Assembly (NCBI GenBank): GCA_016223085.1
Contig: JACRPS010000010.1
Span: forward strand, 186,001 to 250,000
DNA: 64,000 bases
From: Chloroflexota bacterium
GTDB lineage: Bacteria > Chloroflexota > Anaerolineae > Aggregatilineales > Phototrophicaceae
Direction: 5' to 3'
The translations under genes were made by a program, and so were the position numbers. The notes under the pieces were generated by a model. The model was not told where the DNA came from. It saw only the letters and a program-made list of their open reading frames with translations, and did not search any database. This document shows positions 1 through 64,000 of this stretch, one piece after another (the first letter of the stretch is position 1; the number at the start of each line of letters is the position of its first letter).

Positions 1-1520
1 ATCGGCCCGACGATAAAAAAGATGAAAATACCAATGGCCGCCGCGAACCCATAGTCCGTGCCGCGCGCGCCGGAGAATGCCAGCCGGAAGGTGTACGAGA
101 GCAGGATGTCGCTGTGGCCGGCAACCGTTGCCGCGCTCATCGGCGGCCCGCCGTTGTTAAACAGTTCGATGACGGTGAAGTTGTTGAAGTTAAAGGCAAA
201 GCTGGCGACCAGCAGCGGCGCCAGCGCCACCAGCAGCATCGGCAGTGTAATCCAGCGGAACTGCTGCCGCCCGTTCGCGCCGTCAATCGTCGCCGCCTCG
301 TACATATCGCCGGGGATACTTTGCAGCGCGCCGAGCGAGATCAGCATCATGTACGGGAAGCCCAGGTACATATTCACAAACAGGATGGCGATTTTGACCA
401 GCGTCGCGTTGGAGAACCAGTCAATCTGAGTGTTAAGCAGGTTTTCCAGCGTCAGGTTTACCGGGCCATAGGCCGGATTGAGCAGACCACGCCAGGTGGT
501 CACAACCAGCCAGCCGGGCACCGCGTAAGGAATAATCAGGATGGAACGGAAAAACGGCTTGAGCGGCAGGTCGCGGCTGTTCAGCAGCATGGCGAAGGCC
601 AGCCCCAGCCCCAAAGTCAGAAAGACGCTGCCAGCCGCAAAGACGACTGTCCACAGGAACACGCGCCAGAACGGGTCGCGGATACGGGCATCGTTAAGGA
701 CTCGCAGGAAGTTGTCAAAGCCGATGAAGGCCGGGAAGCCGGGTTGTAACACCTCGCGGGATTCACCCTCGCCAGTGACAAAGTTGCCGCGTTCGCTGCG
801 ATAGACCGTACCCGTTTCGACGTTGGTTAACGTGTCGGTGGCCGGGTCGTATGACCAGCGCGGCGTCAGTTCCTGCGCCTGGATCCCACGCAGCGGGCTG
901 ATATTCGTCACGCGAATTTCGTTAGGAGGTGCTTCGATCACCAGATTTTGCAGCGTTGTCGCAGACTGCAACAGAGCCGCCCGTTCCAGTGGCACAAAGC
1001 CGTCCAGGCTGGTTGGAACACCGTTTTCATCGCGCTCGCCGTAAGCGGGGTCGTCAGGAGCAACCGGCACGATACCCGGTTCGCCCGGACGATGGATGAA
1101 AGCGTTGCCGTCTTCATCCACCAGCCAGTAGCGGAATTCGTTGGCAGCGTTGCGAAAAACGGTAACACTGTATGTTTTGGCGTCCGAGGGCTGGTAGAGA
1201 TCAGCGAGTTTCTGCGCGATCACCTGTTCTTTCGCCAGCAGATGGCCGTCGCCATAGTTGGTGAAGGCTACCACCATTGAGTAACCGATGGGATAGACCA
1301 CTAACAGGAACATACCCGCCAGTGCTGGCACAATCCAGCGCCAGGGGTACAGCCGGTCGCTGAGAAAAACGACGTTGATGACGATTGTAAAAACAGCGAT
1401 GCCCAGGCCGAGGATGATGCTGATGCGGCTGCCCAGCGCAACGGCAAACTGAACGGCAAAAACGTCGAATATACCCAGCAATAGTATTTTGATGACCTGG
1501 TTGCGGATGGTTACGGACAT
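1..1520 (-). CDS. malF: Maltose-type ABC transporter permease MalF (3' end outside window)
   Basis: This is the inner-membrane permease of a carbohydrate ABC importer; about 506 codons are present and the C-terminus is cut by the window edge. Reading the minus strand from ATG at 1520 gives N-terminal membrane segments, then a long periplasmic loop of roughly 170 residues (MalF P2-like). After the loop come a typical binding-protein-dependent permease core and an EAA loop of the form EAATIDGANG...ITLP, which contacts the ATPase. It lies 121 bases downstream of the malE-like gene in the same direction. MalG should follow outside the window, and no dedicated ATPase is seen here. Family confidence is high; the substrate is inferred only. 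Confidence 0.9.
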   Translation of the reverse strand, partial: MSVTIRNQVIKILLLGIFDVFAVQFAVALGSRISIILGLGIAVFTIVINVVFLSDRLYPWRWIVPALAGMFLLVVYPIGYSMVVAFTNYGDGHLLAKEQVIAQKLADLYQPSDAKTYSVTVFRNAANEFRYWLVDEDGNAFIHRPGEPGIVPVAPDDPAYGERDENGVPTSLDGFVPLERAALLQSATTLQNLVIEAPPNEIRVTNISPLRGIQAQELTPRWSYDPATDTLTNVETGTVYRSERGNFVTGEGESREVLQPGFPAFIGFDNFLRVLNDARIRDPFWRVFLWTVVFAAGSVFLTLGLGLAFAMLLNSRDLPLKPFFRSILIIPYAVPGWLVVTTWRGLLNPAYGPVNLTLENLLNTQIDWFSNATLVKIAILFVNMYLGFPYMMLISLGALQSIPGDMYEAATIDGANGRQQFRWITLPMLLVALAPLLVASFAFNFNNFTVIELFNNGGPPMSAATVAGHSDILLSYTFRLAFSGARGTDYGFAAAIGIFIFFIVGP

Positions 1521-1593
1521 AAGCAATCCATCGTCAATAAACTATTGAAGAACAGCCGCTGTTGATACTCCACCAGCGGCGGGGTGAAAGTGA

Positions 1594-1623
1594 CAGCCGG
1601 GCGGAGGCCACTCCACCCGGCTG
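1594..1623 (-). other. Intercistronic hairpin between malE and malF
   Basis: CAGCCGGG (1594-1601) pairs with CCCGGCTG (1616-1623), an 8-bp GC-rich stem just after the malE stop codon. No U-run follows on the minus strand, so it is unlikely to be a strong terminator. It may protect the malE transcript from 3' decay, as the malE-malF intergenic hairpins of E. coli do; this is inference. Confidence 0.5.
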
Positions 1624-1641
1624 CTTAATCTACGCGGAAAA

Positions 1642-2940
1642 CTAGCTGCCAGAACTGCTGGCAATCTGCTCGCGGATGGCCTCCGCTGCCTGTTTAATCG
1701 CTTCTTCCGGTGTGGTGTTCGAGTCCTGCTGGTAGACCAACAGAATGGCACGGCCCCAGGCATCCCAGACCGCCGCCATCTGCGGGATAGCCGGCATCGG
1801 GTCAGCATGGGTAGTCACTTCAGTGAAGGCCTGGATGTTCGGGTCGTCAATCTGCTCGGCCAGTGGCAGCCACGCGGGCGGACGTGGGTTGGCTTCGTAG
1901 ATGAGCTGCATGACCTCATCGGTCGCAACAAATTCCGTCAGGAACGCCTGCGCCAGCAGCAGGTTCTTGCTGAAGCTGTTCACCATGAAGCCCTGCGCGC
2001 CCATGAATGGACGGGGCGTATCTTCCATTGTCGGGATGGGTGCGACCGCGAACGGAACGCCGCTTTCTTCCAGCGTGCCAATCGCCCAGGGGCCGGTAAT
2101 CCACATCGCCAGCTTGCCGTCCTGGAACAGCGTTTGCGCCGCGCCATAGTCGGTGGCGGAGGTCAGCACGCCGGCTTTCACCAGGCGGTCGAGTTCATTC
2201 ATCGCAGCGATACCGCCCTCGTTGTCCAGTCCCACGTCTTCGGGATTGTAGCTGCCTTCTTCATCGCGGCCAAAGACGTAGCTGCCGAAGCCGGTGAACA
2301 GCGGGTAGTGATGGTACGGATCGCCGCCCGCGCCAACCGGAATGGCGATGCCGCGCTCGGCTTTGCCATCGGCCACCAACTGCTGCGCCAGTTCAATGGT
2401 TTCGTCCCACGTGTCCGGCACGGTTTCCACCAGATCGGTGTTGTAAAAAATGGCGATGGCTTCCAGCGCGTAGGGCAGGCCGTAAAGCTGACCTTCGTAA
2501 GTGAACGCCTGGAGTGCCAGCGGGTTAAACTTGGCCGCCAGGTCTTCCGGCAGTTCGATGGGGGCCAGCAGACCACCGGCGTAAAGCTGGCCGAGCCAGT
2601 CATGCGCGCCGATGAGGATGTCCGGGCCGTTGCCAGCCGGGCCGCCCAGCACCAGGTTATTGCGGATGTCGCCGAAGCCCATCTGCTGAATCTGCACCGG
2701 AATACCGTATTCTTCGGTGAAGGCTGCGCCCGCCGCTTCAATCGCTGGGGTGCGTTCTTCATCGGCCCAGATCGTCAGCGTGCCTTCAACCGACGGGGCA
2801 AAGGTGGGGGTCGGAACCGGCGTTGGCGCTTCCGTCGCTTCCGCTGTTGCTTCCTGCGCCAGCACCACCTGCGCCATACTGGTTACGGCGAGCAGCGCCA
2901 GCAAGGCCAGCACCAACACCAAACGAGACGATTTATTCAT
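1642..2940 (-). CDS. malE: Maltose/oligosaccharide ABC transporter substrate-binding protein
   Basis: Extracytoplasmic solute-binding protein of 432 residues that delivers sugar to the MalF-type permease downstream. It starts with a clear signal peptide (basic MNKSSR, a Leu/Ala core and an Ala-X-Ala-like cleavage region). A short Ala/Thr/Pro-rich spacer follows, then a bacterial extracellular family 1 fold (GTLTIWADEERTPAIEAA...). No lipobox Cys is visible. The ATG at 2940 is chosen because GGAG sits just upstream; a longer reading from 3048 lacks a signal at its start. The gene follows marR on the same strand with a gap of about 100 bases, so it may be under MarR control. The actual ligand cannot be told. 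Confidence 0.9.
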   Translation of the reverse strand: MNKSSRLVLVLALLALLAVTSMAQVVLAQEATAEATEAPTPVPTPTFAPSVEGTLTIWADEERTPAIEAAGAAFTEEYGIPVQIQQMGFGDIRNNLVLGGPAGNGPDILIGAHDWLGQLYAGGLLAPIELPEDLAAKFNPLALQAFTYEGQLYGLPYALEAIAIFYNTDLVETVPDTWDETIELAQQLVADGKAERGIAIPVGAGGDPYHHYPLFTGFGSYVFGRDEEGSYNPEDVGLDNEGGIAAMNELDRLVKAGVLTSATDYGAAQTLFQDGKLAMWITGPWAIGTLEESGVPFAVAPIPTMEDTPRPFMGAQGFMVNSFSKNLLLAQAFLTEFVATDEVMQLIYEANPRPPAWLPLAEQIDDPNIQAFTEVTTHADPMPAIPQMAAVWDAWGRAILLVYQQDSNTTPEEAIKQAAEAIREQIASSSGS

Positions 2941-3044
2941 GGTCTTTACTCCTTTAAACATGCTGTGAGCACGTACTATCGTGTTATACCCTAGCCGATG
3001 AACGGTAAAAACCGTGTTGGATTTTGCGAGCGTCGCGCCTCCTT

Positions 3045-3524
3045 TCACAGGTCGGTATCCGGGATGCCAAGATGGCCGCGCAGACCGGACCTTAGCTTAT
3101 GAAGCAGGACGAGCAGCGCCTGCCGGTCCGCCTCATCGAGCGTGTTCAGGCGCTCTGCCAGAGATTGCTCGTGGGCGGCATAAGCCTGGCGCAGTAGCGT
3201 CTGCCCGGCAGCGGTCAGCGCCACACGCTGGGCACGACGATCCTGTGGGTCGTTAATCCGCTGCACCAATCCAGCCGCTTCCATCTGGTCAATCAGCCGG
3301 GTGATCGTGCTGCGGGCGACCAGCAGGCGGTCACTGAGGGCGATCAAACGCTGGCCGTCGCCCGGTTCCAGCAGTGTCAACAGGGTATACTGGGAAGGGG
3401 TCAGATCAAACTCCCGCAGCAGATTGCGGTCGGCGGCATCCAGCAGCACATAAATATCATGTAGCAGCCGGTACAGCCGGTGCGGGAGGGTGTGAGCAAC
3501 CGTATCAACAGAAGCAGTGTCCAT
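3045..3524 (-). CDS. MarR family transcriptional regulator
   Basis: Winged-helix regulator of 159 residues, the normal MarR length. The DNA-binding part is visible at residues 40-100 (LTPSQYTLLTLL...LLVARSTITRLIDQMEAAGLVQR), followed by the wing (DPQDRRAQRVALT), with a C-terminal dimerisation helix after it. MarR proteins usually repress neighbouring genes and release DNA on binding a small ligand. A palindrome 20 bases before the start is a good autoregulatory operator. It lies upstream of malE in the same direction, an unusual partner for a sugar importer. The ligand is unknown. Confidence 0.9.
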   Translation of the reverse strand: MDTASVDTVAHTLPHRLYRLLHDIYVLLDAADRNLLREFDLTPSQYTLLTLLEPGDGQRLIALSDRLLVARSTITRLIDQMEAAGLVQRINDPQDRRAQRVALTAAGQTLLRQAYAAHEQSLAERLNTLDEADRQALLVLLHKLRSGLRGHLGIPDTDL

Positions 3525-3543
3525 TGCTATTGTTACTCCCGCA

Positions 3544-3563
3544 ATTGTTGCAACCGCAACAAT
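3544..3563. promoter_or_regulatory. Probable MarR operator (inverted repeat)
   Basis: ATTGTTGC (3544-3551) and GCAACAAT (3556-3563) form perfect 8-base arms around a 4-base centre, 20 bases before the marR start. The half-site GTTGCAAC recurs about 40 bases further on (near 3590). Position and symmetry fit an autoregulatory MarR site. Confidence 0.65.
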
Positions 3564-3620
3564 CTGACTGTAACGTGACTGTAGATCAGTTGCAACGCTT
3601 CTTCAACAAGTTCGGATAAC

Positions 3621-3755
3621 ATGCACAAGGACGTGGCACTACCGCCTCACTTCCAGCAGCAGTTGATTGAGCGTCACGCCGAGGGAACGACGCAGATGTT
3701 AATCCTGTTTGGCCCCTCCTGCGAGGTGATGCGACGGCCTACGTTGATGAGGTGA
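3621..3755 (+). CDS. Possible small protein or gene remnant, 44 residues
   Basis: An ATG-started frame runs 44 codons divergently from marR, in the position where a MarR-repressed target would be expected. No convincing ribosome-binding site is seen, and I recognise no family. The composition (Gln-rich, then MLILFGPS) looks protein-like, so it could be a small protein or the truncated start of a lost gene. Rated low. Confidence 0.25.
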   Translation: MHKDVALPPHFQQQLIERHAEGTTQMLILFGPSCEVMRRPTLMR

Positions 3756-3878
3756 CGAGAGGCGATCCTATTGCCTGCACCCGAATGGGGCGGGGTATAG
3801 CGAAGGCTATACCCCGAAACGGTAATATTGCTGCCCCCTGTTTTACAGGCCGAGCATGTGGTGATTGTCAGGCAGGTG
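3756..3878. other. Intergenic stretch with a perfect hairpin
   Basis: With the marR promoter region this makes a 354-base stretch without a firm gene. It holds a 10-bp perfect hairpin, GGGGTATAGC (3792-3801) and GCTATACCCC (3806-3815), with a GAAG loop. No U-run follows on either strand, so it is not a standard terminator. It may be a transcript-end structure for the glycosyltransferase gene ending at 3879. Confidence 0.5.
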
Positions 3879-5213
3879 TTAACGTTGGCCGACCCGTTCC
3901 TGTAGTACCTGATCGTACTGGGCGACAATCTCCTGCATTTCTTCGTCAATTGTTTTTACGCGCGGGATACCGGCACGCAGCCGTTCCAGCAAACCTGGCT
4001 CATCCAGCAGCCGTGTGATCTGACACATCAGGTCAGCCATGTCGTTCAGGCGAAATACAAGGCCGTTTTCGCCAGCGTTCACCAACTCAGCCATACCGCC
4101 AAGATGGGTAACAATTACCGGTAGACCCATCTCGAAGGCTTCGAGAATGACGTTTGGGCTGTTTTCATACCAGCGCGAGGGAATGACCAGGGTATCGAGT
4201 CCAGCCAGTACATCCCACACTTTCGAACCGACGTAGCGGCCATTCCAGCGAATCGTCGGAAAACCCGCCGACCGCTTTTTTAAGGTTTCCGTAAACTTTG
4301 GTTCTTCCGTTTCATTGCCCCACAGGTCAAGGCTGACTGATTTGCCTGCCCGCAGCAGTGTTGTCACCGCGTCTACCAGCAAATCCACCCCTTTATGATA
4401 TTTGATCTGCCCGATATAACCGAGGCGGAGAGTGCCATCAGATAGCGTTTGACGTGACGGTTTGCCGCCATTGGAGGTTACCAGTCCCTGACGGATGTAT
4501 ATGAATCTCCGAGTATCAAAACCAAATTCGGCAAACTTATGGATGAGAAACTCGGAGTTGCAGATGACCCGGTCAACCGCGTTGAGCGCTTCTGTCAGGT
4601 ATTGGCGACGGTGCTGCACTGCAACTGTCAGGTCTTCCCCAAATGAAGACACCGTTTGAGCAATGTCGAGGACTACGTTCGCAACACCGGGCGCAATCTG
4701 CGTTGGCAGCCGGTAGCGGCGCTTTTCCTGCATTAGGCAGCGGGCGCATTTCCGGTCGCTGTCCGGCCCGGTGCATAGATCGCCCGTTGGCTGAATCAGA
4801 TTTAATCGGGCGCACAGAAAGAAATATTCCATTGGGCTGACGATAACCGGCAGTCCCAGGTCTTTGGCAATGGTGATGACCTGTCCGCCCAGTAGATAAC
4901 CGCTGATAAGATGCACGAGGTCAAACGGGCGACGGGTGAGTACTTCGCGCAGGGCTGTGCCTAGCGGCGCGTAATCGTACAGGCTGCGGAAAGTATCCGC
5001 CTCTGCCTTGAGGTTATAGAAAACGCGATGGACGATCAGCCCATCCTGCTGCGCTGTGTCCAGCCGCAAATCTGGCGCAATGAGATTTTCGACAGCAAAA
5101 ACTTCGACTTCATGCCCGTGCTCTGCCAACCAGTGGGCCATTCGTTCAGCCTGGCGTTCCGCTCCAGCAGAATGGGTGGGGGGGAACCCATGAACGGCGA
5201 TTAAAATTCGCAC
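3879..5213 (-). CDS. GT4-family glycosyltransferase
   Basis: GT-B glycosyltransferase of 444 residues, probably cytoplasmic and adding a sugar during polysaccharide or glycolipid assembly. The N-terminal Rossmann half carries an early Gly/Ala-rich AGAERQ loop. A Cys-rich insert near residues 145-165 (C...C..C, ending CARC) is common in capsule-type GT4 enzymes. The C-terminal nucleotide-sugar half has SRWYENSPNVILEAFEMGLPV, the usual E-X7-E region. It starts 22 bases after the flippase gene and is probably co-transcribed with it. Donor and acceptor cannot be inferred. Confidence 0.88.
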   Translation of the reverse strand: MRILIAVHGFPPTHSAGAERQAERMAHWLAEHGHEVEVFAVENLIAPDLRLDTAQQDGLIVHRVFYNLKAEADTFRSLYDYAPLGTALREVLTRRPFDLVHLISGYLLGGQVITIAKDLGLPVIVSPMEYFFLCARLNLIQPTGDLCTGPDSDRKCARCLMQEKRRYRLPTQIAPGVANVVLDIAQTVSSFGEDLTVAVQHRRQYLTEALNAVDRVICNSEFLIHKFAEFGFDTRRFIYIRQGLVTSNGGKPSRQTLSDGTLRLGYIGQIKYHKGVDLLVDAVTTLLRAGKSVSLDLWGNETEEPKFTETLKKRSAGFPTIRWNGRYVGSKVWDVLAGLDTLVIPSRWYENSPNVILEAFEMGLPVIVTHLGGMAELVNAGENGLVFRLNDMADLMCQITRLLDEPGLLERLRAGIPRVKTIDEEMQEIVAQYDQVLQERVGQR

Positions 5214-5235
5214 TTTAAATCTTCTCCTTAACCGC

Positions 5236-6708
5236 TTACGCCATTCTTAGGCGCAGACGACGCGCCACAAACTGAACCAGCCGAGTCCGTTCTTCCAGTG
5301 AAAAGGCACCAGACAGCCAGACAAACAAGGCGTAAAAAACCGCCGCTGCCAGCGTGATTACTACAAAGTTCCAGTCGCGCAGCAGATACACCAGCACGCC
5401 CATCAGTGCTGCACCAATACCGATGCGCGCCAGCCGCGTAAAACCCAGTCCCGCGCCAAACTCGTGCCGGAACAGGAAGTAAAACTGCGCCGCGCCGGCC
5501 AGGTCGGTCAGGACGGTTGCCAGCGATGCCCCGAGGATGCCAAAGCGCGGGATGAACAGCAGATTCAACAGCAGATTGATGATACCGAGGCTGCCATAGA
5601 TTCGCGCGGCGCTGCCCTCGCGTTTGATCGAGGTCGTCATGTTGCCGCAGAAGGAATGATACATCACCACCGGAATATCCCAGACCAGAATGGCGAGCGC
5701 CAGCGCTGCCGGGGCGAAGTTTGGCTCGTACAGAATCTGAACCAGCTTGTCCGCCGTGAGCATCCCACCTACGGCAATGGGCAGGCCGATGAGCAGCATC
5801 ACTTTGACTGAATGGTAATACCAGGGACGTACCGAATTGGGATTATACACGTGCTCCCGCGCTAGGGTCGGCAGAATGGCGTCATTAAAAGTGCGGGTTA
5901 GCGTGAGCAGCGTGAGCGTCAAATTGTAAGCCGCGTTGTACCAGCCTACTTGAGTATCGCTGACATGGCCGCTAAGCAGCACCGTGTCCACACGAAAAGC
6001 AAACGACAGCGACAGGTGGACAACACCAAACGGCAGGCCGTGTTTGATGACAAACCACCACAATGACGGATTGAGGTGGAAACGCGGCGGGCCAAGATGA
6101 TTGCGGCGGATTGCCAGGTATTGGAGTACGATCACGATAGGCAGGTTGATGACAGAAGCAATCACCACCCAGATAAAGTTCAGGCCGAGATAGAGGAATA
6201 ACCCGGCAAAAATCATAAACAGAATTTGAGTAACCACACTCATCGTGGACATGATGTCCACGCGCTCATTGCCGGTCAGGAGGCTGCCCAGCGGCGCCAG
6301 CACCGCTTGCAGAAAATAGCTGCCCGTATAGATGACAACACCTAGCACGATATTGCCGCTGTATCCGTTGAGCGCAGCGCCGGCAGTGGTGATGATGGAC
6401 GCGATCAGCGCCAGGACAAACCGCAGCGCAACCGTATCCCAGAACAGCTCATCAGCTTTCTTCGGGTCGCGGGCGATTTCACGGGCAAGATACTGGTTAA
6501 TCCCCAGGTCGCCAATGACCGAAAACAGGCTGGCCCAAGCCAGCACAATTGAATACTGGCCGAACGCCTCGCCACCCAGGGTGCGGATGACCAGAATCGT
6601 GAAAATAAAACTGGCAACGCGGAGCGCGAACTGTGCCCCCAGGCCAAACAGCGTATTGCGGGCGATCATCCGCCCCGCGCTCCGGCGTGGTTGTTCTGTT
6701 GAAGTCAA
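5236..6708 (-). CDS. Polysaccharide flippase, Wzx/MATE-like
   Basis: Multi-pass membrane protein of about 490 residues of the oligosaccharide flippase class, which moves lipid-linked glycans across the membrane. Hydrophobic segments repeat along its length, and the N-terminus (ARNTLFGLGAQFALRV) and DxGINQYLAREIARDP are typical of Wzx proteins. I chose the TTG at 6708 because GGAGG lies six to seven bases upstream; a TTG at 6741 would add 11 residues without a site. It is upstream of the GT4 gene in the same transcript. The substrate glycan is unknown. Confidence 0.85.
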   Translation of the reverse strand: MTSTEQPRRSAGRMIARNTLFGLGAQFALRVASFIFTILVIRTLGGEAFGQYSIVLAWASLFSVIGDLGINQYLAREIARDPKKADELFWDTVALRFVLALIASIITTAGAALNGYSGNIVLGVVIYTGSYFLQAVLAPLGSLLTGNERVDIMSTMSVVTQILFMIFAGLFLYLGLNFIWVVIASVINLPIVIVLQYLAIRRNHLGPPRFHLNPSLWWFVIKHGLPFGVVHLSLSFAFRVDTVLLSGHVSDTQVGWYNAAYNLTLTLLTLTRTFNDAILPTLAREHVYNPNSVRPWYYHSVKVMLLIGLPIAVGGMLTADKLVQILYEPNFAPAALALAILVWDIPVVMYHSFCGNMTTSIKREGSAARIYGSLGIINLLLNLLFIPRFGILGASLATVLTDLAGAAQFYFLFRHEFGAGLGFTRLARIGIGAALMGVLVYLLRDWNFVVITLAAAVFYALFVWLSGAFSLEERTRLVQFVARRLRLRMA

Positions 6709-6846
6709 CTGTCCCTCCACTGTAGTGCCACATTTTAACAAGGCGCGTGGATGGAGTCTGATTATTGCGCGCCGTTGTGCCTGGCGCTAACGATTATGGC
6801 AAAGGTGGCTAACATTTGCCTTGCGTGACCGGCGCAGATGCTCACC

Positions 6847-6875
6847 TTGACATCCCCCCTGGCGAACCTTATAAT
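6847..6875 (+). promoter_or_regulatory. Consensus sigma-70 promoter of rpmF
   Basis: TTGACA (6847-6852), a spacer of exactly 17 bases, and TATAAT (6870-6875) match the housekeeping consensus perfectly. Transcription should begin near 6882, giving a leader of about 55 bases before the GTG start of rpmF. Confidence 0.88.
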
Positions 6876-6937
6876 GCCGAAACGTTCCGTTCATTCTGGC
6901 CGAATCCGGCGGAAGACATTTTTTAGGAGAACTGGCT

Positions 6938-7123
6938 GTGGGTCCGCTGCCAAAACGTAAAATATCGAAGACGCGCCGCAACAAGCGCCGTTCGCATGAC
7001 CATCTGACGCCGCAGCACCTGGTGTTGTGCGAAGGGTGTGGTGAGTACCACAAGGCGCACCACGTTTGCCCCAAGTGTGGGACATACAAGGGTGAAACGG
7101 TTGTCGAGGTTGATGAAGCCTAA
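6938..7123 (+). CDS. rpmF: 50S ribosomal protein L32
   Basis: A small basic large-subunit ribosomal protein of 61 residues. The N-terminus PKRKISKTRRNKRRSHD is typical of L32, and two CXXC knuckles (CEGCGEYH and CPKC) form a zinc site. The start is GTG, supported by TAGGAGA upstream. A consensus promoter lies before it and an intrinsic terminator directly after it, so it appears to be mostly a single-gene transcript. The rpmF-fabD neighbourhood echoes the classical rpmF-plsX-fab cluster, but plsX and fabH are absent here. Confidence 0.97.
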   Translation: MGPLPKRKISKTRRNKRRSHDHLTPQHLVLCEGCGEYHKAHHVCPKCGTYKGETVVEVDEA

Positions 7124-7143
7124 GCGTCAACAGTATCCGGGAT

Positions 7144-7184
7144 AAAAGCCGCGCTGCGTAACAGGGCGGCTTTTGTTTTGTTTA
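7144..7184 (+). terminator. Intrinsic terminator after rpmF
   Basis: AAAAGCCGC (7144-7152) pairs with GCGGCTTTT (7166-7174), followed by GTTTTGTTT. Stem and T-rich tail are in the right order for a plus-strand terminator 20 bases after the rpmF stop. Confidence 0.88.
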
Positions 7185-7206
7185 TATATGGTGGTGAATA
7201 TTTGAT

Positions 7207-7231
7207 GGGACACGACACGTCGTGTCCCTAC
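7207..7231. repeat. GTAGGG-type palindrome (GGGACACG subfamily)
   Basis: GGGACACGAC and GTCGTGTCCC flank a 2-base centre, followed by TAC. It lies in the rpmF-fabD gap, immediately upstream of the fabD start, and is one of the dispersed palindromes in this window. Confidence 0.85.
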
Positions 7232-7254
7232 ATCATGCGGAAAGGGTGATTTTG

Positions 7255-8208
7255 ATGGCAAACTGGTCAACAACAGCCTTTGTGTTCCCCGGCCAGGGAT
7301 CGCAGCAGGTGGGGATGGGCAAAGACCTTGCAGAAGCGTACCCCGCTGCCCGCCAAACGTTCGTGCAGGCGGACGACGTGCTTGGGTTCTCGTTGTCCCG
7401 CCTGTGTTTTGACGGGCCGGAACATGATCTGAACGATACGATCAACACGCAGCCCGCGCTGTATACAGCAGGAATTGCCACTCTGCGGGCACTTCAGAGC
7501 GAACTGCCGGACGCAGTCCCCGGCTTTGTGGCCGGACACAGTCTGGGCGAATTCACCGCGCTGGCGGCAGCAGGCGCACTGTCGTTTGAAGATGGGCTGC
7601 GGCTGGTGCGCGAACGTGGCCGTCTAATGAAGCAAGCCGGCACACAAAGCCCGGGCGCGATGGCGGCGCTGCTGGGACTGGACGCTGACCAGGCATGGGC
7701 GGTGTGCCGGCAGGCCAGCCAGCAGACCGGCGGCGTGCTGGTGGTCGCCAATGACAACTGTCCCGGCCAACTGGTGCTGTCCGGCGACGACGCGACGATT
7801 GAAGCCGGGATGGCGCTGGCGAAGGACGCCGGCGCGAAACGGGTGGTCAAGCTGGCCGTGAGCATCGCCGCGCATTCGCCGCTGATGGAGTCGGCATCGG
7901 TGGCATTCCGCGAGGCGCTGGCGGCAACGACATTCCAGCCGCCAACCGTGCCGATTTACGGCAACGTCAACGCCGCGCCGCTGACTTCGGTAGACGAGAT
8001 CCGCACCGAACTTGACCGGCAGCTCACCCATTCGGTGCGATGGACGGAATCGGTGCAGGCGATGATCGCGGCAGGTGCGGCGCGGTTTGTGGAACTGGGG
8101 CCGAAGGACGTATTGGCCGGGCTGATGAAGCGGATTGACCGTAACGTGCCCGGCGCGGCCCTGAACAGCGTCGAAACACTGCGAGCGTTCGTGCAGGAAA
8201 ATCAATAG
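7255..8208 (+). CDS. fabD: Malonyl-CoA:ACP transacylase
   Basis: Cytoplasmic enzyme of 317 residues that moves malonyl groups from CoA to acyl carrier protein for fatty-acid synthesis. The hallmark motifs are present: FPGQGSQQVGMG at the N-terminus, the nucleophile elbow GHSLGEFTAL (about residue 95), the Arg-containing RERGRLM segment and the catalytic His region SIAAHSPLM. The ATG at 7255 with AAAGGG upstream is preferred; an in-frame GTG at 7222 falls inside a repeat palindrome. It follows rpmF after a terminator. No other fab gene is in the window. Confidence 0.96.
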   Translation: MANWSTTAFVFPGQGSQQVGMGKDLAEAYPAARQTFVQADDVLGFSLSRLCFDGPEHDLNDTINTQPALYTAGIATLRALQSELPDAVPGFVAGHSLGEFTALAAAGALSFEDGLRLVRERGRLMKQAGTQSPGAMAALLGLDADQAWAVCRQASQQTGGVLVVANDNCPGQLVLSGDDATIEAGMALAKDAGAKRVVKLAVSIAAHSPLMESASVAFREALAATTFQPPTVPIYGNVNAAPLTSVDEIRTELDRQLTHSVRWTESVQAMIAAGAARFVELGPKDVLAGLMKRIDRNVPGAALNSVETLRAFVQENQ

Positions 8209-8297
8209 TTAACGCAAAGAACGCAAAGAGGCAAAGGCGCTAAGGATTTTGTGGAGATTTCTTTGCGCCTTTGCTCCTTAGCACCTTTGCGTTAAGT
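8209..8297. repeat. CGCAAAG-rich imperfect inverted repeat
   Basis: TTAACGCAAAG near 8209 faces CTTTGCGTTAA near 8287, and the interior has repeated GCAAAG and CTTTG units, so the whole gap can fold as a long imperfect hairpin. It fills the space between convergent fabD and the aminotransferase gene and may act as a bidirectional transcript end. A related CGCCAAGACGC sequence occurs near 14384. Confidence 0.65.
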
Positions 8298-8299
8298 CT

Positions 8300-9619
8300 T
8301 TATCCCAGGGATTTCAGACCTTCGAAGAAGCGGGTGATCGCTTTTTCGGTGCGTTCCGGCGGAAGCGCGTAGGAGAAGCGAATCCAGTCCGCGCCAGCCT
8401 GCGAGAAATAGACCCCGGCCACAACCGCAACGCCGAAGTTCTCCGCCAGGTAGTTTTGCAACCCTTCGGAATCGCCCAGGTTGCCCGCAGCGATGTACCT
8501 GCCGCAATCTACGAAAGCGTAATAACCGTCGCCCATGATGTGCGGGATACGAAAATTCTCCAGTTCGCGGCGCAGCACCTTCCGGCTTTCGCGGCACGGT
8601 TCGATGATGCTGGCAGCAGCTTTCGCAAAGCCCATCTCGTAGGCCGCAATGGCAACCGCCTGCGCGTAAAAGCTGGGGATGACGCTGTGCGACGCCTGGC
8701 TGGTGATGTAATCCACAACCTTCTTACCGGCCAGCAGATGACACGAGCGAATGTTGGATGCGCCCAGGCTCTTGGTGATGCCATCGAGGAAAATCAGGCG
8801 TTCGCGTTCGACGGGGGCGAAGGCTTGCAGCACAGCATTGATGTCCGTCGGTCCGTTATCGGTCACCCAATGATACATCCAGTCGAACAGTACAAACGGA
8901 TAGCCGCTGTCCAGCGCGACGCGGGCGAGAGCAATCTGTTCTTCAACCGGCAGCGTGCGCCCGGTTGGATTGTCCGGCGAGGTAATCAGTAGGCCTGCCA
9001 CCTTGCGGCCTTCACGGGCAGCAAATTCGGCAGTCGCCCTGATGGATTCCGGCGTGTAACGCCAGCCGTCTTCCGGGTGTCCCGGTGCAAGCAGCACGTT
9101 CAGGCCAACCGCATACGGCCCCCAGTTGTAGCTGATCCAGGGCACGCGCGACACCACTAACACGTCGCCCACTTCACCGTTGAGCGCAACCATCGCGGCA
9201 TAGGCTTTTTGCAGGCCGTCGCGCCCGCCCTGCACGAAGACGATATTTTCCGGCCCCCAGCCCGAGGCCGCATCGAGATGCCAATAGGCTTCGGCGGCGG
9301 CCTTGCGGAAAAGGGGCGTACCCCAGGGTTGATCGTAGGCCGTACCGTGCTGAAGCTGTAACTCGTGGGCGCGGTTGAGGATTTCCACCGGCACACCGGG
9401 CAGGCTCGCGCCGCCGTCGCCCTGCGAGGCGTCATAAGTCGGGGCAGCGTCGCCGGCCTTCGCCTTGTATTTCTTCAGCCCGTCGCGGATAAGAAACATG
9501 CGTGACGGCGGAATGGCCTGCATGTGCGCCGGATAGGAGTTGACCGGCACGCGGTTTTCCGCTGGAACGACAAATTCCGGCAGATCAAGATTTATTTGGG
9601 TGGGCGCTTGCGTAGCCAA
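8300..9619 (-). CDS. Class I/II PLP-dependent aminotransferase
   Basis: Pyridoxal-phosphate enzyme of 439 residues, fold type I. Visible motifs are SPDNPTG (cofactor Asn loop), LFDWMYHW (Asp and Tyr region) and GITKSLGASNIRSCHL, in which the Lys is the likely Schiff-base residue and the Arg the carboxylate binder. Its substrate is not clear: it is not an obvious AspC, HisC or Avt. The start is TTG at 9619 with GGAGG seven bases upstream. A leader peptide and attenuator lie directly upstream, so expression is probably tied to supply of one amino acid, which argues for a biosynthetic role. Confidence 0.88.
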   Translation of the reverse strand: MATQAPTQINLDLPEFVVPAENRVPVNSYPAHMQAIPPSRMFLIRDGLKKYKAKAGDAAPTYDASQGDGGASLPGVPVEILNRAHELQLQHGTAYDQPWGTPLFRKAAAEAYWHLDAASGWGPENIVFVQGGRDGLQKAYAAMVALNGEVGDVLVVSRVPWISYNWGPYAVGLNVLLAPGHPEDGWRYTPESIRATAEFAAREGRKVAGLLITSPDNPTGRTLPVEEQIALARVALDSGYPFVLFDWMYHWVTDNGPTDINAVLQAFAPVERERLIFLDGITKSLGASNIRSCHLLAGKKVVDYITSQASHSVIPSFYAQAVAIAAYEMGFAKAAASIIEPCRESRKVLRRELENFRIPHIMGDGYYAFVDCGRYIAAGNLGDSEGLQNYLAENFGVAVVAGVYFSQAGADWIRFSYALPPERTEKAITRFFEGLKSLG

Positions 9620-9660
9620 TATCGGCCTCCGTAAAGTCTGGACACGGCTGACGTGTCATT

Positions 9661-9686
9661 AATAAAAACACCCCTTGCGGGGTGCT
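9661..9686 (-). terminator. Attenuator terminator before the aminotransferase gene
   Basis: On the minus strand CACCCC, loop GCAA and GGGGTG (9684 to 9669) are followed by TTTTTATT (9668-9661). This is a good intrinsic terminator about 40 bases before the TTG start, placed to stop transcription before the gene. Confidence 0.85.
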
Positions 9687-9689
9687 GTG

Positions 9690-9776
9690 TCACATAACGG
9701 GTAGATGTGGCAAGACCCCGCAGCCGGGAGGTGCGGTGGTATTCATGGTGTCATGGATAACAAAAAACGGACGCAT
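9690..9776 (-). CDS. Leader peptide of a transcription attenuator, 28 residues
   Basis: The frame runs ATG (9776-9774) to TGA (9692-9690), with AGGAAG six bases upstream. The peptide begins MRPFFVIHDT and has a DTMNTT stretch (Thr codons 10, 13 and 14), then two prolines. RNA segments inside and after it compete. CCGCA (9736-9732) can pair with TGCGG (9722-9718). TGCGGGGT (9722-9715) can instead pair with ACCCCGCA (9683-9676), which would disrupt the terminator. This is the trp/thr-leader arrangement: stalling near codons 10-14 would free the antiterminator. Thr control is a guess; Met, Asn or Pro are alternatives. Confidence 0.7.
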   Translation of the reverse strand: MRPFFVIHDTMNTTAPPGCGVLPHLPVM

Positions 9777-9805
9777 GGGCTTCTTCCTGAATCGGACTGT
9801 TACGG

Positions 9806-9834
9806 ATTGTGACATGCGCATCAACAACTGTCAA
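9806..9834 (-). promoter_or_regulatory. Promoter for the leader-aminotransferase transcript
   Basis: On the minus strand TTGACA (9834-9829) and CACAAT (9811-9806) are separated by 17 bases. The predicted start near 9799 lies about 23 bases before the leader-peptide ATG. Confidence 0.75.
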
Positions 9835-9909
9835 TGTGCAAGGGGGTTAAAAGGAACTGGCGGTGGTTTGTGCAAGATGCCGTAGGCGACAAAGGCGGCG
9901 GGATGCTGG

Positions 9910-9915
9910 TATAAT
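9910..9915 (+). promoter_or_regulatory. Possible -10 box for the MurA-like gene
   Basis: TATAAT at 9910-9915 lies 70 bases before the start at 9986. A weak -35 (GCGACA, 9886-9891) is 18 bases upstream. The leader would include the palindromic repeat at 9935. Confidence 0.5.
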
Positions 9916-9934
9916 CGGCAGCGCATTTGTATTC

Positions 9935-9962
9935 GTAGGGGCGAGGCATACCTCACCCCTAC
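9935..9962. repeat. GTAGGG-type palindrome (GGGGCG subfamily)
   Basis: GTAGGGGCGAGG and its partly mismatched complement CCTCACCCCTAC surround a short centre. It lies in the leader of the MurA-like gene. Confidence 0.8.
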
Positions 9963-9985
9963 AATATTCGAGGCGGGCGAATATC

Positions 9986-11248
9986 ATGCGAATTCGCGTG
10001 GCAGGCAAACAGGCGCTGGATGGGCATTACCAGCCGTCCGGCAACCCCAACGCGGCAATGGCGCTGCTGGCGGCGGCCATGCTGACGGCACAGCCGGTGA
10101 CGCTCCATAACTGGCCGGACACCACTAACACGCAGACGATGCAGCTTTTGGCGGCACGGTTGGGCGCGAAGATCACGCGGGAAGCCAATCACACGCTCGT
10201 GGTGCAGGGGGAGCAGATCAACCGGCGGGCGCTCACTTCGAGCGATACCGGCGGTCTGGTCAGCAGCTTTCTCTATCTCGCGCCGATGCTGCTGCGGCGG
10301 CAGCATGTGCGCCTTGAGATTGATTTCCCGCTCAATCGTATTCGCACGCACCTGGAAGCGATGCGCGACCTGGGACTGGAAGTGAGCGCGACCACCGGCG
10401 CGGTCGAAGTTCATGCTGTGCCCTGGGAGAAGAAGGACATCATTCTGACGCAGGCCAGCGTCACGGCAACCGCGATTGTGCTGATGCTGGCGTCGTGCCT
10501 AGGAAAAGAAACGATCATCCATAATGCGGCCTGCGAACCGCACGTGCAGGAAGTGTGCGATTTGTTGTGCGAGATGGGCGCGCACATCGAAGGAATTGGC
10601 TCGAACCTGATGCGGGTTATCAGCCCGCCGGAACTGGGCGGCGCGGAAGTCACAATTGGCCCGGATCATATCGAAGCGGCCAGTGTTGCCGCTATAGGGG
10701 CGTTATGCGGCGGGCGAGTCGAAATTGACGGTATCCGGCGGCGCGACATGCGTATGATCGCCAAGACATACCGGCAGTTGGGCATTCAACTGGATGTGGA
10801 CGAGGCCGTGCTGTTTGTGCCCAAACACGAAAACCTGAGCCTATCCAGCCGCGAAGAAGACGAAGACCTGAGTATCGAAACTGCCCCCTGGCCGGCGTTC
10901 CCGTCCGACCTGATCGCAATGGCGACGGTAGTGGCGACCCAGGCGCGCGGTACATCACTGGTACATGAAAAGCTGTTCAACAACCGTCTGCTGTTTGTGG
11001 ACAAACTGAAAGCGATGGGCGCGCAGATTGTGTTGTGCGACCCGCACCGCGCGATTGTGGTCGGGCCAACGCCGCTGAATGGAATCTACATGGACTCGCC
11101 GGACGTGCGCGCCGGGCTGGGGATGCTGGCGGCGGCGCTGGTGGCGCGCGGTGAGTCGGTGATTGACAACGCCGACGTGATTGAGCGCACGTTCTCCGGC
11201 GTCTTCGGTAAATTGCAGACGTTAGGGGCGGGGATTACGATTGAATAG
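9986..11248 (+). CDS. MurA-like enolpyruvyl transferase homologue lacking key catalytic residues
   Basis: A 420-residue protein with the length and repeat architecture of UDP-GlcNAc 1-carboxyvinyltransferase (MurA), the first step of peptidoglycan synthesis. Conserved parts are TAPWPAFPSDL (the Asp305 region of E. coli MurA), FNNRLLFVDKL and SPDVRAG. However, SGAKNAA reads SGNPNAA, so the catalytic Lys22 is gone. The flexible loop carrying Cys115 (PGGCxIGxRP) is shortened and has no Cys. Start ATG 9986; longer upstream readings run through a repeat. It may have a different reaction or a binding role. The MurF-like and Ddl genes downstream suggest a wall-related job. Confidence 0.8.
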   Translation: MRIRVAGKQALDGHYQPSGNPNAAMALLAAAMLTAQPVTLHNWPDTTNTQTMQLLAARLGAKITREANHTLVVQGEQINRRALTSSDTGGLVSSFLYLAPMLLRRQHVRLEIDFPLNRIRTHLEAMRDLGLEVSATTGAVEVHAVPWEKKDIILTQASVTATAIVLMLASCLGKETIIHNAACEPHVQEVCDLLCEMGAHIEGIGSNLMRVISPPELGGAEVTIGPDHIEAASVAAIGALCGGRVEIDGIRRRDMRMIAKTYRQLGIQLDVDEAVLFVPKHENLSLSSREEDEDLSIETAPWPAFPSDLIAMATVVATQARGTSLVHEKLFNNRLLFVDKLKAMGAQIVLCDPHRAIVVGPTPLNGIYMDSPDVRAGLGMLAAALVARGESVIDNADVIERTFSGVFGKLQTLGAGITIE

Positions 11249-11324
11249 CCAACCCCTCCCTAAACCCCTCCCCGTAAACGGAGAGGGACTTCAGAAAACG
11301 CGCGGGAATCAGCCGCCTGTCACG
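11249..11324. other. Short gap with C-rich repetitive phrase
   Basis: The sequence holds near-duplicate CCCCTCCC units facing GGAGAGGG, a phrase that looks like a dispersed low-complexity repeat. It separates the MurA-like gene from the hydrolase and has no promoter that I can see. Confidence 0.4.
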
Positions 11325-12086
11325 ATGATTGACTTTAAGGGTATCAGCACCGCGCAGGTTGTGCATGGCGAAGGGCAGCCGGTGGTGCTGTTACACGGCT
11401 GGGGCGCGCACAGCGGCTTAATCTGGCCGCTGGTGGAACGATTCGCGCCGCTGGGGTATCGCTGTTATGTGCCGGATTTGCCTGGCTTTGGGCAGACGGC
11501 ACAGCCGCCGCAGGCGTGGTCGGTATTCGATTACGCGGCGTGGGTGTTGGCGTATCTCGACGCCAACGGCCTGGAGCGCGTTCACCTGTTTGGACACTCA
11601 TTTGGCGGGCGGCTGGGATTAATTCTCGGCGCGGAGCATCCCGACCGGCTCATCAAGATGGCGCTGGCGGACAGCGCCGGCGTGAGGCCGAAAGCCTCAT
11701 CTAGTGGCAGTTTGCGGCTGAAAGCCTACAAAGCGGCTCTGGGTGCGTTGCGTGGGGTAGGGCTGAAAACACAGGCGGAGCAGCTTCGGAACTGGTACGG
11801 CGAACGTTATGGCTCGGCGGACTACAAAGCGGCATCCGGCGTGATGCGCGAGACGTTCGTCAACGTGGTGAACGAGGATTTGCTGCCGGTCGCGGCGCGG
11901 GTCAAGGTTTCGACGCTGCTGTTCTGGGGCGACCAGGACGCCGACACGCCGCTGGAACAGGGCAAGCTGCTGGAACGGACGATTCCCGACGCGGGGTTAG
12001 TCGTGTGGGAAGGTGCGGGGCACTACAGCTATTTAGAGCGCGCGGCGGATACGGCGCGGGTGATGGGGCATTTCTTCAGTCAATAG
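11325..12086 (+). CDS. Alpha/beta hydrolase
   Basis: Cytoplasmic-looking alpha/beta-hydrolase of 253 residues. VVLLHGWGAHS forms the oxyanion region, GHSFGGR the nucleophile elbow (Ser near residue 92), DQDADTPLEQ the acid and GAGHYSYLE the catalytic His. An in-frame start at 11241 overlaps the previous stop but would read through a repeat-like sequence, so ATG 11325 is preferred. It sits between the MurA-like and MurF-like genes and may belong to the same transcript. The substrate is unknown; esterase, lipase or C-C hydrolase are all possible. Confidence 0.85.
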   Translation: MIDFKGISTAQVVHGEGQPVVLLHGWGAHSGLIWPLVERFAPLGYRCYVPDLPGFGQTAQPPQAWSVFDYAAWVLAYLDANGLERVHLFGHSFGGRLGLILGAEHPDRLIKMALADSAGVRPKASSSGSLRLKAYKAALGALRGVGLKTQAEQLRNWYGERYGSADYKAASGVMRETFVNVVNEDLLPVAARVKVSTLLFWGDQDADTPLEQGKLLERTIPDAGLVVWEGAGHYSYLERAADTARVMGHFFSQ

Positions 12087-12129
12087 TCTTTAGTCTTTAG
12101 TCTTCAGTTATCGGTTATCAGTGGTCAGT
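12087..12129. repeat. Short tandem AGTCTTT / AGT-TATC repeats
   Basis: Three AGTCTT(T/C) units are followed by TCAGTTATC and GGTTATCAGTGGTCAGT. This small low-complexity tract separates the hydrolase from the next small gene. Confidence 0.6.
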
Positions 12130-12678
12130 ATGAGACTATTTCGGGGCAGACGGCAGCGTTGGAAGATTGGATGTTTTGCGCTCTTACTGCCGCTGATTTT
12201 TTGTTGGTTATCCATGTTTTTATATGCGAAATTCGGCGGTGATTGGGCTGCGGCGCGTGTTCTACCTGTTCCGCCTGACAGCACTTTGGTCAGTCAAACT
12301 ACCTATACGGAATACGATTATCATAATCGTCTCAGACTGTATGTGACGCCGGGTTCGTTGGCTGCGATGCGGGAATGGTTTATGAAACATCGTATTCCGA
12401 TGAGTCCGATGGATGGCATTTTGGAAACCCAAGACACCTTTTATTGCTCACTGCCACAGTATGGCACAGGGGACAACGTGTATAATTTCCTTTTCACGGC
12501 TGCATTTTTAACGGATGTAAGTTGGAGTAATTTCTACAAATTTGCTCCAATATGTTTCTATGCCTGTGTTTACAGCACGCCTGATGCCGTCGGTTATGAA
12601 GAATTGAAAGCTGTTGAGTCTACAATCCCTCTGGGGTTGGTGGCCGTTACACTCAATAGCTGCTGGCCGACTTGGTAA
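12130..12678 (+). CDS. Hypothetical membrane-anchored protein, 182 residues
   Basis: I recognise no family. The N-terminus is strongly basic (RLFRGRRQRWK) and is followed by one hydrophobic segment of about 22 residues (positions 14-36), suggesting a single membrane anchor with the remaining 145 residues outside. The outside part is rich in Tyr, Phe and Trp and has three or more Cys. Base composition is lower in GC than its neighbours. No good ribosome-binding site precedes ATG 12130. It lies 24 bases before the MurF-like gene. It could be a lineage-specific envelope protein or a recent insertion. Confidence 0.55.
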   Translation: MRLFRGRRQRWKIGCFALLLPLIFCWLSMFLYAKFGGDWAAARVLPVPPDSTLVSQTTYTEYDYHNRLRLYVTPGSLAAMREWFMKHRIPMSPMDGILETQDTFYCSLPQYGTGDNVYNFLFTAAFLTDVSWSNFYKFAPICFYACVYSTPDAVGYEELKAVESTIPLGLVAVTLNSCWPTW

Positions 12679-12702
12679 TTGCTGACTGCTGAAAGCTCTG
12701 CA

Positions 12703-14346
12703 ATGGATTTTCTAATTGTCGTTATTTTAATCATCTGGCTGGTCGGGACGATTATTCGCACTTACCGGCAAGCGCGGTTTTACCAGATCGAAGAATACAT
12801 GGGCGGGCGCTATCTGCGCTGGGTGCTGGCGCGGCGCGACCGCTGGCTGCCGACTCGTCCGGCGGGGGCGTGGCTGGTCGGCCTGCTGCTGGCGCTGTTC
12901 ATCAGCGACGCGCCAGGCAGCTTCGTGCCGGGCGTGATCGGTCTGGTTGCCAGCATGATTGCTGTGTGGCCGCCGGACGAGGGTGAAGTTAAAAAAGGCT
13001 TTAAGCCGACGGCGCGGGCGAAACGGCTGCTCGGCGCAGCCTTTATCAGCGCGGCGGCGCTGGCGGTTGCGGCGCTGCTGGTGGTCAACCGCCTGCCGGA
13101 TGTGTCGGATGTGCGGTTGGTGGCGGTAATGGCGGCGGGTTTCACGCTGTGGCTGCTCGCCCCGGCCTGGCTGGTGGCCGGGAATGGGCTGATGACGCCG
13201 GTTGAAGCAGCCTTCCGGCGGCAGTTTATCGCCCGCGCTGCCCAAGTGCTGGACGAGGTGCGGCCAACGGTGATCGGCATCACCGGCAGCTACGGCAAGA
13301 CCAGCACCAAAACCTATCTGGCGCACATCCTCAACGGACGTTACAAGGCATACCCCACGCCGAAAAGTTACAATACGCTGATGGGCGTGTGTCTCGCCAT
13401 CAACAACGATCTCGCCAACGATTACAGCGTGGACTACTTCATCTGCGAGATGGGTGCGTACATTCCCGGCGAAATCCAGCGCATCGCGGAACTGACGAAG
13501 CCGACGATCAGCATCGTGGTTGAAGTCGGGCCGCAGCATTTAGAGCGATTCGGCACGCTGGAAAACGTGGCAAGAGCCAAGTACGAGATTATCAAGGCAC
13601 TGCCGCCGGACGGCGTGGGGGTGTTCAACTGGGATAATCCCTACGTGCGGGAAATGGTTGAGCGCGGCTATCCGAACACGCGATTAGCCGTGAGTAAGGA
13701 AGTTGACCCGGCGAACGTTCCCGCCAACGGGCCGCGCTTCATCGCGTCGGAGATTGAGGAAACGCTAGATGCGCTGAGTTTTACCGTAACCGACGCGCAG
13801 ACCGGCGAAAGCGAACGGTTTGTGACGCCGCTGCTGGGGCAGCACAACGTGACCAACGTGCTGCTGGCAACGGCAGTCGCCGTGCAGGAAGGGATGCCGC
13901 TGCGTGACGTGGCGCGGCGGTCGCGCGGCCTGCAACCGGCGGAAAGCCGCCTCGCGCGGCAGGCGACGCCGGCAGGCATTACGATCATCAACGACGCTTA
14001 CAGCGCCAATCCGGTCGGCGTGGTTCATGCGCTGCGGGTGCTGTCGCTGCACCGGACGGGTAGGCGGCTGCTGATTACGCCGGGCATGGTTGAACTGGGG
14101 CCGATGATGGTTAGCGAAAACCGCAAGCTGGGTGAAGTCGCCGCGCAGCACGCCACCGATGTGATTCTGGTGGGCGCGCAGCAGACCGATCCGGTGAAAG
14201 CTGGGCTGCTGGCCGCCGGTTTCCCGCCGGAACGCCTGCACGTGGTGGCTACGCTGGCGGAGGCGGTGACGTGGTATCAGAATGAGTTGAAGGCGGGGGA
14301 TACGGTGCTGTTTTTGAATGATCTGCCGGATACGTATTCGAGTTAG
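12703..14346 (+). CDS. Membrane-anchored Mur ligase (MurF-like)
   Basis: About 547 residues. The first 160 carry roughly four hydrophobic segments (near 3-20, 53-85, 105-127 and 135-158) in place of the usual N-terminal substrate domain. A Mur ligase core follows: P-loop GITGSYGKTSTKTY (about 190-204), EMGAYIPGEIQRIAEL, a VGPQHLERFGTLENVARAKYEI segment, and the C-terminal domain with NDAYSANP. MurF adds D-Ala-D-Ala to UDP-MurNAc-tripeptide. The core is closest to MurF, and the Ddl gene 1.6 kb downstream fits. Anchoring hints that the substrate is membrane-linked. A TTG at 12679 would add eight residues. Confidence 0.82.
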   Translation: MDFLIVVILIIWLVGTIIRTYRQARFYQIEEYMGGRYLRWVLARRDRWLPTRPAGAWLVGLLLALFISDAPGSFVPGVIGLVASMIAVWPPDEGEVKKGFKPTARAKRLLGAAFISAAALAVAALLVVNRLPDVSDVRLVAVMAAGFTLWLLAPAWLVAGNGLMTPVEAAFRRQFIARAAQVLDEVRPTVIGITGSYGKTSTKTYLAHILNGRYKAYPTPKSYNTLMGVCLAINNDLANDYSVDYFICEMGAYIPGEIQRIAELTKPTISIVVEVGPQHLERFGTLENVARAKYEIIKALPPDGVGVFNWDNPYVREMVERGYPNTRLAVSKEVDPANVPANGPRFIASEIEETLDALSFTVTDAQTGESERFVTPLLGQHNVTNVLLATAVAVQEGMPLRDVARRSRGLQPAESRLARQATPAGITIINDAYSANPVGVVHALRVLSLHRTGRRLLITPGMVELGPMMVSENRKLGEVAAQHATDVILVGAQQTDPVKAGLLAAGFPPERLHVVATLAEAVTWYQNELKAGDTVLFLNDLPDTYSS

Positions 14347-14426
14347 GGATGAGGGATGAGTGCTAAGTCAAGACATCCAGTTTAACCGCCAAGACGCGGA
14401 GAGCGCCGAGAAAAGAGGGGAGGAAC
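14347..14426. repeat. Gap with CGCCAAGACGC-type repeat
   Basis: After a GGATGAG duplication the gap contains CCGCCAAGACGCGGAGAGCG, similar in style to the CGCAAAG repeat at 8209, then the ribosome-binding site GAGGAAC of the next gene. Confidence 0.4.
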
Positions 14427-15359
14427 ATGGCTGCAAACAAAGAACTGGTGCTGATGGATCATGACGGCGGGATTGATGATTTCCTGTCGCTGGCGCTGGT
14501 ATTGAGCATGGAACACATCGAGGTGCTGGGCGTAGTGGTGACGCCTGCCGACTGTTACATCAAGCCAGCCGTGAGCGTGACGCGCAAGCTGATGGACGTG
14601 ATGGGCTGCTCTGGCGTGCCGGTGGCCGAAAGCACCGTGCGCGGCCTGAATCCGTTCCCGCGTGAGTGGCGGCAGTCCACCTTTCCGATTGACCATTTCC
14701 CGGTGCTGAATGACCGGGACACGATTGATACGCCGCTGGTCAGCGAAAGCGGACAGGCATTTATGGCGCGGGTGCTGCGGGAAGCGCCGCAGCCGGTCAC
14801 GCTGCTCGTGACTGGGCCGCTGACGACGGTCGCGGCGGCGCTGGACATCGCGCCGGAGGTCGAAGTCAAGATCAGGCGCATCGTGTGGATGGGCGGGGCG
14901 CTGAACGTGCCGGGTAACGTTGACCCGATCACCGAGCCGGGGCAGGATGGTTCGGCAGAGTGGAATGTTTTTTGGGACCCACCCGCCGCCTATCAAATCT
15001 GGCAGACGAGTATTCCGATTGTGCTGTGCCCGCTGGACATCACCAACCACGTGCCGGTGACGACGGAGTTTATTCACAAGCTGGGGCGGCAGCGCAAACA
15101 TCCGGTGTCGGAAGTGGCGAGCCTGTGTTACGCGCTGGTGATGAAGCAGGGCGGCTACTTCTTCTGGGATGTGCTGACAACGGCCTATCTGGGGCGGCCT
15201 GATCTGTTTACCACACGCGACTGGGAAACGGCAGTGATTCCCGACGGCAACAGCCAGGGGCGCACGAAGGTGCAGCCGGGCGGGCGGGTCATCACGGCGC
15301 TGGACACGGTGGACACCGCCGCGTTCTATGAGTACATTCTGCGCCAGTGGGCGCGGTAA
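14427..15359 (+). CDS. Inosine/uridine-preferring nucleoside hydrolase family protein
   Basis: Calcium-dependent N-ribohydrolase family member of 310 residues. The metal-binding signature reads DHDGGIDDFLSL near the N-terminus, in place of the usual DTDPGxDD. Further family features are TGPLTTVAAAL, VWMGGALNVPGN and EWNVFWDP (normally EWN/EFN). These enzymes cleave the glycosidic bond of ribonucleosides for salvage. The GG for PG change in the signature is mild. GAGGAAC precedes ATG 14427. It stands seven bases before the DUF456 gene, probably in one transcript. The preferred base is not predictable. Confidence 0.88.
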   Translation: MAANKELVLMDHDGGIDDFLSLALVLSMEHIEVLGVVVTPADCYIKPAVSVTRKLMDVMGCSGVPVAESTVRGLNPFPREWRQSTFPIDHFPVLNDRDTIDTPLVSESGQAFMARVLREAPQPVTLLVTGPLTTVAAALDIAPEVEVKIRRIVWMGGALNVPGNVDPITEPGQDGSAEWNVFWDPPAAYQIWQTSIPIVLCPLDITNHVPVTTEFIHKLGRQRKHPVSEVASLCYALVMKQGGYFFWDVLTTAYLGRPDLFTTRDWETAVIPDGNSQGRTKVQPGGRVITALDTVDTAAFYEYILRQWAR

Positions 15360-15366
15360 TCCATTG

Positions 15367-15870
15367 ATGAACGCTACCGATTCGCTCCTTATCCCGCTGG
15401 CTGTCCTGGGCATGGGTGTCACGCTGGCGCTGTCCATCGTGCCGTTTGTGCCGGGACCGGCGATTATCTGGGCGATTGGCACGGTGTTTGCCGTACTCGA
15501 TGGCTTCCAGCGGGCAACTCCGGCAGCGATTATCATTATGACGCTGTTGATGGTGATTGGCTCGACTTCCGAAATCTGGATGCCGGCGTTGGGCATCCGG
15601 TCGAAAGGGCTGTCGTGTCTGAGTACGGTTGGCAGCGTGATTGGCAGCATTGTGGGGACATTCCTTATTCCGATTCCGCTGCTGGGCACGATCATCGGTG
15701 CGATAGCCGGGGCGCTGCTGGTTGAACTGGCGCGCGGGCGGGAAGTCCGGCGGGCGGTGCAGGCGGGGCGGTCGGTGTTTCAGTTGTATCTGATCGGTAT
15801 CGTCGTGCAGTTTGTCACCGGCTTTGCCATGTTTGTGGTGTTCCTCGTCAGCCTGTGGATGACTGGGTGA
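15367..15870 (+). CDS. DUF456 family membrane protein
   Basis: Small inner-membrane protein of 167 residues with three to four hydrophobic segments. The family pattern is visible: FVPGPAIIWAIG near the N-terminus and a Gly-rich membrane helix stretch (GSVIGSIVGTFLIPIP...GAIAGALLVELARG). The function of DUF456 proteins is unknown. The ATG at 15367 is seven bases past the nucleoside-hydrolase stop, so the two are likely translated from one message. The region between the helices (REVRRAVQAGRS) is basic and probably cytoplasmic. Confidence 0.8.
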   Translation: MNATDSLLIPLAVLGMGVTLALSIVPFVPGPAIIWAIGTVFAVLDGFQRATPAAIIIMTLLMVIGSTSEIWMPALGIRSKGLSCLSTVGSVIGSIVGTFLIPIPLLGTIIGAIAGALLVELARGREVRRAVQAGRSVFQLYLIGIVVQFVTGFAMFVVFLVSLWMTG

Positions 15871-15888
15871 ACTGAGGTAATATTGACC

Positions 15889-15912
15889 GGGCATGGCACA
15901 CCATGCCCCTAC
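15889..15912. repeat. GTAGGG-type palindrome (GGGCATGG variant)
   Basis: GGGCATGG and CCATGCCC flank a 4-base centre and are followed by CTAC. It is one of two adjacent palindromes between DUF456 and ddl. Confidence 0.75.
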
Positions 15913-15928
15913 AGGCTCGATGGTTTTC

Positions 15929-15956
15929 GTAGGGGCGAACCGGCGGTTCGCCTCTG
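15929..15956. repeat. GTAGGG-type palindrome (GGGGCGAACC variant)
   Basis: GTAGGGGCGAACC faces GGTTCGCC with a decayed right end (CTCTG instead of CCTAC). It lies 16 bases after the preceding copy and 30 bases before the ddl start. Confidence 0.75.
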
Positions 15957-15985
15957 CACGTTTTATCAGGAGAATAATCCGTCGC

Positions 15986-17197
15986 ATGAGCGCAAAACGG
16001 AAAACAGTCGTCGGCGTGATTTTCGGCGGACGCAGCGTGGAACATGATGTGTCGGTCGTGACCGGTCAGCAGGTCATGCGCGCCTTCGACCCGGAACGCT
16101 ACGAGGTCGTGCCGGTGTACATCAACCGGGATGGCCGCTGGTATACCGGCGAACCGCTGCTGGAACTGAAAAACTTTAAAGACGAAATCACCAGCTACAA
16201 GGGCGTGGAGAGCGCGATTCTGTCGCCCAGCGTGGAGCATCACGGGCTGATCGTGAACCCGACGGCGGGACGCTTCGACAAAAGCCGAGTGGTACGGCTG
16301 GACGTGGTCTTCCCGGCGATTCACGGCACGCACGGCGAGGACGGCACGCTGCAAGGGCTGCTCGAACTGGCGGATATTCCGTATGTGGGCTGTGGGGTGC
16401 TGGCGTCGGCAGTTGCCAACGACAAGATCATGACCAAGATTGTGCTGAGCCAGCAGGGCGTGCCGATTGTCGAAGGTGTGTCGTTCAGCCGGGCGGAGTG
16501 GCAGGAAGCGCCGGATAAGGTCATCAGCCATATCGTGCACGAATTGCAGTACCCGGTATTCATCAAACCGGCTACGCTGGGGTCAAGCATCGGCATCGGG
16601 CGGGCGAACGACGAAACGATGCTGCGGGCGTACATTGACGTGGCGACCAATCTTGACCGGCTGGTGCTGGTGGAAAGCGCCGTCACCAACGCGGTTGAAA
16701 TCAACTGCGCGGTGATGGGCAACGGGCTGGACATTCGCGCCTCGGTGCTGGAACAGCCGGTATCGTGGGAAGAATTTTTAACGTATGAAGAAAAATACCT
16801 GCGCGGCGGGCAGGGCATGAAAAGCGCCGAACGCCTGATTCCCGCGCCAATCAGCGCCGAACTGACCGAGCAGATCCAACAGATGGCGGTAAAGGCGTTC
16901 CGCGCGGTGGATGGACGTGGCACGGCGCGAGTGGATTTCCTTCTGAAGCCGGAAAGCGGCGAGATTTACCTGAACGAACTGAACACGCTGCCGGGGTCGC
17001 TGGCGTTTTACCTGTGGCAGGAAGAAGGGTTATCGCCGCGCGAGGTGGTGGAGCAGTTGGTGCAGTTGGCGCGCGATGCCCATGCCGAGAAGCGCCGCAA
17101 CACCTACAACTACCAGACGAACCTGCTGGAGGTGGCGGCGGCGCGCGGCCTGAAGGGTGTTAAAGGCGCAAAAACGCGGGCGAAAAATCCAGTGTAG
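15986..17197 (+). CDS. ddl: D-alanine--D-alanine ligase
   Basis: ATP-grasp ligase of 403 residues, somewhat longer than the usual 310-370. It joins two D-alanines for the peptidoglycan stem. The family signature GVIFGGRSVEHDVSV opens the protein, FPAIHGTHGEDGTLQG follows, and the ATP/Mg end reads EIYLNELNTLPGS. The active-site region around EEKYLRGGQG is more like D-Ala-D-Ala than D-Ala-D-Lac enzymes, though this is weak evidence. About 30 extra C-terminal residues are basic. AGGAGA supports ATG 15986. It fits with the MurA-like and MurF-like genes upstream. Confidence 0.93.
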   Translation: MSAKRKTVVGVIFGGRSVEHDVSVVTGQQVMRAFDPERYEVVPVYINRDGRWYTGEPLLELKNFKDEITSYKGVESAILSPSVEHHGLIVNPTAGRFDKSRVVRLDVVFPAIHGTHGEDGTLQGLLELADIPYVGCGVLASAVANDKIMTKIVLSQQGVPIVEGVSFSRAEWQEAPDKVISHIVHELQYPVFIKPATLGSSIGIGRANDETMLRAYIDVATNLDRLVLVESAVTNAVEINCAVMGNGLDIRASVLEQPVSWEEFLTYEEKYLRGGQGMKSAERLIPAPISAELTEQIQQMAVKAFRAVDGRGTARVDFLLKPESGEIYLNELNTLPGSLAFYLWQEEGLSPREVVEQLVQLARDAHAEKRRNTYNYQTNLLEVAAARGLKGVKGAKTRAKNPV

Positions 17198-17314
17198 CGG
17201 TATTGGCGTAACAATGCGCCTATCGTCCAACCATTTTCTATCCACTCGCCAAGATTCGCCAACAACACTACAATAGGGAACAGGTCATGTCCTCACCCTG
17301 ACTGGAGACTCGCT

Positions 17315-19486
17315 TTGATAGTTCGCCCGCAATGGATATTTCTGCTGTTGGTGGTTCTGCTGCTGGCGGCCTGTGGTGGTCAGCCGACCCCGCAGGTGAT
17401 TTCGTTTGTGCCGTCGGCAACGCCGGGCGCGGTTGTGCCCACGCGCCGACCAACCGAGACTGCGCCGTCCATCGCAACGACAGCCGCGCCAACTGATCTG
17501 CCCACCGGCACGCCGACCCTTGCGCCCAGCGAAACCCCGTCCGCGACTCATACTCCCACGCCAACTGATACTCCGTCGCCGACCGACACGCCGACCGAAA
17601 CGGCCACGCCCACACCGTCCACGCCGGTGGCGCAGGCGGTGCGCGATATTCCGGTGCGAGGTGGGCCGGGGACGAGCTACCCGGTCCTGACCATGATGGG
17701 GGCGGATGAGCAGTTGCAGATCGTGGGCATTAGTGAGGATGGCAACTGGTATCAGGTGGCGCTGCCGGAAGGCGCGCGCGGCTGGGTGACATCCGCCGGG
17801 GCGCAGGTGTCCACTTTTGGCAACCTGCGCGGTGTGCCGGTGGCGCTCGCACCGACTGATACGCCCACCTATACGCCAACTTACACGCCAACGGCGACTG
17901 ATACCCCAACTCACACGCCGACGCCGACCGAATCGCCGACCCCTACGCCTACCGCAACGGCCACGCCCACCGAAACGCTGTCACCAACGCCGACGCTCAC
18001 CCCGCCGCCAACAGCAACCGATCTGCCGCCGGGATTTGTGCCTGAGTTTGTGCAGGCCGGGCTGGAACTGGTCGGCGTGACGCCGGATAACGGGTCGCTG
18101 GCGGCGCAGATCGCCCGGATGGTGGTGGATGTTAGTGATGAAGACAACATCGTGCGCTGGGAGAATTTCGACGGTCAGTACGGTGACTTTGTGGCCGGTA
18201 CCGTGATCGAGTGGGGGCCGGGCGCGGCAGAGGATAACTGTGGCTTCCTGTTCCGCGAGGTGGATGAGGAGAATTTTTATTCCATCCGCATCAGCCGCGA
18301 TGGTTTCCTGTGGTTCGCGGCCAAGATCAACGGCGAGTGGCAGGACAGCGTGAACGGCGACGGCACGCTGGTTCGCACGGCCATGCGCGACACCAACGAA
18401 CTCACGGTGGTCGCGGCTGGTGGCAGCTTCACCGCCTATCTCAACGGCGAATTTGCCGGGCAGTTCAGCGATGATACGTTTGACGAAGGTGGGGTGGCGC
18501 TGGCCGCCAGCACGTTTGAATCCAGCGAGGAAAGCAACTGCACTTTCACCGATGCCTGGGTCTGGTCGCTGGCTGAAGTACCGCCGCCCGCCGGGCTGGT
18601 GCCGGACTACGTGCTGCCCGCCCTGCAGCGGGCCGATCTGGCGGTGGACAGCGGTCTGCTGGCGGCGCGGCTGGAGCGCCGGGTGATTGATAACACCGAT
18701 AAAGACGACCAGTTGCAGTGGGTCTACTTCGCCGGCAGCTACGGCGACTTCGCCGCCGGGACGACGGTTGAATGGGGCGCGGGCGCGACCGAAGACTACT
18801 GCGGCTTTGTCTTCCGCAACGTGGACAACGACAACTTCTACAGCATTCAGGTGAATCAGGACGGCCAGATTTCCTTCAGCCGCAAGCTGGCTGGGGAATG
18901 GCAGGACGACCAGATTGGCGACACCGTGCCGATTAACCAGGGCGAGGGCGCGGAGAATGACCTGCTGCTGGTGGCACGCGGAGAGACGTTCACGCTGTAT
19001 GTCAACGATAACTTCGGCGTGCAGTTCGAGGATGACACGCTGGCAGCAGGCCGGGTGGCAGTCATGGCCGGGACGTATGACGAAAGCGACGAAACCGGCT
19101 GCACCTTCACCCGGAACTGGCTGTGGCAGCTAGAAGGTGAACCCGGACCACAACCCCAACTGCTGGACGCCGGCAGCCAGGTGGAGGGCACCATCGGCGG
19201 CGCGGTATCCGAGGTGCGGTATTCGTTCGAGGCGCAGGCCGGTGATACGGTGACGATCCGCATGGAACGGCTGTCCGGCGATCTTGACCCGCTGCTGATT
19301 CTGCTGGACGCCGGCGGCAGCGAACTGGTTCGCAACGATGACGCGCCGATACCGACCGATTACAACGCCGCCATCGAAGGGTTCACCCTTCCGGCAGCGG
19401 GGACATACACCATTGTCGCCACCCGGTTTCAGGAAGCCGATGGGTTGAGCGAGGGTGATTTCCGGTTGACGCTGGAACGGGAATGA
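17315..19486 (+). CDS. Large lipoprotein: SH3b, tandem LamG-like domains, C-terminal PPC-like domain
   Basis: 723-residue exported lipoprotein. A lipobox LLAACGG ends the signal peptide at about residue 20. Two long Thr/Pro tracts follow; the first leads to an SH3b-like domain (about 108-175, DIPVRGGPGTSYPVL...GARGWVTS), and the second to two tandem copies of a beta-sandwich of about 180 residues, each with GDFxAGTxxEWGxGAxEDxCGF and a conserved Cys pair. The end (residues 615-723) looks like a bacterial pre-peptidase C-terminal domain. No catalytic domain is recognisable, so a surface binding or scaffolding role is likely. Start TTG 17315 with TGGAGA upstream. Confidence 0.85.
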   Translation: MIVRPQWIFLLLVVLLLAACGGQPTPQVISFVPSATPGAVVPTRRPTETAPSIATTAAPTDLPTGTPTLAPSETPSATHTPTPTDTPSPTDTPTETATPTPSTPVAQAVRDIPVRGGPGTSYPVLTMMGADEQLQIVGISEDGNWYQVALPEGARGWVTSAGAQVSTFGNLRGVPVALAPTDTPTYTPTYTPTATDTPTHTPTPTESPTPTPTATATPTETLSPTPTLTPPPTATDLPPGFVPEFVQAGLELVGVTPDNGSLAAQIARMVVDVSDEDNIVRWENFDGQYGDFVAGTVIEWGPGAAEDNCGFLFREVDEENFYSIRISRDGFLWFAAKINGEWQDSVNGDGTLVRTAMRDTNELTVVAAGGSFTAYLNGEFAGQFSDDTFDEGGVALAASTFESSEESNCTFTDAWVWSLAEVPPPAGLVPDYVLPALQRADLAVDSGLLAARLERRVIDNTDKDDQLQWVYFAGSYGDFAAGTTVEWGAGATEDYCGFVFRNVDNDNFYSIQVNQDGQISFSRKLAGEWQDDQIGDTVPINQGEGAENDLLLVARGETFTLYVNDNFGVQFEDDTLAAGRVAVMAGTYDESDETGCTFTRNWLWQLEGEPGPQPQLLDAGSQVEGTIGGAVSEVRYSFEAQAGDTVTIRMERLSGDLDPLLILLDAGGSELVRNDDAPIPTDYNAAIEGFTLPAAGTYTIVATRFQEADGLSEGDFRLTLERE

Positions 19487-19499
19487 TTCTGAGGAACGG

Positions 19500-19528
19500 G
19501 TAGGGGCGAACCGCCGGTTCGCCCCTAC
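19500..19528. repeat. GTAGGG-type palindrome, perfect 14-base arms
   Basis: GTAGGGGCGAACCG and CGGTTCGCCCCTAC are exact complements around one base. It lies between the convergent lipoprotein and response-regulator genes. Confidence 0.9.
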
Positions 19529-19539
19529 GGGATGCACAA

Positions 19540-20244
19540 TTACGCCTTGCTGCCTACAAAGCGGTAGCCAATGCCGTATTCGTTCTGGATATATACCGGC
19601 GATTTTACATCCGGCTCGATTTTCCGCCGCAGATGGGAGACATAGATGCGCGGGTAATGATGTTCGCTGGTGTATTCTGGTCCCCACACCTGTTCCAGTA
19701 ACTGCTGGAATGTCAGTACCTGGCCGCGATTTCTGATGAAGGTTGCCAGCAGCTTGAATTCGGTTGGCGTCAGCCGGATTTCGTCACCGCCGATCAGGAC
19801 GCGGTGGGCGGCCACGTCCACCTGTAAATAATCGTCCTGGTAAACCAACGCCTGCTCCTGTGCCTCGTCATCTACCGCACGCGCCCTCCGCAGCAGCGCC
19901 CGAATCCTTGCATGGAATTCCACGCCCCGCAGCGGCTTGAGCATAAACTCGTCCGCGCCCAGATTCAGCCCATCGGCGATGTCAGTTTCCGAAACCGCGT
20001 GGGCCGTCATCAGCAGAATTGGTACATTGGAGAGGTCACGAATCCGCTGGCAAACGGTCATGCCGTCCATTAAGGGCAGGCCGATGTCGAGGATGACGAG
20101 ATTGGGGCGCAGATCGTGGAACAGACGGAGTCCTTCCAACCCGTTGGCTGCCACCGACGTCTGGTAGCCGCTGCGCTGCAAATCAAGCTGGAGCAGGCGC
20201 GCCATCTCTTTGTCATCTTCGACGATGAGAATGCGTGTTGTCAT
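19540..20244 (-). CDS. OmpR/PhoB-type response regulator
   Basis: Two-component response regulator of 234 residues. The receiver domain has the acidic pair in ILIVEDD, the phosphoacceptor Asp in LVILDIGLPLMDG (about residue 52) and the conserved Lys in FMLKPL. The C-terminal winged helix shows LTPTEFKLLATFIRNRG, the RWG-type end QVWG, and YVSHLRRKIE. The ATG at 20244 is used; longer readings start in non-conserved sequence. No histidine kinase is next to it, so it is an orphan here. It is divergent from the GT2 gene and could regulate it across the 127-base gap. Confidence 0.93.
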   Translation of the reverse strand: MTTRILIVEDDKEMARLLQLDLQRSGYQTSVAANGLEGLRLFHDLRPNLVILDIGLPLMDGMTVCQRIRDLSNVPILLMTAHAVSETDIADGLNLGADEFMLKPLRGVEFHARIRALLRRARAVDDEAQEQALVYQDDYLQVDVAAHRVLIGGDEIRLTPTEFKLLATFIRNRGQVLTFQQLLEQVWGPEYTSEHHYPRIYVSHLRRKIEPDVKSPVYIQNEYGIGYRFVGSKA

Positions 20245-20371
20245 AAAGGGTTTTGGACATCTTGTTTTGATAAATCTTATGGTGATTGTACCACAAGTCT
20301 CCCATTGGGCGGGGCTGGGGGTTGTGTTATCCTTATCTCCGTTTGATGCGACAATCGAGCGGAAAGACATC

Positions 20372-21964
20372 GTGCCATACCAATCCAGCGGGGGGCGACG
20401 AAACAGCGTGCAGCTTGGTGTTGGACGCTCCCTGTGGGCCGGAACTCCTCCCCCCGCTATTCCTGAACGAACGCTTGACGGTATCCCCGGCTGCCTTGCC
20501 TGGATTGCGCTGCTGGTTTCGATTGTGGCGGCAGTGGCCTTCCCGCGCGCGCTGCTGCTGGTTGCGGCACTGCTGGGGTTTTATACGGCGGTGCGTTTTC
20601 TGCTGGCCGGCATCGCCAACATACGCGGTCTGCGGCTGATTAAACGCTGGGAGCAGATCAACTGGCGCGACCGGTACCGGCAGGATGCGCCGCCGGACGC
20701 GCTGGCCTGGGATGATGTCCATCATCTGGTCATCGTGCCGAATTACAAAGAGCCGGTTGAAATCCTGCAACGGACGCTGGAAAACCTGGCGGCGCAGCAC
20801 GAGGCGCAGCGGCGGATGACGGTGGTGCTGGCGATGGAAGCTGCCGAAGAAGGCTGCGTCGAAAAGGCCGAAGGGCTGGTGTCCGCCTACGCGCACTGCT
20901 TCGCCAACCTGTACTTCACAGTGCATCCGCGCGGTCTGCCGGGGGAGATGCAGTGTAAGTCCGCCAACCAGGCCTGGGCAGCACGCTGGGCCAGGCGCAA
21001 GCTGGTGGATGAGCGGGGTTACAACCTGGACCATGTTCTGGTGACGACGCAGGACGCCGATACACTGTGGCATCCCCATCACTTTTACGCGCTGACGTAT
21101 CTGTTTGCCGCCAACCCGGAACGCTACCTGCGCTTCTGGCAGGCGCCCATCCGCTACCATACCAACATCTGGGAGATCAACCCGCTGCTGCGGATTGTCA
21201 ACGCCTATTCAACCGCGCTGGAACTGGCGTATCTGGCCGCGCCCTGGTGGATACCGATGCCGATGTCGTCCTACTCGTTGAGCCTGCGCCTGCTGGATGC
21301 CAGCGGCTACTGGGACCCGGACGTAATTGCTGACGAGTGGCATATGTTCATCAAGGCGTTTTTTAACCGCCAGGGGCAGGTAAAGCTGGAACGGGTATTT
21401 CTGCCGTTTTCAGCGACGGCGGTTACCGGCAGTACGTTCTGGGATGCCATCAAGAATCGCTATCTGCAAACGTTGCGGCATGCCTGGGGCAGCAAGGAAG
21501 TGGGCTACATCCTCGCCAAGATGCTGGAACACCCGGAAATCCAGTTTCAGGATTCGTTCCGGCTGCTGTTTCGCGTGGCGCATGATATTCTGCTGGCAGG
21601 CGCGGGCTGGGTCATTTTAACCATCGGGTCGCAGCTTCCGGTGCTGCTGAATCCCTCCATCGTACCGCCGGTGGGCGATATCGCACAAAATCCGGCGCTA
21701 CTGGTGAATTACCCCACCTACGTGCTGCTGTCGCTGGCCGGGGCGCTGGTGGTGGTGCTGGGCGTGATTTTCTGGGTGCAGGACGTGATTGTGCGACCGC
21801 CGCGCACCCGTCCGCAAACTGTGCAGGAACGGATCCTGGCGCTGTTGAGCTTCCCGCTGCTGCCGTTCCTGACGCTGGTGGTCGTGGCGCTGCCAACGCT
21901 GCAAGCGCAGACGCGGCTGCTGGTGGGTATTCCGCTGCGATTTAAGGTGAGCAAGAAGGTATAG
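20372..21964 (+). CDS. Membrane glycosyltransferase, family GT2
   Basis: Processive-type or single-transfer GT2 enzyme of about 530 residues. Two N-terminal hydrophobic segments (near 45-95) precede a GT-A domain with VPNYKEP, the DAD motif in VTTQDADTLW, and an acceptor region. Two or three C-terminal membrane segments follow (ILLAGAGWVILTIG, YVLLSLAGALVVVLG, LLSFPLLPFLTLVVVALP). The layout resembles cellulose/hyaluronan synthase relatives, but the classical QxxRW is not obvious (LQTLRHAWGS instead). The start is uncertain; the GTG at 20372 is chosen because translation further upstream would enter the divergent promoter region. Confidence 0.82.
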   Translation: MPYQSSGGRRNSVQLGVGRSLWAGTPPPAIPERTLDGIPGCLAWIALLVSIVAAVAFPRALLLVAALLGFYTAVRFLLAGIANIRGLRLIKRWEQINWRDRYRQDAPPDALAWDDVHHLVIVPNYKEPVEILQRTLENLAAQHEAQRRMTVVLAMEAAEEGCVEKAEGLVSAYAHCFANLYFTVHPRGLPGEMQCKSANQAWAARWARRKLVDERGYNLDHVLVTTQDADTLWHPHHFYALTYLFAANPERYLRFWQAPIRYHTNIWEINPLLRIVNAYSTALELAYLAAPWWIPMPMSSYSLSLRLLDASGYWDPDVIADEWHMFIKAFFNRQGQVKLERVFLPFSATAVTGSTFWDAIKNRYLQTLRHAWGSKEVGYILAKMLEHPEIQFQDSFRLLFRVAHDILLAGAGWVILTIGSQLPVLLNPSIVPPVGDIAQNPALLVNYPTYVLLSLAGALVVVLGVIFWVQDVIVRPPRTRPQTVQERILALLSFPLLPFLTLVVVALPTLQAQTRLLVGIPLRFKVSKKV

Positions 21965-21969
21965 GTAAC

Positions 21970-21997
21970 GTAGGGGCGCATAGCGGTTCGCCCTCAT
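21970..21997. repeat. Decayed GTAGGG-type palindrome
   Basis: GTAGGGGCG and GGTTCGCCCT are recognisable, but the arms no longer pair fully. It lies between the GT2 and GlxR-like genes. Confidence 0.6.
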
Positions 21998-22023
21998 CTG
22001 TTATGACAAAAAGGGGAACGATT

Positions 22024-22923
22024 ATGGCAAAGGTGGGTTACATCGGTCTGGGTATTATGGGGTCCGCTATCGCGCGCAACCTGATGAAGGCTGGGCATGA
22101 ATTGATCGTCCACAACCGCAGTCAGGAGATCGTGCGACAACTGGTAAGCGAGGGCGCGAAGGCGGCGCTGACGCCCAGGGAAGTTGCCGCCAATGTCGAG
22201 TTTGTGTTCACCAATCTGCCGGACTCACCTGATGTTGAAAAAGTGGTGCTGGGCGAAAATGGCATCATCGAAGGCGCGCACGAAGGGCTGATCTATATTG
22301 ACAACAGCACCATCAAGCCGGAGATGGCCCGAATGATCGCGGCTGAACTGGCGAAAGTGGGCATCGCCGCGTTGGACGCGCCGGTCAGCGGCGGTGACGT
22401 GGGCGCGCGCAACGGCACGCTGACGATTATGGTCGGTGGTTCGCAGGCAGCATTCGATAAAGCTGCGCCGTTGTTCGCGGCGATGGGCAAGGCGTGGGTG
22501 CTGGTGGGGGACAGCGGCGCGGGGCAGATCGCCAAAGTGTGCAATCAGATCATCGTTGGCGCGCAAATGGCCGCGCTGGCAGAGGCGCTCATCACCGCGC
22601 AGAAGGCCGGCGTAGACCCGGCGCGTATGGTTGAGGCGATCAAGGGCGGTGCGGCGCAGATGTGGACGCTGGACGTGAAACCGCCGCGTTTGTTCGCCGG
22701 CAATCGCCAGCCGGGTTTTAAGGCGCACATGCAGCACAAGGATTTGGGTATCGTGCTGGACACGGGCAAAACCTACGGGATTCCGCTGCCCGTCACGGCG
22801 GTCATTCAGCAGCTTTACACGGCCATGCTGCAAAACGGCGAAGGCGAACTGGACAACAGCGCCATCGTGGCCGTGTACGAACGGCTGGCAAACGTTAGGC
22901 TGGACGAGCCACTGAAGCCGTAA
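22024..22923 (+). CDS. NAD(P)-dependent beta-hydroxyacid dehydrogenase, GlxR-like
   Basis: 299-residue member of the 3-hydroxyisobutyrate dehydrogenase family, which also includes tartronate semialdehyde reductase. The dinucleotide-binding GYIGLGIMGSAIARNL, the substrate loop DAPVSGGDVGARNGTL and the catalytic Lys in GQIAKVCNQ are all present. Its acid substrate is not defined by context; a GlxR/GarR-like 2-hydroxy-3-oxopropionate reductase is the best guess. ATG 22024 is preceded by AAGGGGAA. Neighbours (membrane glycosyltransferases) do not suggest a pathway. Confidence 0.9.
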   Translation: MAKVGYIGLGIMGSAIARNLMKAGHELIVHNRSQEIVRQLVSEGAKAALTPREVAANVEFVFTNLPDSPDVEKVVLGENGIIEGAHEGLIYIDNSTIKPEMARMIAAELAKVGIAALDAPVSGGDVGARNGTLTIMVGGSQAAFDKAAPLFAAMGKAWVLVGDSGAGQIAKVCNQIIVGAQMAALAEALITAQKAGVDPARMVEAIKGGAAQMWTLDVKPPRLFAGNRQPGFKAHMQHKDLGIVLDTGKTYGIPLPVTAVIQQLYTAMLQNGEGELDNSAIVAVYERLANVRLDEPLKP

Positions 22924-23001
22924 AACCTTTTTGCTCGATGGACAACTTCGCAAGGTAGGATGGGTTTGTAGAGCATTGTGATCTGCAAGCGAGAACAACC
23001 C

Positions 23002-24690
23002 ATGCTGCTTTCGCGTCCGATCAACCAACGGCTGCTCGTTTTTACAGGTCTGTATGTGACAGGTTTCGGCCTCCTGTTCGTGGCGGTTCTGAGCGCAACG
23101 TATCCCGTTTTTACCACCCTCGGCGTAAAGATTCTGCTGGGCGGTATCCTGCTGTCGGTCATCAGTTTGCTGGCAACCCGTTCGGTGCCGTCGGTGGATC
23201 ACAAAACGATTGTCATTGGCGGGACGGTTGCTATCCTTGTGCTGTGGCTGCCGGTGGCGCTGTTCGGATACAGCACCGAGATGCGCGGCGAACGCTACTG
23301 GTGGCTGGGCGACGATGCCATGATCTCGATGCGTTATGCGCGCCAACTGGCGGCGGGTAACGGGCTGGTGTGGAATCCCGGCGAGCGGGTGGAAGGCTAC
23401 ACTAATTTCCTGTGGACGTTGTACATGGCGCTGATCCACCGGCTGCCCATCCCGCTGTCCAAAACCTCGCTGGCCGTAATGCTGACCAATATCGTGCTGG
23501 CCGTTGCGACCGTTCCGGCGCTGGTTCGGCTGACTCGCGCCCTGGGCGGCAGTATGACTGTCACGGCGCTGGTGGTCGCCGGGTTTGTGCTGAACCGGAA
23601 CGAGATGTACTGGGCGACTGCCGGTTTTGAAACGGCGCTGCTCACGCTGCTGTTTGTGTTTGCCGCCTACCGCGTGACTGAGGAGGCGCGAACCCATACG
23701 CCTAAACCGCTGACCGCTTTTGTTATCGCGGCAGTGGCGCTGGTGCGGGCGGACGCGCTGCTGCTGTCCGGCCTGCTGTACGGGCTGTGGCTGCCGGCAA
23801 ATGGGCGACAGAAACGAGTGTGGCTGTACGCGATTCTGTCGCTGCTGGTCGTGGCTGCCAGCCTGGTCTTTCGCTATGCCTATTATGGCGATTGGCTGCC
23901 GAACACCGCCTATCTAAAAACGTATAACTGGGATAACCGCTACGAAAGCGGCCTGCGCTACCTGCTCAGTTTTATGGGGCAGTACGGTGTGGTGATCGCT
24001 TGTGCCGGAGTCGGGGCATGGGTGTCCCGGCGGACAGCCAACCGTTACTGGCTGCTGACGCTGGCCGTCTTCGCGGGTTACGTGGTGTATGCCGGTGGGG
24101 ACGTGTTTGAAGAATTCCGTTTCTTTCTGCCGGTGATTCCCGTGCTGGTGGCGCTGGCGTTGGTTGGGATTCAGCATCTCCAGCAATCTACCACGATAAA
24201 AACGGGACTGAGCATCCTGTGCCTGGTGTCGCTGCCGCTGCTGGTGCCGGGGTACAGCGATCTGCTGTCGCCGCGCAACGCGGAAATCGGCAATCTGGAC
24301 ATCGCGCTGCGGCTGCGGGAACAGACGCCCGCCACCAGCCGGATTGCCGATACCTGGGCCGGAGTTGTGCCGTATTTTTCGGAACGCTACGCGATTGATC
24401 TGCTTGGTAAAGCCGACGCGTATATCGCTCATTTAAAACCGTTTCCGGGGGCTATGGCACCCGGCCATAACAAGTTCGACTACACCTACTCGCTGACGAC
24501 GTATCACCCCGATTACGTGGTCAGTTTCTTCTCGCTGCCGCCAGATGAGGATTTTTTGCATCGAACTTCGTGGGGGGATGCTGCTTTTCGCGGCCAGTTG
24601 TATTTCAACGACACCTTCCGCGAATACTGTCTGCCGCATCCGGTCTTTCCGGGTACATGGCGCGCGGTATTTCGTTGCCAGTGGGAATAA
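23002..24690 (+). CDS. Polytopic membrane protein, probable GT-C type glycosyltransferase
   Basis: Multi-pass protein of about 562 residues with ten or so hydrophobic segments. After two or three N-terminal helices the first large loop reads GDDAMISMRYARQLAAGNGL and continues to a GERVEGYTNFLW segment. That acidic Asp-Asp loop is the pattern of lipid-phosphosugar-dependent GT-C enzymes such as arabinofuranosyltransferase relatives. The C-terminal 110 residues are soluble and extracellular-looking. It would transfer a sugar from a polyprenyl phosphate on the outer face. An in-frame GTG at 22978 adds eight residues; neither start has a strong ribosome-binding site. Confidence 0.75.
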   Translation: MLLSRPINQRLLVFTGLYVTGFGLLFVAVLSATYPVFTTLGVKILLGGILLSVISLLATRSVPSVDHKTIVIGGTVAILVLWLPVALFGYSTEMRGERYWWLGDDAMISMRYARQLAAGNGLVWNPGERVEGYTNFLWTLYMALIHRLPIPLSKTSLAVMLTNIVLAVATVPALVRLTRALGGSMTVTALVVAGFVLNRNEMYWATAGFETALLTLLFVFAAYRVTEEARTHTPKPLTAFVIAAVALVRADALLLSGLLYGLWLPANGRQKRVWLYAILSLLVVAASLVFRYAYYGDWLPNTAYLKTYNWDNRYESGLRYLLSFMGQYGVVIACAGVGAWVSRRTANRYWLLTLAVFAGYVVYAGGDVFEEFRFFLPVIPVLVALALVGIQHLQQSTTIKTGLSILCLVSLPLLVPGYSDLLSPRNAEIGNLDIALRLREQTPATSRIADTWAGVVPYFSERYAIDLLGKADAYIAHLKPFPGAMAPGHNKFDYTYSLTTYHPDYVVSFFSLPPDEDFLHRTSWGDAAFRGQLYFNDTFREYCLPHPVFPGTWRAVFRCQWE

Positions 24691-24746
24691 GTTCAAACCA
24701 GTGGTGATTCGGTTAACGTGAATTAGAGCTTCGTCCTTTAGAATGT

Positions 24747-24752
24747 TATAAT
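24747..24752 (+). promoter_or_regulatory. Probable -10 box of the pseudouridine synthase gene
   Basis: TATAAT at 24747-24752 lies 35 bases before the GTG at 24787. The -35 region (TTAGAG, 24723-24728) is weak, so the promoter call rests on the -10. Confidence 0.5.
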
Positions 24753-24786
24753 CACTGGCGTAACTACAATACGAAGTGGATTTACC

Positions 24787-25908
24787 GTGAAAGAACGTGT
24801 CCAAAAATTGATGGCGCAGGCGGGAGTCGCTTCGCGCCGGGAAAGCGAAAAGCTGATCGAACAGGGGCGGGTGAAGGTCAACGGCAGGGTGATTCACCTG
24901 GGCGACCAGGCCGACCCGCGCACGGACATCATCGAGGTGGACGGCGAAAAGCTGACGTTCCCCACTGAACACACCTATATCGCGTTTTACAAGCCACGTA
25001 ATGTCCTGTCAACCGATGACCCGCACTACGGCGATACCCGCAAAACCGTGTTTGACTTTGTGCCGAAACAGGGCCGGCTGTTTTCGATTGGCCGCCTGGA
25101 CGCCGAGAGCGAAGGGCTGATGGTGCTGACCGACGACGGCGATCTGGCGAACCGGCTGGCGCACCCACGCTACCGGCACAGCAAGACGTATAAAGTGGTC
25201 GTTTACGGTTTGCCGACCGCAGAGACGATTCAGGCATGGGAAAGCGGCATCTATCTGACCGATGATGATACCGGCGAAACCTATAAAACCGCGCCATGTA
25301 AGGTGGATATCACCCAGGGCGGCAAGGAAACGACGCTGCGCATCGTGATGACCGAAGGCAAAAAACGGCAGATTCGACGTGTTGCCAGCGCGCTCGGTCA
25401 CCCGGTCAAATCGCTGCTGCGGACGCATATCGGCAAGCTGGGGCTGGGGCCGCTGCGACCGGGTGAATGGCGGGAGCTATCGGCTGAAGACGTAAAAGCG
25501 ATGAAAGCGCCTGCCCTGGAGCTGCGGCGCGACCAGCCGGCGCGGCCCCGTCGGGCTGCGCCCGCGAAACGGGCGGCGGTTGCTCCAGCCCGGCGCCGGG
25601 TGGACAAACGCGACGAAGCGGATCGCCCCGGACGAAAACCCCGACGGGAACGTCGAGATACAGAAGAAGCGGAACGTTCGCCATCACGCAAGCCCCCGTC
25701 ACAGCGATCAGGCGACGATGAGGACCGGCCCGAACGTCCGGCGCGCAAGCCCAGACCGGCGCGGCAGGACAGCGAGGATGATAAACCGGCGCGTCGGCCA
25801 GGGCGCAGGCCGGCGACCAGACGGCAGGATGATAAACGGAAACCGGGACAGCCCGCCGGACGCCGGCAGCAGCGGACGCCTGGCAGCAGCAGGAGAGGCA
25901 GGCGATGA
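24787..25908 (+). CDS. rRNA pseudouridine synthase RsuA/RluB family with long basic tail
   Basis: 373 residues. An N-terminal S4 RNA-binding domain (residues 2-60, VQKLMAQAGVASRRESEKLI) precedes the catalytic domain with the nucleophile Asp in GRLDAESEGLMVLT, then KTYKV and EGKKRQIRRV. The core ends near residue 245; the rest is a disordered Arg/Lys/Pro/Asp tail of about 125 residues. RluB-type enzymes modify 23S rRNA position 2605 and RsuA modifies 16S rRNA 516; the two are hard to separate here. The start is GTG. Its stop overlaps the plsC start by four bases (ATGA), so the two are translationally coupled. Confidence 0.9.
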   Translation: MKERVQKLMAQAGVASRRESEKLIEQGRVKVNGRVIHLGDQADPRTDIIEVDGEKLTFPTEHTYIAFYKPRNVLSTDDPHYGDTRKTVFDFVPKQGRLFSIGRLDAESEGLMVLTDDGDLANRLAHPRYRHSKTYKVVVYGLPTAETIQAWESGIYLTDDDTGETYKTAPCKVDITQGGKETTLRIVMTEGKKRQIRRVASALGHPVKSLLRTHIGKLGLGPLRPGEWRELSAEDVKAMKAPALELRRDQPARPRRAAPAKRAAVAPARRRVDKRDEADRPGRKPRRERRDTEEAERSPSRKPPSQRSGDDEDRPERPARKPRPARQDSEDDKPARRPGRRPATRRQDDKRKPGQPAGRRQQRTPGSSRRGRR

Positions 25909-26633
25909 CCAGCATCGCAGAATCGGTGCAGGATTACGTGGCGCGGCAACCCCGGCTGACATGGCGGCGGCGGGCGCTACGGGGCTTAATTCAGGGGTTG
26001 GGTTTTCACGTCCTGTGGAAGATGGACATCACCGGTCGGGAGAATATCCCGGATACCGGCCCGACCATCATCATGATGAACCACATCGCCCTGATTGACC
26101 CGGTGCTGGTGATGGGTGCGGTTACGAACCGGTTTGTGATTCCGATGACCAAGATTGAAAACGTGCGCAACCCGATCATCAGGCCATTTGTGTTGTGGTG
26201 GGGCGCGTATTCGGTCAACCGGGGCGAAATTGACCGCAAGGCGCTGCTGAATTCGATTGAACTGGTGAAAAGCGGTCAACTTATCCTGATTGCACCGGAA
26301 GGCACGCGCCAGAAGCATGGCCTCGCTGAAGCGAAAGAAGGGCTGGCCTATGTGGCGACCAAAGCCAACGCCGTCATCGTGCCAACCGGCATTGCTGGCG
26401 CGCAGACCTGGGCGGATGACCTGAAACGGCTGCGGCGGGCGCGCATCAGCGTGAACTTTGGCCGCCCGTTCCGGTTTAAAACCAATGGACAGCCGCGCGT
26501 CCCGCGGGAAGTGCTGGCGTCCATGAGCCACGAAGCGATGTACCAGTTGGCGCTGGCGATCAAAGACCCGGCCTTACGCGGCGTTTACAGCGACATCAGC
26601 CGGATGACAACCGACTATCTGGAGTTCTGTTAA
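25905..26633 (+). CDS. plsC: 1-acyl-sn-glycerol-3-phosphate acyltransferase
   Basis: 242-residue membrane-associated acyltransferase making phosphatidic acid. The catalytic HX4D motif is in MNHIALIDPV (about residues 65-70), the glycerol-phosphate-binding motif in APEGTRQKHG, and PTGIAG corresponds to the fourth family block. No clear transmembrane helix is seen, as in many short PlsC proteins. Its ATG overlaps the pseudouridine synthase stop. Paralogous specificity (lysophosphatidate versus other acceptors) cannot be judged. Confidence 0.92.
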   Translation: MTSIAESVQDYVARQPRLTWRRRALRGLIQGLGFHVLWKMDITGRENIPDTGPTIIMMNHIALIDPVLVMGAVTNRFVIPMTKIENVRNPIIRPFVLWWGAYSVNRGEIDRKALLNSIELVKSGQLILIAPEGTRQKHGLAEAKEGLAYVATKANAVIVPTGIAGAQTWADDLKRLRRARISVNFGRPFRFKTNGQPRVPREVLASMSHEAMYQLALAIKDPALRGVYSDISRMTTDYLEFC

Positions 26634-26646
26634 GGTTTTTACAAGG

Positions 26647-26674
26647 TTGGTAGCATATGATAGCACCATAACAT
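26647..26674 (+). promoter_or_regulatory. Weak candidate promoter for the glmS leader
   Basis: TTGGTA (26647-26652) and TAACAT (26669-26674) are 16 bases apart, upstream of the ribozyme. The match is modest and the call is tentative. Confidence 0.3.
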
Positions 26675-26699
26675 TGGTAGGGAGGTGATGCTGCGGACG

Positions 26700-27010
26700 T
26701 TTTCGGGGGAATAGATAGCGCATGGCCCCACGATAGGGTGGGGTGACGAGGTGGCGGTGGCCTGCTTCGGTGCAGGCGTAATCCCCAAACGGGGAAAAAT
26801 CGAGCGATCAGCGGATGCCGCCAGGGTGCTTCCACCATCCTTTGTCTGTCTCCTCCGTACAACAAAAGCAAACCGCGAAAGCCGGTGGGTAACTGCCGGG
26901 ACAAGCGGCCAGCATGTGGAACTGGACTTAAGCCTGCCTCGCCGCTCAGCGTGAGCAACCAGGAATGGGGTGACGAGTCCACGCCTGAACGGTGCCTGCG
27001 CCGCATGGCT
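26700..27010 (+). ncRNA. glmS self-cleaving ribozyme/riboswitch
   Basis: The 418-base gap before glmS contains the ribozyme core in order. ATAGCG places the cleavage site at A26717|G26718. P2 is CCCCAC (26726-26731) with GTGGGG (26738-26743). TGACGAGG follows, then GGCGG (26753-26757) pairing with CCGCC (26818-26822), AATCGA (26798-26803), GCGGATGCC (26811-26819) and a P3-like GGGTG/CACC hairpin. A GGGGTGACGAGTCC stretch near 26960 resembles the P4 domain. Glucosamine-6-phosphate normally triggers cleavage and lowers glmS expression. Two extra hairpins (26760-26777 and 26783-26794) sit inside the core. The 3' end is approximate. Confidence 0.85.
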
Positions 27011-27051
27011 GTAAGGCGTTGCGTTCATACCTGTCTAACGGAGGTTTCCTT

Positions 27052-28899
27052 ATGTGTGGCATTGTTGGTTACGTTGGCTTTCGCAACGCGACGCCGTTGA
27101 TCGTGGACGGTTTGCAGCGGCTGGAGTATCGCGGCTATGACTCGGCGGGGGTGGCGGTCATCAATGACGGACGCATCCATATCCGGCGCGACGTGGGCAA
27201 ACTCAGCAATCTGCGCGGTCGGCTGGCAGCCGACCCAATTGAAGGCTGCATTGGTATTGGACACACGCGCTGGGCGACACACGGCGTGCCCGCCGAGCGC
27301 AACGCACACCCGCACATCAGCATGGACGGCGATTTTGTGCTGGTGCATAACGGCATCGTCGAAAATTATCTCGAACTGCGCGACGAACTGACCGCCGAAG
27401 GCATTAAGTTTAAGTCCGATACCGACACTGAAGTGATCGTCCAGTTGATCGAACGCTTTGCGAAAAACGGCGCGCGCGGCAATCTGGCAGAAGCAACGCG
27501 GCGCGCAGTGCAGTATTTGCGCGGCGCGCACGCCATTGTCGTCATGAGCCGGCTGCACCCGGACGAACTGGTTGCGGTGCGAATAGGCAATGCCGGGGGC
27601 GTGGCGATTGGTCTGGGAGAGGGCGAAAACTTCATCGCGTCCGATATTCCGGCGATTCTGGAATACACGCGGCGCATGATCTTCCTCGAATCGCGCCAGA
27701 TGGCAACCGTCACGGCGGGGACGGTACGCCTGCAAACGCTGGATGGCGCGGCGGTGAAAGCGGTGGTTCATGACGTACCGTGGGACCCGATCAGCGCCGC
27801 CAAGGGCGAGTACAAGCACTTCATGCAGAAGGAGATTTTTGAGCAGGCGCGCAGCCTGACCGATACCATTGGCGGGCGGGTAGACTTCGACCACGATACG
27901 ATTATCCTGCCCGATCTTAATCTGACACCGGAACGGGCACAGTCGCTCAACCGGCTGGTAACGGTGGCCTGCGGCACGAGCTACTACAGCGGTCTGGTGG
28001 GCAAGTTCTACATCGAACAACTGGCGCGGCTGAACGTCGAAGTGGATTACGGCAGCGAATACCGCTACCGCGACCCAATCATTGACGAGCAGACCGCCAT
28101 CCTCGCCATCACGCAGAGCGGGGAAACGGTAGATACGCTAGCGGCAATGGAAGAAGCCCGCGAGAAACAGGCGCTGCTGTGGAGCATCGTCAACGCGGTG
28201 GGCAGCCAAGCGATGCGGCTTGCCGATGGGTATATCACCATGAACGCCGGGCCAGAGATTGGCGTGGCGTCAACCAAGGCGTTTACGGCCAGCATTGTGG
28301 ACCAGTATTTGCTGGCGCTTTACCTGGGGCAGCTTCGCGGGACGTTAAAACCGGCTCAACTGCGGCAGGCGATTCAGGACATCGCACGCCTGCCCGATCT
28401 CGTGGGGCGGACGCTGGAGATGGCCGACCAGATCAATGATCTGGCGGGGCGGCTGTACCATTACCGCGATTTCCTGTTCCTGGGGCGGGGCATTAACTAC
28501 CCGATTGCGCTGGAAGGCGCGCTGAAACTTAAGGAAATCAGCTACATTCACGCCGAGGGGTATCCGGCGGGCGAGATGAAACACGGGCCAATCGCGCTGA
28601 TTGACGAGGACATGCCGGCTGTGACGATTGCGTTGAAAGATGCGCTGTACGACAAGATGATTAGCCAGATCGAACAGGCGAAGGCGCGCGGTGGGCTGGT
28701 GATTGCCCTGGCAACCGAGGGCGACTCGTTTATCCGTAGCAAGGCCGATCACGTGCTGTACGTCCCGGATACGCCACCGCTGCTCAGCCCGGTGGTGGCA
28801 GTCATCCCGCTGCAACTGCTGGCGTACACCATTGCCGTGCGGCGTGGCGCGGACGTAGATCAGCCGCGCAACCTCGCCAAGAGTGTGACCGTGGAGTGA
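27052..28899 (+). CDS. glmS: Glutamine--fructose-6-phosphate aminotransferase (isomerizing)
   Basis: 615-residue enzyme making glucosamine-6-phosphate, the entry to UDP-GlcNAc. The N-terminal glutamine amidotransferase starts MCGIVGYVGFRNA with Cys2 as nucleophile after Met removal, and has GHTRWATHG and HNGIVENY. Two SIS domains follow (CGTSYYSGLV, TQSGETVDTLAAM, EVGVAS-like EIGVASTKAFT, and ALKLKEISYIHAEGYPAGEMKHGP). The C-terminus LAKSVTVE is canonical. GGAGG lies eight bases before ATG 27052; readings from upstream starts are ruled out because they block Cys2. A ribozyme occupies its leader. Confidence 0.98.
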   Translation: MCGIVGYVGFRNATPLIVDGLQRLEYRGYDSAGVAVINDGRIHIRRDVGKLSNLRGRLAADPIEGCIGIGHTRWATHGVPAERNAHPHISMDGDFVLVHNGIVENYLELRDELTAEGIKFKSDTDTEVIVQLIERFAKNGARGNLAEATRRAVQYLRGAHAIVVMSRLHPDELVAVRIGNAGGVAIGLGEGENFIASDIPAILEYTRRMIFLESRQMATVTAGTVRLQTLDGAAVKAVVHDVPWDPISAAKGEYKHFMQKEIFEQARSLTDTIGGRVDFDHDTIILPDLNLTPERAQSLNRLVTVACGTSYYSGLVGKFYIEQLARLNVEVDYGSEYRYRDPIIDEQTAILAITQSGETVDTLAAMEEAREKQALLWSIVNAVGSQAMRLADGYITMNAGPEIGVASTKAFTASIVDQYLLALYLGQLRGTLKPAQLRQAIQDIARLPDLVGRTLEMADQINDLAGRLYHYRDFLFLGRGINYPIALEGALKLKEISYIHAEGYPAGEMKHGPIALIDEDMPAVTIALKDALYDKMISQIEQAKARGGLVIALATEGDSFIRSKADHVLYVPDTPPLLSPVVAVIPLQLLAYTIAVRRGADVDQPRNLAKSVTVE

Positions 28900-28911
28900 A
28901 ACGGGTAGTTG

Positions 28912-28949
28912 GATGCTGGCCGTCCTGACGACAGTCTCCAGCCAGCATC
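28912..28949 (+). terminator. Possible transcript-end hairpin after glmS
   Basis: GATGCTGGC (28912-28920) pairs exactly with GCCAGCATC (28941-28949). The tail is TGCCCTTTGCTT, only moderately T-rich, so terminator function is tentative. Confidence 0.5.
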
Positions 28950-28974
28950 TGCCCTTTGCTTACCGGCGATTCGC

Positions 28975-30942
28975 TTAAGGCAGATGAACCGGTAACTCGT
29001 CGTCGGGGTTGTCTGTCACAAACCATAACTGTCCCTGGTGGGGTAGCAGGCTCACCGTGAGCGCGTCTACCGTTTCGAGCAAACCCTTATCGTCCGGCCA
29101 CCAGCGGCGCGCATACAGTCTATCAGGCAGGTCCAGCGTGTGAAGCGGATAACGTCGCTGTACGGGAGTTTCGCCGGTATTGAGGATAAAAACGGCGGCA
29201 GGTAACGCCTGATTCAGCGCCGAGCGTACCTGTACCAGCACCGGGTCGAGGGCGCGGATACCGTGCCGCGCGGTCTTGGTGTCTTGCATAACCAGCGGCG
29301 ACTGCCCCAGCAGCGGGAAACGACAGCGCGATTTGTGTGGTGAAAGCAGCAGCTTCCACAAGCGCAGTCGTTCCGGTGATAGCTGGCTGATATCATCACT
29401 GGTCGTGACCAGACCGCCCGACATGCCGGCGTAGATCGCCAGCGATTCAATCTCCGTTGGTGACAGGTGATGAAACCGTTCCCGCAGCAGGATACAATCC
29501 GGATCAGCCTGCCACAGGAGGTGATTGGCGAAATTGCGGGTTGCCTGGTCGCGCAGCAGCGATTGTGCTGTCTGCCTTTCTCCCTCCCAGCTTACACCGA
29601 CGTCGCCTCCGATGCGAACAGCATCCACCAGACCGACTGATGCCCACAGCGGACAGCCGCAGCCCAACCACAGCGCGTCGCCGATTTCCTCTCGTATCAT
29701 TTCTGCTGTCCGCCGCCAGATTTCAATACGTGACCAGCCCGGCTGGTGCCAGACGGCGCGATCAGGGCCGTATTCGCTGCCGAAGTGCATAAAGTCGGTT
29801 TTGAAGTACTCGCAGCCCCATTCCTGTCGCCACGTTCGGAACACCTGACGCAGGTAGTCAAAGGCGTCAGGATGGGTTGTGTCGAGAATGTAATATTCTT
29901 CGCTGCGTTTGTGCCAGCGAAACTCACCGTAAAAGCGCATATGCGCCAGCGGCCCGCCCACTGCGCGGTCTTGCACCACCCAGTCAGGATGCTCCCGGTA
30001 CAGGTGGCTGCGGTTGCCGACCGTAAACGGCGCAATCCACAATCCGGGTGTGAAGCCAGCGGCGCGGATGTCGTCCAACAGGGGTTTCATCCCCCGTGGA
30101 AACTGCGGTTTCACTTCCAGCCAGTCGCCCATTTCCGGCGTGAAGCCATCGTCAATCTGGAACACCCACATCGGCAGTTTGTCACGCTCGACCACCTCGC
30201 GCACGCCGCGCAGATGTTCCAGCATGTTGGCTTCCGTGATGGCGGCGTACAGGTTGTACCAGGAACACCAGCCGGTGATGGGTGGCGCACTCAAGCGTGG
30301 CGACATCACTGCTGCGACCAGTCGTGCCCAGTCGCGCAGCGCATCCTCAACGCCATCATGCTCAAAAATCACCAGACGCTCGGACTCGCAGTGGGATAAC
30401 TCTGCGCAGTCTTTGTTGTCCCACAGGGTTTCCATAGTCAGCGAAAAGCCACCATCCTCGCGCTTGAGTGTGAATGGTTGCTGATAACGGTCGTGGCGGT
30501 CAAAACCGATCACAAGGCTGCCCGTACCGAACAGTGGCAAGAGCTGCGTCATGGCATAGCCCTGCGCGTCGCTACTGAACTGGAGTTCTTCTGCCGGGAC
30601 ATAATAACTACCGTCCCAGCTAAAGTAACCATTCCGCAGGAACGCGCGCAGGTTGCCAAGCGGCTCAAGGCGCAGGCCAAACGACAGGAGGTGAAAGTCA
30701 TCCGGCAGGCCTTCCAGCCCATACCGCAGCCAGCAGCGTGAGTCCCTGTCTGGCTGGAGTGTGATGCTGAACGTGCCCACTGGCAGGCTGAAACGCACGA
30801 TTATCAGGCCATCAGGGGCTTCGGCAACAGCCGGGCGAGTGTCGGGAAATGAGATCCCATTGACTACCGGCATCATCCTTCCCAACTGGACAACGGGCGA
30901 TTCCAGTTGGACTGCTTCTGGTGCTATGACACGAACGATCAC
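28975..30942 (-). CDS. GH36-type alpha-galactosidase-like glycoside hydrolase
   Basis: 655 residues with a beta-sandwich N-terminal region (1-210) and a TIM barrel. Barrel features are GWCSWYNLYAAI, VFQIDDGFTPEMGDW, LWIAPF, the nucleophile region YFKTDFMHFG (Asp) and the acid/base region RIGGDVGVSW. This is the clan GH-D pattern of melibiases and raffinose synthases. It is the last gene of the 13-gene minus-strand run; its GTG overlaps the upstream stop (GTGA). With a glucoside-handling locus around it, the true substrate may not be a galactoside. No signal peptide is present, so it acts on imported sugar. Confidence 0.85.
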   Translation of the reverse strand: MIVRVIAPEAVQLESPVVQLGRMMPVVNGISFPDTRPAVAEAPDGLIIVRFSLPVGTFSITLQPDRDSRCWLRYGLEGLPDDFHLLSFGLRLEPLGNLRAFLRNGYFSWDGSYYVPAEELQFSSDAQGYAMTQLLPLFGTGSLVIGFDRHDRYQQPFTLKREDGGFSLTMETLWDNKDCAELSHCESERLVIFEHDGVEDALRDWARLVAAVMSPRLSAPPITGWCSWYNLYAAITEANMLEHLRGVREVVERDKLPMWVFQIDDGFTPEMGDWLEVKPQFPRGMKPLLDDIRAAGFTPGLWIAPFTVGNRSHLYREHPDWVVQDRAVGGPLAHMRFYGEFRWHKRSEEYYILDTTHPDAFDYLRQVFRTWRQEWGCEYFKTDFMHFGSEYGPDRAVWHQPGWSRIEIWRRTAEMIREEIGDALWLGCGCPLWASVGLVDAVRIGGDVGVSWEGERQTAQSLLRDQATRNFANHLLWQADPDCILLRERFHHLSPTEIESLAIYAGMSGGLVTTSDDISQLSPERLRLWKLLLSPHKSRCRFPLLGQSPLVMQDTKTARHGIRALDPVLVQVRSALNQALPAAVFILNTGETPVQRRYPLHTLDLPDRLYARRWWPDDKGLLETVDALTVSLLPHQGQLWFVTDNPDDELPVHLP

Positions 30943-31934
30943 AGTGTCACCTCGGTCCGGGTTTCAGCCGAACGCCGCGCTGCCAGCACCAGATCAAGCG
31001 ATTTCGCGCCCTCGCGCATCGGTGCGCGGGTTTCACCGCCAGTGCGGATTGCCTGAATCAGATTAAGCGTCAGGCTGCGGCGGAAGTCTTTTGTTGACTC
31101 GACGGTGAGGACTGGATTACCTGACTGGTTGGTTTGGGTAAAGGAGGCGTTGTTGGCATTCTGAAAATCCGCTACCAGATACTGAGCGACGACCCGGTAA
31201 TCATTAATCCACCTGCCCGGAATGGCGTTGTTGGTCGCGTAAACTACTCCCAAACCACCATGATTAAACCCAACGATGGTCGCGCTCACATCCTCAATCG
31301 TGTAATTGGGTACGTCCCGGTGAAACAGGTTTTCCTGACGGCTGTACACACTCACCGGATCACCTACCAGATAGCGCAGCAGATCAAACATATGTATGAC
31401 CTGCTCCACCACCTGACCGCCCGACCGGTCGCGCATCCGCCACCAGGAGGCGTGTAGCGCGTTGCAGAAATAGCGCGCCGTCATCAGACCGATGGCTCCG
31501 GTCTGACCGGCAGCCTGCATCGCCTTGAACTGTTCGATGGCTTCGCCAAAGCGAAACATGAAGCCAACCTGCGTTTTAATCCCTGCTTTCTCGGTTGCTT
31601 CCACCATCTGCCATGCATGGTCGGACGTGAGCGCGATCGGTTTTTCCATCAGGATATGCACGCCGTGCTCTGCTGCGCGCTGCACCTCGTCGCTGTGCCC
31701 GTAAGGCGGCAGCACGACGATGACCATATCCAGGCGGGCGCGGTCGAACAGCGCGTGGTGATCGGTAAACACGGCTGCGCCCGGTGCATATTTCTGTTGA
31801 AACGCCTGCGCTTTCCACTCGTTGCGGTCACAAAAAGCAACCAACTGCGCCTCGTCTTTTAAGTCGAGGACAATTTGAGCGTGTTTGTTGGCAAAATCAC
31901 CGCAGCCGAGGATGCCAACCTGTAACAGATTCAA
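30939..31934 (-). CDS. Gfo/Idh/MocA oxidoreductase (YcjS-like)
   Basis: 331-residue NAD(P)-dependent sugar dehydrogenase. The N-terminal Rossmann fold starts VGILGCGDFANKH, and the family signature EKPIALT lies at about residue 98. The C-terminal alpha/beta substrate domain has the conserved GGQVVEQVIHMFDLLRYLVG block (the His is the usual catalytic residue). In E. coli the ycj locus encodes a related dehydrogenase, YcjS, acting at C3 of glucosides, beside YcjQ. The same pairing here supports, but does not prove, that role. Start TTG 31934 overlaps the upstream stop by four bases. Confidence 0.85.
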   Translation of the reverse strand: MNLLQVGILGCGDFANKHAQIVLDLKDEAQLVAFCDRNEWKAQAFQQKYAPGAAVFTDHHALFDRARLDMVIVVLPPYGHSDEVQRAAEHGVHILMEKPIALTSDHAWQMVEATEKAGIKTQVGFMFRFGEAIEQFKAMQAAGQTGAIGLMTARYFCNALHASWWRMRDRSGGQVVEQVIHMFDLLRYLVGDPVSVYSRQENLFHRDVPNYTIEDVSATIVGFNHGGLGVVYATNNAIPGRWINDYRVVAQYLVADFQNANNASFTQTNQSGNPVLTVESTKDFRRSLTLNLIQAIRTGGETRAPMREGAKSLDLVLAARRSAETRTEVTL

Positions 31935-32995
31935 GCGTCTTTCTCCTGTTTGGCGCCATCAAATTCCAGCACGGCAAGCAGTACTTCATCGGGGCGCTGG
32001 TCAAGCGCCTCGTACAGGGCAGCGGCGCGTTCAAACGGCGCGCGGTGGGTTATCAACGGGCGCAGATCAAACCAGCCGTCAGTCTGCATCCGTACCGCGC
32101 TCTGCCACAGGCGCAGCTTGTTCCAGCGGTAGCTGGTTTCGGGCGATACGCCCGAAATCTGCGAGCACACCAGTTGAATCCGGTTGTGGTGGAACTCATC
32201 GCCCAGGTACAGGCCATGCGCATCTCCCTGGAAGAAGCCCATTGCCACCACTTTGGCCGAATAGGCGACGGCGCGGATGGCTTCGTGTAAAGCAGCCGTC
32301 GAACCGGATACTTCGATGCACACGTCTGCGCCCAGCCCTCTGGTCATTTCTTTAAGAGTCTCAGCTGGTTTATCTCGCGTGGCATTCAGCGTCACGTCCG
32401 CACCCAGCGAACGTGCCAACTCCAGCCGCGAGTCGTGCAGGTCAACCGCGATCACGGTCGCCCCGCTTTTGCGGGCCATGATAGCAACGATCTGGCCGAG
32501 CGCGCCCAAACCAAACACGGCCACCGTGTCGCCCAGTTTGATGTCCGCGTCGTGGACTCCGTTGAGCGCAATCGCGCCCAGGTGTGAAAAAATGCCAAAC
32601 AGCGGGTCGGCGCCGTCCGGCATTAGACGCGGGCGGACATAATCGGGGTTGGCGGCGAAGTGGGTGCGGTGTCCCCAGGTCCCAAAGACACGTGCCCCAA
32701 CGGGAATATCCGCCACGCCGGCGCCGACCTCGACAACTTCGCCAACTTCTTCATAGCCGAGGTTGGTTACCGGGTACGAAAACGTGGCCGGTTCGCCGGG
32801 GCGAAACAGCCGGTTATCGGCGTCCCACCGTTTGCTCAAATAGGGGTTCGTGCCCCGGTAGAAAGTGAGTTCCGTCCCGGCGCTGATGCCGGAGTAGAGC
32901 GTTTTGATGCGCACGTCATCCGGGTTCAACGGCGTATCTTCAGTGTCCTGATACCCGACCATATGCGGGGCAGTGAAGACCAGCAGCTTGCTCAT
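31931..32995 (-). CDS. Medium-chain dehydrogenase/reductase (YcjQ-like)
   Basis: 354 residues with an N-terminal GroES-like domain and a Rossmann domain (GDTVAVFGLGALGQIVAIMARKSGA). The usual catalytic-zinc Cys near residue 38 is replaced: the segment reads YSGISAGTELTFYRG. That resembles the non-classical branch to which E. coli YcjQ belongs, which also shares the PDY and RW-x-K segments near the C-terminus. YcjQ oxidises gulosides at C3. It is coupled to the Gfo/Idh gene by a TTGA overlap. No YcjR-like epimerase is found in this window. Confidence 0.82.
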   Translation of the reverse strand: MSKLLVFTAPHMVGYQDTEDTPLNPDDVRIKTLYSGISAGTELTFYRGTNPYLSKRWDADNRLFRPGEPATFSYPVTNLGYEEVGEVVEVGAGVADIPVGARVFGTWGHRTHFAANPDYVRPRLMPDGADPLFGIFSHLGAIALNGVHDADIKLGDTVAVFGLGALGQIVAIMARKSGATVIAVDLHDSRLELARSLGADVTLNATRDKPAETLKEMTRGLGADVCIEVSGSTAALHEAIRAVAYSAKVVAMGFFQGDAHGLYLGDEFHHNRIQLVCSQISGVSPETSYRWNKLRLWQSAVRMQTDGWFDLRPLITHRAPFERAAALYEALDQRPDEVLLAVLEFDGAKQEKDA

Positions 32996-33025
32996 AAAAC
33001 CTGCCTTAACAGGAAACCAGCAGCA

Positions 33026-34789
33026 TTATTCAGGATTAAATGCACCTAACTCAACACACGCCAGCGCCGCATTCGGCCAGGCGAACCAGTGGCGCGAAAC
33101 AACCTCGTTCGTCTGCGCGTCGCAGGCTTCGGGGAGCGCGCCATCCCACTGGGCGGCGGCATGCAAACGGTCGCGGGCGCGTCGCTCTCTAGCCTCGTCA
33201 CCAATTGAAGCAGCGATTATCAAGTCCTGCACGTCGCCCAACGGCCAGGGCGCGGGTGTATGCACTGAACCCAATCGCCCGGCGTACAGGCCGCCGCTGT
33301 TCGCCGCCGAAAAAGCAAAATCGAGGGTGGCGCGCCATACCGGGTCATCCGCTTTGACAAATCCCCAGCGGGCCGCCAGCGCCAGGGGGATATCGTTGGC
33401 GTCGTGATAAAAGTGGGATGCGCCTTTGCCATCCGTTGCATAGACATACAGACGCCTGCCAGCTCGTTCCCTTATGAAATAGCGGTTGACTGCCGCCTGA
33501 ATCTGCGCTGCCAGACCTCTGTCATCAAAGCCAAGTTTACGGAGCAGAGTCAGCACTCGCCAGAACAGGATGTGGCTGGAGAGGTGATAGGGCAGGGCAA
33601 TCGGGTCGTCGGCAGGGGTTTCGTCAGTGGGGAATAACACGTCCTGTTCGGATTTGAGCGCCATGAGTTGGTCAACCAGCGGTGCAATCTGCGGCTGCAA
33701 CCGCATCCAGGTATCGGTGTCATCGGTTTCAAGGACGTACTCAGCCAGTTCCAGCAGGGGGAAAAGCTGCTGATCGAGTTGAAAAGCGCCGTCCTTGATG
33801 CGTCCGTTTGCCAAATAGCAGCGCCCCCATAAGCCGTCGGCGCGTTCGGCAGTTTCAAACAGCCACAGCAGGTGGCGACGAACGCTATCCGTCATGCCCC
33901 AACTCATCAGCGCGCGGGCGATGTAGTAGGCATCCCGGTTCCACGACAGCGGCAGCAGCAGGTGATCGGTCAGCAGGCAGATGGTTTCGTCAACTGGCAC
34001 GGCCATTGCCAGCCCGTAGGCTAAGCCACGTCTAAGCAGGGGGTTGTCGGGTATGTCGCGCCAGTGGCTTTTCCACGCTGCCAGCGTTTGATCGAGCAAC
34101 GCCTCGGCACGGAGCGCGAGCCAGGTGGCGTTGTCTGCGGCCCGGTCAACGGTGTTTCCTACACCATAGGCCAGAACTGAAACCCCCGATTGAGCCTGTT
34201 TCAGTGCGATTTCAACGGGCTGGTCGCTGTGGATTTCCTGCTCTGGCTCTTGTTCCAGTCCTTTCATCACCACAGCCGCCCCCAACACCGGATTGTCCAC
34301 CGCAAGCTGGTTATGCTGGTAGCGCACCTGCATGTCCAGCGGCGGCATGGGCAGCGGCCCGCCTTCGGTCAACTGTGTATAGGCACACCGCTGTAAACAC
34401 AGCTTACCCTGCCACCGTGGGGTAACACCCCGAACATTCCAGATTTGCACCGCGCCGCGTTCGTGGGCAAATGTCGTCACCTCTGCCGTCGCGCCGTTTT
34501 GAAACATCAGTCGAACGTATGGTATGGCTGACGCCAGGAGCGTTGTCTCACGCCGGATTACCGGCTCAACAAAGTGAAAGCCAAACCCGTGCAGACTGAC
34601 CAGACTCGCGCGGTAGGCACGCACCGCCGCCGGGTTATAGCGTTCGCTTTCGGAAAAGGGGTCAGCCGCCGTCAGTGTGACATAACCGTGATCGGTATGG
34701 TAAAAGTTCAGCGCGATGATGCAGCCGTCCGCGTCTACGCTGCCGGTCACGCCGTCCGCGCCAAAATCCGCCGGTTTGTTACGATTCAC
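33026..34789 (-). CDS. Six-hairpin glycosidase family protein
   Basis: 587 residues with an N-terminal beta-sandwich (about 1-210) and a C-terminal (alpha/alpha)6 barrel. LLPLSWNRDAYYIARALMSWG and GLWGRCYLANGRIKDGAFQLDQQ resemble debranching enzyme, GH15 or GH125-like barrels. YHDANDIPLALAARWG and FAWPNAALACVE are also barrel-like. I cannot fix a CAZy family. No signal peptide is seen, so the enzyme is cytoplasmic. The GTG start overlaps the ATPase stop by four bases, so the enzyme is made together with the transporter. It may release glucose or mannose from the imported compound. Confidence 0.7.
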   Translation of the reverse strand: MNRNKPADFGADGVTGSVDADGCIIALNFYHTDHGYVTLTAADPFSESERYNPAAVRAYRASLVSLHGFGFHFVEPVIRRETTLLASAIPYVRLMFQNGATAEVTTFAHERGAVQIWNVRGVTPRWQGKLCLQRCAYTQLTEGGPLPMPPLDMQVRYQHNQLAVDNPVLGAAVVMKGLEQEPEQEIHSDQPVEIALKQAQSGVSVLAYGVGNTVDRAADNATWLALRAEALLDQTLAAWKSHWRDIPDNPLLRRGLAYGLAMAVPVDETICLLTDHLLLPLSWNRDAYYIARALMSWGMTDSVRRHLLWLFETAERADGLWGRCYLANGRIKDGAFQLDQQLFPLLELAEYVLETDDTDTWMRLQPQIAPLVDQLMALKSEQDVLFPTDETPADDPIALPYHLSSHILFWRVLTLLRKLGFDDRGLAAQIQAAVNRYFIRERAGRRLYVYATDGKGASHFYHDANDIPLALAARWGFVKADDPVWRATLDFAFSAANSGGLYAGRLGSVHTPAPWPLGDVQDLIIAASIGDEARERRARDRLHAAAQWDGALPEACDAQTNEVVSRHWFAWPNAALACVELGAFNPE

Positions 34790-35898
34790 GCCAGGACTTT
34801 CTCCAGGTCAGGGACAATTGCCTCCCCGCTGTCCGGGTCTATCCAGCGAATTTTGCGAACCGGAAACCGCAGCCAGATTTGGCCGCCAGTCGTGGCCGGA
34901 AAATCGGGATGGGTGGAAATCTTCAGCATACCGCCTTCGATGTGCGCTGTCAGCAGGTTCTGTGAACCCAGTGGTTCGATGACCTCTACGGTCACGGGCA
35001 GCGTATCCGGTGAGGGTTGGGTGAGTGCTTCCATGTTTTCGGCGCGGATGCCCAGGTAGATATGCCGGCCTTCGTAGGCGCGCAGGGGGGGCTGCATTTC
35101 CTCCGGTGGAGTAATTAGCAGCTCACCAATTTTGATTTTTGTCGCGCCGTCCTGACGCCGCACCTGACCGTAAAGAAAGTTCATCGGGGGATTGCCGATG
35201 AAACTGCCAACAAACTGATTGGCCGGCAGATCATAGACGCGGGTTGGGGTGTCCACCTGCAGAATTTTTCCGGCGCGCATAACGGCAATACGGTCGCCCA
35301 TGCTCAACGCTTCGATCTGATCATGAGTGACGTAAACCGTCGTCGCGCCCAGGCGTGCCAGCAGGGTCTTCAGTTCCGCCCGCATCTCCAGTCGCAGCAG
35401 CGCGTCCAGATTGCTGAGCGGTTCGTCCATTAGCAGCACTTTGGCATCATAGGCGATGGCGCGGGCGACCGCCACCCGCTGGCGCTGGCCACCACTCATC
35501 GCACCGGGATAACGTTCCAGCATGTTTTCGATGTGGAGCAGTTTGGCCGCATGGTCAACACGCTCACGAATGGTTTCTTTCGCCAGCTTACGCATCTTCA
35601 AGCCGAAGGCGATGTTGTCAAAAACGGTCATGTGCGGAAAGATGGCGTAGTTCTGGAACACCATCGAAATGTCGCGCTGTTTGGGCGGCAGGTAAGTTAC
35701 ATCACGGCCATCAATCACAATCCGCCCGTCGTCCAGCATGCCCAGCCCTGCAATCGCCCGCAGCAGGGTCGTTTTGCCGCAGCCGCTTGGTCCCAGCAGC
35801 ACCACAAATTCCTGATCGTGAACCGTCAGGCTTACGTCATCAATGGCGACAAATTTGCCAAAACGTTTGACGGCGCGTTCGATCACAATTTCGGCCAT
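34786..35898 (-). CDS. Sugar ABC transporter ATPase (MsmX/UgpC/MalK type)
   Basis: 370-residue ATPase energising the adjacent importer. It shows Walker A GPSGCGKTTLL, signature MSGGQRQRVAVARAI, Walker B VLLMDEPLSNLDA and the switch His in YVTHDQ. The C-terminal 130 residues form the regulatory TOBE/OB domain typical of MalK-type ATPases (IYLGIRAENMEAL). It corresponds to YcjV in the E. coli ycj locus. Such ATPases are often shared, so it could also serve the MalEF system at the start of the window. It lies 10 bases after malG. Confidence 0.93.
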   Translation of the reverse strand: MAEIVIERAVKRFGKFVAIDDVSLTVHDQEFVVLLGPSGCGKTTLLRAIAGLGMLDDGRIVIDGRDVTYLPPKQRDISMVFQNYAIFPHMTVFDNIAFGLKMRKLAKETIRERVDHAAKLLHIENMLERYPGAMSGGQRQRVAVARAIAYDAKVLLMDEPLSNLDALLRLEMRAELKTLLARLGATTVYVTHDQIEALSMGDRIAVMRAGKILQVDTPTRVYDLPANQFVGSFIGNPPMNFLYGQVRRQDGATKIKIGELLITPPEEMQPPLRAYEGRHIYLGIRAENMEALTQPSPDTLPVTVEVIEPLGSQNLLTAHIEGGMLKISTHPDFPATTGGQIWLRFPVRKIRWIDPDSGEAIVPDLEKVLA

Positions 35899-35908
35899 AA
35901 CATTACCC

Positions 35909-36802
35909 CTATTTATTGATCTGCCCCCACATGTTAAACAGGTAGCGCCGGATGAAGAAAATAAAAATCAGGGATGGCACCAGCATGAAGAACCCACCGG
36001 CGAACTTGAAGGGGTCGCCCGATTTGTCCAGCGTATACAGAATTTGCGCCGGCAGCGTGCGATTGCTGATGGTGAGCAGGATGGCGGCAAACACCTCGTT
36101 CCAGGACAGGACAAACGTCAGAATGGCGGCAGCGGCGATGCCGGGAAGCGCCAGCGGCAGGACGATGCGCCAGAATGCCTGCGCGCGGGTACAGCCGAAA
36201 ATAAGTGCCGCTTCTTCCAACTCATACGGCACGCTGGCAAACACGCTGGCAACCACCAGGATAGTGGTCGGCAGGGTCAGCGCGGCGTGCATCATGGCGA
36301 GGCTGTGGACTTTATCGAACATGCCGAGGCGAATGAAAACCACCGCCAGCGGCACGGCCAGCACGACCACCGGAAAGGCGCGCACCGACAGGATGCCCAG
36401 ACGGATGGCGTCACGGCCTGGAAACAGGTAGCGCGCTATCGCATAGCCGGCGGGAACGGCCAGCAGCGTCGAAATTACCAACGCCAGAACCGCCACAACC
36501 AGACTGTTGATGGTGGAATTGATAATGCCCTGAGTATTCAGGAAGAATTCCAGCGTTTGGGTGGAAAATGGACTGGGCAAAATCTGTTTGGGGAAGGCGC
36601 GCACGTCTGCCGGAGTACTGAACGCCATCGAAGCAATGAGCCAGATGGGCAGCAAAATCCAGATTGCGATGGCTACAGCCAGAATGTAGATGCTGGCGCG
36701 CCGGACAGCGTGCGCCAGTTTCGCCCGCCGGCGCTGGGCGTCCAGACGCTCGGCTGACGGGGTGATGGGCTTGATCCTGTCGGGGTAGGTGGTTTCGGTC
36801 AT
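35909..36802 (-). CDS. Sugar ABC transporter permease, MalG type
   Basis: 297-residue inner-membrane permease with six predicted helices. The EAA loop reads YELEEAALIFGCTRAQAFWRIVLPLALPG near residue 200. Its cytoplasmic N-terminus is long (about 40 residues) and basic. The ATG overlaps the MalF-type stop (ATGA), so both permeases are coupled. It corresponds in order to YcjP. Confidence 0.92.
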   Translation of the reverse strand: MTETTYPDRIKPITPSAERLDAQRRRAKLAHAVRRASIYILAVAIAIWILLPIWLIASMAFSTPADVRAFPKQILPSPFSTQTLEFFLNTQGIINSTINSLVVAVLALVISTLLAVPAGYAIARYLFPGRDAIRLGILSVRAFPVVVLAVPLAVVFIRLGMFDKVHSLAMMHAALTLPTTILVVASVFASVPYELEEAALIFGCTRAQAFWRIVLPLALPGIAAAAILTFVLSWNEVFAAILLTISNRTLPAQILYTLDKSGDPFKFAGGFFMLVPSLIFIFFIRRYLFNMWGQINK

Positions 36803-37929
36803 GTGGCTCTTGTGGCCTCCTCCTGAGAACGCACCGCGCGGAGGTAGAAGAACGAAATCCCCAGCGACAGCAGCATAATAAAGCCGGCATAAACCGCTGC
36901 GACATTTGGGTTGTTAAAACGCGCCGGGTCGTACCAGCGGTACGTTTCATTTGCCAGTACGGTGATGACGTTGCCGCCGGTGATCGCGACCACAACGGCG
37001 AAAACCTGAAACGCGAGAATCGTTCTCAAAATCAGCGCGACCTGAAGGCTGGGTTTGAGCATGGGCAGGATAATGTAGCGCAGCCGCTGCCACAGGTTCG
37101 CGCCGAAGACCTCTCCGGCCTCGATCACATCCCGCGAGACGGCTTGCAGCCCGGAAACAACGATCACCATGACAATCGAGGTGGCGCGCCAGACTTCTGC
37201 CAGGACGATGGCCGCGATCATCCAGCCCTGATTGCCCGCCTGAATGAAAATAAACGGCTGGTCGAGCAGGCCGGTGGATACCAGAAACGAGTTCAAGAAG
37301 CCGCGCTGGGTGAAGATCGAGTACCACAGGATGCCCGACGCCAGGTCGGAGATGCCCAGCGGGATGGCATAAATGTACAGGAACACCGTGCTGCCCCTGA
37401 TCTGACTTTGCAGCACCAGCGCCATCACAATCGCCAGGATAAATTGCAGCGGGAGGATGAGCACAATCAGCAAAACGGACGTCGCCAGCGCGTTGCCAAA
37501 ACGGAAATCCGTCACCATGCGCCGCACATAATCCAGCGTCCATTCCTGGGTTGCTTCGCCGTTGACCACCCGCGCCGTTGTTGACTCGGTGCGGGACTCG
37601 ATGAAGACATCGCGCTGGCTGACCCATCCCTGAACTGGCACGCCGGAGGTATCCGGCCCTTCTACCAGAAACCAGTAAACGGGGCGCGTGCGCCCGTTCG
37701 GCAGCAGTTCTTCGCCGCGCACCCGGTCAAGCACCGTAACGTCGGTTTGCATGGCTACGGTGCCGGTTGGGGCCGCTTCTTCTTTTGCCTCAGCCCGCAG
37801 ATGCAAATACTGGCCTTCGCGCCGCAGGGCCAGTTGCAGGGACTGCACCATCGGGTAGGCAAAAAACAGCAGTAAGTAAATCAGCGATGGCAGTAGTAAC
37901 AGATAAGGGGTCAAACCGATCTTTTTCAA
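36799..37929 (-). CDS. Sugar ABC transporter permease, MalF type, with SH3-like loop insert
   Basis: 376 residues. After the first helix (about 10-30), roughly 95 residues are inserted in the first periplasmic loop. They read like an SH3b-type fold: TDVTVLDRVRGEELLPNG, a Trp-containing YWFLVEG strand and VQGWVSQRDVFIE. Five further helices follow, with the EAA loop in RDVIEAGEVFGANLWQRLRYIILP. The insert is distinct from the larger P2 domain of E. coli MalF. The start is TTG 37929 with AGGAGA upstream. It follows the binding-protein gene by 65 bases and pairs with the MalG-type gene. Confidence 0.9.
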   Translation of the reverse strand: MKKIGLTPYLLLLPSLIYLLLFFAYPMVQSLQLALRREGQYLHLRAEAKEEAAPTGTVAMQTDVTVLDRVRGEELLPNGRTRPVYWFLVEGPDTSGVPVQGWVSQRDVFIESRTESTTARVVNGEATQEWTLDYVRRMVTDFRFGNALATSVLLIVLILPLQFILAIVMALVLQSQIRGSTVFLYIYAIPLGISDLASGILWYSIFTQRGFLNSFLVSTGLLDQPFIFIQAGNQGWMIAAIVLAEVWRATSIVMVIVVSGLQAVSRDVIEAGEVFGANLWQRLRYIILPMLKPSLQVALILRTILAFQVFAVVVAITGGNVITVLANETYRWYDPARFNNPNVAAVYAGFIMLLSLGISFFYLRAVRSQEEATRAT

Positions 37930-37994
37930 ATCAGGTTCTCCTGACAGTCAGGGATAGGCGTCACCACCTATCCCCATCGTCTGGCGCAGATTAT

Positions 37995-39284
37995 TTACTC
38001 GACCTGGCAGGCCCCCTCGCTTGGCGGGTCAGGCGCCCAGCAGGCCGCACCGGTTTCGTCCATAAGGGTTTGCAGCGCCGCCCCTTCTTCCTCCAGCACG
38101 GTCTCGATATCCTGGCCTTCGATCACAACGCGGTTGAAAGCATTGCGGAAGATTTCGTTGATCTCACCGCCGCGCTCGCCCAGACCGACCGGCAGCAGCG
38201 AGGGGATGGCGTCTTCGGCATTGGCCTGCGCTTCTACCGCTGCCGCCTGAATCGCCACGCCTTCCGGCAGATCGCTGGTATCCACGCCGCTGACCACCGG
38301 GTAGAACCCCAGGTCGTGCAGCACCGCGCCCTGCGTTTCGGGACTAAGCATGAAGCGAATCAGGGCTTCTGCCCCATCGGGGTCAGGCGCGGTAAACGGA
38401 ATACCCAGGCCGGCCACGACCGGCATGTAACCGCGACCCGCCGGTCCGGCAGGCGCCGGAAAAGCGATGAAGTCTTCGGGCCGTTCGTCAAACGCCGGTT
38501 TCAGGCGCGCCGTGTGGTCAAACGCGACCAGGACTTCCCCGGAGAGGAGTGGTTCGTTCATGAAGTCGTAGTTGATGGATTCCGGGTTGACGTAGGGCCA
38601 CAGGTCATCGCGCATGAAGCGCAGCATTTCGGCGGCCTCTGGACTCTTGAACTTCGTGACCATGCCACCGGTAAACGACGGGAAGGCGTAACCTTCCAGG
38701 AAGCGGTGGAACAACCCGGCCACCGGGAAACCCAACTGCGGCTTGCCAGTCGCCTCCTGCATGGCCTGCGCCCACTGCGCCAGTTGTTCCCAGGTCAGTG
38801 CGTTTACGTCCGCGCCTTCCGGCAGGTATTGTAGCGCGTCCTTATGCGCAGCCATCGTATAGGTCGCCTGCATCCAGGGGATATAATACTGGTAATCTTC
38901 TGTCCCCATCCTGCCAAGCTGGACAAAAGCATCGTTCACGTCGGTTTCTTCTTCGATGCTTGCCAGCAGTTCGGTCAGGTCGAACATCAGGTCGTCGTTG
39001 ACCAGCGTTGGGAACGTGCCGTGCAGCGCACCGATAACATCCACCGTGCCCTCTCCGGCCTGTCCTTCAGCGCGAAGCAGATCGAGCAGCGGGCCTTCCT
39101 CAGAACCAACGAACTCAACGGCTGCGCCCTCAAAGCCGGCCAGAATGGCGCGCGCTTTTTCGGCTTCCTCAACCACATTAAACTGGGTAGACATGAAGGT
39201 GAGGCTGTTATCCTGCGCGATGACGGTACCGGCGATGAGCAGGACTGCCACAACCACAAGGGCGAGAAACGGAATCTTCTTCAT
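37995..39284 (-). CDS. Sugar ABC transporter substrate-binding protein
   Basis: 429-residue extracellular family 1 binding protein. A signal peptide (MKKIPFLALVVVAVLLIAGTVIA) precedes the mature N-terminus. ATG 39284 is chosen because AGGTGA lies eight bases upstream; a GTG at 39296 would sit on top of that site. The ligand pocket cannot be read, but the locus suggests glucosylglycerate, a related glucoside or a disaccharide. It is the first transporter gene after lacI and therefore a likely target of the palindrome at 40394. It corresponds to YcjN. Confidence 0.9.
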   Translation of the reverse strand: MKKIPFLALVVVAVLLIAGTVIAQDNSLTFMSTQFNVVEEAEKARAILAGFEGAAVEFVGSEEGPLLDLLRAEGQAGEGTVDVIGALHGTFPTLVNDDLMFDLTELLASIEEETDVNDAFVQLGRMGTEDYQYYIPWMQATYTMAAHKDALQYLPEGADVNALTWEQLAQWAQAMQEATGKPQLGFPVAGLFHRFLEGYAFPSFTGGMVTKFKSPEAAEMLRFMRDDLWPYVNPESINYDFMNEPLLSGEVLVAFDHTARLKPAFDERPEDFIAFPAPAGPAGRGYMPVVAGLGIPFTAPDPDGAEALIRFMLSPETQGAVLHDLGFYPVVSGVDTSDLPEGVAIQAAAVEAQANAEDAIPSLLPVGLGERGGEINEIFRNAFNRVVIEGQDIETVLEEEGAALQTLMDETGAACWAPDPPSEGACQVE

Positions 39285-39320
39285 AAAATGTGTCACCTTT
39301 CACAACCGACTCAATACCAG

Positions 39321-40349
39321 CTATCTCCTCCCGTTGAAGCCGCTGGAAGCCCGCACGATCAAACGGCTGGGCAGCACAATCTGTGTTTCTTCCGGCGGCT
39401 TCCCGACAATAATGCCGATCAGCATCTCGACGAGACGCTGTCCGATCTCATAAATCGGCTGGCGCACGGTTGTCAATGGGGGCATAGCGTATTCAGCGGC
39501 GGGCAGGTCATCAAAGCCGGACACCGCCACGTCGCTTCCCACCTCCAGCCCGCGCTCCTGGATCGCGGCCATCACCCCGAACGCCATCAGATCGTTACAC
39601 GCCACAATCGCGCTGATCTGGGGATACCGGGACAGGAGGGCCAAACCGGCCTGGTAGCCGCCAGAACGCTGTAAATCGCCGTAGAGGATATACTCATCCC
39701 GCAAGGGCAGCCTGGCCTCGCGCAGCGCGTCCTGGTATCCCTGCAAGCGATAGCCCGTGTAGGCGATCTCCGGCGGCGGCAAAACCAGGCCGATATGCTC
39801 GTGGCCGAGGGCGATGAAGTGAGCAGTCGCAGCGCGAATCCCCATCCGGCTGTCCACATCGACATAGGGGAAATCAGACGGTTCATCGGGGGCATTACGG
39901 CCATTAACCACAAACGGATGCCCCTGACTTTGCAGGTAGGGCATTCGCGGGTCGTTCTTGCGAGTGCGCGCCAGGATCATGCCATCCACCCGCAGCCCTT
40001 TGACCATCCGACGGTAAGCCGCCATTTCTTCTTCCCCTGGAACCTGGGCGCTAACCAGCAGATCATAGTGGTTGCGCCAGGCGGTGTCGCCAACCCCTAA
40101 CAGGAACTGATTGAAGAACTCGTTGGGGAAACCGGCATCGTAGGTCGGGATAATGAGGCCGAGGGTTTGCGTGCGCTGGCTGCGCAGGCCCCTGGCAAGC
40201 AGGTTTGGCTGGTAGCCGAGAATGTTGGCAACTTCAATGATATGCTGGCGTGTTTGCTCGTTAACGTCCTGATATCCGGCCAGCGCCCGTGAAACCGTTG
40301 TTACGGAAAAACCACTTTTTCGGGCAATATCGCGTAACGTGATTTGCAT
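39321..40349 (-). CDS. LacI family transcriptional regulator
   Basis: 342-residue repressor. The N-terminal helix-turn-helix reads ITLRDIARKSGFSVTTVSRALAGYQDVNEQTR, with the hinge LGYQPNLLARGLR. The periplasmic-binding-like effector domain follows (LGLIIPTYDAGFPNEFF...FDDLPAAEYAMPPLTTVRQP). A perfect 14-base operator lies 45 bases upstream, so autoregulation is likely. It sits in the middle of the 13-gene run, immediately before the importer, and corresponds in role to YcjW. The inducer is unknown. Confidence 0.95.
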   Translation of the reverse strand: MQITLRDIARKSGFSVTTVSRALAGYQDVNEQTRQHIIEVANILGYQPNLLARGLRSQRTQTLGLIIPTYDAGFPNEFFNQFLLGVGDTAWRNHYDLLVSAQVPGEEEMAAYRRMVKGLRVDGMILARTRKNDPRMPYLQSQGHPFVVNGRNAPDEPSDFPYVDVDSRMGIRAATAHFIALGHEHIGLVLPPPEIAYTGYRLQGYQDALREARLPLRDEYILYGDLQRSGGYQAGLALLSRYPQISAIVACNDLMAFGVMAAIQERGLEVGSDVAVSGFDDLPAAEYAMPPLTTVRQPIYEIGQRLVEMLIGIIVGKPPEETQIVLPSRLIVRASSGFNGRR

Positions 40350-40393
40350 AAAAAGCGACTTTTGTTAACGAGAACCTTTAGCAACATAGTAAC

Positions 40394-40407
40394 CCGAAAC
40401 GTTTCGG
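40394..40407. promoter_or_regulatory. LacI-family operator
   Basis: CCGAAACGTTTCGG is a perfect palindrome with the central CG typical of LacI/GalR sites. It lies upstream of lacI and downstream of the GH63-like gene, so it can control lacI and the importer genes behind it. Confidence 0.82.
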
Positions 40408-40438
40408 ATGTCAAGAAAGTCGAAGAAGAAGATAAAGC

Positions 40439-40464
40439 AGGGACACGGCATGCCGTGTCCCTAC
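40439..40464. repeat. GTAGGG-type palindrome (GGGACACG subfamily)
   Basis: GGGACACGGCA and TGCCGTGTCCC are exact 11-base complements, followed by TAC. It lies between the GH63-like gene end and the LacI operator. Confidence 0.88.
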
Positions 40465-40491
40465 CAAAATACCCATCATTCCCATGTTAGA

Positions 40492-42234
40492 CTAGGCGTT
40501 GGTTCGATTGGTCTCCTCAATTGCCATTTCGATAAACAGGGCAGCCGACCAGCCAAACATCGGCGCGGCTTTGGGCGGGTGGTCACCCGTGAGAGGATTG
40601 TAATATTCGTAAATATCCCGGTGACGCATGACCAGTTCCAGCGTTTTCCGGCGCAATGCTGCTGCCAGATCATGCCGACCGCTGCGCTTCAATGCCTCGA
40701 CCAAAAAGTAATTGATGTTAATCCACACCGGCCCGCGCCACATCTGCTGCGGATCAAAGCGCGCATCAGACACGGCAACGGTAGCGATGGGGTAGGGCGT
40801 CCAGAAAAGGTCGGGGTTCGTCAGGTTGGCGATCAGCCGTTCAACCAGCGGTTCCGGCAGCCGTCCGGTCAGCAGCGGCAGCAGGTTAAACGGCGTGACG
40901 GTCGGAATCGGCTGGCCGCTGTGCAGCGCGCGGAACAGCCCGGCCTGCTCGTCCCACAGATGTTCGATCAGCCGACTGGCTAGCTCCTCCGCCTGCCGTT
41001 CATAGCGTTCTGCCGCCGCCTCTTCGCCGATGAGGCGGGCGATTTTGCCCAGACTTTCATTCTGCAAAACGAGGTAAGTGTTTAAGTCCGGGGCTACCAC
41101 CGGCATGCCCTCGTCCCACAGCGGGTTATCATCCAGCCCTGATGAGAACGGATGGCGATATTCGCACAGACCGTTGCCGTTGCGATTGGCGTTCATCCAC
41201 CAGGCATTCCAGCGAGTCAGCGGGTCATACACTTCATACAGAAAATCGCGGTGTTGCGAGGTTTCGTACAGTTTCAGGATAGCCCAGGTCATGATCGGCG
41301 GTTTGGTTACATCTGCATTGACAGGTTTTTCAAGATGAGTGACCAACCCTTCGTCGTGGATGGCATCCGGCAGCATCCCATCGGCGCGCTGGTGGTCCAG
41401 CACAATTCGCAGTTGGTCTTCGGCCAGCCGGGTATCCACGTGGCGATAGGCCAGCGCGTGGAATACTTGGTCCCAGTGCCAGACGCCGACATAGTGAATC
41501 TTGGACGGCAGCAGCGCCTCGCGGGTGAAGAAGTATCGGGTGTTGACCAGACCGGAACGCATAATCCACCAGGCATATAGATACTGTTCGCGGTATTCGT
41601 CCAGCACTGGCGGCGCGGCGCCAAACCATGTTTGCCACTGGTGGCGGCTGGTTGCAATCGCCTGATCAGGATTGGGTATGGAACGGTTATAACCGAGGCG
41701 CGGCGTGATGTTGAGCAGCAGTGCATCCCCGGCTTCGGCTTCCAGCATCAGCCGTACCTGGAAATAATCGTCATTCCGGCGTTCCAGCGAATTTTCGAGC
41801 AGCCGCGCGTTGGTGGTATAGGCGATGTTCCGCTTGCCCCGCATCGCCCCGCCGCGATAATCTGCCTGTGCCTGCTCGGCATAGGCCAGAAACATCATCC
41901 CGAAGCGCCCGGCGGGCAGGCGAATCAGCAGGGTTTCCGGGTCGAGAAAGGTCCAGTCAAAATTGCCGACGGCTGTTTGTATCCGGGCGCAGTGGGGATA
42001 GGTATCCGTTTCAATGGATTCCAGGGGTTCGTTCTGCGGCGACAGGAAGGTAAAATCGGTCACGATGGGGGGACGACGCCGGTAATGTCCCACCTCGTTT
42101 TCCCATTTCTGCCAGCGTTCCGCCAGTCGCACAAATAACTGGTGATCGTGCCGGAACAGCATCAGCCGCGATCCGCGATCGGTGAAGGGGATATGGACGA
42201 GATCAATCCGGTTGTGGAGCAAATCGAGACTCAA
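40492..42234 (-). CDS. GH63/MGH1-like glycoside hydrolase, probable glucosylglycerate-type hydrolase
   Basis: 580 residues with an N-terminal beta-rich part and an (alpha/alpha)6 barrel. GVWHWDQVFHALAYRH contains the W-x-W-D motif with the likely acid Asp. FSSGLDDNPLW, MWRGPVWININYF and YNPLTGDHPPKAAPMFGWSAALF match mannosylglycerate/glucosylglycerate hydrolases of the GH63-related group. These cleave the glycosyl-glycerate bond to sugar and D-glycerate. The start is TTG at 42234, overlapping the phosphorylase stop (TTGA). Two enzymes that break glucosylglycerate side by side suggest alternative hydrolytic and phosphorolytic routes. Confidence 0.82.
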   Translation of the reverse strand: MSLDLLHNRIDLVHIPFTDRGSRLMLFRHDHQLFVRLAERWQKWENEVGHYRRRPPIVTDFTFLSPQNEPLESIETDTYPHCARIQTAVGNFDWTFLDPETLLIRLPAGRFGMMFLAYAEQAQADYRGGAMRGKRNIAYTTNARLLENSLERRNDDYFQVRLMLEAEAGDALLLNITPRLGYNRSIPNPDQAIATSRHQWQTWFGAAPPVLDEYREQYLYAWWIMRSGLVNTRYFFTREALLPSKIHYVGVWHWDQVFHALAYRHVDTRLAEDQLRIVLDHQRADGMLPDAIHDEGLVTHLEKPVNADVTKPPIMTWAILKLYETSQHRDFLYEVYDPLTRWNAWWMNANRNGNGLCEYRHPFSSGLDDNPLWDEGMPVVAPDLNTYLVLQNESLGKIARLIGEEAAAERYERQAEELASRLIEHLWDEQAGLFRALHSGQPIPTVTPFNLLPLLTGRLPEPLVERLIANLTNPDLFWTPYPIATVAVSDARFDPQQMWRGPVWININYFLVEALKRSGRHDLAAALRRKTLELVMRHRDIYEYYNPLTGDHPPKAAPMFGWSAALFIEMAIEETNRTNA

Positions 42235-43898
42235 GAAGCCACCTCAGGTGTCAGCCAGGCAAACTGGTACGGTGATAACGGTATGGTATGTCGAACAGGT
42301 TTGTTTCCTATTAAATCATGCCATTGACCGGCGGGTAAATCAACCTGAACAGGTGTATCGGAAACATTAAAGACTGTCAGCAGGTTCCCCCGCTCAAGGG
42401 CAAAGATGCCTGGATGAATATCCAGCACCCGCTGGGGGGAATTGGGATGAAACGCCGGCTGGGTTTGCCGCAGCCGGAGCAGCGTTGCATACCGGCGCCA
42501 GACCTGTCCGTAGCGGCTGTTGGCGTCGTTCAGGGACGTTTCCAGCGCGGCCAGATCAAACTTCTGCCGGTTGATGGTACGCGCCCGTCCGGTCTGCGCT
42601 ACGCCCTCCTGCCAGTTGCCCGCGCCAAACAGACTGGTCAGATAGATACCCGGCACGCCCGCCAGCGCCAGCATGATCGCCTGCGATACCATAAACCGGT
42701 CAACCGACCGCTGTAACGGTTCGCCGGGAACAGCAAGAGCGTCGAAGTAGGTGATATTCATCTCGTAGGCGCTACGGCTGCCGTCGCTGTTGGCTTTATA
42801 TGAAATCTGGCCGCCGCGCGCTTCCACTGTCTTCAGCATGGCCTCGACAGCCTGATCTGAGATCAGCCCGGTGACAGGCCGGACGCCAATGCCATCGTGA
42901 GAAGCGGTGAAGTTAAAAAAGGTGGTCTGATCGGAGGGGGTTTGCAGGGTTGCCGCCCACTCTGACAGTACGCGGGCATCGCCGGTGTGCAGCGTGTGGA
43001 GCAGCAGTGGCGGCAGCGCAAACTGATACACCAGTTGAGCCTCATTCTGGCCGTCGCCGAAGTACGACAGGTTTTCCTCGTGCGGTACGTTGGTTTCGGT
43101 AATCAGCTTCACCCAGGGGGCAGCCGCGTCCAGGACGGCGCGCAGCAGTTGCACCACCGCGTGCGTCTGCGGCAGATGGATACAGCCTGTGCCGGGGCTT
43201 TTCCACAGATAGGCAATCGCGTCCAGCCGGATGAAATCGGCGCCCTGCTGTACATAGAACAGCAGCGTTTTCACAATTTCCAGCAGCAGGCGCGGATTGG
43301 CGTAGTTGAGATCAACCTGATCGGTACTGAACGTCGTCCAGACGTGCTGCACGCCCTCCGCTGTCTGGAACGGAGTCAGCACCGGATGGGTGCGCGGTCG
43401 CACGACGGCAGTCAGATCATCATCGGGTGAGGCGGTGACGAAATAATCCCGATAAGGTTCGTCACCGTTCAGAAAGCCCTGAAACCACGGACTGGACACC
43501 GAGACGTGATTCAGCACCAGATCAAACATCAGCCGGAAGTCCGTGCCCAGCGCCCGCACATTGTCCCAGTTGCCCAGCGCCGGGTTCACCTGTCGAAAAT
43601 CCACGACTGAGAATCCATCGTCCGAGGTGTACGGGTAAAACGGCAGGATGTGCAAACCACTGACCAGCCCCCGTAGGTGGCGCAGGGCGAACCGGCGGAG
43701 TGTTGCCAGCGGCGCTTCCCCCGCCTGCTGAAGATGGTCGCCATAGGCGATCACCAGCGCATCGCGTTCGGTTAACGCAGCCGTGCGCGGCTGCACCGGA
43801 AAAGCAGCAATGGCCGCTTGCAGGTCGTCCAGCAGGGCAGTGTCGCCATACAAAAATTGCAGCCGGTCAGCAATCCGTACCCTCGTTTTTTCGTCCAT
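42231..43898 (-). CDS. GH13_18 glycoside phosphorylase, probably glucosylglycerate phosphorylase
   Basis: 555-residue relative of sucrose phosphorylase. It has GLHILPFYPYTSDDGFSVVDF, the nucleophile region DFIRLDAIAYLWK (Asp), the acid/base region LITETNVPHEENLSYFG (Glu) and the third acid in TASHDGIGVRP. Subfamily GH13_18 includes the E. coli enzyme YcjM and Meiothermus glucosylglycerate phosphorylase, which release glucose-1-phosphate and D-glycerate. The GpgS and glycosylglycerate-hydrolase neighbours favour glucosylglycerate over sucrose. AGGAGA supports ATG 43898, which overlaps the upstream gene by 32 bases. Confidence 0.88.
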   Translation of the reverse strand: MDEKTRVRIADRLQFLYGDTALLDDLQAAIAAFPVQPRTAALTERDALVIAYGDHLQQAGEAPLATLRRFALRHLRGLVSGLHILPFYPYTSDDGFSVVDFRQVNPALGNWDNVRALGTDFRLMFDLVLNHVSVSSPWFQGFLNGDEPYRDYFVTASPDDDLTAVVRPRTHPVLTPFQTAEGVQHVWTTFSTDQVDLNYANPRLLLEIVKTLLFYVQQGADFIRLDAIAYLWKSPGTGCIHLPQTHAVVQLLRAVLDAAAPWVKLITETNVPHEENLSYFGDGQNEAQLVYQFALPPLLLHTLHTGDARVLSEWAATLQTPSDQTTFFNFTASHDGIGVRPVTGLISDQAVEAMLKTVEARGGQISYKANSDGSRSAYEMNITYFDALAVPGEPLQRSVDRFMVSQAIMLALAGVPGIYLTSLFGAGNWQEGVAQTGRARTINRQKFDLAALETSLNDANSRYGQVWRRYATLLRLRQTQPAFHPNSPQRVLDIHPGIFALERGNLLTVFNVSDTPVQVDLPAGQWHDLIGNKPVRHTIPLSPYQFAWLTPEVAS

Positions 43899-45684
43899 GT
43901 TTCTCCTGATAGACCGGAACGGTTATCATCGGTGGCCGTTCCACATCCCCGATTTCAGCTACGTCCAGCGCGAACCGTTCCGGTTCATGCACCACCAGCT
44001 TCATGCTTCGATTGGCTTTGTCCAGTAACTGCGTCCCATAACGGCTTTCCAGCCGCGCGATCAATACCTGTAAAATCGCAAACGACATTTTGCTCAGGCC
44101 GACCAACGGCTGATTGTGATGGACACGCACTTCCAGGTCGCTTTGCGCGATGCTCTCCAACCCGTAACGTTCCAGCAGATCAATCAGCAGGCCGGTTTCC
44201 ACGCCGTAACCGCTGAAGAACGGCACCTGTTCCAGCGCCTCGCGCCGCCCGGCATATTCGCCAGACAGCGGCTGGATGATGCCGGAAAGCTCCGGGTAAA
44301 ACAGGTTAAACAGGGGCCGTGCCACCAGTTCAGTCACGCGACCGCCGCCAAACGCTTGCAGTTTACCACCTACCTCAATTGGGCGGGCGTAAAAGCCCTT
44401 GACATACTGGATACGAGGATACTTCAGCAGCGGGCCGATCAAGCCGTAGATGAAACGCGGGTGGATATTGGTGATGTCGGTGTCCACCCAGACGACAATA
44501 TCACCCTTCGTCACATACAGGCTTTTCCAGAGCGCCTCACCCTTGCCGTGATAAACGCCGACCTCGTCTGCCAGAACGTGTTGATGGATGTAAGTGGGAA
44601 TACCAAACGATTGGGCAATGGGGATAGTGTTGTCGGTCGAATCGCTGTCCATCAGCACGATCTCATCGAGCAGTGGCACATCGTCCATCAATGCGGTTTT
44701 TAACGTTTTGATCACGTTGCCGACGGTTTCCGCTTCGTTCAGCGCGGGCAGGACAAGGCTGATGCTCCAACCCCGTCTTGCTTTCAGCTCCAGCAGCGCG
44801 CCCAGGTTGCTGAATTCGCTGCTGTGGAAGGTGTTCTCCGCAAACCAGCGGTCTACCCGCGTTGACAGTGTTTCAGGAGCCGTACCACTCAGGTTCGGCT
44901 GATGAAACGCCAGCCCTTCCTGCTGCATCCCGCGCACCAGCACCACCGGCAGCCGGGTGCGCTGATACACCTCTTCAATGATTGGATTGCCGGAAGGGTG
45001 ATGTTTCTCCGGCTTGCGAAACGAAGCGCCCATCACAACAGCCTTGTGACCGGCGGATTCGCGGACAATGCCATCAGTGATGTGTGTCACTGCGGTTACG
45101 GTTCGGTTGATCTGCGGCACAGCCCGCATCACCCGTTCCAGGTCGGGTGCGTGGCGCGGTTGGTCGGCGGCATGAAACAGTGTGATCGCCTCCATATCCG
45201 CCAGCGCCTGCGCGACCCGCACCCCCAGCGACATATTCGGGCCACCGCGCAGCGACAGCAGCACGTCACCTTCCTTCTGCCAGCCATCCCCGCTGACCAG
45301 CACCACGTCACACGGGGCCAGTCGGAAGATTTCTTCCGCGCTGACTCCGCCAACCGCCTCGTTCGGCGCGCGCCGCTGAATCAGCAGCAGGTCGGCATCC
45401 AGGGCGACGACGGTATCCAGCACCCGCAGAAAGGGCTGGTAGTCCACATAGACGTGAACCTCATCGTGAACGCAAGGGTTGTAACGCGCCGCCTGATATA
45501 GACTGTCGCGTAACTGGCGCGCCGGTGTTACCCCTTCGCTCAGGGATTTCCCGGCTTCAATGGTGATGATCCCGCGCACGTGGATTTCACCCTTTTCCGG
45601 CAGCAGTCGGGTCGCAAGCCCCAGCCAGTCTTCCAGCAGGGCGTTATCGGTTAACGCCAGTACGATGTTGTAGTGACTCATCAT
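43867..45684 (-). CDS. gpgS: Glucosyl-3-phosphoglycerate synthase with N-terminal universal-stress-like domains
   Basis: 605 residues, nearly twice the usual 320-400. The C-terminal 320 are a GT81/GT2-type synthase: LVLPALNEAETVGNVI, LMDSDSTDNT, WVDTDITNIHPRFIYGL, then GRVTELVARPLFNLFYPEL, LSGEYAGRREAL and FFSGYGVETGLLIDLLERYGL. It makes glucosyl-3-phosphoglycerate from NDP-glucose and 3-phosphoglycerate, a precursor of compatible solutes. Residues 1-265 look like two universal stress protein domains (an initial YNIVLALTDN strand, LVSGDG..., VVMGASFRKPEKHH and PVVLVRGM). No separate phosphatase gene is nearby. Coupled by ATGA to the GT4 gene upstream. Confidence 0.9.
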   Translation of the reverse strand: MMSHYNIVLALTDNALLEDWLGLATRLLPEKGEIHVRGIITIEAGKSLSEGVTPARQLRDSLYQAARYNPCVHDEVHVYVDYQPFLRVLDTVVALDADLLLIQRRAPNEAVGGVSAEEIFRLAPCDVVLVSGDGWQKEGDVLLSLRGGPNMSLGVRVAQALADMEAITLFHAADQPRHAPDLERVMRAVPQINRTVTAVTHITDGIVRESAGHKAVVMGASFRKPEKHHPSGNPIIEEVYQRTRLPVVLVRGMQQEGLAFHQPNLSGTAPETLSTRVDRWFAENTFHSSEFSNLGALLELKARRGWSISLVLPALNEAETVGNVIKTLKTALMDDVPLLDEIVLMDSDSTDNTIPIAQSFGIPTYIHQHVLADEVGVYHGKGEALWKSLYVTKGDIVVWVDTDITNIHPRFIYGLIGPLLKYPRIQYVKGFYARPIEVGGKLQAFGGGRVTELVARPLFNLFYPELSGIIQPLSGEYAGRREALEQVPFFSGYGVETGLLIDLLERYGLESIAQSDLEVRVHHNQPLVGLSKMSFAILQVLIARLESRYGTQLLDKANRSMKLVVHEPERFALDVAEIGDVERPPMITVPVYQEKHGRKNEGTDC

Positions 45685-46913
45685 TCCTCCAACAGGGGGA
45701 GCAACTTCCGCTGTATGATTGCATCCCAGCGGTAATCGTGGCGTACCCGAACCCGCAACCGGTAGACCGGCGACGCCGACAGGTGCTGGAGTATCCTGCT
45801 GGCGATGTCGGCTGCCGTATCAGCTACCGGGTCGAAATAATGCACATCCGCCTGTCCGGTGGATTGAAGCGCCGGAATCGCAGAGCAAAATACCGGGGTA
45901 CCGGCCAATCCGGCTTCCAGCACGGGGATGCCAAACCCTTCCTGCGTGCTGGGGAAAAACAGCGCGTCGGCCAGGTGATACAGGTTAAACATCGTGCTGT
46001 CATCAGGAATCAGCGGCGGGTCAGCCAGTTCGTACAGGAAGTGCGCCGCGTCGTCGAGGCCGAGGGCATGCCGGAGATCAAGCAGTTCACCGAAATAACC
46101 AGGGTTGGCGGGGTTATGTGGGCCGGGCGGGCCGGTGACGATCAGCCGGAAATCGCGTCCGCTGTGTAACCTGATTTCCGCCAGAACGTGCAGTGCCAGC
46201 GCGATATTTTTGCGGCGCGTGAGCCGCGCTGGCAGCAGCAGCAGGCCATCAGCGTTCAGCAGGTGCAGCCGGTTTTCGATAGCCTGCATGGTAGCTGTCC
46301 AGTTCCAGAAGCGGGGCGGGTCTATCCCCGGCACCACCACCGCTATTCGTTCCGGTGTGATACCCAGCAACTGCGCCAGTTCCGCCTGCCGCATCTCCGA
46401 CACCGTGACGTAGCGGGTGCCTGGCCAGGGCTGACGCAGCAGATTCCAAGGGTAGGCGTCATTCAGTTCCGGCAGATATTGGGGATTGGTCCAGGCCAGG
46501 TCGTGGCACCAGGCAATCAAACGCGGCTGATCGAGCCGTGCCAGCGCCGCCGTTAGCGGCAGGTTTTTGTTGAGGGTGTGGACATTATGCGCAATGCACA
46601 GGTCACAATCCTCAAGCGTCTGCCGCAAGGCTGTTTGCTGGCGCTCAACCAGCGTTTCAAACGCGGCAGACCGTATGCCGGCGTCGAGTTCCCGCTTGAC
46701 GGCCAGCACGTCCGGGTGTTTTGAGCCGAATAAAGGATGAATGCAGGTTTTCACCTGGGGGTCAAAATCACCGCCGCTGCCGCTGATAACCTGTACGGTA
46801 TAGCCTGCGTCTGCCAGTCCGCGCGCGTGATACGCAATTGTGCTTTCAACCCCACCCACAACCGGCGGGCTGGCATAATGTAAAATGGCAACTCGCTGTA
46901 TGGCTCTCGGCAT
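45681..46913 (-). CDS. GT4 glycosyltransferase paired with GpgS
   Basis: 410-residue GT-B enzyme. The N-terminal half starts VAILHYASPPVVGGVESTIAYHARGLADAGY and the donor half has LLPARLTRRKNIALALHVLAEI and PSTQEGFGIPVLEAGLAGTPVF (E-X7-E). It is the first gene of the minus-strand run and is coupled to gpgS by a four-base overlap. In Petrotoga a GT4 enzyme next to GpgS adds mannose to make mannosylglucosylglycerate. That role is plausible here but unproven; sucrose- or trehalose-type synthase activity is another option. Confidence 0.82.
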   Translation of the reverse strand: MPRAIQRVAILHYASPPVVGGVESTIAYHARGLADAGYTVQVISGSGGDFDPQVKTCIHPLFGSKHPDVLAVKRELDAGIRSAAFETLVERQQTALRQTLEDCDLCIAHNVHTLNKNLPLTAALARLDQPRLIAWCHDLAWTNPQYLPELNDAYPWNLLRQPWPGTRYVTVSEMRQAELAQLLGITPERIAVVVPGIDPPRFWNWTATMQAIENRLHLLNADGLLLLPARLTRRKNIALALHVLAEIRLHSGRDFRLIVTGPPGPHNPANPGYFGELLDLRHALGLDDAAHFLYELADPPLIPDDSTMFNLYHLADALFFPSTQEGFGIPVLEAGLAGTPVFCSAIPALQSTGQADVHYFDPVADTAADIASRILQHLSASPVYRLRVRVRHDYRWDAIIQRKLLPLLEE

Positions 46914-47012
46914 TTCGCTCCATTACGGAAATCTTTACCGAGGCCAATAATAACCGATCTGGCTGCTTTTCCCAAATGCGATCAGCCTGCGGTTCTGTGT
47001 CTGGCGCTACCG

Positions 47013-49619
47013 TTACAACTGGCACACCAGCGTTTCGTGCGGGTGTAGCGTGACCGGAACGCTCAACCGCACCAGCGTTCCGCCCCCCCGCGCTGTGAAC
47101 GAGGCGGCAACAGGTACGCCGGCGGCCTGTACCGCCTGGACGGCTGCATGATCTGCGTAGAACGTAGCAATCGTCTGCTGGCCGTAATCGCAGCGCAGTG
47201 TCACCTGGTCAGTGGTGAATTCAACCATGCCCCAGCCCGTGCCGGTTGACCAGAAACAGCGGAGTGGTCGTTCCGGCAGTGCCGGACTAAAGCCGATGTG
47301 ATGGGTTGTCAGATCGTACTCGAAGCCGGACAGCGCCAGCAGCAGCGACCACGACGCCAGCGCGCGAGCATAATGGCTGCCACATTCCAGTTCGTTCCAG
47401 GGGTTGCGCCGTTCGCCGTCGTAGCGCGCCCGCAGGCTGCGCACCAGCGACAGCCCTTCCTCGACCAGTCCTTCATAGATGAGATGCCCGGCCACCTGAT
47501 ATTCGACACCCGTCCAGATTTCGTCGCTGTAGACAAAGGGCAGATCGGGGCGACCGCCGCGCGGCCAGGTACACAGCAATAAACCCGCTTCGTCGGCCAG
47601 CGCGTAAACACGCTGGGCGTTGTTGTGGTCAAACAGGTTGGGGCGATAGTTGTAGGTGTAGATCGAGCGCAGTGTCTGCCGGGTGTGATCGCGGTCGAGG
47701 ATATGACCGATGCCCGCCACTCTTGCCATCCACGCTCCGATGATCTGATCGGATAAACACCCGCTGCCGTACTGGTATTTGGGGTTATCCGGTCGCTGTC
47801 CGCCCAGACTGATGTCGGTGCTGAGGGGAGAGTGGTGGACAGCTTCCGGGTCAATCCGCTGTTCGTAATACTCGCCGTTAAACAGATTCGTCTCTGTCCA
47901 GGCGCTGCCTGTGCCAGCCAACGTTTCGTAACGCGTGGCAGCTTCGTCGTCTCCCAGCGCCCGCGCCATGATCGCGCCGCAGCGCAGCGCCCCCAGATAC
48001 CAGCTTTCCATCATGCTGTTGGGGCCGTAAAACTCGATGTCGTAGGTGTTGTGCTGCAAGCCTTCCATCACACCGTCCTGGTTGTAGTCCCAGTAGCGCC
48101 AGGCGTATTCCAGTGCCTGCTGCACACGCGGCCACAGCCCGCGCAGCCAGTCGGTATCGCCGCTGATTTTCCAGTCGCGGTACATCTGCATGATGCCACC
48201 CATCTGCCCATCGGCAGCGGGATGAAAATCGTACGGCTGCGTGCCCAACGGCAGCGACAGGCGGAACGTCAGCCGACCGTCGGGGTGCATGTTATAGGTG
48301 TAATCGTTGTGGCGCATCGAGCGTTCCAGTCCTGGGAACAGGTAGGCATGGGTGAGCGCGTAGTTCCAGACATGATTGCACGAGCCTTCGCAGCAGCCCG
48401 CTTCCGCGTGGACACCCTCGAAGCCATAAAACGAGCCATCCTCCAGCAGCGTGACGGTCGTCGTTTTTAGAATGGACATTTGGCTGGACAGCGCATCAAT
48501 GACCGGAACGGGCAGCGTCGAATTAAACAGCGCAGCGTGGAACATTTGCGTTTCATGGCGCAGGCGGGCTTCGTTGTCCGCCGTATAACGCGCGACGTGC
48601 AGCGCGTCGTTAAAGCGGCTGGCATACGGTACGCGCCATGTGATGAGCCTGTCCGCTGGGGAATAGGAGTCCGACCAGTATTTGATGAAGTTGGGGAAAT
48701 GCCAGGCGATGTGTAGCGGTAACTTGATGGTTTGCCCCGGTTCAAGGTGGGCGTGCAGCGCCAGCGCGCTGGTGTCGCTGCTGTTTTTCGGCGTAGGGTC
48801 AGGGTAGGCGCGGTCGTTGAGCCTGCCGGTGGTGGAAAATTCGTCCCAGAACACTTGCAGACTGTCGAACCACGCGCCACGCAGCCATGCCGTCTGCCAG
48901 CTAATGTCCGGCCAGGTGGTCGCCAGTGCCATCGAACCGCCGTAAGGCACATCTGGCGTGTACACCTCGCTGTGCATGGTGATGGCGGACAGAGTGCCGT
49001 CCTGCACGAAGCGGTTATAGTTGTGTTCGCCCGTCCCTCTAAATTCGCCGTGTTCGACGTAGCTGAACGCGCCGTGCCCGCGATAGCCAACGGCGTTAAA
49101 CAGGCTGGCGGCGATTGAAATGTCAACCGCGCTCACGCCGGGGTTGGTGACGGTAAATTCAAAGATGCCAACCGGTAGCCCGGAATCGTCTACGTTGAGG
49201 GGAATAAATGGATTATAGGCCATCAATGTCACCCGCACCGGCAGCGTCGGGTCGTCAAAGTCCAGCCAGGCGAAGGGGTATTCGCCTCGAAAGCGCACGT
49301 CGCGCAGGTGCTTCAAGCCGGCGCCGGTTTCCCGCCGCACGCCAAAGCCGAAGCCGTAATAGTTGCGCCCACCCACGTCCCCGATAAACGGCGGGTCCGG
49401 CCACTTTTGCAGCACGCGGGCATCGGTCGCGCCCGCAGCGGTGCGCGTCCAGATCGAAAAGAAGGTGTTGGGCAGCAGGCTGAGCTTGTTCGGGCGGTGG
49501 AAGATTTCCCAGTCCACCAGTTCGCCGTGCCCGGACATGGAAAAACAGCCGGTGCCGATGCCACCGATGGGGAAGGCGATGGTGCGCAGCTTCGCGCCGG
49601 TGTAGGTGTATGGAGTCAT
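47013..49619 (-). CDS. GH116 family glycoside hydrolase (GBA2-like)
   Basis: 868 residues, typical of bacterial GH116. The N-terminal beta-sandwich starts with RTIAFPIGGIGTGCFSMSGHGELVDWEIF, the family hallmark. The (alpha/alpha)6 domain has GCCEGSCNHVWNYALTHAYLFPGLERS, EGLQHNTYDIEFYGPNSMME and YQYGSGCLSDQIIGAWMA. GH116 enzymes cleave beta-glucosides or beta-xylosides, including glucosylceramide in animals. No signal peptide is seen, so it acts inside the cell. ATG 49619 with AAGGGGAAT upstream is preferred over a start at 49649. It is the last gene of a three-gene group with an SDR and a mutarotase-like gene. Confidence 0.92.
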   Translation of the reverse strand: MTPYTYTGAKLRTIAFPIGGIGTGCFSMSGHGELVDWEIFHRPNKLSLLPNTFFSIWTRTAAGATDARVLQKWPDPPFIGDVGGRNYYGFGFGVRRETGAGLKHLRDVRFRGEYPFAWLDFDDPTLPVRVTLMAYNPFIPLNVDDSGLPVGIFEFTVTNPGVSAVDISIAASLFNAVGYRGHGAFSYVEHGEFRGTGEHNYNRFVQDGTLSAITMHSEVYTPDVPYGGSMALATTWPDISWQTAWLRGAWFDSLQVFWDEFSTTGRLNDRAYPDPTPKNSSDTSALALHAHLEPGQTIKLPLHIAWHFPNFIKYWSDSYSPADRLITWRVPYASRFNDALHVARYTADNEARLRHETQMFHAALFNSTLPVPVIDALSSQMSILKTTTVTLLEDGSFYGFEGVHAEAGCCEGSCNHVWNYALTHAYLFPGLERSMRHNDYTYNMHPDGRLTFRLSLPLGTQPYDFHPAADGQMGGIMQMYRDWKISGDTDWLRGLWPRVQQALEYAWRYWDYNQDGVMEGLQHNTYDIEFYGPNSMMESWYLGALRCGAIMARALGDDEAATRYETLAGTGSAWTETNLFNGEYYEQRIDPEAVHHSPLSTDISLGGQRPDNPKYQYGSGCLSDQIIGAWMARVAGIGHILDRDHTRQTLRSIYTYNYRPNLFDHNNAQRVYALADEAGLLLCTWPRGGRPDLPFVYSDEIWTGVEYQVAGHLIYEGLVEEGLSLVRSLRARYDGERRNPWNELECGSHYARALASWSLLLALSGFEYDLTTHHIGFSPALPERPLRCFWSTGTGWGMVEFTTDQVTLRCDYGQQTIATFYADHAAVQAVQAAGVPVAASFTARGGGTLVRLSVPVTLHPHETLVCQL

Positions 49620-49641
49620 GATTCCCCTTCGCTGGTAATGT

Positions 49642-49667
49642 GGGGACACGGCATGCCATGCCCTTAC
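49642..49667. repeat. Decayed GTAGGG-type palindrome (GGGACACG subfamily)
   Basis: GGGACACGGCATGCC is kept, but the right arm reads ATGCCCTTAC. It separates the mutarotase-like gene from GH116. Confidence 0.7.
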
Positions 49668-49676
49668 GAGAGATTT

Positions 49677-50675
49677 CTATCGTACCGTATACCGTTCCCC
49701 ATCGCGTGTAATGCTGCTGACGGCTTCCAGTCCCGTGTAAACGACCATCGCCGCTTCGTACTCGACGATCTCTCGGGGTTGCAGGATGCGCTGTCGTCCG
49801 GCCTCAATCGCCTGATTGAGCTGCACCGGGTAGCCGACCCAGGGTTCAATCGCCAGTTGGTATAGGCCGCGCCAGCCGCCGTACACCTGCCATACCCACA
49901 GCGCCTTAAACACGTTCGATGGAAAGACCATGCCCACCCCAATGCGGCGCGCAGTATCGGTCAGCGCGAACCAGTTGCCCTGTAGTCCAGTGGCATAATG
50001 ACCGCCAAACACGTTTGTTTCAAACGGCGGCACGGTGCGCATATCTACTGTGCCACTGGGGGTAGGGAGGCGCGGCCAGGGGTATTCCTGCCCGGCAACG
50101 CCTAACCGTTCGTCCGACGATTGGCCGACAAGGCCGGTACAGGGTGGCAGATCAATCCGATGATTCGGGCTGATCGCAAACACCGGATGAATACCCCAGA
50201 TGAGATCGAGCGGCGTGAGGCCGAGATTGGTCACGCGGTAGCGCAGGTGAATCACCGGCTGTTCGGCGTCCAGCCGCAGCCAGCGCTCGTAGCGCAGCGG
50301 CAGAATCGCCGCCGATACACCAGTGTACAGGCAGGCCGAGCCGTCTCCCGTCGTCATTGGCTGCCAGTCCCAGGGCAGTGCCCACAGTTCTCCCATGTTT
50401 GGCAGCGTTTCGCCGCGATACTGGCAGGCTTCGGTTGATGGCAGAATTTCGTCCCAGCCGCCCGGCCACGTATCGTCAAAGATTGAGCCGTAGGGAATCA
50501 GGCGCGGCAGCGTGCGGGGATGATGCCAGAGCAGGTTGGTGTCCGTCGGTTTGTGAATCAGGTTGTATACCCGCGCCCCGGCTTCCGGGAACACGGTTAC
50601 TTGCAGCGCCGGGTTATCCAGAACAACCGCGCGCAGGCCGTTGTACTGCCAGTGAGCATCCAGCCGCGCGGTCAT
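49677..50675 (-). CDS. Aldose-epimerase-like (galactose mutarotase superfamily) protein, DUF5107-type
   Basis: 332-residue beta-sandwich protein. Features are VFPEAGARVYNLIHKPTDTNLLW, WPGGWDEILPS, LRYRVTNLGLTPLDLIWGIHPVF (carrying the conserved His) and the C-terminal IEPWVGYP. Members of this superfamily bind or interconvert sugar anomers and sometimes act as non-catalytic partners of glycosidases. ATG 50675 begins one base after the SDR stop, so expression is coupled. A TTG 12 bases upstream would overlap the SDR. It precedes GH116, fitting a role on the released sugar. Confidence 0.8.
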   Translation of the reverse strand: MTARLDAHWQYNGLRAVVLDNPALQVTVFPEAGARVYNLIHKPTDTNLLWHHPRTLPRLIPYGSIFDDTWPGGWDEILPSTEACQYRGETLPNMGELWALPWDWQPMTTGDGSACLYTGVSAAILPLRYERWLRLDAEQPVIHLRYRVTNLGLTPLDLIWGIHPVFAISPNHRIDLPPCTGLVGQSSDERLGVAGQEYPWPRLPTPSGTVDMRTVPPFETNVFGGHYATGLQGNWFALTDTARRIGVGMVFPSNVFKALWVWQVYGGWRGLYQLAIEPWVGYPVQLNQAIEAGRQRILQPREIVEYEAAMVVYTGLEAVSSITRDGERYTVR

Positions 50676-50676
50676 G

Positions 50677-51459
50677 CTAAACCACAATCCCCATCGCCGG
50701 CGCTAACCCCGCTGAAAACCCGCCGTCCACCGTCAGCATACTGCCCGTGACAAACGAGGCCTCGTCGGATACCAGGTACACCACCGCGTTTGCCACGTCT
50801 TCCGGCTGGCCGATGTGACCGATGGCGTGCAAACGCGCCGCCTGTTCCTTGATGTGCGGGCCAAGCGCAAAAAACTTGGCGTTCATCGGCGTTTCAATCC
50901 AGCCGGGGCAGATGGCGTTCACGCGGATACCCTCGCCGCTGTGGTCCATTGCCAGCGCGCGCGTAAACTGGGCGATACCGCCTTTGGTCAGGCAGTAGGC
51001 CGCGATGCCGCCTTCGGCAAAAAAGCTGTTGACGGATGCCATGTTAACAATATTGCCGCCCTTGCCCTGCCGCCGGAACTGAATCACTGCGTGTTTGGCG
51101 CAGAAGAACGTACCGCGCAGGTTCACGCCTGTGATACGCTCCCAGTCTTCTTCAGTAGTATCCACCACCGTTTTTTCCAGCATGACCGCCGCGTTATTCA
51201 CCAGAATGTTCAATTCGCCATATATTGCGACTGTCTCGCGGACGATACGTTCGGTGTCCGCCACTTTCGAGATGTCCGCCTCGATGAACGTCCCGTCGCA
51301 GCCCTGCGCCTGGATCATCTGCGCTGTTTCTGCGCCGGTTGTGGCGTTCCAGTCTACGACGGTGACCTTCGCACCTTCCTGCGCCAGCCGCAGCGCGGTC
51401 GCCCGCCCGATGCCCGAACCGCCGCCCGTGACCAGTGCGACCCGATCTTTCAACCGCAT
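50677..51459 (-). CDS. Short-chain dehydrogenase/reductase
   Basis: 260-residue classical SDR. The cofactor motif TGGGSGIGRATAL, the VNNAAVM stretch, the catalytic Ser in NMASVNS and the YCLTK Tyr-Lys pair are all intact, as is the C-terminal TGSMLTVDGGFSAG. The Asp after the second strand (VVDWNA) suggests NAD rather than NADP. It is the first gene of the SDR-mutarotase-GH116 transcript and is divergent from the FadR-type regulator with a palindromic site between. ATG 51459 has GAGGAG nine bases upstream. A sugar or sugar-alcohol substrate is inferred from context. Confidence 0.92.
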   Translation of the reverse strand: MRLKDRVALVTGGGSGIGRATALRLAQEGAKVTVVDWNATTGAETAQMIQAQGCDGTFIEADISKVADTERIVRETVAIYGELNILVNNAAVMLEKTVVDTTEEDWERITGVNLRGTFFCAKHAVIQFRRQGKGGNIVNMASVNSFFAEGGIAAYCLTKGGIAQFTRALAMDHSGEGIRVNAICPGWIETPMNAKFFALGPHIKEQAARLHAIGHIGQPEDVANAVVYLVSDEASFVTGSMLTVDGGFSAGLAPAMGIVV

Positions 51460-51515
51460 AAGAATTACTCCTCTTGAGTCTGCTGAACTTCCAGTATAAT
51501 TGCCAACACGAATGG

Positions 51516-51543
51516 TTTGCCTGTAGAATGTCCTACAGGCAAA
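51516..51543. promoter_or_regulatory. FadR/GntR-type operator (motif GCCTGTA-N5-TCCTACA)
   Basis: TTTGCCTGTAG (51516-51526) and CTACAGGCAAA (51533-51543) are exact 11-base complements with a 6-base centre. It lies between the SDR and the regulator, 45 bases before the regulator start. Its core recurs at 62972-62990. Upstream is a possible plus-strand -10, TATAAT (51495-51500). Confidence 0.82.
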
Positions 51544-51587
51544 ATTAACCGTTTGCTATCATCCGGTCAACCAAGCGCTGAATCGCA

Positions 51588-52331
51588 ATGAAGAAGTTAA
51601 AACCACTCAATACCACCTATCGTTACCGCGCTGTGCAGGATGCGCTCCGGCAGTACATCATCGAAAACCGCCTTCAGCCGGGCGACCGTCTGCCGTCCGA
51701 GAATGAACTGGCAGCGCAGCTCAATGTCAGTCGCAACCCGATACGGGAAGCGATCAAAGGGCTGGAGGCCCTCGGGCTGGTCGAAGTGCGTGTCGGCCTG
51801 GGTGTGTTTGTGAGAGCCGCCTCGATAGACGATATCCTGACCAACTTCGCCTACAGCCTCCTGTTTGATGGGCGTAGCGTGGCCGAACTGTACGAAATCC
51901 GCCAGCGGCTGGAACTGAGCTATGCGCGCGAGGCGGTGAAACAGTTGACGGACGAAACGCTGGCCGAAATCGAACAGCAGGTGGCCGAGATGGAACGCCT
52001 GCACCGCGAGGGGCAGGATTACCACCTGCCGGACCTGGCGCTGCACCGGCTGCTGTTCCAAAACGTGGGCAACGCGACGCTGCTCAAACTGTTTGACATA
52101 TTTGCCACGCTGTATCTCAACACGCGTCACATGTTTGATGCGGAATCGGCGATGATGAAAGCCGATGACATTCAGGCGCATAAAGACCTGCTGGAAGCCC
52201 TGCGCCAGCGCGATCCGGACCTGGTTATCGAGCGTCTGAAGCGCACCTATACGCCGCTGCCGGCGCTGATGGTCGCGCCACAATCCCGTAACGGAGATCG
52301 GGTTGAGGCCAGTATCAACGGCAAGGTGTGA
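51588..52331 (+). CDS. GntR/FadR-type transcriptional regulator
   Basis: 247 residues. The N-terminal winged helix reads RAVQDALRQYIIENRLQPGDRLPSENELAAQLNVSRNPIREAIKGLEALGLVEVR, the classic GntR form. The C-terminal all-helical FCD domain (about 95-225) contains RQRLELSYAREAV and the metal-binding His positions in LHRLLF and HKDLLEAL. These regulators usually respond to organic or sugar acids. It is divergent from the SDR-mutarotase-GH116 genes and convergent with the aminotransferase gene. The motif in its promoter region is also found in front of the oligopeptide-type transporter, so it probably controls both. Confidence 0.93.
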   Translation: MKKLKPLNTTYRYRAVQDALRQYIIENRLQPGDRLPSENELAAQLNVSRNPIREAIKGLEALGLVEVRVGLGVFVRAASIDDILTNFAYSLLFDGRSVAELYEIRQRLELSYAREAVKQLTDETLAEIEQQVAEMERLHREGQDYHLPDLALHRLLFQNVGNATLLKLFDIFATLYLNTRHMFDAESAMMKADDIQAHKDLLEALRQRDPDLVIERLKRTYTPLPALMVAPQSRNGDRVEASINGKV

Positions 52332-52346
52332 AGCGGCCACAGGCGT

Positions 52347-53669
52347 TTATGTCCCTAACACATCGCTGATAGCCAGCGCCAGCCGGTTTACCATCTCGTC
52401 AATTTCGTCACGGGTGATCGTCAGCGGCGGACCAAACGACACCATCGTTGGCGCACCTCGCAGTACCAGCCCGCGCGCCCGCGCCGCGCGTTCCAGCCGT
52501 TTGCCGACGTCATCATCCGGCCTGCCGGTGGGATTGTCCGGTTTAAACTCCACGCCCCACCACAGGCCGAGGCCGCGCACGTCTACAATCGCGTCGCAGC
52601 CGTCCTGCAGCGCCCGCAGTTTTTGCCCCAGATACGGCCCGACCTGCCGCACGTGTGCCAGCACGTCGCGCTGTTCGATATAATCCAGCACGGCCAGGCC
52701 GGCGGCGCAGGCCAGCGGATTGCCGGCGAAGGTGTGCCCGCCGTTGTACTGCACACGGTCTTCCGGTTCGCCCCAAAAGGTCTGTGCGACTTTATCCGCC
52801 ACGATTGTCGCGGCCAGCGGCGCGTAACCGCCACTCATGCCTTTGCCGACACACAGCAGGTCCGGCCACGCGCCGGTTTGCTCGGCAAAAAACAGCGTGC
52901 CGGTGCGCCCGAAGCCGGTGATAATTTCGTCGTAAATCAGCAGCGCGCCGTAGCGGTCGCATATCTGGCGTAAGGTCTGGAAGTAACCTGGCGGCGGAAA
53001 TACCAGCCCTTCAACGTTCATGACCGGCTCGACAATGACCGCCGCGACCGTCTCCGGTCCTTCGCGGCGGATGGCTTCCTCAAATTGCAGCACGCACGAT
53101 GTTTCACACTGTCTTGCTTCCAGCCGCAGCGGACAGTGATTAAAGTTCGGCGGGTGGACGTGAATCATGCCGCCCATCAGCGGCTCGAAGCTGGCGCGGC
53201 GGCTGCTGACGCCAGAGGCACTCAGCGCGCCCAGCGTGCCGCCATGATACGAGCCGTAGGTGCCGATGATCTTGTACCGTTCCGGCTGCCCGTTCTGTTT
53301 GTGGTACTGGAGCGCCATCTTGATCGCCGTTTCGACCGCCTCCGAACCGCCGCTGGCGAACTTCACCCGATTAAACTGCGGCGGCATCATCTGGCACAGA
53401 CGTTCCGCCAGTTTGATCGCCGGGATGTTGGCGCTGGCAAGCGGCGGGGCAAACGTCAGCTTTTGCATCTGGTCTATAATGCTTTCCAGCACGTCGGTGT
53501 TGCGGTGGCCGACGCTGACGACAAACACGCCTGCCAGACCGTCAATGTACTGCTTGCCGTTGGTGTCATACAGGTAAATGCCCTCGGCATGGTCAATGAT
53601 GAACGGCGCATCTGCAAACGCCTTCATCTGGACAAAATCCACCATGATGCGGGCAACCGGGTCTATCAT
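52347..53669 (-). CDS. Class III PLP-dependent aminotransferase
   Basis: 440-residue omega-aminotransferase-type enzyme. KFASGGSEAVETAIKMA, GTYGSYHGGTLGALSASG, AAVIVEPVMNVEGLVFPPPGYF, LLIYDEIITGFGRTGTLF and the Schiff-base Lys in LLCVGKGMSGG are all present. Such enzymes move amino groups between amines or omega-amino acids and pyruvate or 2-oxoglutarate. GAAGGGAA supports ATG 53669. It lies upstream of nothing on its own strand except a repeat and then GH4, and it converges on the FadR-type gene. A role in using the amine part of a conjugate is possible. Confidence 0.92.
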   Translation of the reverse strand: MIDPVARIMVDFVQMKAFADAPFIIDHAEGIYLYDTNGKQYIDGLAGVFVVSVGHRNTDVLESIIDQMQKLTFAPPLASANIPAIKLAERLCQMMPPQFNRVKFASGGSEAVETAIKMALQYHKQNGQPERYKIIGTYGSYHGGTLGALSASGVSSRRASFEPLMGGMIHVHPPNFNHCPLRLEARQCETSCVLQFEEAIRREGPETVAAVIVEPVMNVEGLVFPPPGYFQTLRQICDRYGALLIYDEIITGFGRTGTLFFAEQTGAWPDLLCVGKGMSGGYAPLAATIVADKVAQTFWGEPEDRVQYNGGHTFAGNPLACAAGLAVLDYIEQRDVLAHVRQVGPYLGQKLRALQDGCDAIVDVRGLGLWWGVEFKPDNPTGRPDDDVGKRLERAARARGLVLRGAPTMVSFGPPLTITRDEIDEMVNRLALAISDVLGT

Positions 53670-53713
53670 CGGCAGTTCCCTTCTCGCAATCTATCCACGA
53701 ATTCCGGTTTTAT

Positions 53714-53741
53714 GTAGGGACACGATATATCGTGTCCCTAC
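53714..53741. repeat. GTAGGG-type palindrome, perfect 14-base arms
   Basis: GTAGGGACACGATA and TATCGTGTCCCTAC are exact complements without a spacer. It lies after the GH4 gene and before the aminotransferase start region. Confidence 0.92.
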
Positions 53742-53749
53742 GGACGTTA

Positions 53750-55096
53750 TTATCGGTAATGCTGACGCATGGCCTCGTGAAACGGCAGCGCCAGAATCTC
53801 GTCCAGCAGTTGGCACGCCTGCTCCATCGAGCGCGTATACGGATCCATCAGAATCAGTTGTAGCAGGTGATCTTTGCTTCCGGTTTCGTAGGCTTCCAGT
53901 TCAACTTCAATCGGCGCAACCCGGTCGCGCAGGATGTGAGCCGTCAGCGGAGCGGGCAGGCCGTCGGTCTTTACGCCCTGAATGCCACGCTTGCTGACCA
54001 GCAGCGGGATTTCGACGGCAAAATCACGCGGCACACCGGGTACGAAGTCGCCGGAATTGAGGATATTGCCGATGATGATTCGCGGGATGTCACAGGCAAT
54101 CGCCTCGATAATCGGCACCATCACCTCGCCGGACGCTTTCGGCGGGAACACCTGGGTTACGGGCGTAGCGATGTCTTCACCGGCGCGGCGAATTTCCGCG
54201 ACGGTGCGCGCCAGCCAGCCAAAGTAGTCCTCGTACCACTGCGACGGGCTTTCGTGCCAGCGTTTTTCCGTGTCGTCGTCCACATGGTACCAGTACGGCC
54301 ACGAGCCGCCGCCGGGATTGCAGGTGTCGCCAATCGGGAATACGCCGAACTTTTTGTACAGGTCAACCGCCACCGGCCCCAGAAAATCGCTCGGCTTGCA
54401 GGTTTCCCAGTAGCGCGGCGCTTCGGTTTCAATCCAGCGGTCGAACAGCGGCATCACGTCGTGGCCGCGATGGTAGAGATGCGTCAGCCATACAAAATGA
54501 TTCACACCGGGAATCTGGAACGTTAGCCCCTCGCGGTCGAGGCCCAACACGTCGGCAATCCGGTACACGCCGCTGAATCCATGACACAGCCCGACGATTC
54601 TGGCCTGCGGGTACTTACGCCCCAGATAGGTAATGCCTGCCAGCACCGGGTTGCCGACCTGCAAATACCACGCCTGCGGGCACACGTCCAGCACATCCTG
54701 AATGACCGACTCCATCAATTGAAGCTGGTCGAAGTTAATCCAGAAGCCTTCGTCGTGCATGACGTGCAGGCTGCCGCCCATGCGATAACCAAGCCTGCTC
54801 CCGACTTTCCACCCGGCGCGCAGTCGGTCATGCCCGGCGGCCAGCGCTGTGTTGATGACAAAATCCGCGCCGCGCAGGGATTCACGACGGTCGGTCGTTT
54901 TCTCCAGAACAAAGTGCTGTCCCAGCTCGTCGGCGTACCGCTGGCACAGCCGGTGAATCGCGTCCAGCCGCGCCTCATCAATATCCATAAAGCTGATGGT
55001 GCTGCCTGCCAGATTGGGCGTCACGCACAGATCAATCAGCAGCCGCAGCGAAAACACCGCGCTCCCGGCTCCGATGATGCTGATTTTGGGTGGCAT
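53750..55096 (-). CDS. GH4 family glycoside hydrolase
   Basis: 448-residue NAD- and metal-dependent glycosidase. The Rossmann start KISIIGAGSAVFSLRLLIDLC, the Asp-containing ISFMDIDEARL and the metal-binding Cys-His in VGLCHGFSG (about residue 173) with the GVNHF His are diagnostic. GH4 enzymes cleave by oxidation at C3, elimination and re-reduction, accepting alpha- or beta-glycosides, often 6-phosphates or glucuronides. GGAGAATACC supports ATG 55096. It follows PrpD by nine bases in the same transcript. The exact aglycone is not predictable. Confidence 0.9.
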   Translation of the reverse strand: MPPKISIIGAGSAVFSLRLLIDLCVTPNLAGSTISFMDIDEARLDAIHRLCQRYADELGQHFVLEKTTDRRESLRGADFVINTALAAGHDRLRAGWKVGSRLGYRMGGSLHVMHDEGFWINFDQLQLMESVIQDVLDVCPQAWYLQVGNPVLAGITYLGRKYPQARIVGLCHGFSGVYRIADVLGLDREGLTFQIPGVNHFVWLTHLYHRGHDVMPLFDRWIETEAPRYWETCKPSDFLGPVAVDLYKKFGVFPIGDTCNPGGGSWPYWYHVDDDTEKRWHESPSQWYEDYFGWLARTVAEIRRAGEDIATPVTQVFPPKASGEVMVPIIEAIACDIPRIIIGNILNSGDFVPGVPRDFAVEIPLLVSKRGIQGVKTDGLPAPLTAHILRDRVAPIEVELEAYETGSKDHLLQLILMDPYTRSMEQACQLLDEILALPFHEAMRQHYR

Positions 55097-55105
55097 GGTA
55101 TTCTC

Positions 55106-56443
55106 CTATGGCGATTCCAGAATCAGGTCGAGCAGTTCCGGCAGCGTTTGCGGTTGATCGGTCAGCCCATCTACCAGCGTTTCAATCCGTGCGGCGCGCT
55201 TTTCGCCTAATACCGGCTCCGTTAGCCCGTAATATTTCTCGCGTAGTTCGTCATCCGACAGCGGATTCTCCGGGTTGCCGCGCGCGATAGCCGGTTCGGA
55301 TGTGTAGCGCGTGCCGTCATACAGTACGAACGTAACGCGCGCCCAACGTTCCGCCGGGAAACGCGCGCTGTACTGGGGGTCATCCACCAGCGCCATGCTG
55401 CCGGACAGCCGCAAAATGGCCGGGTCGGCCAGCGCCGCGCCGGTCACTTCCGCCGCGCCCAGCCGCCCCCGCACCAGCGCCGCCGCCACCGGAAATGGCA
55501 GGCTGTACTGCGCTTCTTCCGTGTTGGCGGGATAACGCGCCGCCAGCCGCGTGCCTTCGTGGAACGTATTGACCTCAATCCGTTCAATTGCATCGGCGCT
55601 AAGGTTGTGTGCGCGCTGCAAAGCCAACGCCGCTTCAATCGCCGGCTGTGCCCAGCGACAGACCGGGTACGCTTTAAAATACTGTTCGCGGATGCGCCAG
55701 CGGTCGCCCAGATCATGCCACAGGTGGGCGACGCTATCCCCTTCGACGGTCAGCGCGGGCGCGCCGGTAAAGCCGTCTGCCGCCAGATAAGCCGCGCTGA
55801 GTCCGACCATCGCGCCCCAGCCGGAGCCGTCTTTAACCATCGTCGGGTAATCCACGCAGCGCATGATTTGTCCACGCGGCCCGTGATACTCGGCTATGCC
55901 AAGCGCGTGGCGCGTCTGGTCTTCGTCCAGCCGCAGCAGCCGCGCGCCCAACGCGGCACAGGCCAGCGCGTTCCATGCGCCGGAGTTGTGGTAATCGCAG
56001 GCGGTAGTGTGTAAGGCGATCCCGGCGCGGGTGGCGATTTCGTAACCCAGCGCCAGCGCCGTAAGAAATTCGCGCCCATCTATCGCGCAGCCGCTGTCCA
56101 CCAGTGCCAGCAGCGCCGGCAGGATGGCGACGCCGGCATGGCCTTTGGTCAGGACGTGGCCGTCGTGGCAATCCATGCTGTCAATCATCGTGCCCCCGGC
56201 CAGCGCCGCGCCGACAGGACTGGCGCGCCGCCCGTCCAGCAGCAGCCGCGCGCCGCCGTCCGCCCCCGCGCCGAAGTGCCGCGCGGCATGATTACGGATG
56301 ATGCGTGTCATGTCGGTGGTGTGCCCGCCCGCCGCTGTGCCGATCAGGTCGAGCAGGCAGCGCCGCGCCTGCTGCACCACGCCGGTGGGCAGGTCGGCAA
56401 AACGCAGGTCATGGATGAAGGTGACAACCGGTTTGGCGGCCAT
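55106..56443 (-). CDS. MmgE/PrpD family protein
   Basis: 445 residues of the 2-methylcitrate dehydratase family. The all-helical part has IDSMDCHDGHVLTKGHAGVAILPALLAL and ALGIAEYHGPRGQIMRCVDYPTMVKDGSGWGAMVG, and the second domain starts around residue 265 (EQYFKAYPVCRWAQPAIEA). Family members dehydrate or isomerise organic acids (methylcitrate, cis-aconitate). There is no prpB or prpC partner here, so another hydroxyacid substrate is likely. It sits between the amidotransferase-like and GH4 genes in one operon, with gaps of seven and nine bases. Confidence 0.88.
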   Translation of the reverse strand: MAAKPVVTFIHDLRFADLPTGVVQQARRCLLDLIGTAAGGHTTDMTRIIRNHAARHFGAGADGGARLLLDGRRASPVGAALAGGTMIDSMDCHDGHVLTKGHAGVAILPALLALVDSGCAIDGREFLTALALGYEIATRAGIALHTTACDYHNSGAWNALACAALGARLLRLDEDQTRHALGIAEYHGPRGQIMRCVDYPTMVKDGSGWGAMVGLSAAYLAADGFTGAPALTVEGDSVAHLWHDLGDRWRIREQYFKAYPVCRWAQPAIEAALALQRAHNLSADAIERIEVNTFHEGTRLAARYPANTEEAQYSLPFPVAAALVRGRLGAAEVTGAALADPAILRLSGSMALVDDPQYSARFPAERWARVTFVLYDGTRYTSEPAIARGNPENPLSDDELREKYYGLTEPVLGEKRAARIETLVDGLTDQPQTLPELLDLILESP

Positions 56444-56450
56444 GTCGCAC

Positions 56451-57143
56451 TCAGGGTTGAATCAGCCCGGCGGTCACGGCGAAGTTACGGATGAACTGCC
56501 TGCCGTCGGGGTACTCCGGTGTGTAGGCTTCCGGGTGTCCCTGAATGCCAAACACCGGCAATTCCTGATGCTGCATCACCTGAATCCGGCACCAGTCGGT
56601 TGACGCCAGCAGGTTGAAGCCGGTCGGCAGTTCCTTGATCTCCCAGTAGTGGCTTTCCATGATAACCGGCCCGGTCGGCGGGAATCCCTTAAACAGGGGG
56701 TGCTGCGGGTCTTTCGGTTTCAGTGGGAGATAACCTTTTTCCTTCCGCATCCCCGGATGATAATCCGGCATCAGGTCAACCTCGCCCGGTTCCAGCGGCC
56801 CCAGCGCATCACACGGCGCACCGAAGGTGAGTCCGATCAACTGGTGGCCGCCGCAGAACCCCAGCACCGGGAACTCGCCGGAACAAATCGCCTCCTGCAG
56901 CGGGTTGAAGGTGTCCCAATCATACTCCGCCCAATCGGGAGTGTTGCCGCTGATGCAGAAGCCTTTGACACCGTTGGCGCGCATCCAGTCCATGCTGAAG
57001 TTCCAGTAATTCACCAACTGGCAGGGGACACCAGTAGCCGCAGCGATGTTCTGCGCGCGTTCGGCAGCTTCCTTGTTATGCGGCGGGCCAACCTTCGGGT
57101 CTTCCACCAGCCAGCGGCCTTGAATGTCCACGTAGGCAAGCAT
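56451..57143 (-). CDS. Class I glutamine amidotransferase-like protein
   Basis: 230-residue single-domain GATase1 fold. The nucleophile elbow is PVLGFCGGHQLIGL (Cys near 100) and the catalytic His is in FGIQGHPEAYTPEYPDG with Glu following. It resembles GMP-synthase-type or gamma-glutamyl hydrolase-type members. No synthetase partner is adjacent, so hydrolysis of a gamma-glutamyl conjugate is a possible role, matching an uptake locus with an oligopeptide-type transporter. ATG 57143 is chosen since GAGGAG lies eight bases before it; a GTG at 57149 would be too close. Confidence 0.82.
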   Translation of the reverse strand: MLAYVDIQGRWLVEDPKVGPPHNKEAAERAQNIAAATGVPCQLVNYWNFSMDWMRANGVKGFCISGNTPDWAEYDWDTFNPLQEAICSGEFPVLGFCGGHQLIGLTFGAPCDALGPLEPGEVDLMPDYHPGMRKEKGYLPLKPKDPQHPLFKGFPPTGPVIMESHYWEIKELPTGFNLLASTDWCRIQVMQHQELPVFGIQGHPEAYTPEYPDGRQFIRNFAVTAGLIQP

Positions 57144-57193
57144 GAGCACGACTCCTCAAGTTCATACATTTTTTGACCCCACCCCCATCCCCT

Positions 57194-57212
57194 CGATATA
57201 TCGTGTCCCTAC
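57194..57212. repeat. Half copy of the GTAGGG-type palindrome
   Basis: CGATATATCGTGTCCCTAC matches the right half of the perfect copy at 53714-53741, while the left half is missing. It lies at the end of the ATPase gene, which stops at 57209. Confidence 0.7.
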
Positions 57213-59257
57213 AGGTGTTGCACAGGTTTTTCTGCCGTCTGCATGGCCGCCAGTTCATCCAACGGGATGTGGCAGTAAATCGTATGTCCATCCCCCGTTT
57301 CCTGCGCGGGTGGTTCGTGTGTTTCGCAGATCGCACCGATCTTGCGTGGGCAGCGCGTGTGGAAGCGGCAGCCGGTCGGCGGATTGGCCGGGCTGGGCAC
57401 GGTGCCTTCCAGCCGAATCGCGTGGCTGGCGGCGTTCGGGTTGGCCTCCGGTATGGCCGATACCAGCGCCTCGGTGTACGGATGGTAGGGCGGGTTAAAA
57501 ATCGCTTCTGTCGGGCCGGATTCACAGACCCGCCCCAGGTAAATCACCACCACCTGATCGGCCAGATAGCGCACGACGTTCAGATCGTGCGAGATGAACA
57601 GCAGCGCCACCTTGCGTTCCTGCTGCAATTCGCGCAGCAGATTCAGCACTGCCGCCTGCACCGATACATCCAGCGCGGAGATCGGCTCATCGCACAACAC
57701 CAACTGTGGCCCGCCCGCCAACGCCCGCGCAATTGCCACGCGCTGTTTTTCGCCGCCGCTGAGCTGGCGCGGCAGGCGGTCAAGATAGGTTTCATCCAGG
57801 TTGACCGCCCGCAGCAGGCCGATGATGTGCTCGGTTTCCTGCTCCGGTGGCACGACCTTAAACCGGCGCAGCGGACGCGACAGGGTTTTGCGGATGGTGT
57901 GGCGTGGGTTAAGCGTCGAATCGGGATTCTGGAATACCATCTGCATCTGGCGCAGGGCGTTCTGGCTGCGGCGTTCAATCGGCTGCGTAAAATCATGGCC
58001 GGCGAACGTGACCGCGCCGCCCGTTACTGCGGTCAGTCCGGCCAAGCCGCGCGCAATTGTGCTTTTGCCGCAGCCGCTTTCGCCGACGATGCCCAGTGTT
58101 TGCTGCGGCGCGAGGCTGAAACTCACGTCGTCCACCGATTTCACGTCGCCGCCCTGACCCCATCCAAGCAGACCCGCTGCCTGCTTAAAATACACTTTTA
58201 GATGGTTGACAGACAGCAGACTGGATTCACCTGCTGCTGGCGCTGATGCGGGAGCAGGCCGGACGGCTGCGGCCAACGCCGGCTGCTGGCGCACCGCTTC
58301 CCAGCGGAAGCAGCGCGCGAGATGGTTGCTGCCGACTGATTCAAGGGCGGGAACGCCGGCGGTACAGGCCGGTTGAACCAGCGGGCAGCGTGCCGCGAAC
58401 ACGCATCCCGGCGGCAGATCGGTCAGCGGCGGCACACGTCCCGGAATCGAGTACAGCAGTTCGTCGGTGTGGCGCGTCCCGCGCTGCGGCAGGCAGCGCA
58501 GCAGGCTGACGGTGTAGGGGTGGTGCGGCTGCGCGAATAACGCCTGCTTGTCCGCCTGCTCGACCAGTTCCCCGGCGTACATCACGCCCACCCGGTCGCA
58601 GATGCGCGCGATTACACCCAGGTTGTGGCTGATGTACAGAATCGCCATCTTAAATTCGCGCCGCAGCCCTTCCAGCAGATCGAGCACGCTGGCTTCAACC
58701 GTCACATCCAGGCCGGTCGTTGGCTCGTCCATGATGACCAGATCAGGGTTCAGCAGCAGCGCCATCGCAATCACCACCCGCTGCTGCATCCCGCCGCTGA
58801 GCTGGTGCGGGTAACGCCGCAGGATATATTCCGGGTCAGGCATTCGCACCCGTTCCAGCATTGCCAGCGCACGCTGGCGGGCTTCGGCATGGGAGTAATT
58901 CTGATGGGTCAGCAGGACTTCGGTAAGCTGCTTCTCAATCGTCAGCACGGGGTTCAACGATGCCTGTGGGTCCTGGTACACCATCGCAATCCGGTTGCCG
59001 CGCAGGTGGCGCAGGTGCGCGTCCGACGCCTGCATCAAATCCTGCCCCTGGAACAAAATCTGGCCGTCCGCCTCGGCCTGTTTGGGCAGGTAGCGCATGA
59101 TGGATAGGGCAACAGTGGATTTGCCGCAGCCGGATTCGCCTACCAGCCCGTAGGTTTCGCCCTCGCCAATCGTGAGCGATAGTCCCCGTACCGCGCGGGC
59201 GATACCGCGCCGTCCCCGGTAATTCACATTGAGACTCTGGATATCCAGCACGGCCAT
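57209..59257 (-). CDS. Fused dipeptide/oligopeptide ABC transporter ATPase (DppD-DppF)
   Basis: 682 residues carrying two complete ATPases that are usually separate. Unit 1 (about 1-325) has GESGCGKSTVALS, LSGGMQQRVVIAMAL, LVIMDEPTTGLDV and the C-terminal Cys-containing oligopeptide segment CVFAARCPLVQPAC. Unit 2 (about 345-670) has GESGCGKSTIARGL, LSGGEKQRVAIARAL, LVLCDEPISALDV and CRFHTRCPRKIGAICETH. The Cys-rich ends may bind an iron-sulfur cluster as in DppD/DppF. It follows the DppC-type gene by three bases. Fusion enforces 1:1 stoichiometry of the two ATPases. Confidence 0.95.
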   Translation of the reverse strand: MAVLDIQSLNVNYRGRRGIARAVRGLSLTIGEGETYGLVGESGCGKSTVALSIMRYLPKQAEADGQILFQGQDLMQASDAHLRHLRGNRIAMVYQDPQASLNPVLTIEKQLTEVLLTHQNYSHAEARQRALAMLERVRMPDPEYILRRYPHQLSGGMQQRVVIAMALLLNPDLVIMDEPTTGLDVTVEASVLDLLEGLRREFKMAILYISHNLGVIARICDRVGVMYAGELVEQADKQALFAQPHHPYTVSLLRCLPQRGTRHTDELLYSIPGRVPPLTDLPPGCVFAARCPLVQPACTAGVPALESVGSNHLARCFRWEAVRQQPALAAAVRPAPASAPAAGESSLLSVNHLKVYFKQAAGLLGWGQGGDVKSVDDVSFSLAPQQTLGIVGESGCGKSTIARGLAGLTAVTGGAVTFAGHDFTQPIERRSQNALRQMQMVFQNPDSTLNPRHTIRKTLSRPLRRFKVVPPEQETEHIIGLLRAVNLDETYLDRLPRQLSGGEKQRVAIARALAGGPQLVLCDEPISALDVSVQAAVLNLLRELQQERKVALLFISHDLNVVRYLADQVVVIYLGRVCESGPTEAIFNPPYHPYTEALVSAIPEANPNAASHAIRLEGTVPSPANPPTGCRFHTRCPRKIGAICETHEPPAQETGDGHTIYCHIPLDELAAMQTAEKPVQHL

Positions 59258-59260
59258 AGC

Positions 59261-60145
59261 TTATTCCTCCGACCGCGCCAGTTCGCGCAGGCCGTCCGCC
59301 AGCAGGTTGCAGCCGACGACGATGGAGGCAATCGCCAGCGACGGGAACAGCGCCGCCGTTGGCGTCAGGATGATTGCCTGCCGCGCTTCACTTGCCATGC
59401 GGCCCCAGTCAGGATTCGGCGGCGGCAGCCCCAGCCCCAGGAAGCCGAGCGCGCCAATCGAGAACGTGGCGTAACCGATGCGCACCAGGCCGTCTACCAG
59501 TATCGGCCCGGCGGCATTGGGCAAAATCTCCTGAAACAGGATATACGCCGTGCTTTCGCCGCGCATTCGCGCCGCCGCAACAAACTCTCGGTTGCGCAAA
59601 TCCAGCACCAGCCCACGCACCAGCCGCGAGATTGCCGGGGTGGTAGCGACGGCGACGGCGACCACAACGTTCACCGCCGACGCGCCAATCGCGACGATGA
59701 TGATGAGATACAGCATCACCACCGGGAAGGCCATCAGCACGTCCATCAGACGCATCACAATTTCGTCAAACCAGCCGCCCCGGTAGCCGGCCAGCAGCCC
59801 GACCGACGTTCCGAGCAGCACTGCCAGCCCGACTGCCAGCGGCGGCAGCGTAACCATCTGCCCCGCGCCGATGACCAGCCGCGAGAACAGATCGCGCCCC
59901 AGACCATCCGTGCCGAGGATGTGTTTGTCCGACGGCGGTTTCCAGACCGCGCCGGCCTCGCTGTCGTTGATGCCATACGGCACAATCGCCGGGCCGACCA
60001 GCGCCATCACTACCCAGAACAGCAGAATGGCCGCGCCGATCAATGCCGTCGGGCTGCGGAACACCCGCCGCCACCGGATGCGGACGCGCCGGGGACGGAT
60101 GACAGTCAAAGGGAAGTTGGCCGGTTGGTGTAACGGTTTTTCCAT
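59261..60145 (-). CDS. Dipeptide/oligopeptide-type ABC permease, DppC type
   Basis: 294-residue permease. The N-terminus has the OppC_N region (RRVFRSPTALIGAAILLFWVVMALVGPAIVPYG) and HILGTDGLGRDLFSRLVIGA. Core helices follow, with the EAA loop in RNREFVAAARMRGESTAYILFQEILPNAAGPI. Similar transporters carry peptides, nickel or glycosides. It lies 10 bases after the DppB-type gene and three before the fused ATPase. Confidence 0.94.
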   Translation of the reverse strand: MEKPLHQPANFPLTVIRPRRVRIRWRRVFRSPTALIGAAILLFWVVMALVGPAIVPYGINDSEAGAVWKPPSDKHILGTDGLGRDLFSRLVIGAGQMVTLPPLAVGLAVLLGTSVGLLAGYRGGWFDEIVMRLMDVLMAFPVVMLYLIIIVAIGASAVNVVVAVAVATTPAISRLVRGLVLDLRNREFVAAARMRGESTAYILFQEILPNAAGPILVDGLVRIGYATFSIGALGFLGLGLPPPNPDWGRMASEARQAIILTPTAALFPSLAIASIVVGCNLLADGLRELARSEE

Positions 60146-60155
60146 TACATGTTCC

Positions 60156-61103
60156 TCAACTCAACCGGACGCGCGGGTTAAGCGCGCTGTACAGCAGGTC
60201 GGCGATTAACTGCGACAGCACGATCAGGACTATCGCCGTCATGGCAGACGCTTCGATCATCGGCAGATCGTTTTCCAGCGCGGCGCGGGCGAACAGGCTG
60301 CCCAGGCCGGGGTAATTAAACAACTGCTCGATCACGATCAGGCCGCCGATCAGCCAGTTGATCTGGGTGGTGATGATGGCAATCGGGGCGATCAGGGCGT
60401 TGCGCAGCGCGTGGCGGACAATCACCGTTCGGCGCGGCAGGCCCTTGAGCACGGCGGTGCGGATGTACGGCGACGCCATCACTTCGATCATGCTTACCCG
60501 CGTCACTCGCGCGATGTAGCCGATCAGCACCAGCGCCGCCGTTGCCGCCGGCAAAATCAGCTTGCGTCCGTGCAGCGCCAGATCAATATTGTCGCCGCGC
60601 AGGCTGCTGTCGGCGGGGAGCACTTTGAGCCACCATGAAAAAATTGTGATAAGCAGCACGCCCATCACAAAATCGGGCAGGGAAATGGACAGCAGGCTGC
60701 CGATGGAAATCACGCGGTCAGGCCAGCGCCCTTCGTTTAACCCGGCGACCACACCCAGGAGCAGCGACACCGGGATGATAATCAGCAGCGCCGAGGCCGC
60801 CAGAAACAGCGAATTGGTTAACCGCCGCGCCACCAACGGCTGAATCGGCGCGCCCAGCCGGTACGATTCGCCAAAGTCGCCCCGGACAAAATGGGTAATC
60901 CAGTTCCAGTAGCGTTCCGGCAGGGGGCGGTTGAAACCCATCTTTTCCGACAGCGCGGCGCGCGCCTGCGGCGTGGATTCGCGGCCCAGGATTTTAAGCG
61001 CCGGGTCAGTGGGTACGACTTCCGAAATCACAAAGATCAGGATGGACAGCACGAGCATGGTCAACAGCATCGTGCCGAGGCGGCGCAGGATAAAACGCAG
61101 CAT
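60156..61103 (-). CDS. Dipeptide/oligopeptide-type ABC permease, DppB type
   Basis: 315-residue permease starting MLRFILRRLGTMLLTMLVLSILIFVI, then the LGLDRPL-type motif (here KMGFNRPLPERYWNWI) and a core with EAA loop PYIRTAVLKGLPRRTVIVRHALRNALIAP. Six helices are predicted. It forms the heterodimeric channel with the DppC-type gene downstream and follows the binding-protein gene after a 125-base gap holding two palindromic repeats. Confidence 0.94.
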   Translation of the reverse strand: MLRFILRRLGTMLLTMLVLSILIFVISEVVPTDPALKILGRESTPQARAALSEKMGFNRPLPERYWNWITHFVRGDFGESYRLGAPIQPLVARRLTNSLFLAASALLIIIPVSLLLGVVAGLNEGRWPDRVISIGSLLSISLPDFVMGVLLITIFSWWLKVLPADSSLRGDNIDLALHGRKLILPAATAALVLIGYIARVTRVSMIEVMASPYIRTAVLKGLPRRTVIVRHALRNALIAPIAIITTQINWLIGGLIVIEQLFNYPGLGSLFARAALENDLPMIEASAMTAIVLIVLSQLIADLLYSALNPRVRLS

Positions 61104-61148
61104 CGTTCCCGTACCTCAGGGCTGGTCGCGGCGGCGAAGGGATGGGCC

Positions 61149-61179
61149 GTAGAGACATGGTGTCGCCGTGTCTCTGTCA
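61149..61179. repeat. GTAGGG-related palindrome (GAGACA variant)
   Basis: GTAGAGACATGG and CCGTGTCTCTG can pair with mismatches. It is next to the better copy at 61181. Confidence 0.55.
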
Positions 61180-61180
61180 G

Positions 61181-61208
61181 GTAGGGGCGAGGCACGCCTC
61201 GCCCCTAC
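61181..61208. repeat. GTAGGG-type palindrome (GGGGCG subfamily)
   Basis: GTAGGGGCGAGGC and GCCTCGCCCCTAC are exact 13-base complements around AC. It lies between the binding-protein gene and the DppB-type gene. Confidence 0.9.
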
Positions 61209-61228
61209 AGGTTCAATTACAGCTTAGC

Positions 61229-62893
61229 CTACGGCGTCACCCAGGTATCACCCATCCAGACGTATGCCTGCGGGTGCAATCGGTAATGGACGTTTTTGGC
61301 AATCGCCGCCGCGTCCTGCCGGAAGCCCGGAATCAGCACCGACGCCTGATCGGAAATCAGGTTGGTAAGCTGTTCCAGTTGGCCGCGCCGCTTCTCCTGG
61401 TCGAGTTCGCTGTCGAACGCCTCCAGCAGCCTGTCAAATTCCGGGTTGCTCCAGTGGGATTCGTTCCACACGCCCTTCGAGTAATACGCCAGATTGAGCA
61501 TTTCGCTGGCCGTATTTTTCTGCGCCCAGTTGGAGACGCCGAAGTGGTTCGGCCCCCAGTCATCCAGCCAGGTCGTCCAGAAATCGGGGTTGGGCGCGAG
61601 CGTCAGCCGGAAGCCCGCCGGCTCTAACTGGCCGACGAGGAACTGGGCGAAGCCATCGGCAAAGCCACCATCGGAACCAGGGTCAATGTAGTCTACGGTC
61701 AGATCAAGGCCGTCCGGGTAGCCGGCTTCCGCCAGCAGCGCCCGTGCCTTCTCGTAATCCTGCTGGCGCGGTGTCTGATTGGCCGGGGCCAGCGGATACA
61801 TACCGGGTGCGATGGGATGGTCGTCGGCTTCGATGGCAAAACCCAGGTAGAGCGTATCGGCGTAGGCTTTCCGATCAACCGACAGTTTGAGCGCTTCCAC
61901 CACGTTGGGGTTCGTCCAGGGTTCTTCGTTGAACTTCATGATGCCAATGTGCAGGTTGCCCGTCTGCACGGTTTGGAAGTCGTGATTAGGCAGCGTAAGG
62001 TACTGGTCGCGCAGCGTGATCGAAGCCGGCCCCATATGCAGCGAACCTTCCTGCATGGCGCTGAAACGCGCTGCTTCGTCGGGATAGCTGACAAACTCCA
62101 CCGTGTCCAGGTAGGGCAGGCTCTTGCCATCCGCGCCCATCTGCCAGTAATCCTCGCGGCGTTTGAAGCGAATGTATTCGTCCGGCACGTGTTCTTCAAT
62201 CGTGAACGGCCCGGTGCCCCAAGGGTTGGTGAAGAAATCGCCCGGCCAATCTGAAGGCAGAATCGCGGCGTGATACAGGAACAGCGTGTAAATGAAGTCG
62301 CCGACTACGCGGTTGGTGAAGAAGTTGACGGTATAATCATCCACCTTTTCGACACCGGTCACATAGTTGGCCGCGCCCGCCCAGCCAGAACTGTTGTCCG
62401 GGTTCAGCAGCCGCTCGAAGGTAAACACCACGTCATCGGCATTAAAATCCTTACCATGATTAAACTTCACGCCTTCGCGCAGCGTGACGGTCCAGGTTTT
62501 GCCATCTTCCGAGGGCATCCAACTGGTCGCCAGCGAGGGCTGTAAGTTCAGGTCGGGGTCGAGAACCACCAGATAATCGCAAATCTGGCGGACGTAGTTG
62601 GACACAAACACCATGTCCAGGCGCGCCGGGTCATCAAAGCGGCGGGTGTCAATGCCCAGCGAGTTATAGATGGTCCCGCCGCGTACTGGTGCCATGTCCT
62701 GCGCCAGCCGCGCCGGACGTGCCAGCAGGCGTTCGCGCGGCGGCAGCAGGCTGATCGCCATTGCGCTGGCGCCGACGGTCGAGGCGAAGCGTAAAAACTC
62801 GCGGCGCGAAATCCGGTTTTGAGTGTACTGGAAGTGTGCCTCCCGTACCCGTTCTTCGTTGGCTTTTATAGCCTTTGGCCCAAACAGCTTCAT
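61229..62893 (-). CDS. ABC transporter substrate-binding protein, family 5 (oligopeptide type), Tat-exported
   Basis: 554-residue solute-binding protein. The first 60 residues hold a twin-arginine signal, SRREFLRFASTVGASAMAISLLP, preceded by about 28 charged residues. The family 5 core starts near residue 72 (GGTIYNSLGIDTRRFDDPARLD) and has LNLQPSLATSWMPSEDGKTWTVTLREGVKFNHGKDFNADDVVFTFERL. The ligand could be a peptide or a glycoside. AGGAGA supports ATG 62893. It is the first gene of the transporter operon, 79 bases from an operator-like GCCTGTA-N5-TCCTACA site. Confidence 0.94.
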   Translation of the reverse strand: MKLFGPKAIKANEERVREAHFQYTQNRISRREFLRFASTVGASAMAISLLPPRERLLARPARLAQDMAPVRGGTIYNSLGIDTRRFDDPARLDMVFVSNYVRQICDYLVVLDPDLNLQPSLATSWMPSEDGKTWTVTLREGVKFNHGKDFNADDVVFTFERLLNPDNSSGWAGAANYVTGVEKVDDYTVNFFTNRVVGDFIYTLFLYHAAILPSDWPGDFFTNPWGTGPFTIEEHVPDEYIRFKRREDYWQMGADGKSLPYLDTVEFVSYPDEAARFSAMQEGSLHMGPASITLRDQYLTLPNHDFQTVQTGNLHIGIMKFNEEPWTNPNVVEALKLSVDRKAYADTLYLGFAIEADDHPIAPGMYPLAPANQTPRQQDYEKARALLAEAGYPDGLDLTVDYIDPGSDGGFADGFAQFLVGQLEPAGFRLTLAPNPDFWTTWLDDWGPNHFGVSNWAQKNTASEMLNLAYYSKGVWNESHWSNPEFDRLLEAFDSELDQEKRRGQLEQLTNLISDQASVLIPGFRQDAAAIAKNVHYRLHPQAYVWMGDTWVTP

Positions 62894-62962
62894 CTCTATT
62901 CTCCTGATAAATAAGCCTATTTTCGTAATTTGGTGCGGAAAAACCGGGTAAAACTGAATGCC

Positions 62963-62990
62963 ACAGGCAAAGCCTGTAACCTATCCTACA
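62963..62990. promoter_or_regulatory. Operator-like site in the transporter promoter region
   Basis: ACAGGC (62963-62968) and GCCTGT (62972-62977) form an inverted repeat. GCCTGTA (62972-62978), five bases and TCCTACA (62984-62990) repeat the core spacing of the site at 51519-51537. It lies about 80 bases before the binding-protein start. Confidence 0.7.
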
Positions 62991-63060
62991 ACTGTGAGCA
63001 TAACGCGAAACGCAATCGCCTGTCAAGCTACTTGACACTGATCGTAACAGCGAATTACAA

Positions 63061-63079
63061 TCACCTGTAGGACAGGTGA
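63061..63079. promoter_or_regulatory. Operator-like palindrome before the PhyH gene
   Basis: TCACCTGT (63061-63068) and ACAGGTGA (63072-63079) are exact complements around AGG. It contains CCTGTAGGACA, which is also the reverse strand of the 51516-51543 site, and lies 20 bases before the PhyH start. Confidence 0.7.
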
Positions 63080-63098
63080 CAGGATGATAAGGAATGGT

Positions 63099-63980
63099 AT
63101 GCTGACGAATGCCGACCTGGAACAGTATCAGCGCGACGGTTATCTCGTCGTGCGCGGATTATTTTCACCGGAAGAAGTCGCTTTTTACCGTAACCACTAT
63201 ATGGCGCTGCGTGAAAGCGGCTCTTACGAGGGCGACTATGCCGGCGTGCCGCGCATTCTGGGGAACTCCGCCAAAACGGGCGATCTGCTGAAGGATGATG
63301 AACCTGACCCGCTCAAAGCGTACCCGCGCATGATTCATATGCACCGCTGGGATGAGGTTAGCCGGCGCTGGCTGCTGGACACGCGCCTGCGCGAAACGCT
63401 TACGGCGCTGCTGGGCGTGGAGCCGTTCGCCGTGCAGACGATGCTGTACTTCAAACCGCCGGGGGCGCGCGGGCAGGCCATGCACCAGGATCAGTATTAC
63501 CTGAAGGTGCAGCCGGGTACGTCAATGGCGGCCTGGCTGGCGCTCGACGACTGCGACGAGGCCAACGGCTGTATGCAGATGGTACCGGGCAGCCATACGT
63601 GGGATGTCCTGTGTACGATCAAAGCCGATACGACACAGAGCTTTACCGACGTGACTGTGCCGCTGCCGGAAGGCGCAAAACCTGTGCCGCAGATTATGAA
63701 AGCGGGCGACGTGCTGTTTTTCAACGGCCAGATGGTGCACGGCAGTTTCCCGAACACAACCACCAACCGCTTTCGCCGGTCGCTGATCGGCCATTACATC
63801 GTTGGCGATGCGCAAAAAGTAGCGGAGTTTTACCATCCCGCGCTGCGGATGGACGGCAGTGTGGTTGAACTGGGCAAGAGCGAAGGCGGCGGCTCGTGCG
63901 GCGTGTGGGTGGAACGCGACGGCGCGCCTGTGATCGAGATGACCGGCCTCAGCGGCGCGCGGGCCGAGGAACACGAATAG
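63099..63980 (+). CDS. Phytanoyl-CoA dioxygenase (PhyH) family protein
   Basis: 293-residue Fe(II)/2-oxoglutarate dioxygenase fold. The N-terminus LEQYQRDGYLVVRGLFSPEEV is typical. The metal pair is His-X-Asp in GQAMHQDQYYLKV, and the distal His is in GQMVHGSFPNTT, followed by the 2-oxoglutarate Arg in RFRRSLIGHY. LDDCDEANGCMQMVPGSH is the conserved family block. It hydroxylates an unknown substrate; the divergent transporter and shared operator motif suggest the imported compound. ATG 63099 has AAGGA six bases upstream and is preferred over ATG 63084. Confidence 0.92.
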   Translation: MLTNADLEQYQRDGYLVVRGLFSPEEVAFYRNHYMALRESGSYEGDYAGVPRILGNSAKTGDLLKDDEPDPLKAYPRMIHMHRWDEVSRRWLLDTRLRETLTALLGVEPFAVQTMLYFKPPGARGQAMHQDQYYLKVQPGTSMAAWLALDDCDEANGCMQMVPGSHTWDVLCTIKADTTQSFTDVTVPLPEGAKPVPQIMKAGDVLFFNGQMVHGSFPNTTTNRFRRSLIGHYIVGDAQKVAEFYHPALRMDGSVVELGKSEGGGSCGVWVERDGAPVIEMTGLSGARAEEHE

Positions 63981-63990
63981 AAAACGACCC

Positions 63991-64000
63991 GTAGGGACAC
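63991..64000. repeat. Start of another GTAGGG-type palindrome, cut by the window end
   Basis: The final ten bases read GTAGGGACAC, identical to the left arm of the copy at 53714. The rest lies outside the window. Confidence 0.6.

Follow-up and report, generated by a model that had tools for sequence, protein, structure and literature searches.

Described attenuators and the aminotransferase leader

The attenuator of the E. coli thr operon carries a Thr/Ile leader peptide, and attenuators with leaderless leader peptides occur in Actinobacteria. The region described here lies on the minus strand of the window, i.e., the whole stretch of 64,000 nucleotides that was analyzed, and probably is a ribosome-mediated transcription attenuator of the trp/thr type, reading Thr, Asn and Asp codons in front of a likely aspartate aminotransferase gene. 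It shares with the E. coli thr attenuator a short control-codon peptide, mutually exclusive pairings, a ribosome that would sense charged tRNA, and an aspartate-family end product. In contrast to that system, it would control an aminotransferase rather than thrABC and appears to read Asn and Asp besides Thr. The order of parts and the switching logic are those of the trp operon attenuator, the familiar model of the class, from which the leader differs in that several amino acids of one family would be read and in that its ORF runs through segment 2. The leaderless actinobacterial systems are resembled by one group of relatives (group B below), in which the -10 box ends 7-9 nt before the leader ATG in 23 of 43 upstream regions, although phylum, amino acids and target gene are different.

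The mechanism as such is known; as far as we searched, the host and the set of amino acids sensed are new, and so are a target that lies at the aspartate node, the presence of a paired leader before aspartokinase, and a start in group B that seems to be leaderless. Among the matches listed in open-licence full texts, we found none that describes attenuation in connection with an aspartate aminotransferase, with Chloroflexi/Chloroflexota, with Asn codons or with leaders of aspartokinase genes, and none in which the supply of asparagine and aspartate controls attenuation at the aspartate node.

Architecture of the leader in the window

A first-pass annotation had described a promoter, a Shine-Dalgarno sequence, a 28-codon ORF, an antiterminator and a terminator in this region. 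Direct rereading of the minus strand confirmed that all of these parts are real and lie where they had been placed (Table 1). Segment 3 overlaps the 5' arm and the loop of the terminator, and the leader ORF extends through segment 2 to just before segment 3. The last Thr codon (A-site) lies 15 nt before the first paired base of segment 2. The gene upstream, which encodes a MurA-family protein, is divergent, so that the minus-strand terminator has no preceding gene to end. Thr, Asn and Asp account for 5 of the 28 residues of the leader peptide, which is among the poorer peptides of the set compared below.

Table 1. Features of the leader region and the genes concerned (window positions, except where a contig is given)
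Feature	Position	Strand	Basis or remark
TGCACAA element, 40 bp 5' of -35	9868-9874	-	TGCAC[AG]A common among group-A upstream regions
Promoter TTGACA-17-CACAAT	9806-9834	-	sequence: TTGACA 9834-9829, 17 nt, CACAAT 9811-9806
Shine-Dalgarno AGGAAG of leader peptide	9783-9788	-	sequence
Leader peptide ORF MRPFFVIHDTMNTTAPPGCGVLPHLPVM + TGA, 28 codons	9690-9776	-	sequence; Thr/Asn enrichment in relatives
Proposed control codons GAC ACC ATG AAT ACC ACC (Asp Thr Met Asn Thr Thr)	9735-9752	-	sequence
Segment 1 CCGCA, weakly pairing with segment 2	9732-9736	-	sequence, group comparison
Segment 2 TGCGGGGT	9715-9722	-	antiterminator duplex -18.3 kcal/mol for L001; covariation
Segment 3 ACCCCGCA of antiterminator	9676-9683	-	own-partner duplex energies and covariation
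Intrinsic terminator (3:4) and T-run	9664-9684	-	hairpin CACCCC-GCAA-GGGGTG 9684-9669, T-run 9668-9664; conserved
GGAGG before aminotransferase	9626-9630	-	sequence
Regulated gene: 439-aa fold-type I aminotransferase, proposed aspartate aminotransferase	8300-9619	-	TTG start 9619; PF00155; nearest solved sequences and folds
Aspartokinase gene with its own attenuator, locus L232	G000:C33:6329-7717	-	Met/Thr-rich leader peptide

Conservation of the leader among orthologues

A scan of GTDB genomes yielded 244 aminotransferase relatives, and the best 80 of 244 were kept, down to 57% identity. The window comes from an Aggregatilineales-like genome of the Chloroflexota; a 90%-identical orthologue sits in an Aggregatilineales record, and an orthologue is present in all 17 genus genomes examined. 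The 97 aminotransferase loci, minus 11 duplicates, provided 86 distinct upstream regions to be read. Group A comprises 43 of them, from the window's genus and L035-L071; group B comprises the other 43 (L072-L114), which are mostly Anaerolineales-like and include three Acidobacteriota.

Judged by eye, a leader of the same layout precedes the orthologous aminotransferase gene in 66 of the 86 upstream regions (group A, 35/43; group B, 31/43) and is absent from 20. A scripted rule required a terminator closely preceded by the end of an ATG or GTG ORF that had 10-47 codons and contained no fewer than 4, and at least 20%, Thr/Asn/Asp residues; 63/86 upstream regions were positive, compared with 0-2/86 in each of five shuffle sets. 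The leader of the window falls just short of the 20%. The 66 leaders recognized by eye are the 63 found by rule plus L001, L088, L097 and L103, which have less than 20% Thr/Asn/Asp or were otherwise missed, minus L068, which was judged spurious. This conservation of frame and pairings in relatives supports the earlier reading of the locus as a trp-style attenuator.

The group-A promoter, TTGACN-17-[CTG]ACAAT, was found in 29 of 43 upstream regions, with a spacing of 17 in 29/29 (16-18 allowed). TGCAC[AG]A is located 39-41 bp 5' of the -35 box in 23 of these 29, the window included, and this TGCACAA-like element is possibly a regulator site. It echoes a TGCACA that abuts the -35 box in many group-A upstream regions. 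In group B, the -10 box ends 7-9 nt 5' of the leader ATG in 23/43 upstream regions, and the Anaerolineales leader seems to be a leaderless mRNA.

Model R1, built from 15 of the 17 genus leaders, gave one strong match per genome in 17/17 genus genomes, each before the aminotransferase gene (E 1.5e-7 or better, next best 0.0018), including those of G006 and G015, which lie outside the model; 150 candidates per genome were scored, out of about 640-1280 from the first look. A regulon with many R1 leader copies was rejected on the basis of this single strong match. The weak R1 matches that were inspected (L132-L137, L139, L167) were also rejected as such leaders: they are terminators, except that L137 is a tRNA-like neighbor, L167 is a stretch preceding a phosphoesterase-like ORF and L136 is a Cys-rich leader. 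The latter (L136:1037-1108, G006:C454) consists of the peptide MSSAVLVLCCVCCMARRSRGLYC and a terminator before two ORFs that resemble membrane proteins by eye, the second being YeiH-like, and is likely a cysteine attenuator.

Model R2, derived from group B, was applied to 11 genomes of that group and to G000, the genome of the window. Its best sites in the 11 group-B genomes are the aminotransferase leaders by coordinates, six of them outside the model; in G000 it found only a terminator and not the window's leader. No such leader was seen by eye in the 350 nt before the homoserine dehydrogenase genes of G000 and G010, nor before one asparagine-synthetase-like gene of G000.

Two further observations concern the collection itself. 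L053, from a record titled Pleurocapsa minor, a cyanobacterium, has a Chloroflexota-type aminotransferase, a leader and a FabD-like neighbor, and is probably a contaminating bin. The Acidobacteriota loci L093, L098 and L113 have in common a strong hairpin of another kind upstream of the aminotransferase, soon after a TATCCT-like -10 box and without a Thr/Asn leader ORF.

Codon content of the leader peptides

Leader peptides of relatives include MLATNTTTNMDTIVIT, MFGLNTTTNMDTNNIT, MDTHMTTDNTNWDTP and MFSQFVVDTTNTNRNTRTHTV. For the enrichment analysis, the longest ATG ORF ending 0-50 nt before the best terminator was taken, a rule that misses GTG starts, overshoots some starts and takes in a few wrong terminators (L068, L106). 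The 14 of 86 loci without a terminator were excluded from this analysis and from the 2:3 and 1:2 tests below, and shuffled leaders yielded an ORF in about 15/36 (A) and 13/35 (B) cases. Compared with dinucleotide shuffles, Thr was enriched 2.15-fold in group A (z 7.1) and 2.03-fold in group B (z 5.4), and Asn 2.09-fold (z 4.8) and 1.99-fold (z 3.8), respectively. The combined Thr, Asn and Asp fraction was 0.329 in group A and 0.273 in group B, exceeding 100/100 shuffles. Asp alone was 1.3-fold (z 1.2, A) and 1.2-fold (z 0.5, B) above shuffles, which is not significant, and no rise was seen in the leader ORFs for Ile, Lys and Ser, whose codons are A-rich too. An excess of Met appeared in group A only and is inflated, since under the longest-ORF rule the true start codon is scored as an internal Met.

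Among 14 close group-B leaders, the third codon position is the most variable (0.162 vs 0.039 and 0.084), with 187 non-synonymous against 152 synonymous codon differences, many of them Thr/Asn/Asp/Ile exchanges. Thr codons also help pairing with the G-rich segment 2; codon choice and pairing are thus partly confounded. By this comparison, the putative control codons of relatives specify Thr, Asn and also Asp, and Met as well in some leaders of the window's group. The first-pass annotation had suggested control by threonine or a related aspartate-family amino acid: the Thr-rich peptides agree with it, but it proves too narrow for relatives whose peptides carry Thr and Asn, with Asp.

Alternative RNA pairings

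In group A, segments 2 and 3 pair better with each other than with the partners of other leaders: the 2:3 duplex (n=35) has an energy of -16.22 with its own partner vs -14.38 (sd 0.38) with permuted ones, the best of 5000 permutations being -16.13, and the 1:2 duplex (n=34) has -14.02 vs -12.59 (sd 0.39), best of 5000 -13.99. The own-partner effects are smaller in group B, where the observed means of -16.82 (2:3) and -16.56 (1:2) are beaten by the best permutations (-17.11 and -16.80). Because the leaders are related, these permutations and p-values overstate independence. The 2:3 test left out L068 in group A and L076, L081, L093, L098, L103, L106 and L113 in group B, and the 1:2 test also L070.

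Covariation was examined in alignment A1, with 24 of the 35 group-A leaders, and alignment A5, with 23 of the 31 from group B. Column pair 80:130 of A1, which joins segment 2 to the terminator loop, is CG in 9, UA in 5, UG in 3, AU in 1 and unpaired in 6 of the 24 leaders; as column 130 lies in the terminator loop, this covariation is explained by the antiterminator and not by the terminator. Sliding A1 by +2 columns gave more pair types (11 vs 8) but fewer paired cells. In group B, terminator pair 134:154 is CG in 18 and UA in 5 of 23 leaders, compensatory changes are found in just one 2:3 pair, and CGTTGGTATT of segment 2 is the direct pairing partner of the Asn-Thr-Asn codons AAT ACC AAT CG. 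A terminator and a mutually exclusive antiterminator with covariation are therefore present in group A and more weakly in group B. The pairings and the roughly 2-fold excess of Thr and Asn answer the check that the first-pass annotation had proposed, covariation and leader codon conservation upstream of orthologues. Beyond codon content and alternative pairings, the leader sequence diverges among relatives.

Equilibrium folding of 61 leaders, as distinct from co-transcriptional kinetics, gave a mean P(2:3) that rose from 0.53 to 0.81 once a ribosome occupied the last usable control codon; it was higher in 54/61 leaders and did not rise in 7. For the window leader with segment 4 not yet made, P(2:3) is 0.70 in the free RNA, and stalling a ribosome at the last Thr codon brings it to 0.74. 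For hairpin 1:2, part of the original description, CCGCA can be read and group A has the own-partner advantage, but the hairpin is weak in the window leader. Since the window ORF covers segment 2, the moving ribosome itself probably keeps 2 and 3 apart, which is the likelier off-switch.

Aspartokinase leaders in the same genomes

In three group-B genomes, R2 found a second full-length site before an aspartokinase gene, with peptides such as MCAYLMTTTTTTTSHSCGVLLFE. In an aspartokinase family search of 21 genomes, 17 had one aspartokinase gene preceded by a leader and terminator; the window's genome is among them, with the leader peptide MMNLAACMMTMGMGTSSHRKMRGSFRLP. The genomes left out are G008, G025 and G026, with no aspartokinase of the leader-bearing type over the cut-off, and G027, with a terminator and no Thr/Met leader. 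Such a leader is missing from the ten second aspartokinase genes that scored lower (L240, L243-L251); two of these have a terminator-like hairpin.

The aspartokinase leader peptides are rich in Thr and Met, with few Asn and Asp. In the same 17 genomes, Asn and Asp make up 60/435 residues of the aminotransferase leaders vs 12/424 of the aspartokinase leaders (odds ratio 5.5, Fisher p 2.3e-9); the corresponding counts are 23/170 vs 4/215 in the genus alone (p 8.6e-6) and 37/265 vs 8/209 in group B alone (p 1.3e-4), p-values that overstate independence as the genomes are related. Leader start codons for these counts were chosen by eye. The aminotransferase leader has the higher Asn and Asp content in 17/17 genomes. 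Thr content does not differ between the two kinds of leader (p 0.60), and the aminotransferase leader of G018 has Thr, one Asn and no Asp.

The aspartokinase step is on the way to Thr and Met, not to Asn; aspartate is the one transamination product from which both Asn and Thr are made. The aspartokinase leaders with their little Asn/Asp suggest that the enzyme behind the window leader is an aspartate aminotransferase, rather than one acting on the threonine, methionine, asparagine or homoserine-derived keto acids put forward for assay in the first-pass annotation.

The aminotransferase and its neighbors

The aminotransferase matches PF00155, and its fold and PLP residues fit fold-type I, as they do in other aminotransferases too. 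The top Foldseek matches are the aspartate aminotransferases of Thermus and Phormidium (TM 0.85 on target, 24% identity), and the nearest sequences of solved structure are aspartate aminotransferases as well. N217, D246, Y249, K283, R291 and R414, the PLP residues, are invariant in 36 sequences, as is R133, which aligns with the Lys of the Thermus GGK motif, presumably the residue binding the distal carboxylate. Compared with aspartate aminotransferases of subgroup Ib (Thermus 1bkg/1gck, Phormidium 1j32), the fold, the PLP residues, Trp161 and a basic residue after GG are alike; at 24% identity, the window enzyme, known here from sequence and fold comparison, is about 50 residues longer and has Arg instead of Lys after GG. 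The NCBIfam aspartate aminotransferase cut-offs are not reached (best aspartate transaminase model, 66.6 bits vs a cut-off of 617). The window's genome has 19 other PF00155 matches; of the nine scanned, five resemble amino acid aminotransferases, and for none did any aspartate aminotransferase model among the families shown reach its cut-off.

As the leader appears to read Asn, Asp and Thr, i.e., both branches from aspartate, the enzyme is best explained as, and most likely is, an aspartate aminotransferase supplying the Thr and Asn branches. Homoserine dehydrogenase and asparagine-synthetase-like genes are present in G000, so that Thr and Asn synthesis from aspartate would be possible there. 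PF00733 asparagine synthetase had no match in G017 and G019, two group-B genomes with the leader; homoserine dehydrogenase had none in G020.

In many Anaerolineales, in Geothrix and in L070, the aminotransferase is followed by a fusion of about 940 aa (e.g., L097:4308-7118) that joins a glutamate-cysteine-ligase/YbdK fold to an M20 DapE/ArgE-like domain. The Foldseek TM of its ligase domain is 0.67-0.68 with YbdK and 0.70 on target with a Salmonella homologue. Judged by eye, the fusion is the downstream ORF in 30 of the 75 loci with a downstream ORF listed, some being cut by contig ends. The 17 genus genomes have no match reaching its first 520 residues, yet keep the aminotransferase and its leader.

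Alternative explanations

The hairpin could be a chance or unrelated terminator that sits between divergent genes and regulates nothing, and the single sequence would allow this: the fold of the window leader has a z of -0.57, 50/200 shuffles fold equally well, and in the 4 kb scanned there are 2 promoter-like sites vs 1.4 expected and 2 terminator-like sites vs 3.8 expected. On the window sequence alone, the parts are not beyond chance, and it is conservation in relatives that lends them credibility. That conservation, the cognate pairing and the codon bias contradict a chance origin, which was rejected on the comparative data and is very improbable. Almost no credence is left for the idea that something other than the short ORF is the sensor, in a T-box or a metabolite riboswitch. 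A 5' leader with alternative hairpins might fit one, and relatives do carry riboswitches elsewhere (Rfam: fluoride in L097, glmS in L050). No Rfam release 15 family (leaders, T-box, riboswitches) reached its gathering score in the window, and thus no Thr leader model matched; nor did any over the leaders of eight relatives, and matches at E up to 10 were only chance-level. A T-box or known riboswitch was rejected for this reason, the features shared among leaders being codon content and pairings.

Two other explanations accept the attenuator. It could respond chiefly to threonine, like the E. coli thr leader, with the Asn/Asp codons incidental and the enzyme elsewhere in threonine-related metabolism. 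Thr is the strongest signal in both groups, and the G018 leader would suit such a sensor, but the Asn enrichment in both groups and the 5.5-fold odds of Asn and Asp over same-genome aspartokinase leaders, which are Thr leaders with little Asn, make mainly-threonine control unlikely. Also rather unlikely is the proposal that the enzyme is not an aspartate aminotransferase but works in a pathway drawing on aspartate-family amino acids; in Anaerolineales its partner there would be the downstream ligase/M20 fusion. The frequency of this fusion and the unreached NCBIfam cut-offs speak for it; the genus genomes, with aminotransferase and leader and no such match, speak against it, as do a leader content that suits the aspartate node and nearest solved folds that are aspartate aminotransferases.

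Proposed mechanism and significance

A translatable leader ORF is predicted between promoter and terminator, and its control codons exceed chance; that they name the enzyme's own products depends on the function proposed for it. With the leader ORF, codon bias and alternative pairings supported by comparison of relatives, we infer stalling, termination and the enzyme's substrate. RNA polymerase would start near 9799, and a ribosome would translate the leader. With charged Thr-, Asn- and Asp-tRNA plentiful (in this group perhaps also Met-tRNA), the ribosome would pass the control codons and cover segment 2, segment 3 would pair with segment 4, and transcription would stop around 9664. Shortage of any one of these tRNAs would stall the ribosome at 9735-9752 and leave segment 2 free to pair with segment 3 before segment 4 is made, so that the polymerase could continue into the aminotransferase gene.

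On balance, we lean towards a two-tier network of ribosomal attenuation in Anaerolineae, in which Thr, Asn and Asp codons (perhaps Met) would control the aminotransferase, and Thr and Met codons aspartokinase, the first committed enzyme. The Anaerolineales leader would be leaderless, with its Asn-Thr-Asn codons serving as segment 1, and the enzyme would represent an undescribed branch of aspartate aminotransferases. The paired aspartokinase leader acts as an internal control. If this is true, leader codons would predict the substrate of an enzyme that curated models leave unassignable, and an uncultured lineage would gain a readable regulatory code, in which the leader codons name the end products of the enzyme behind them.
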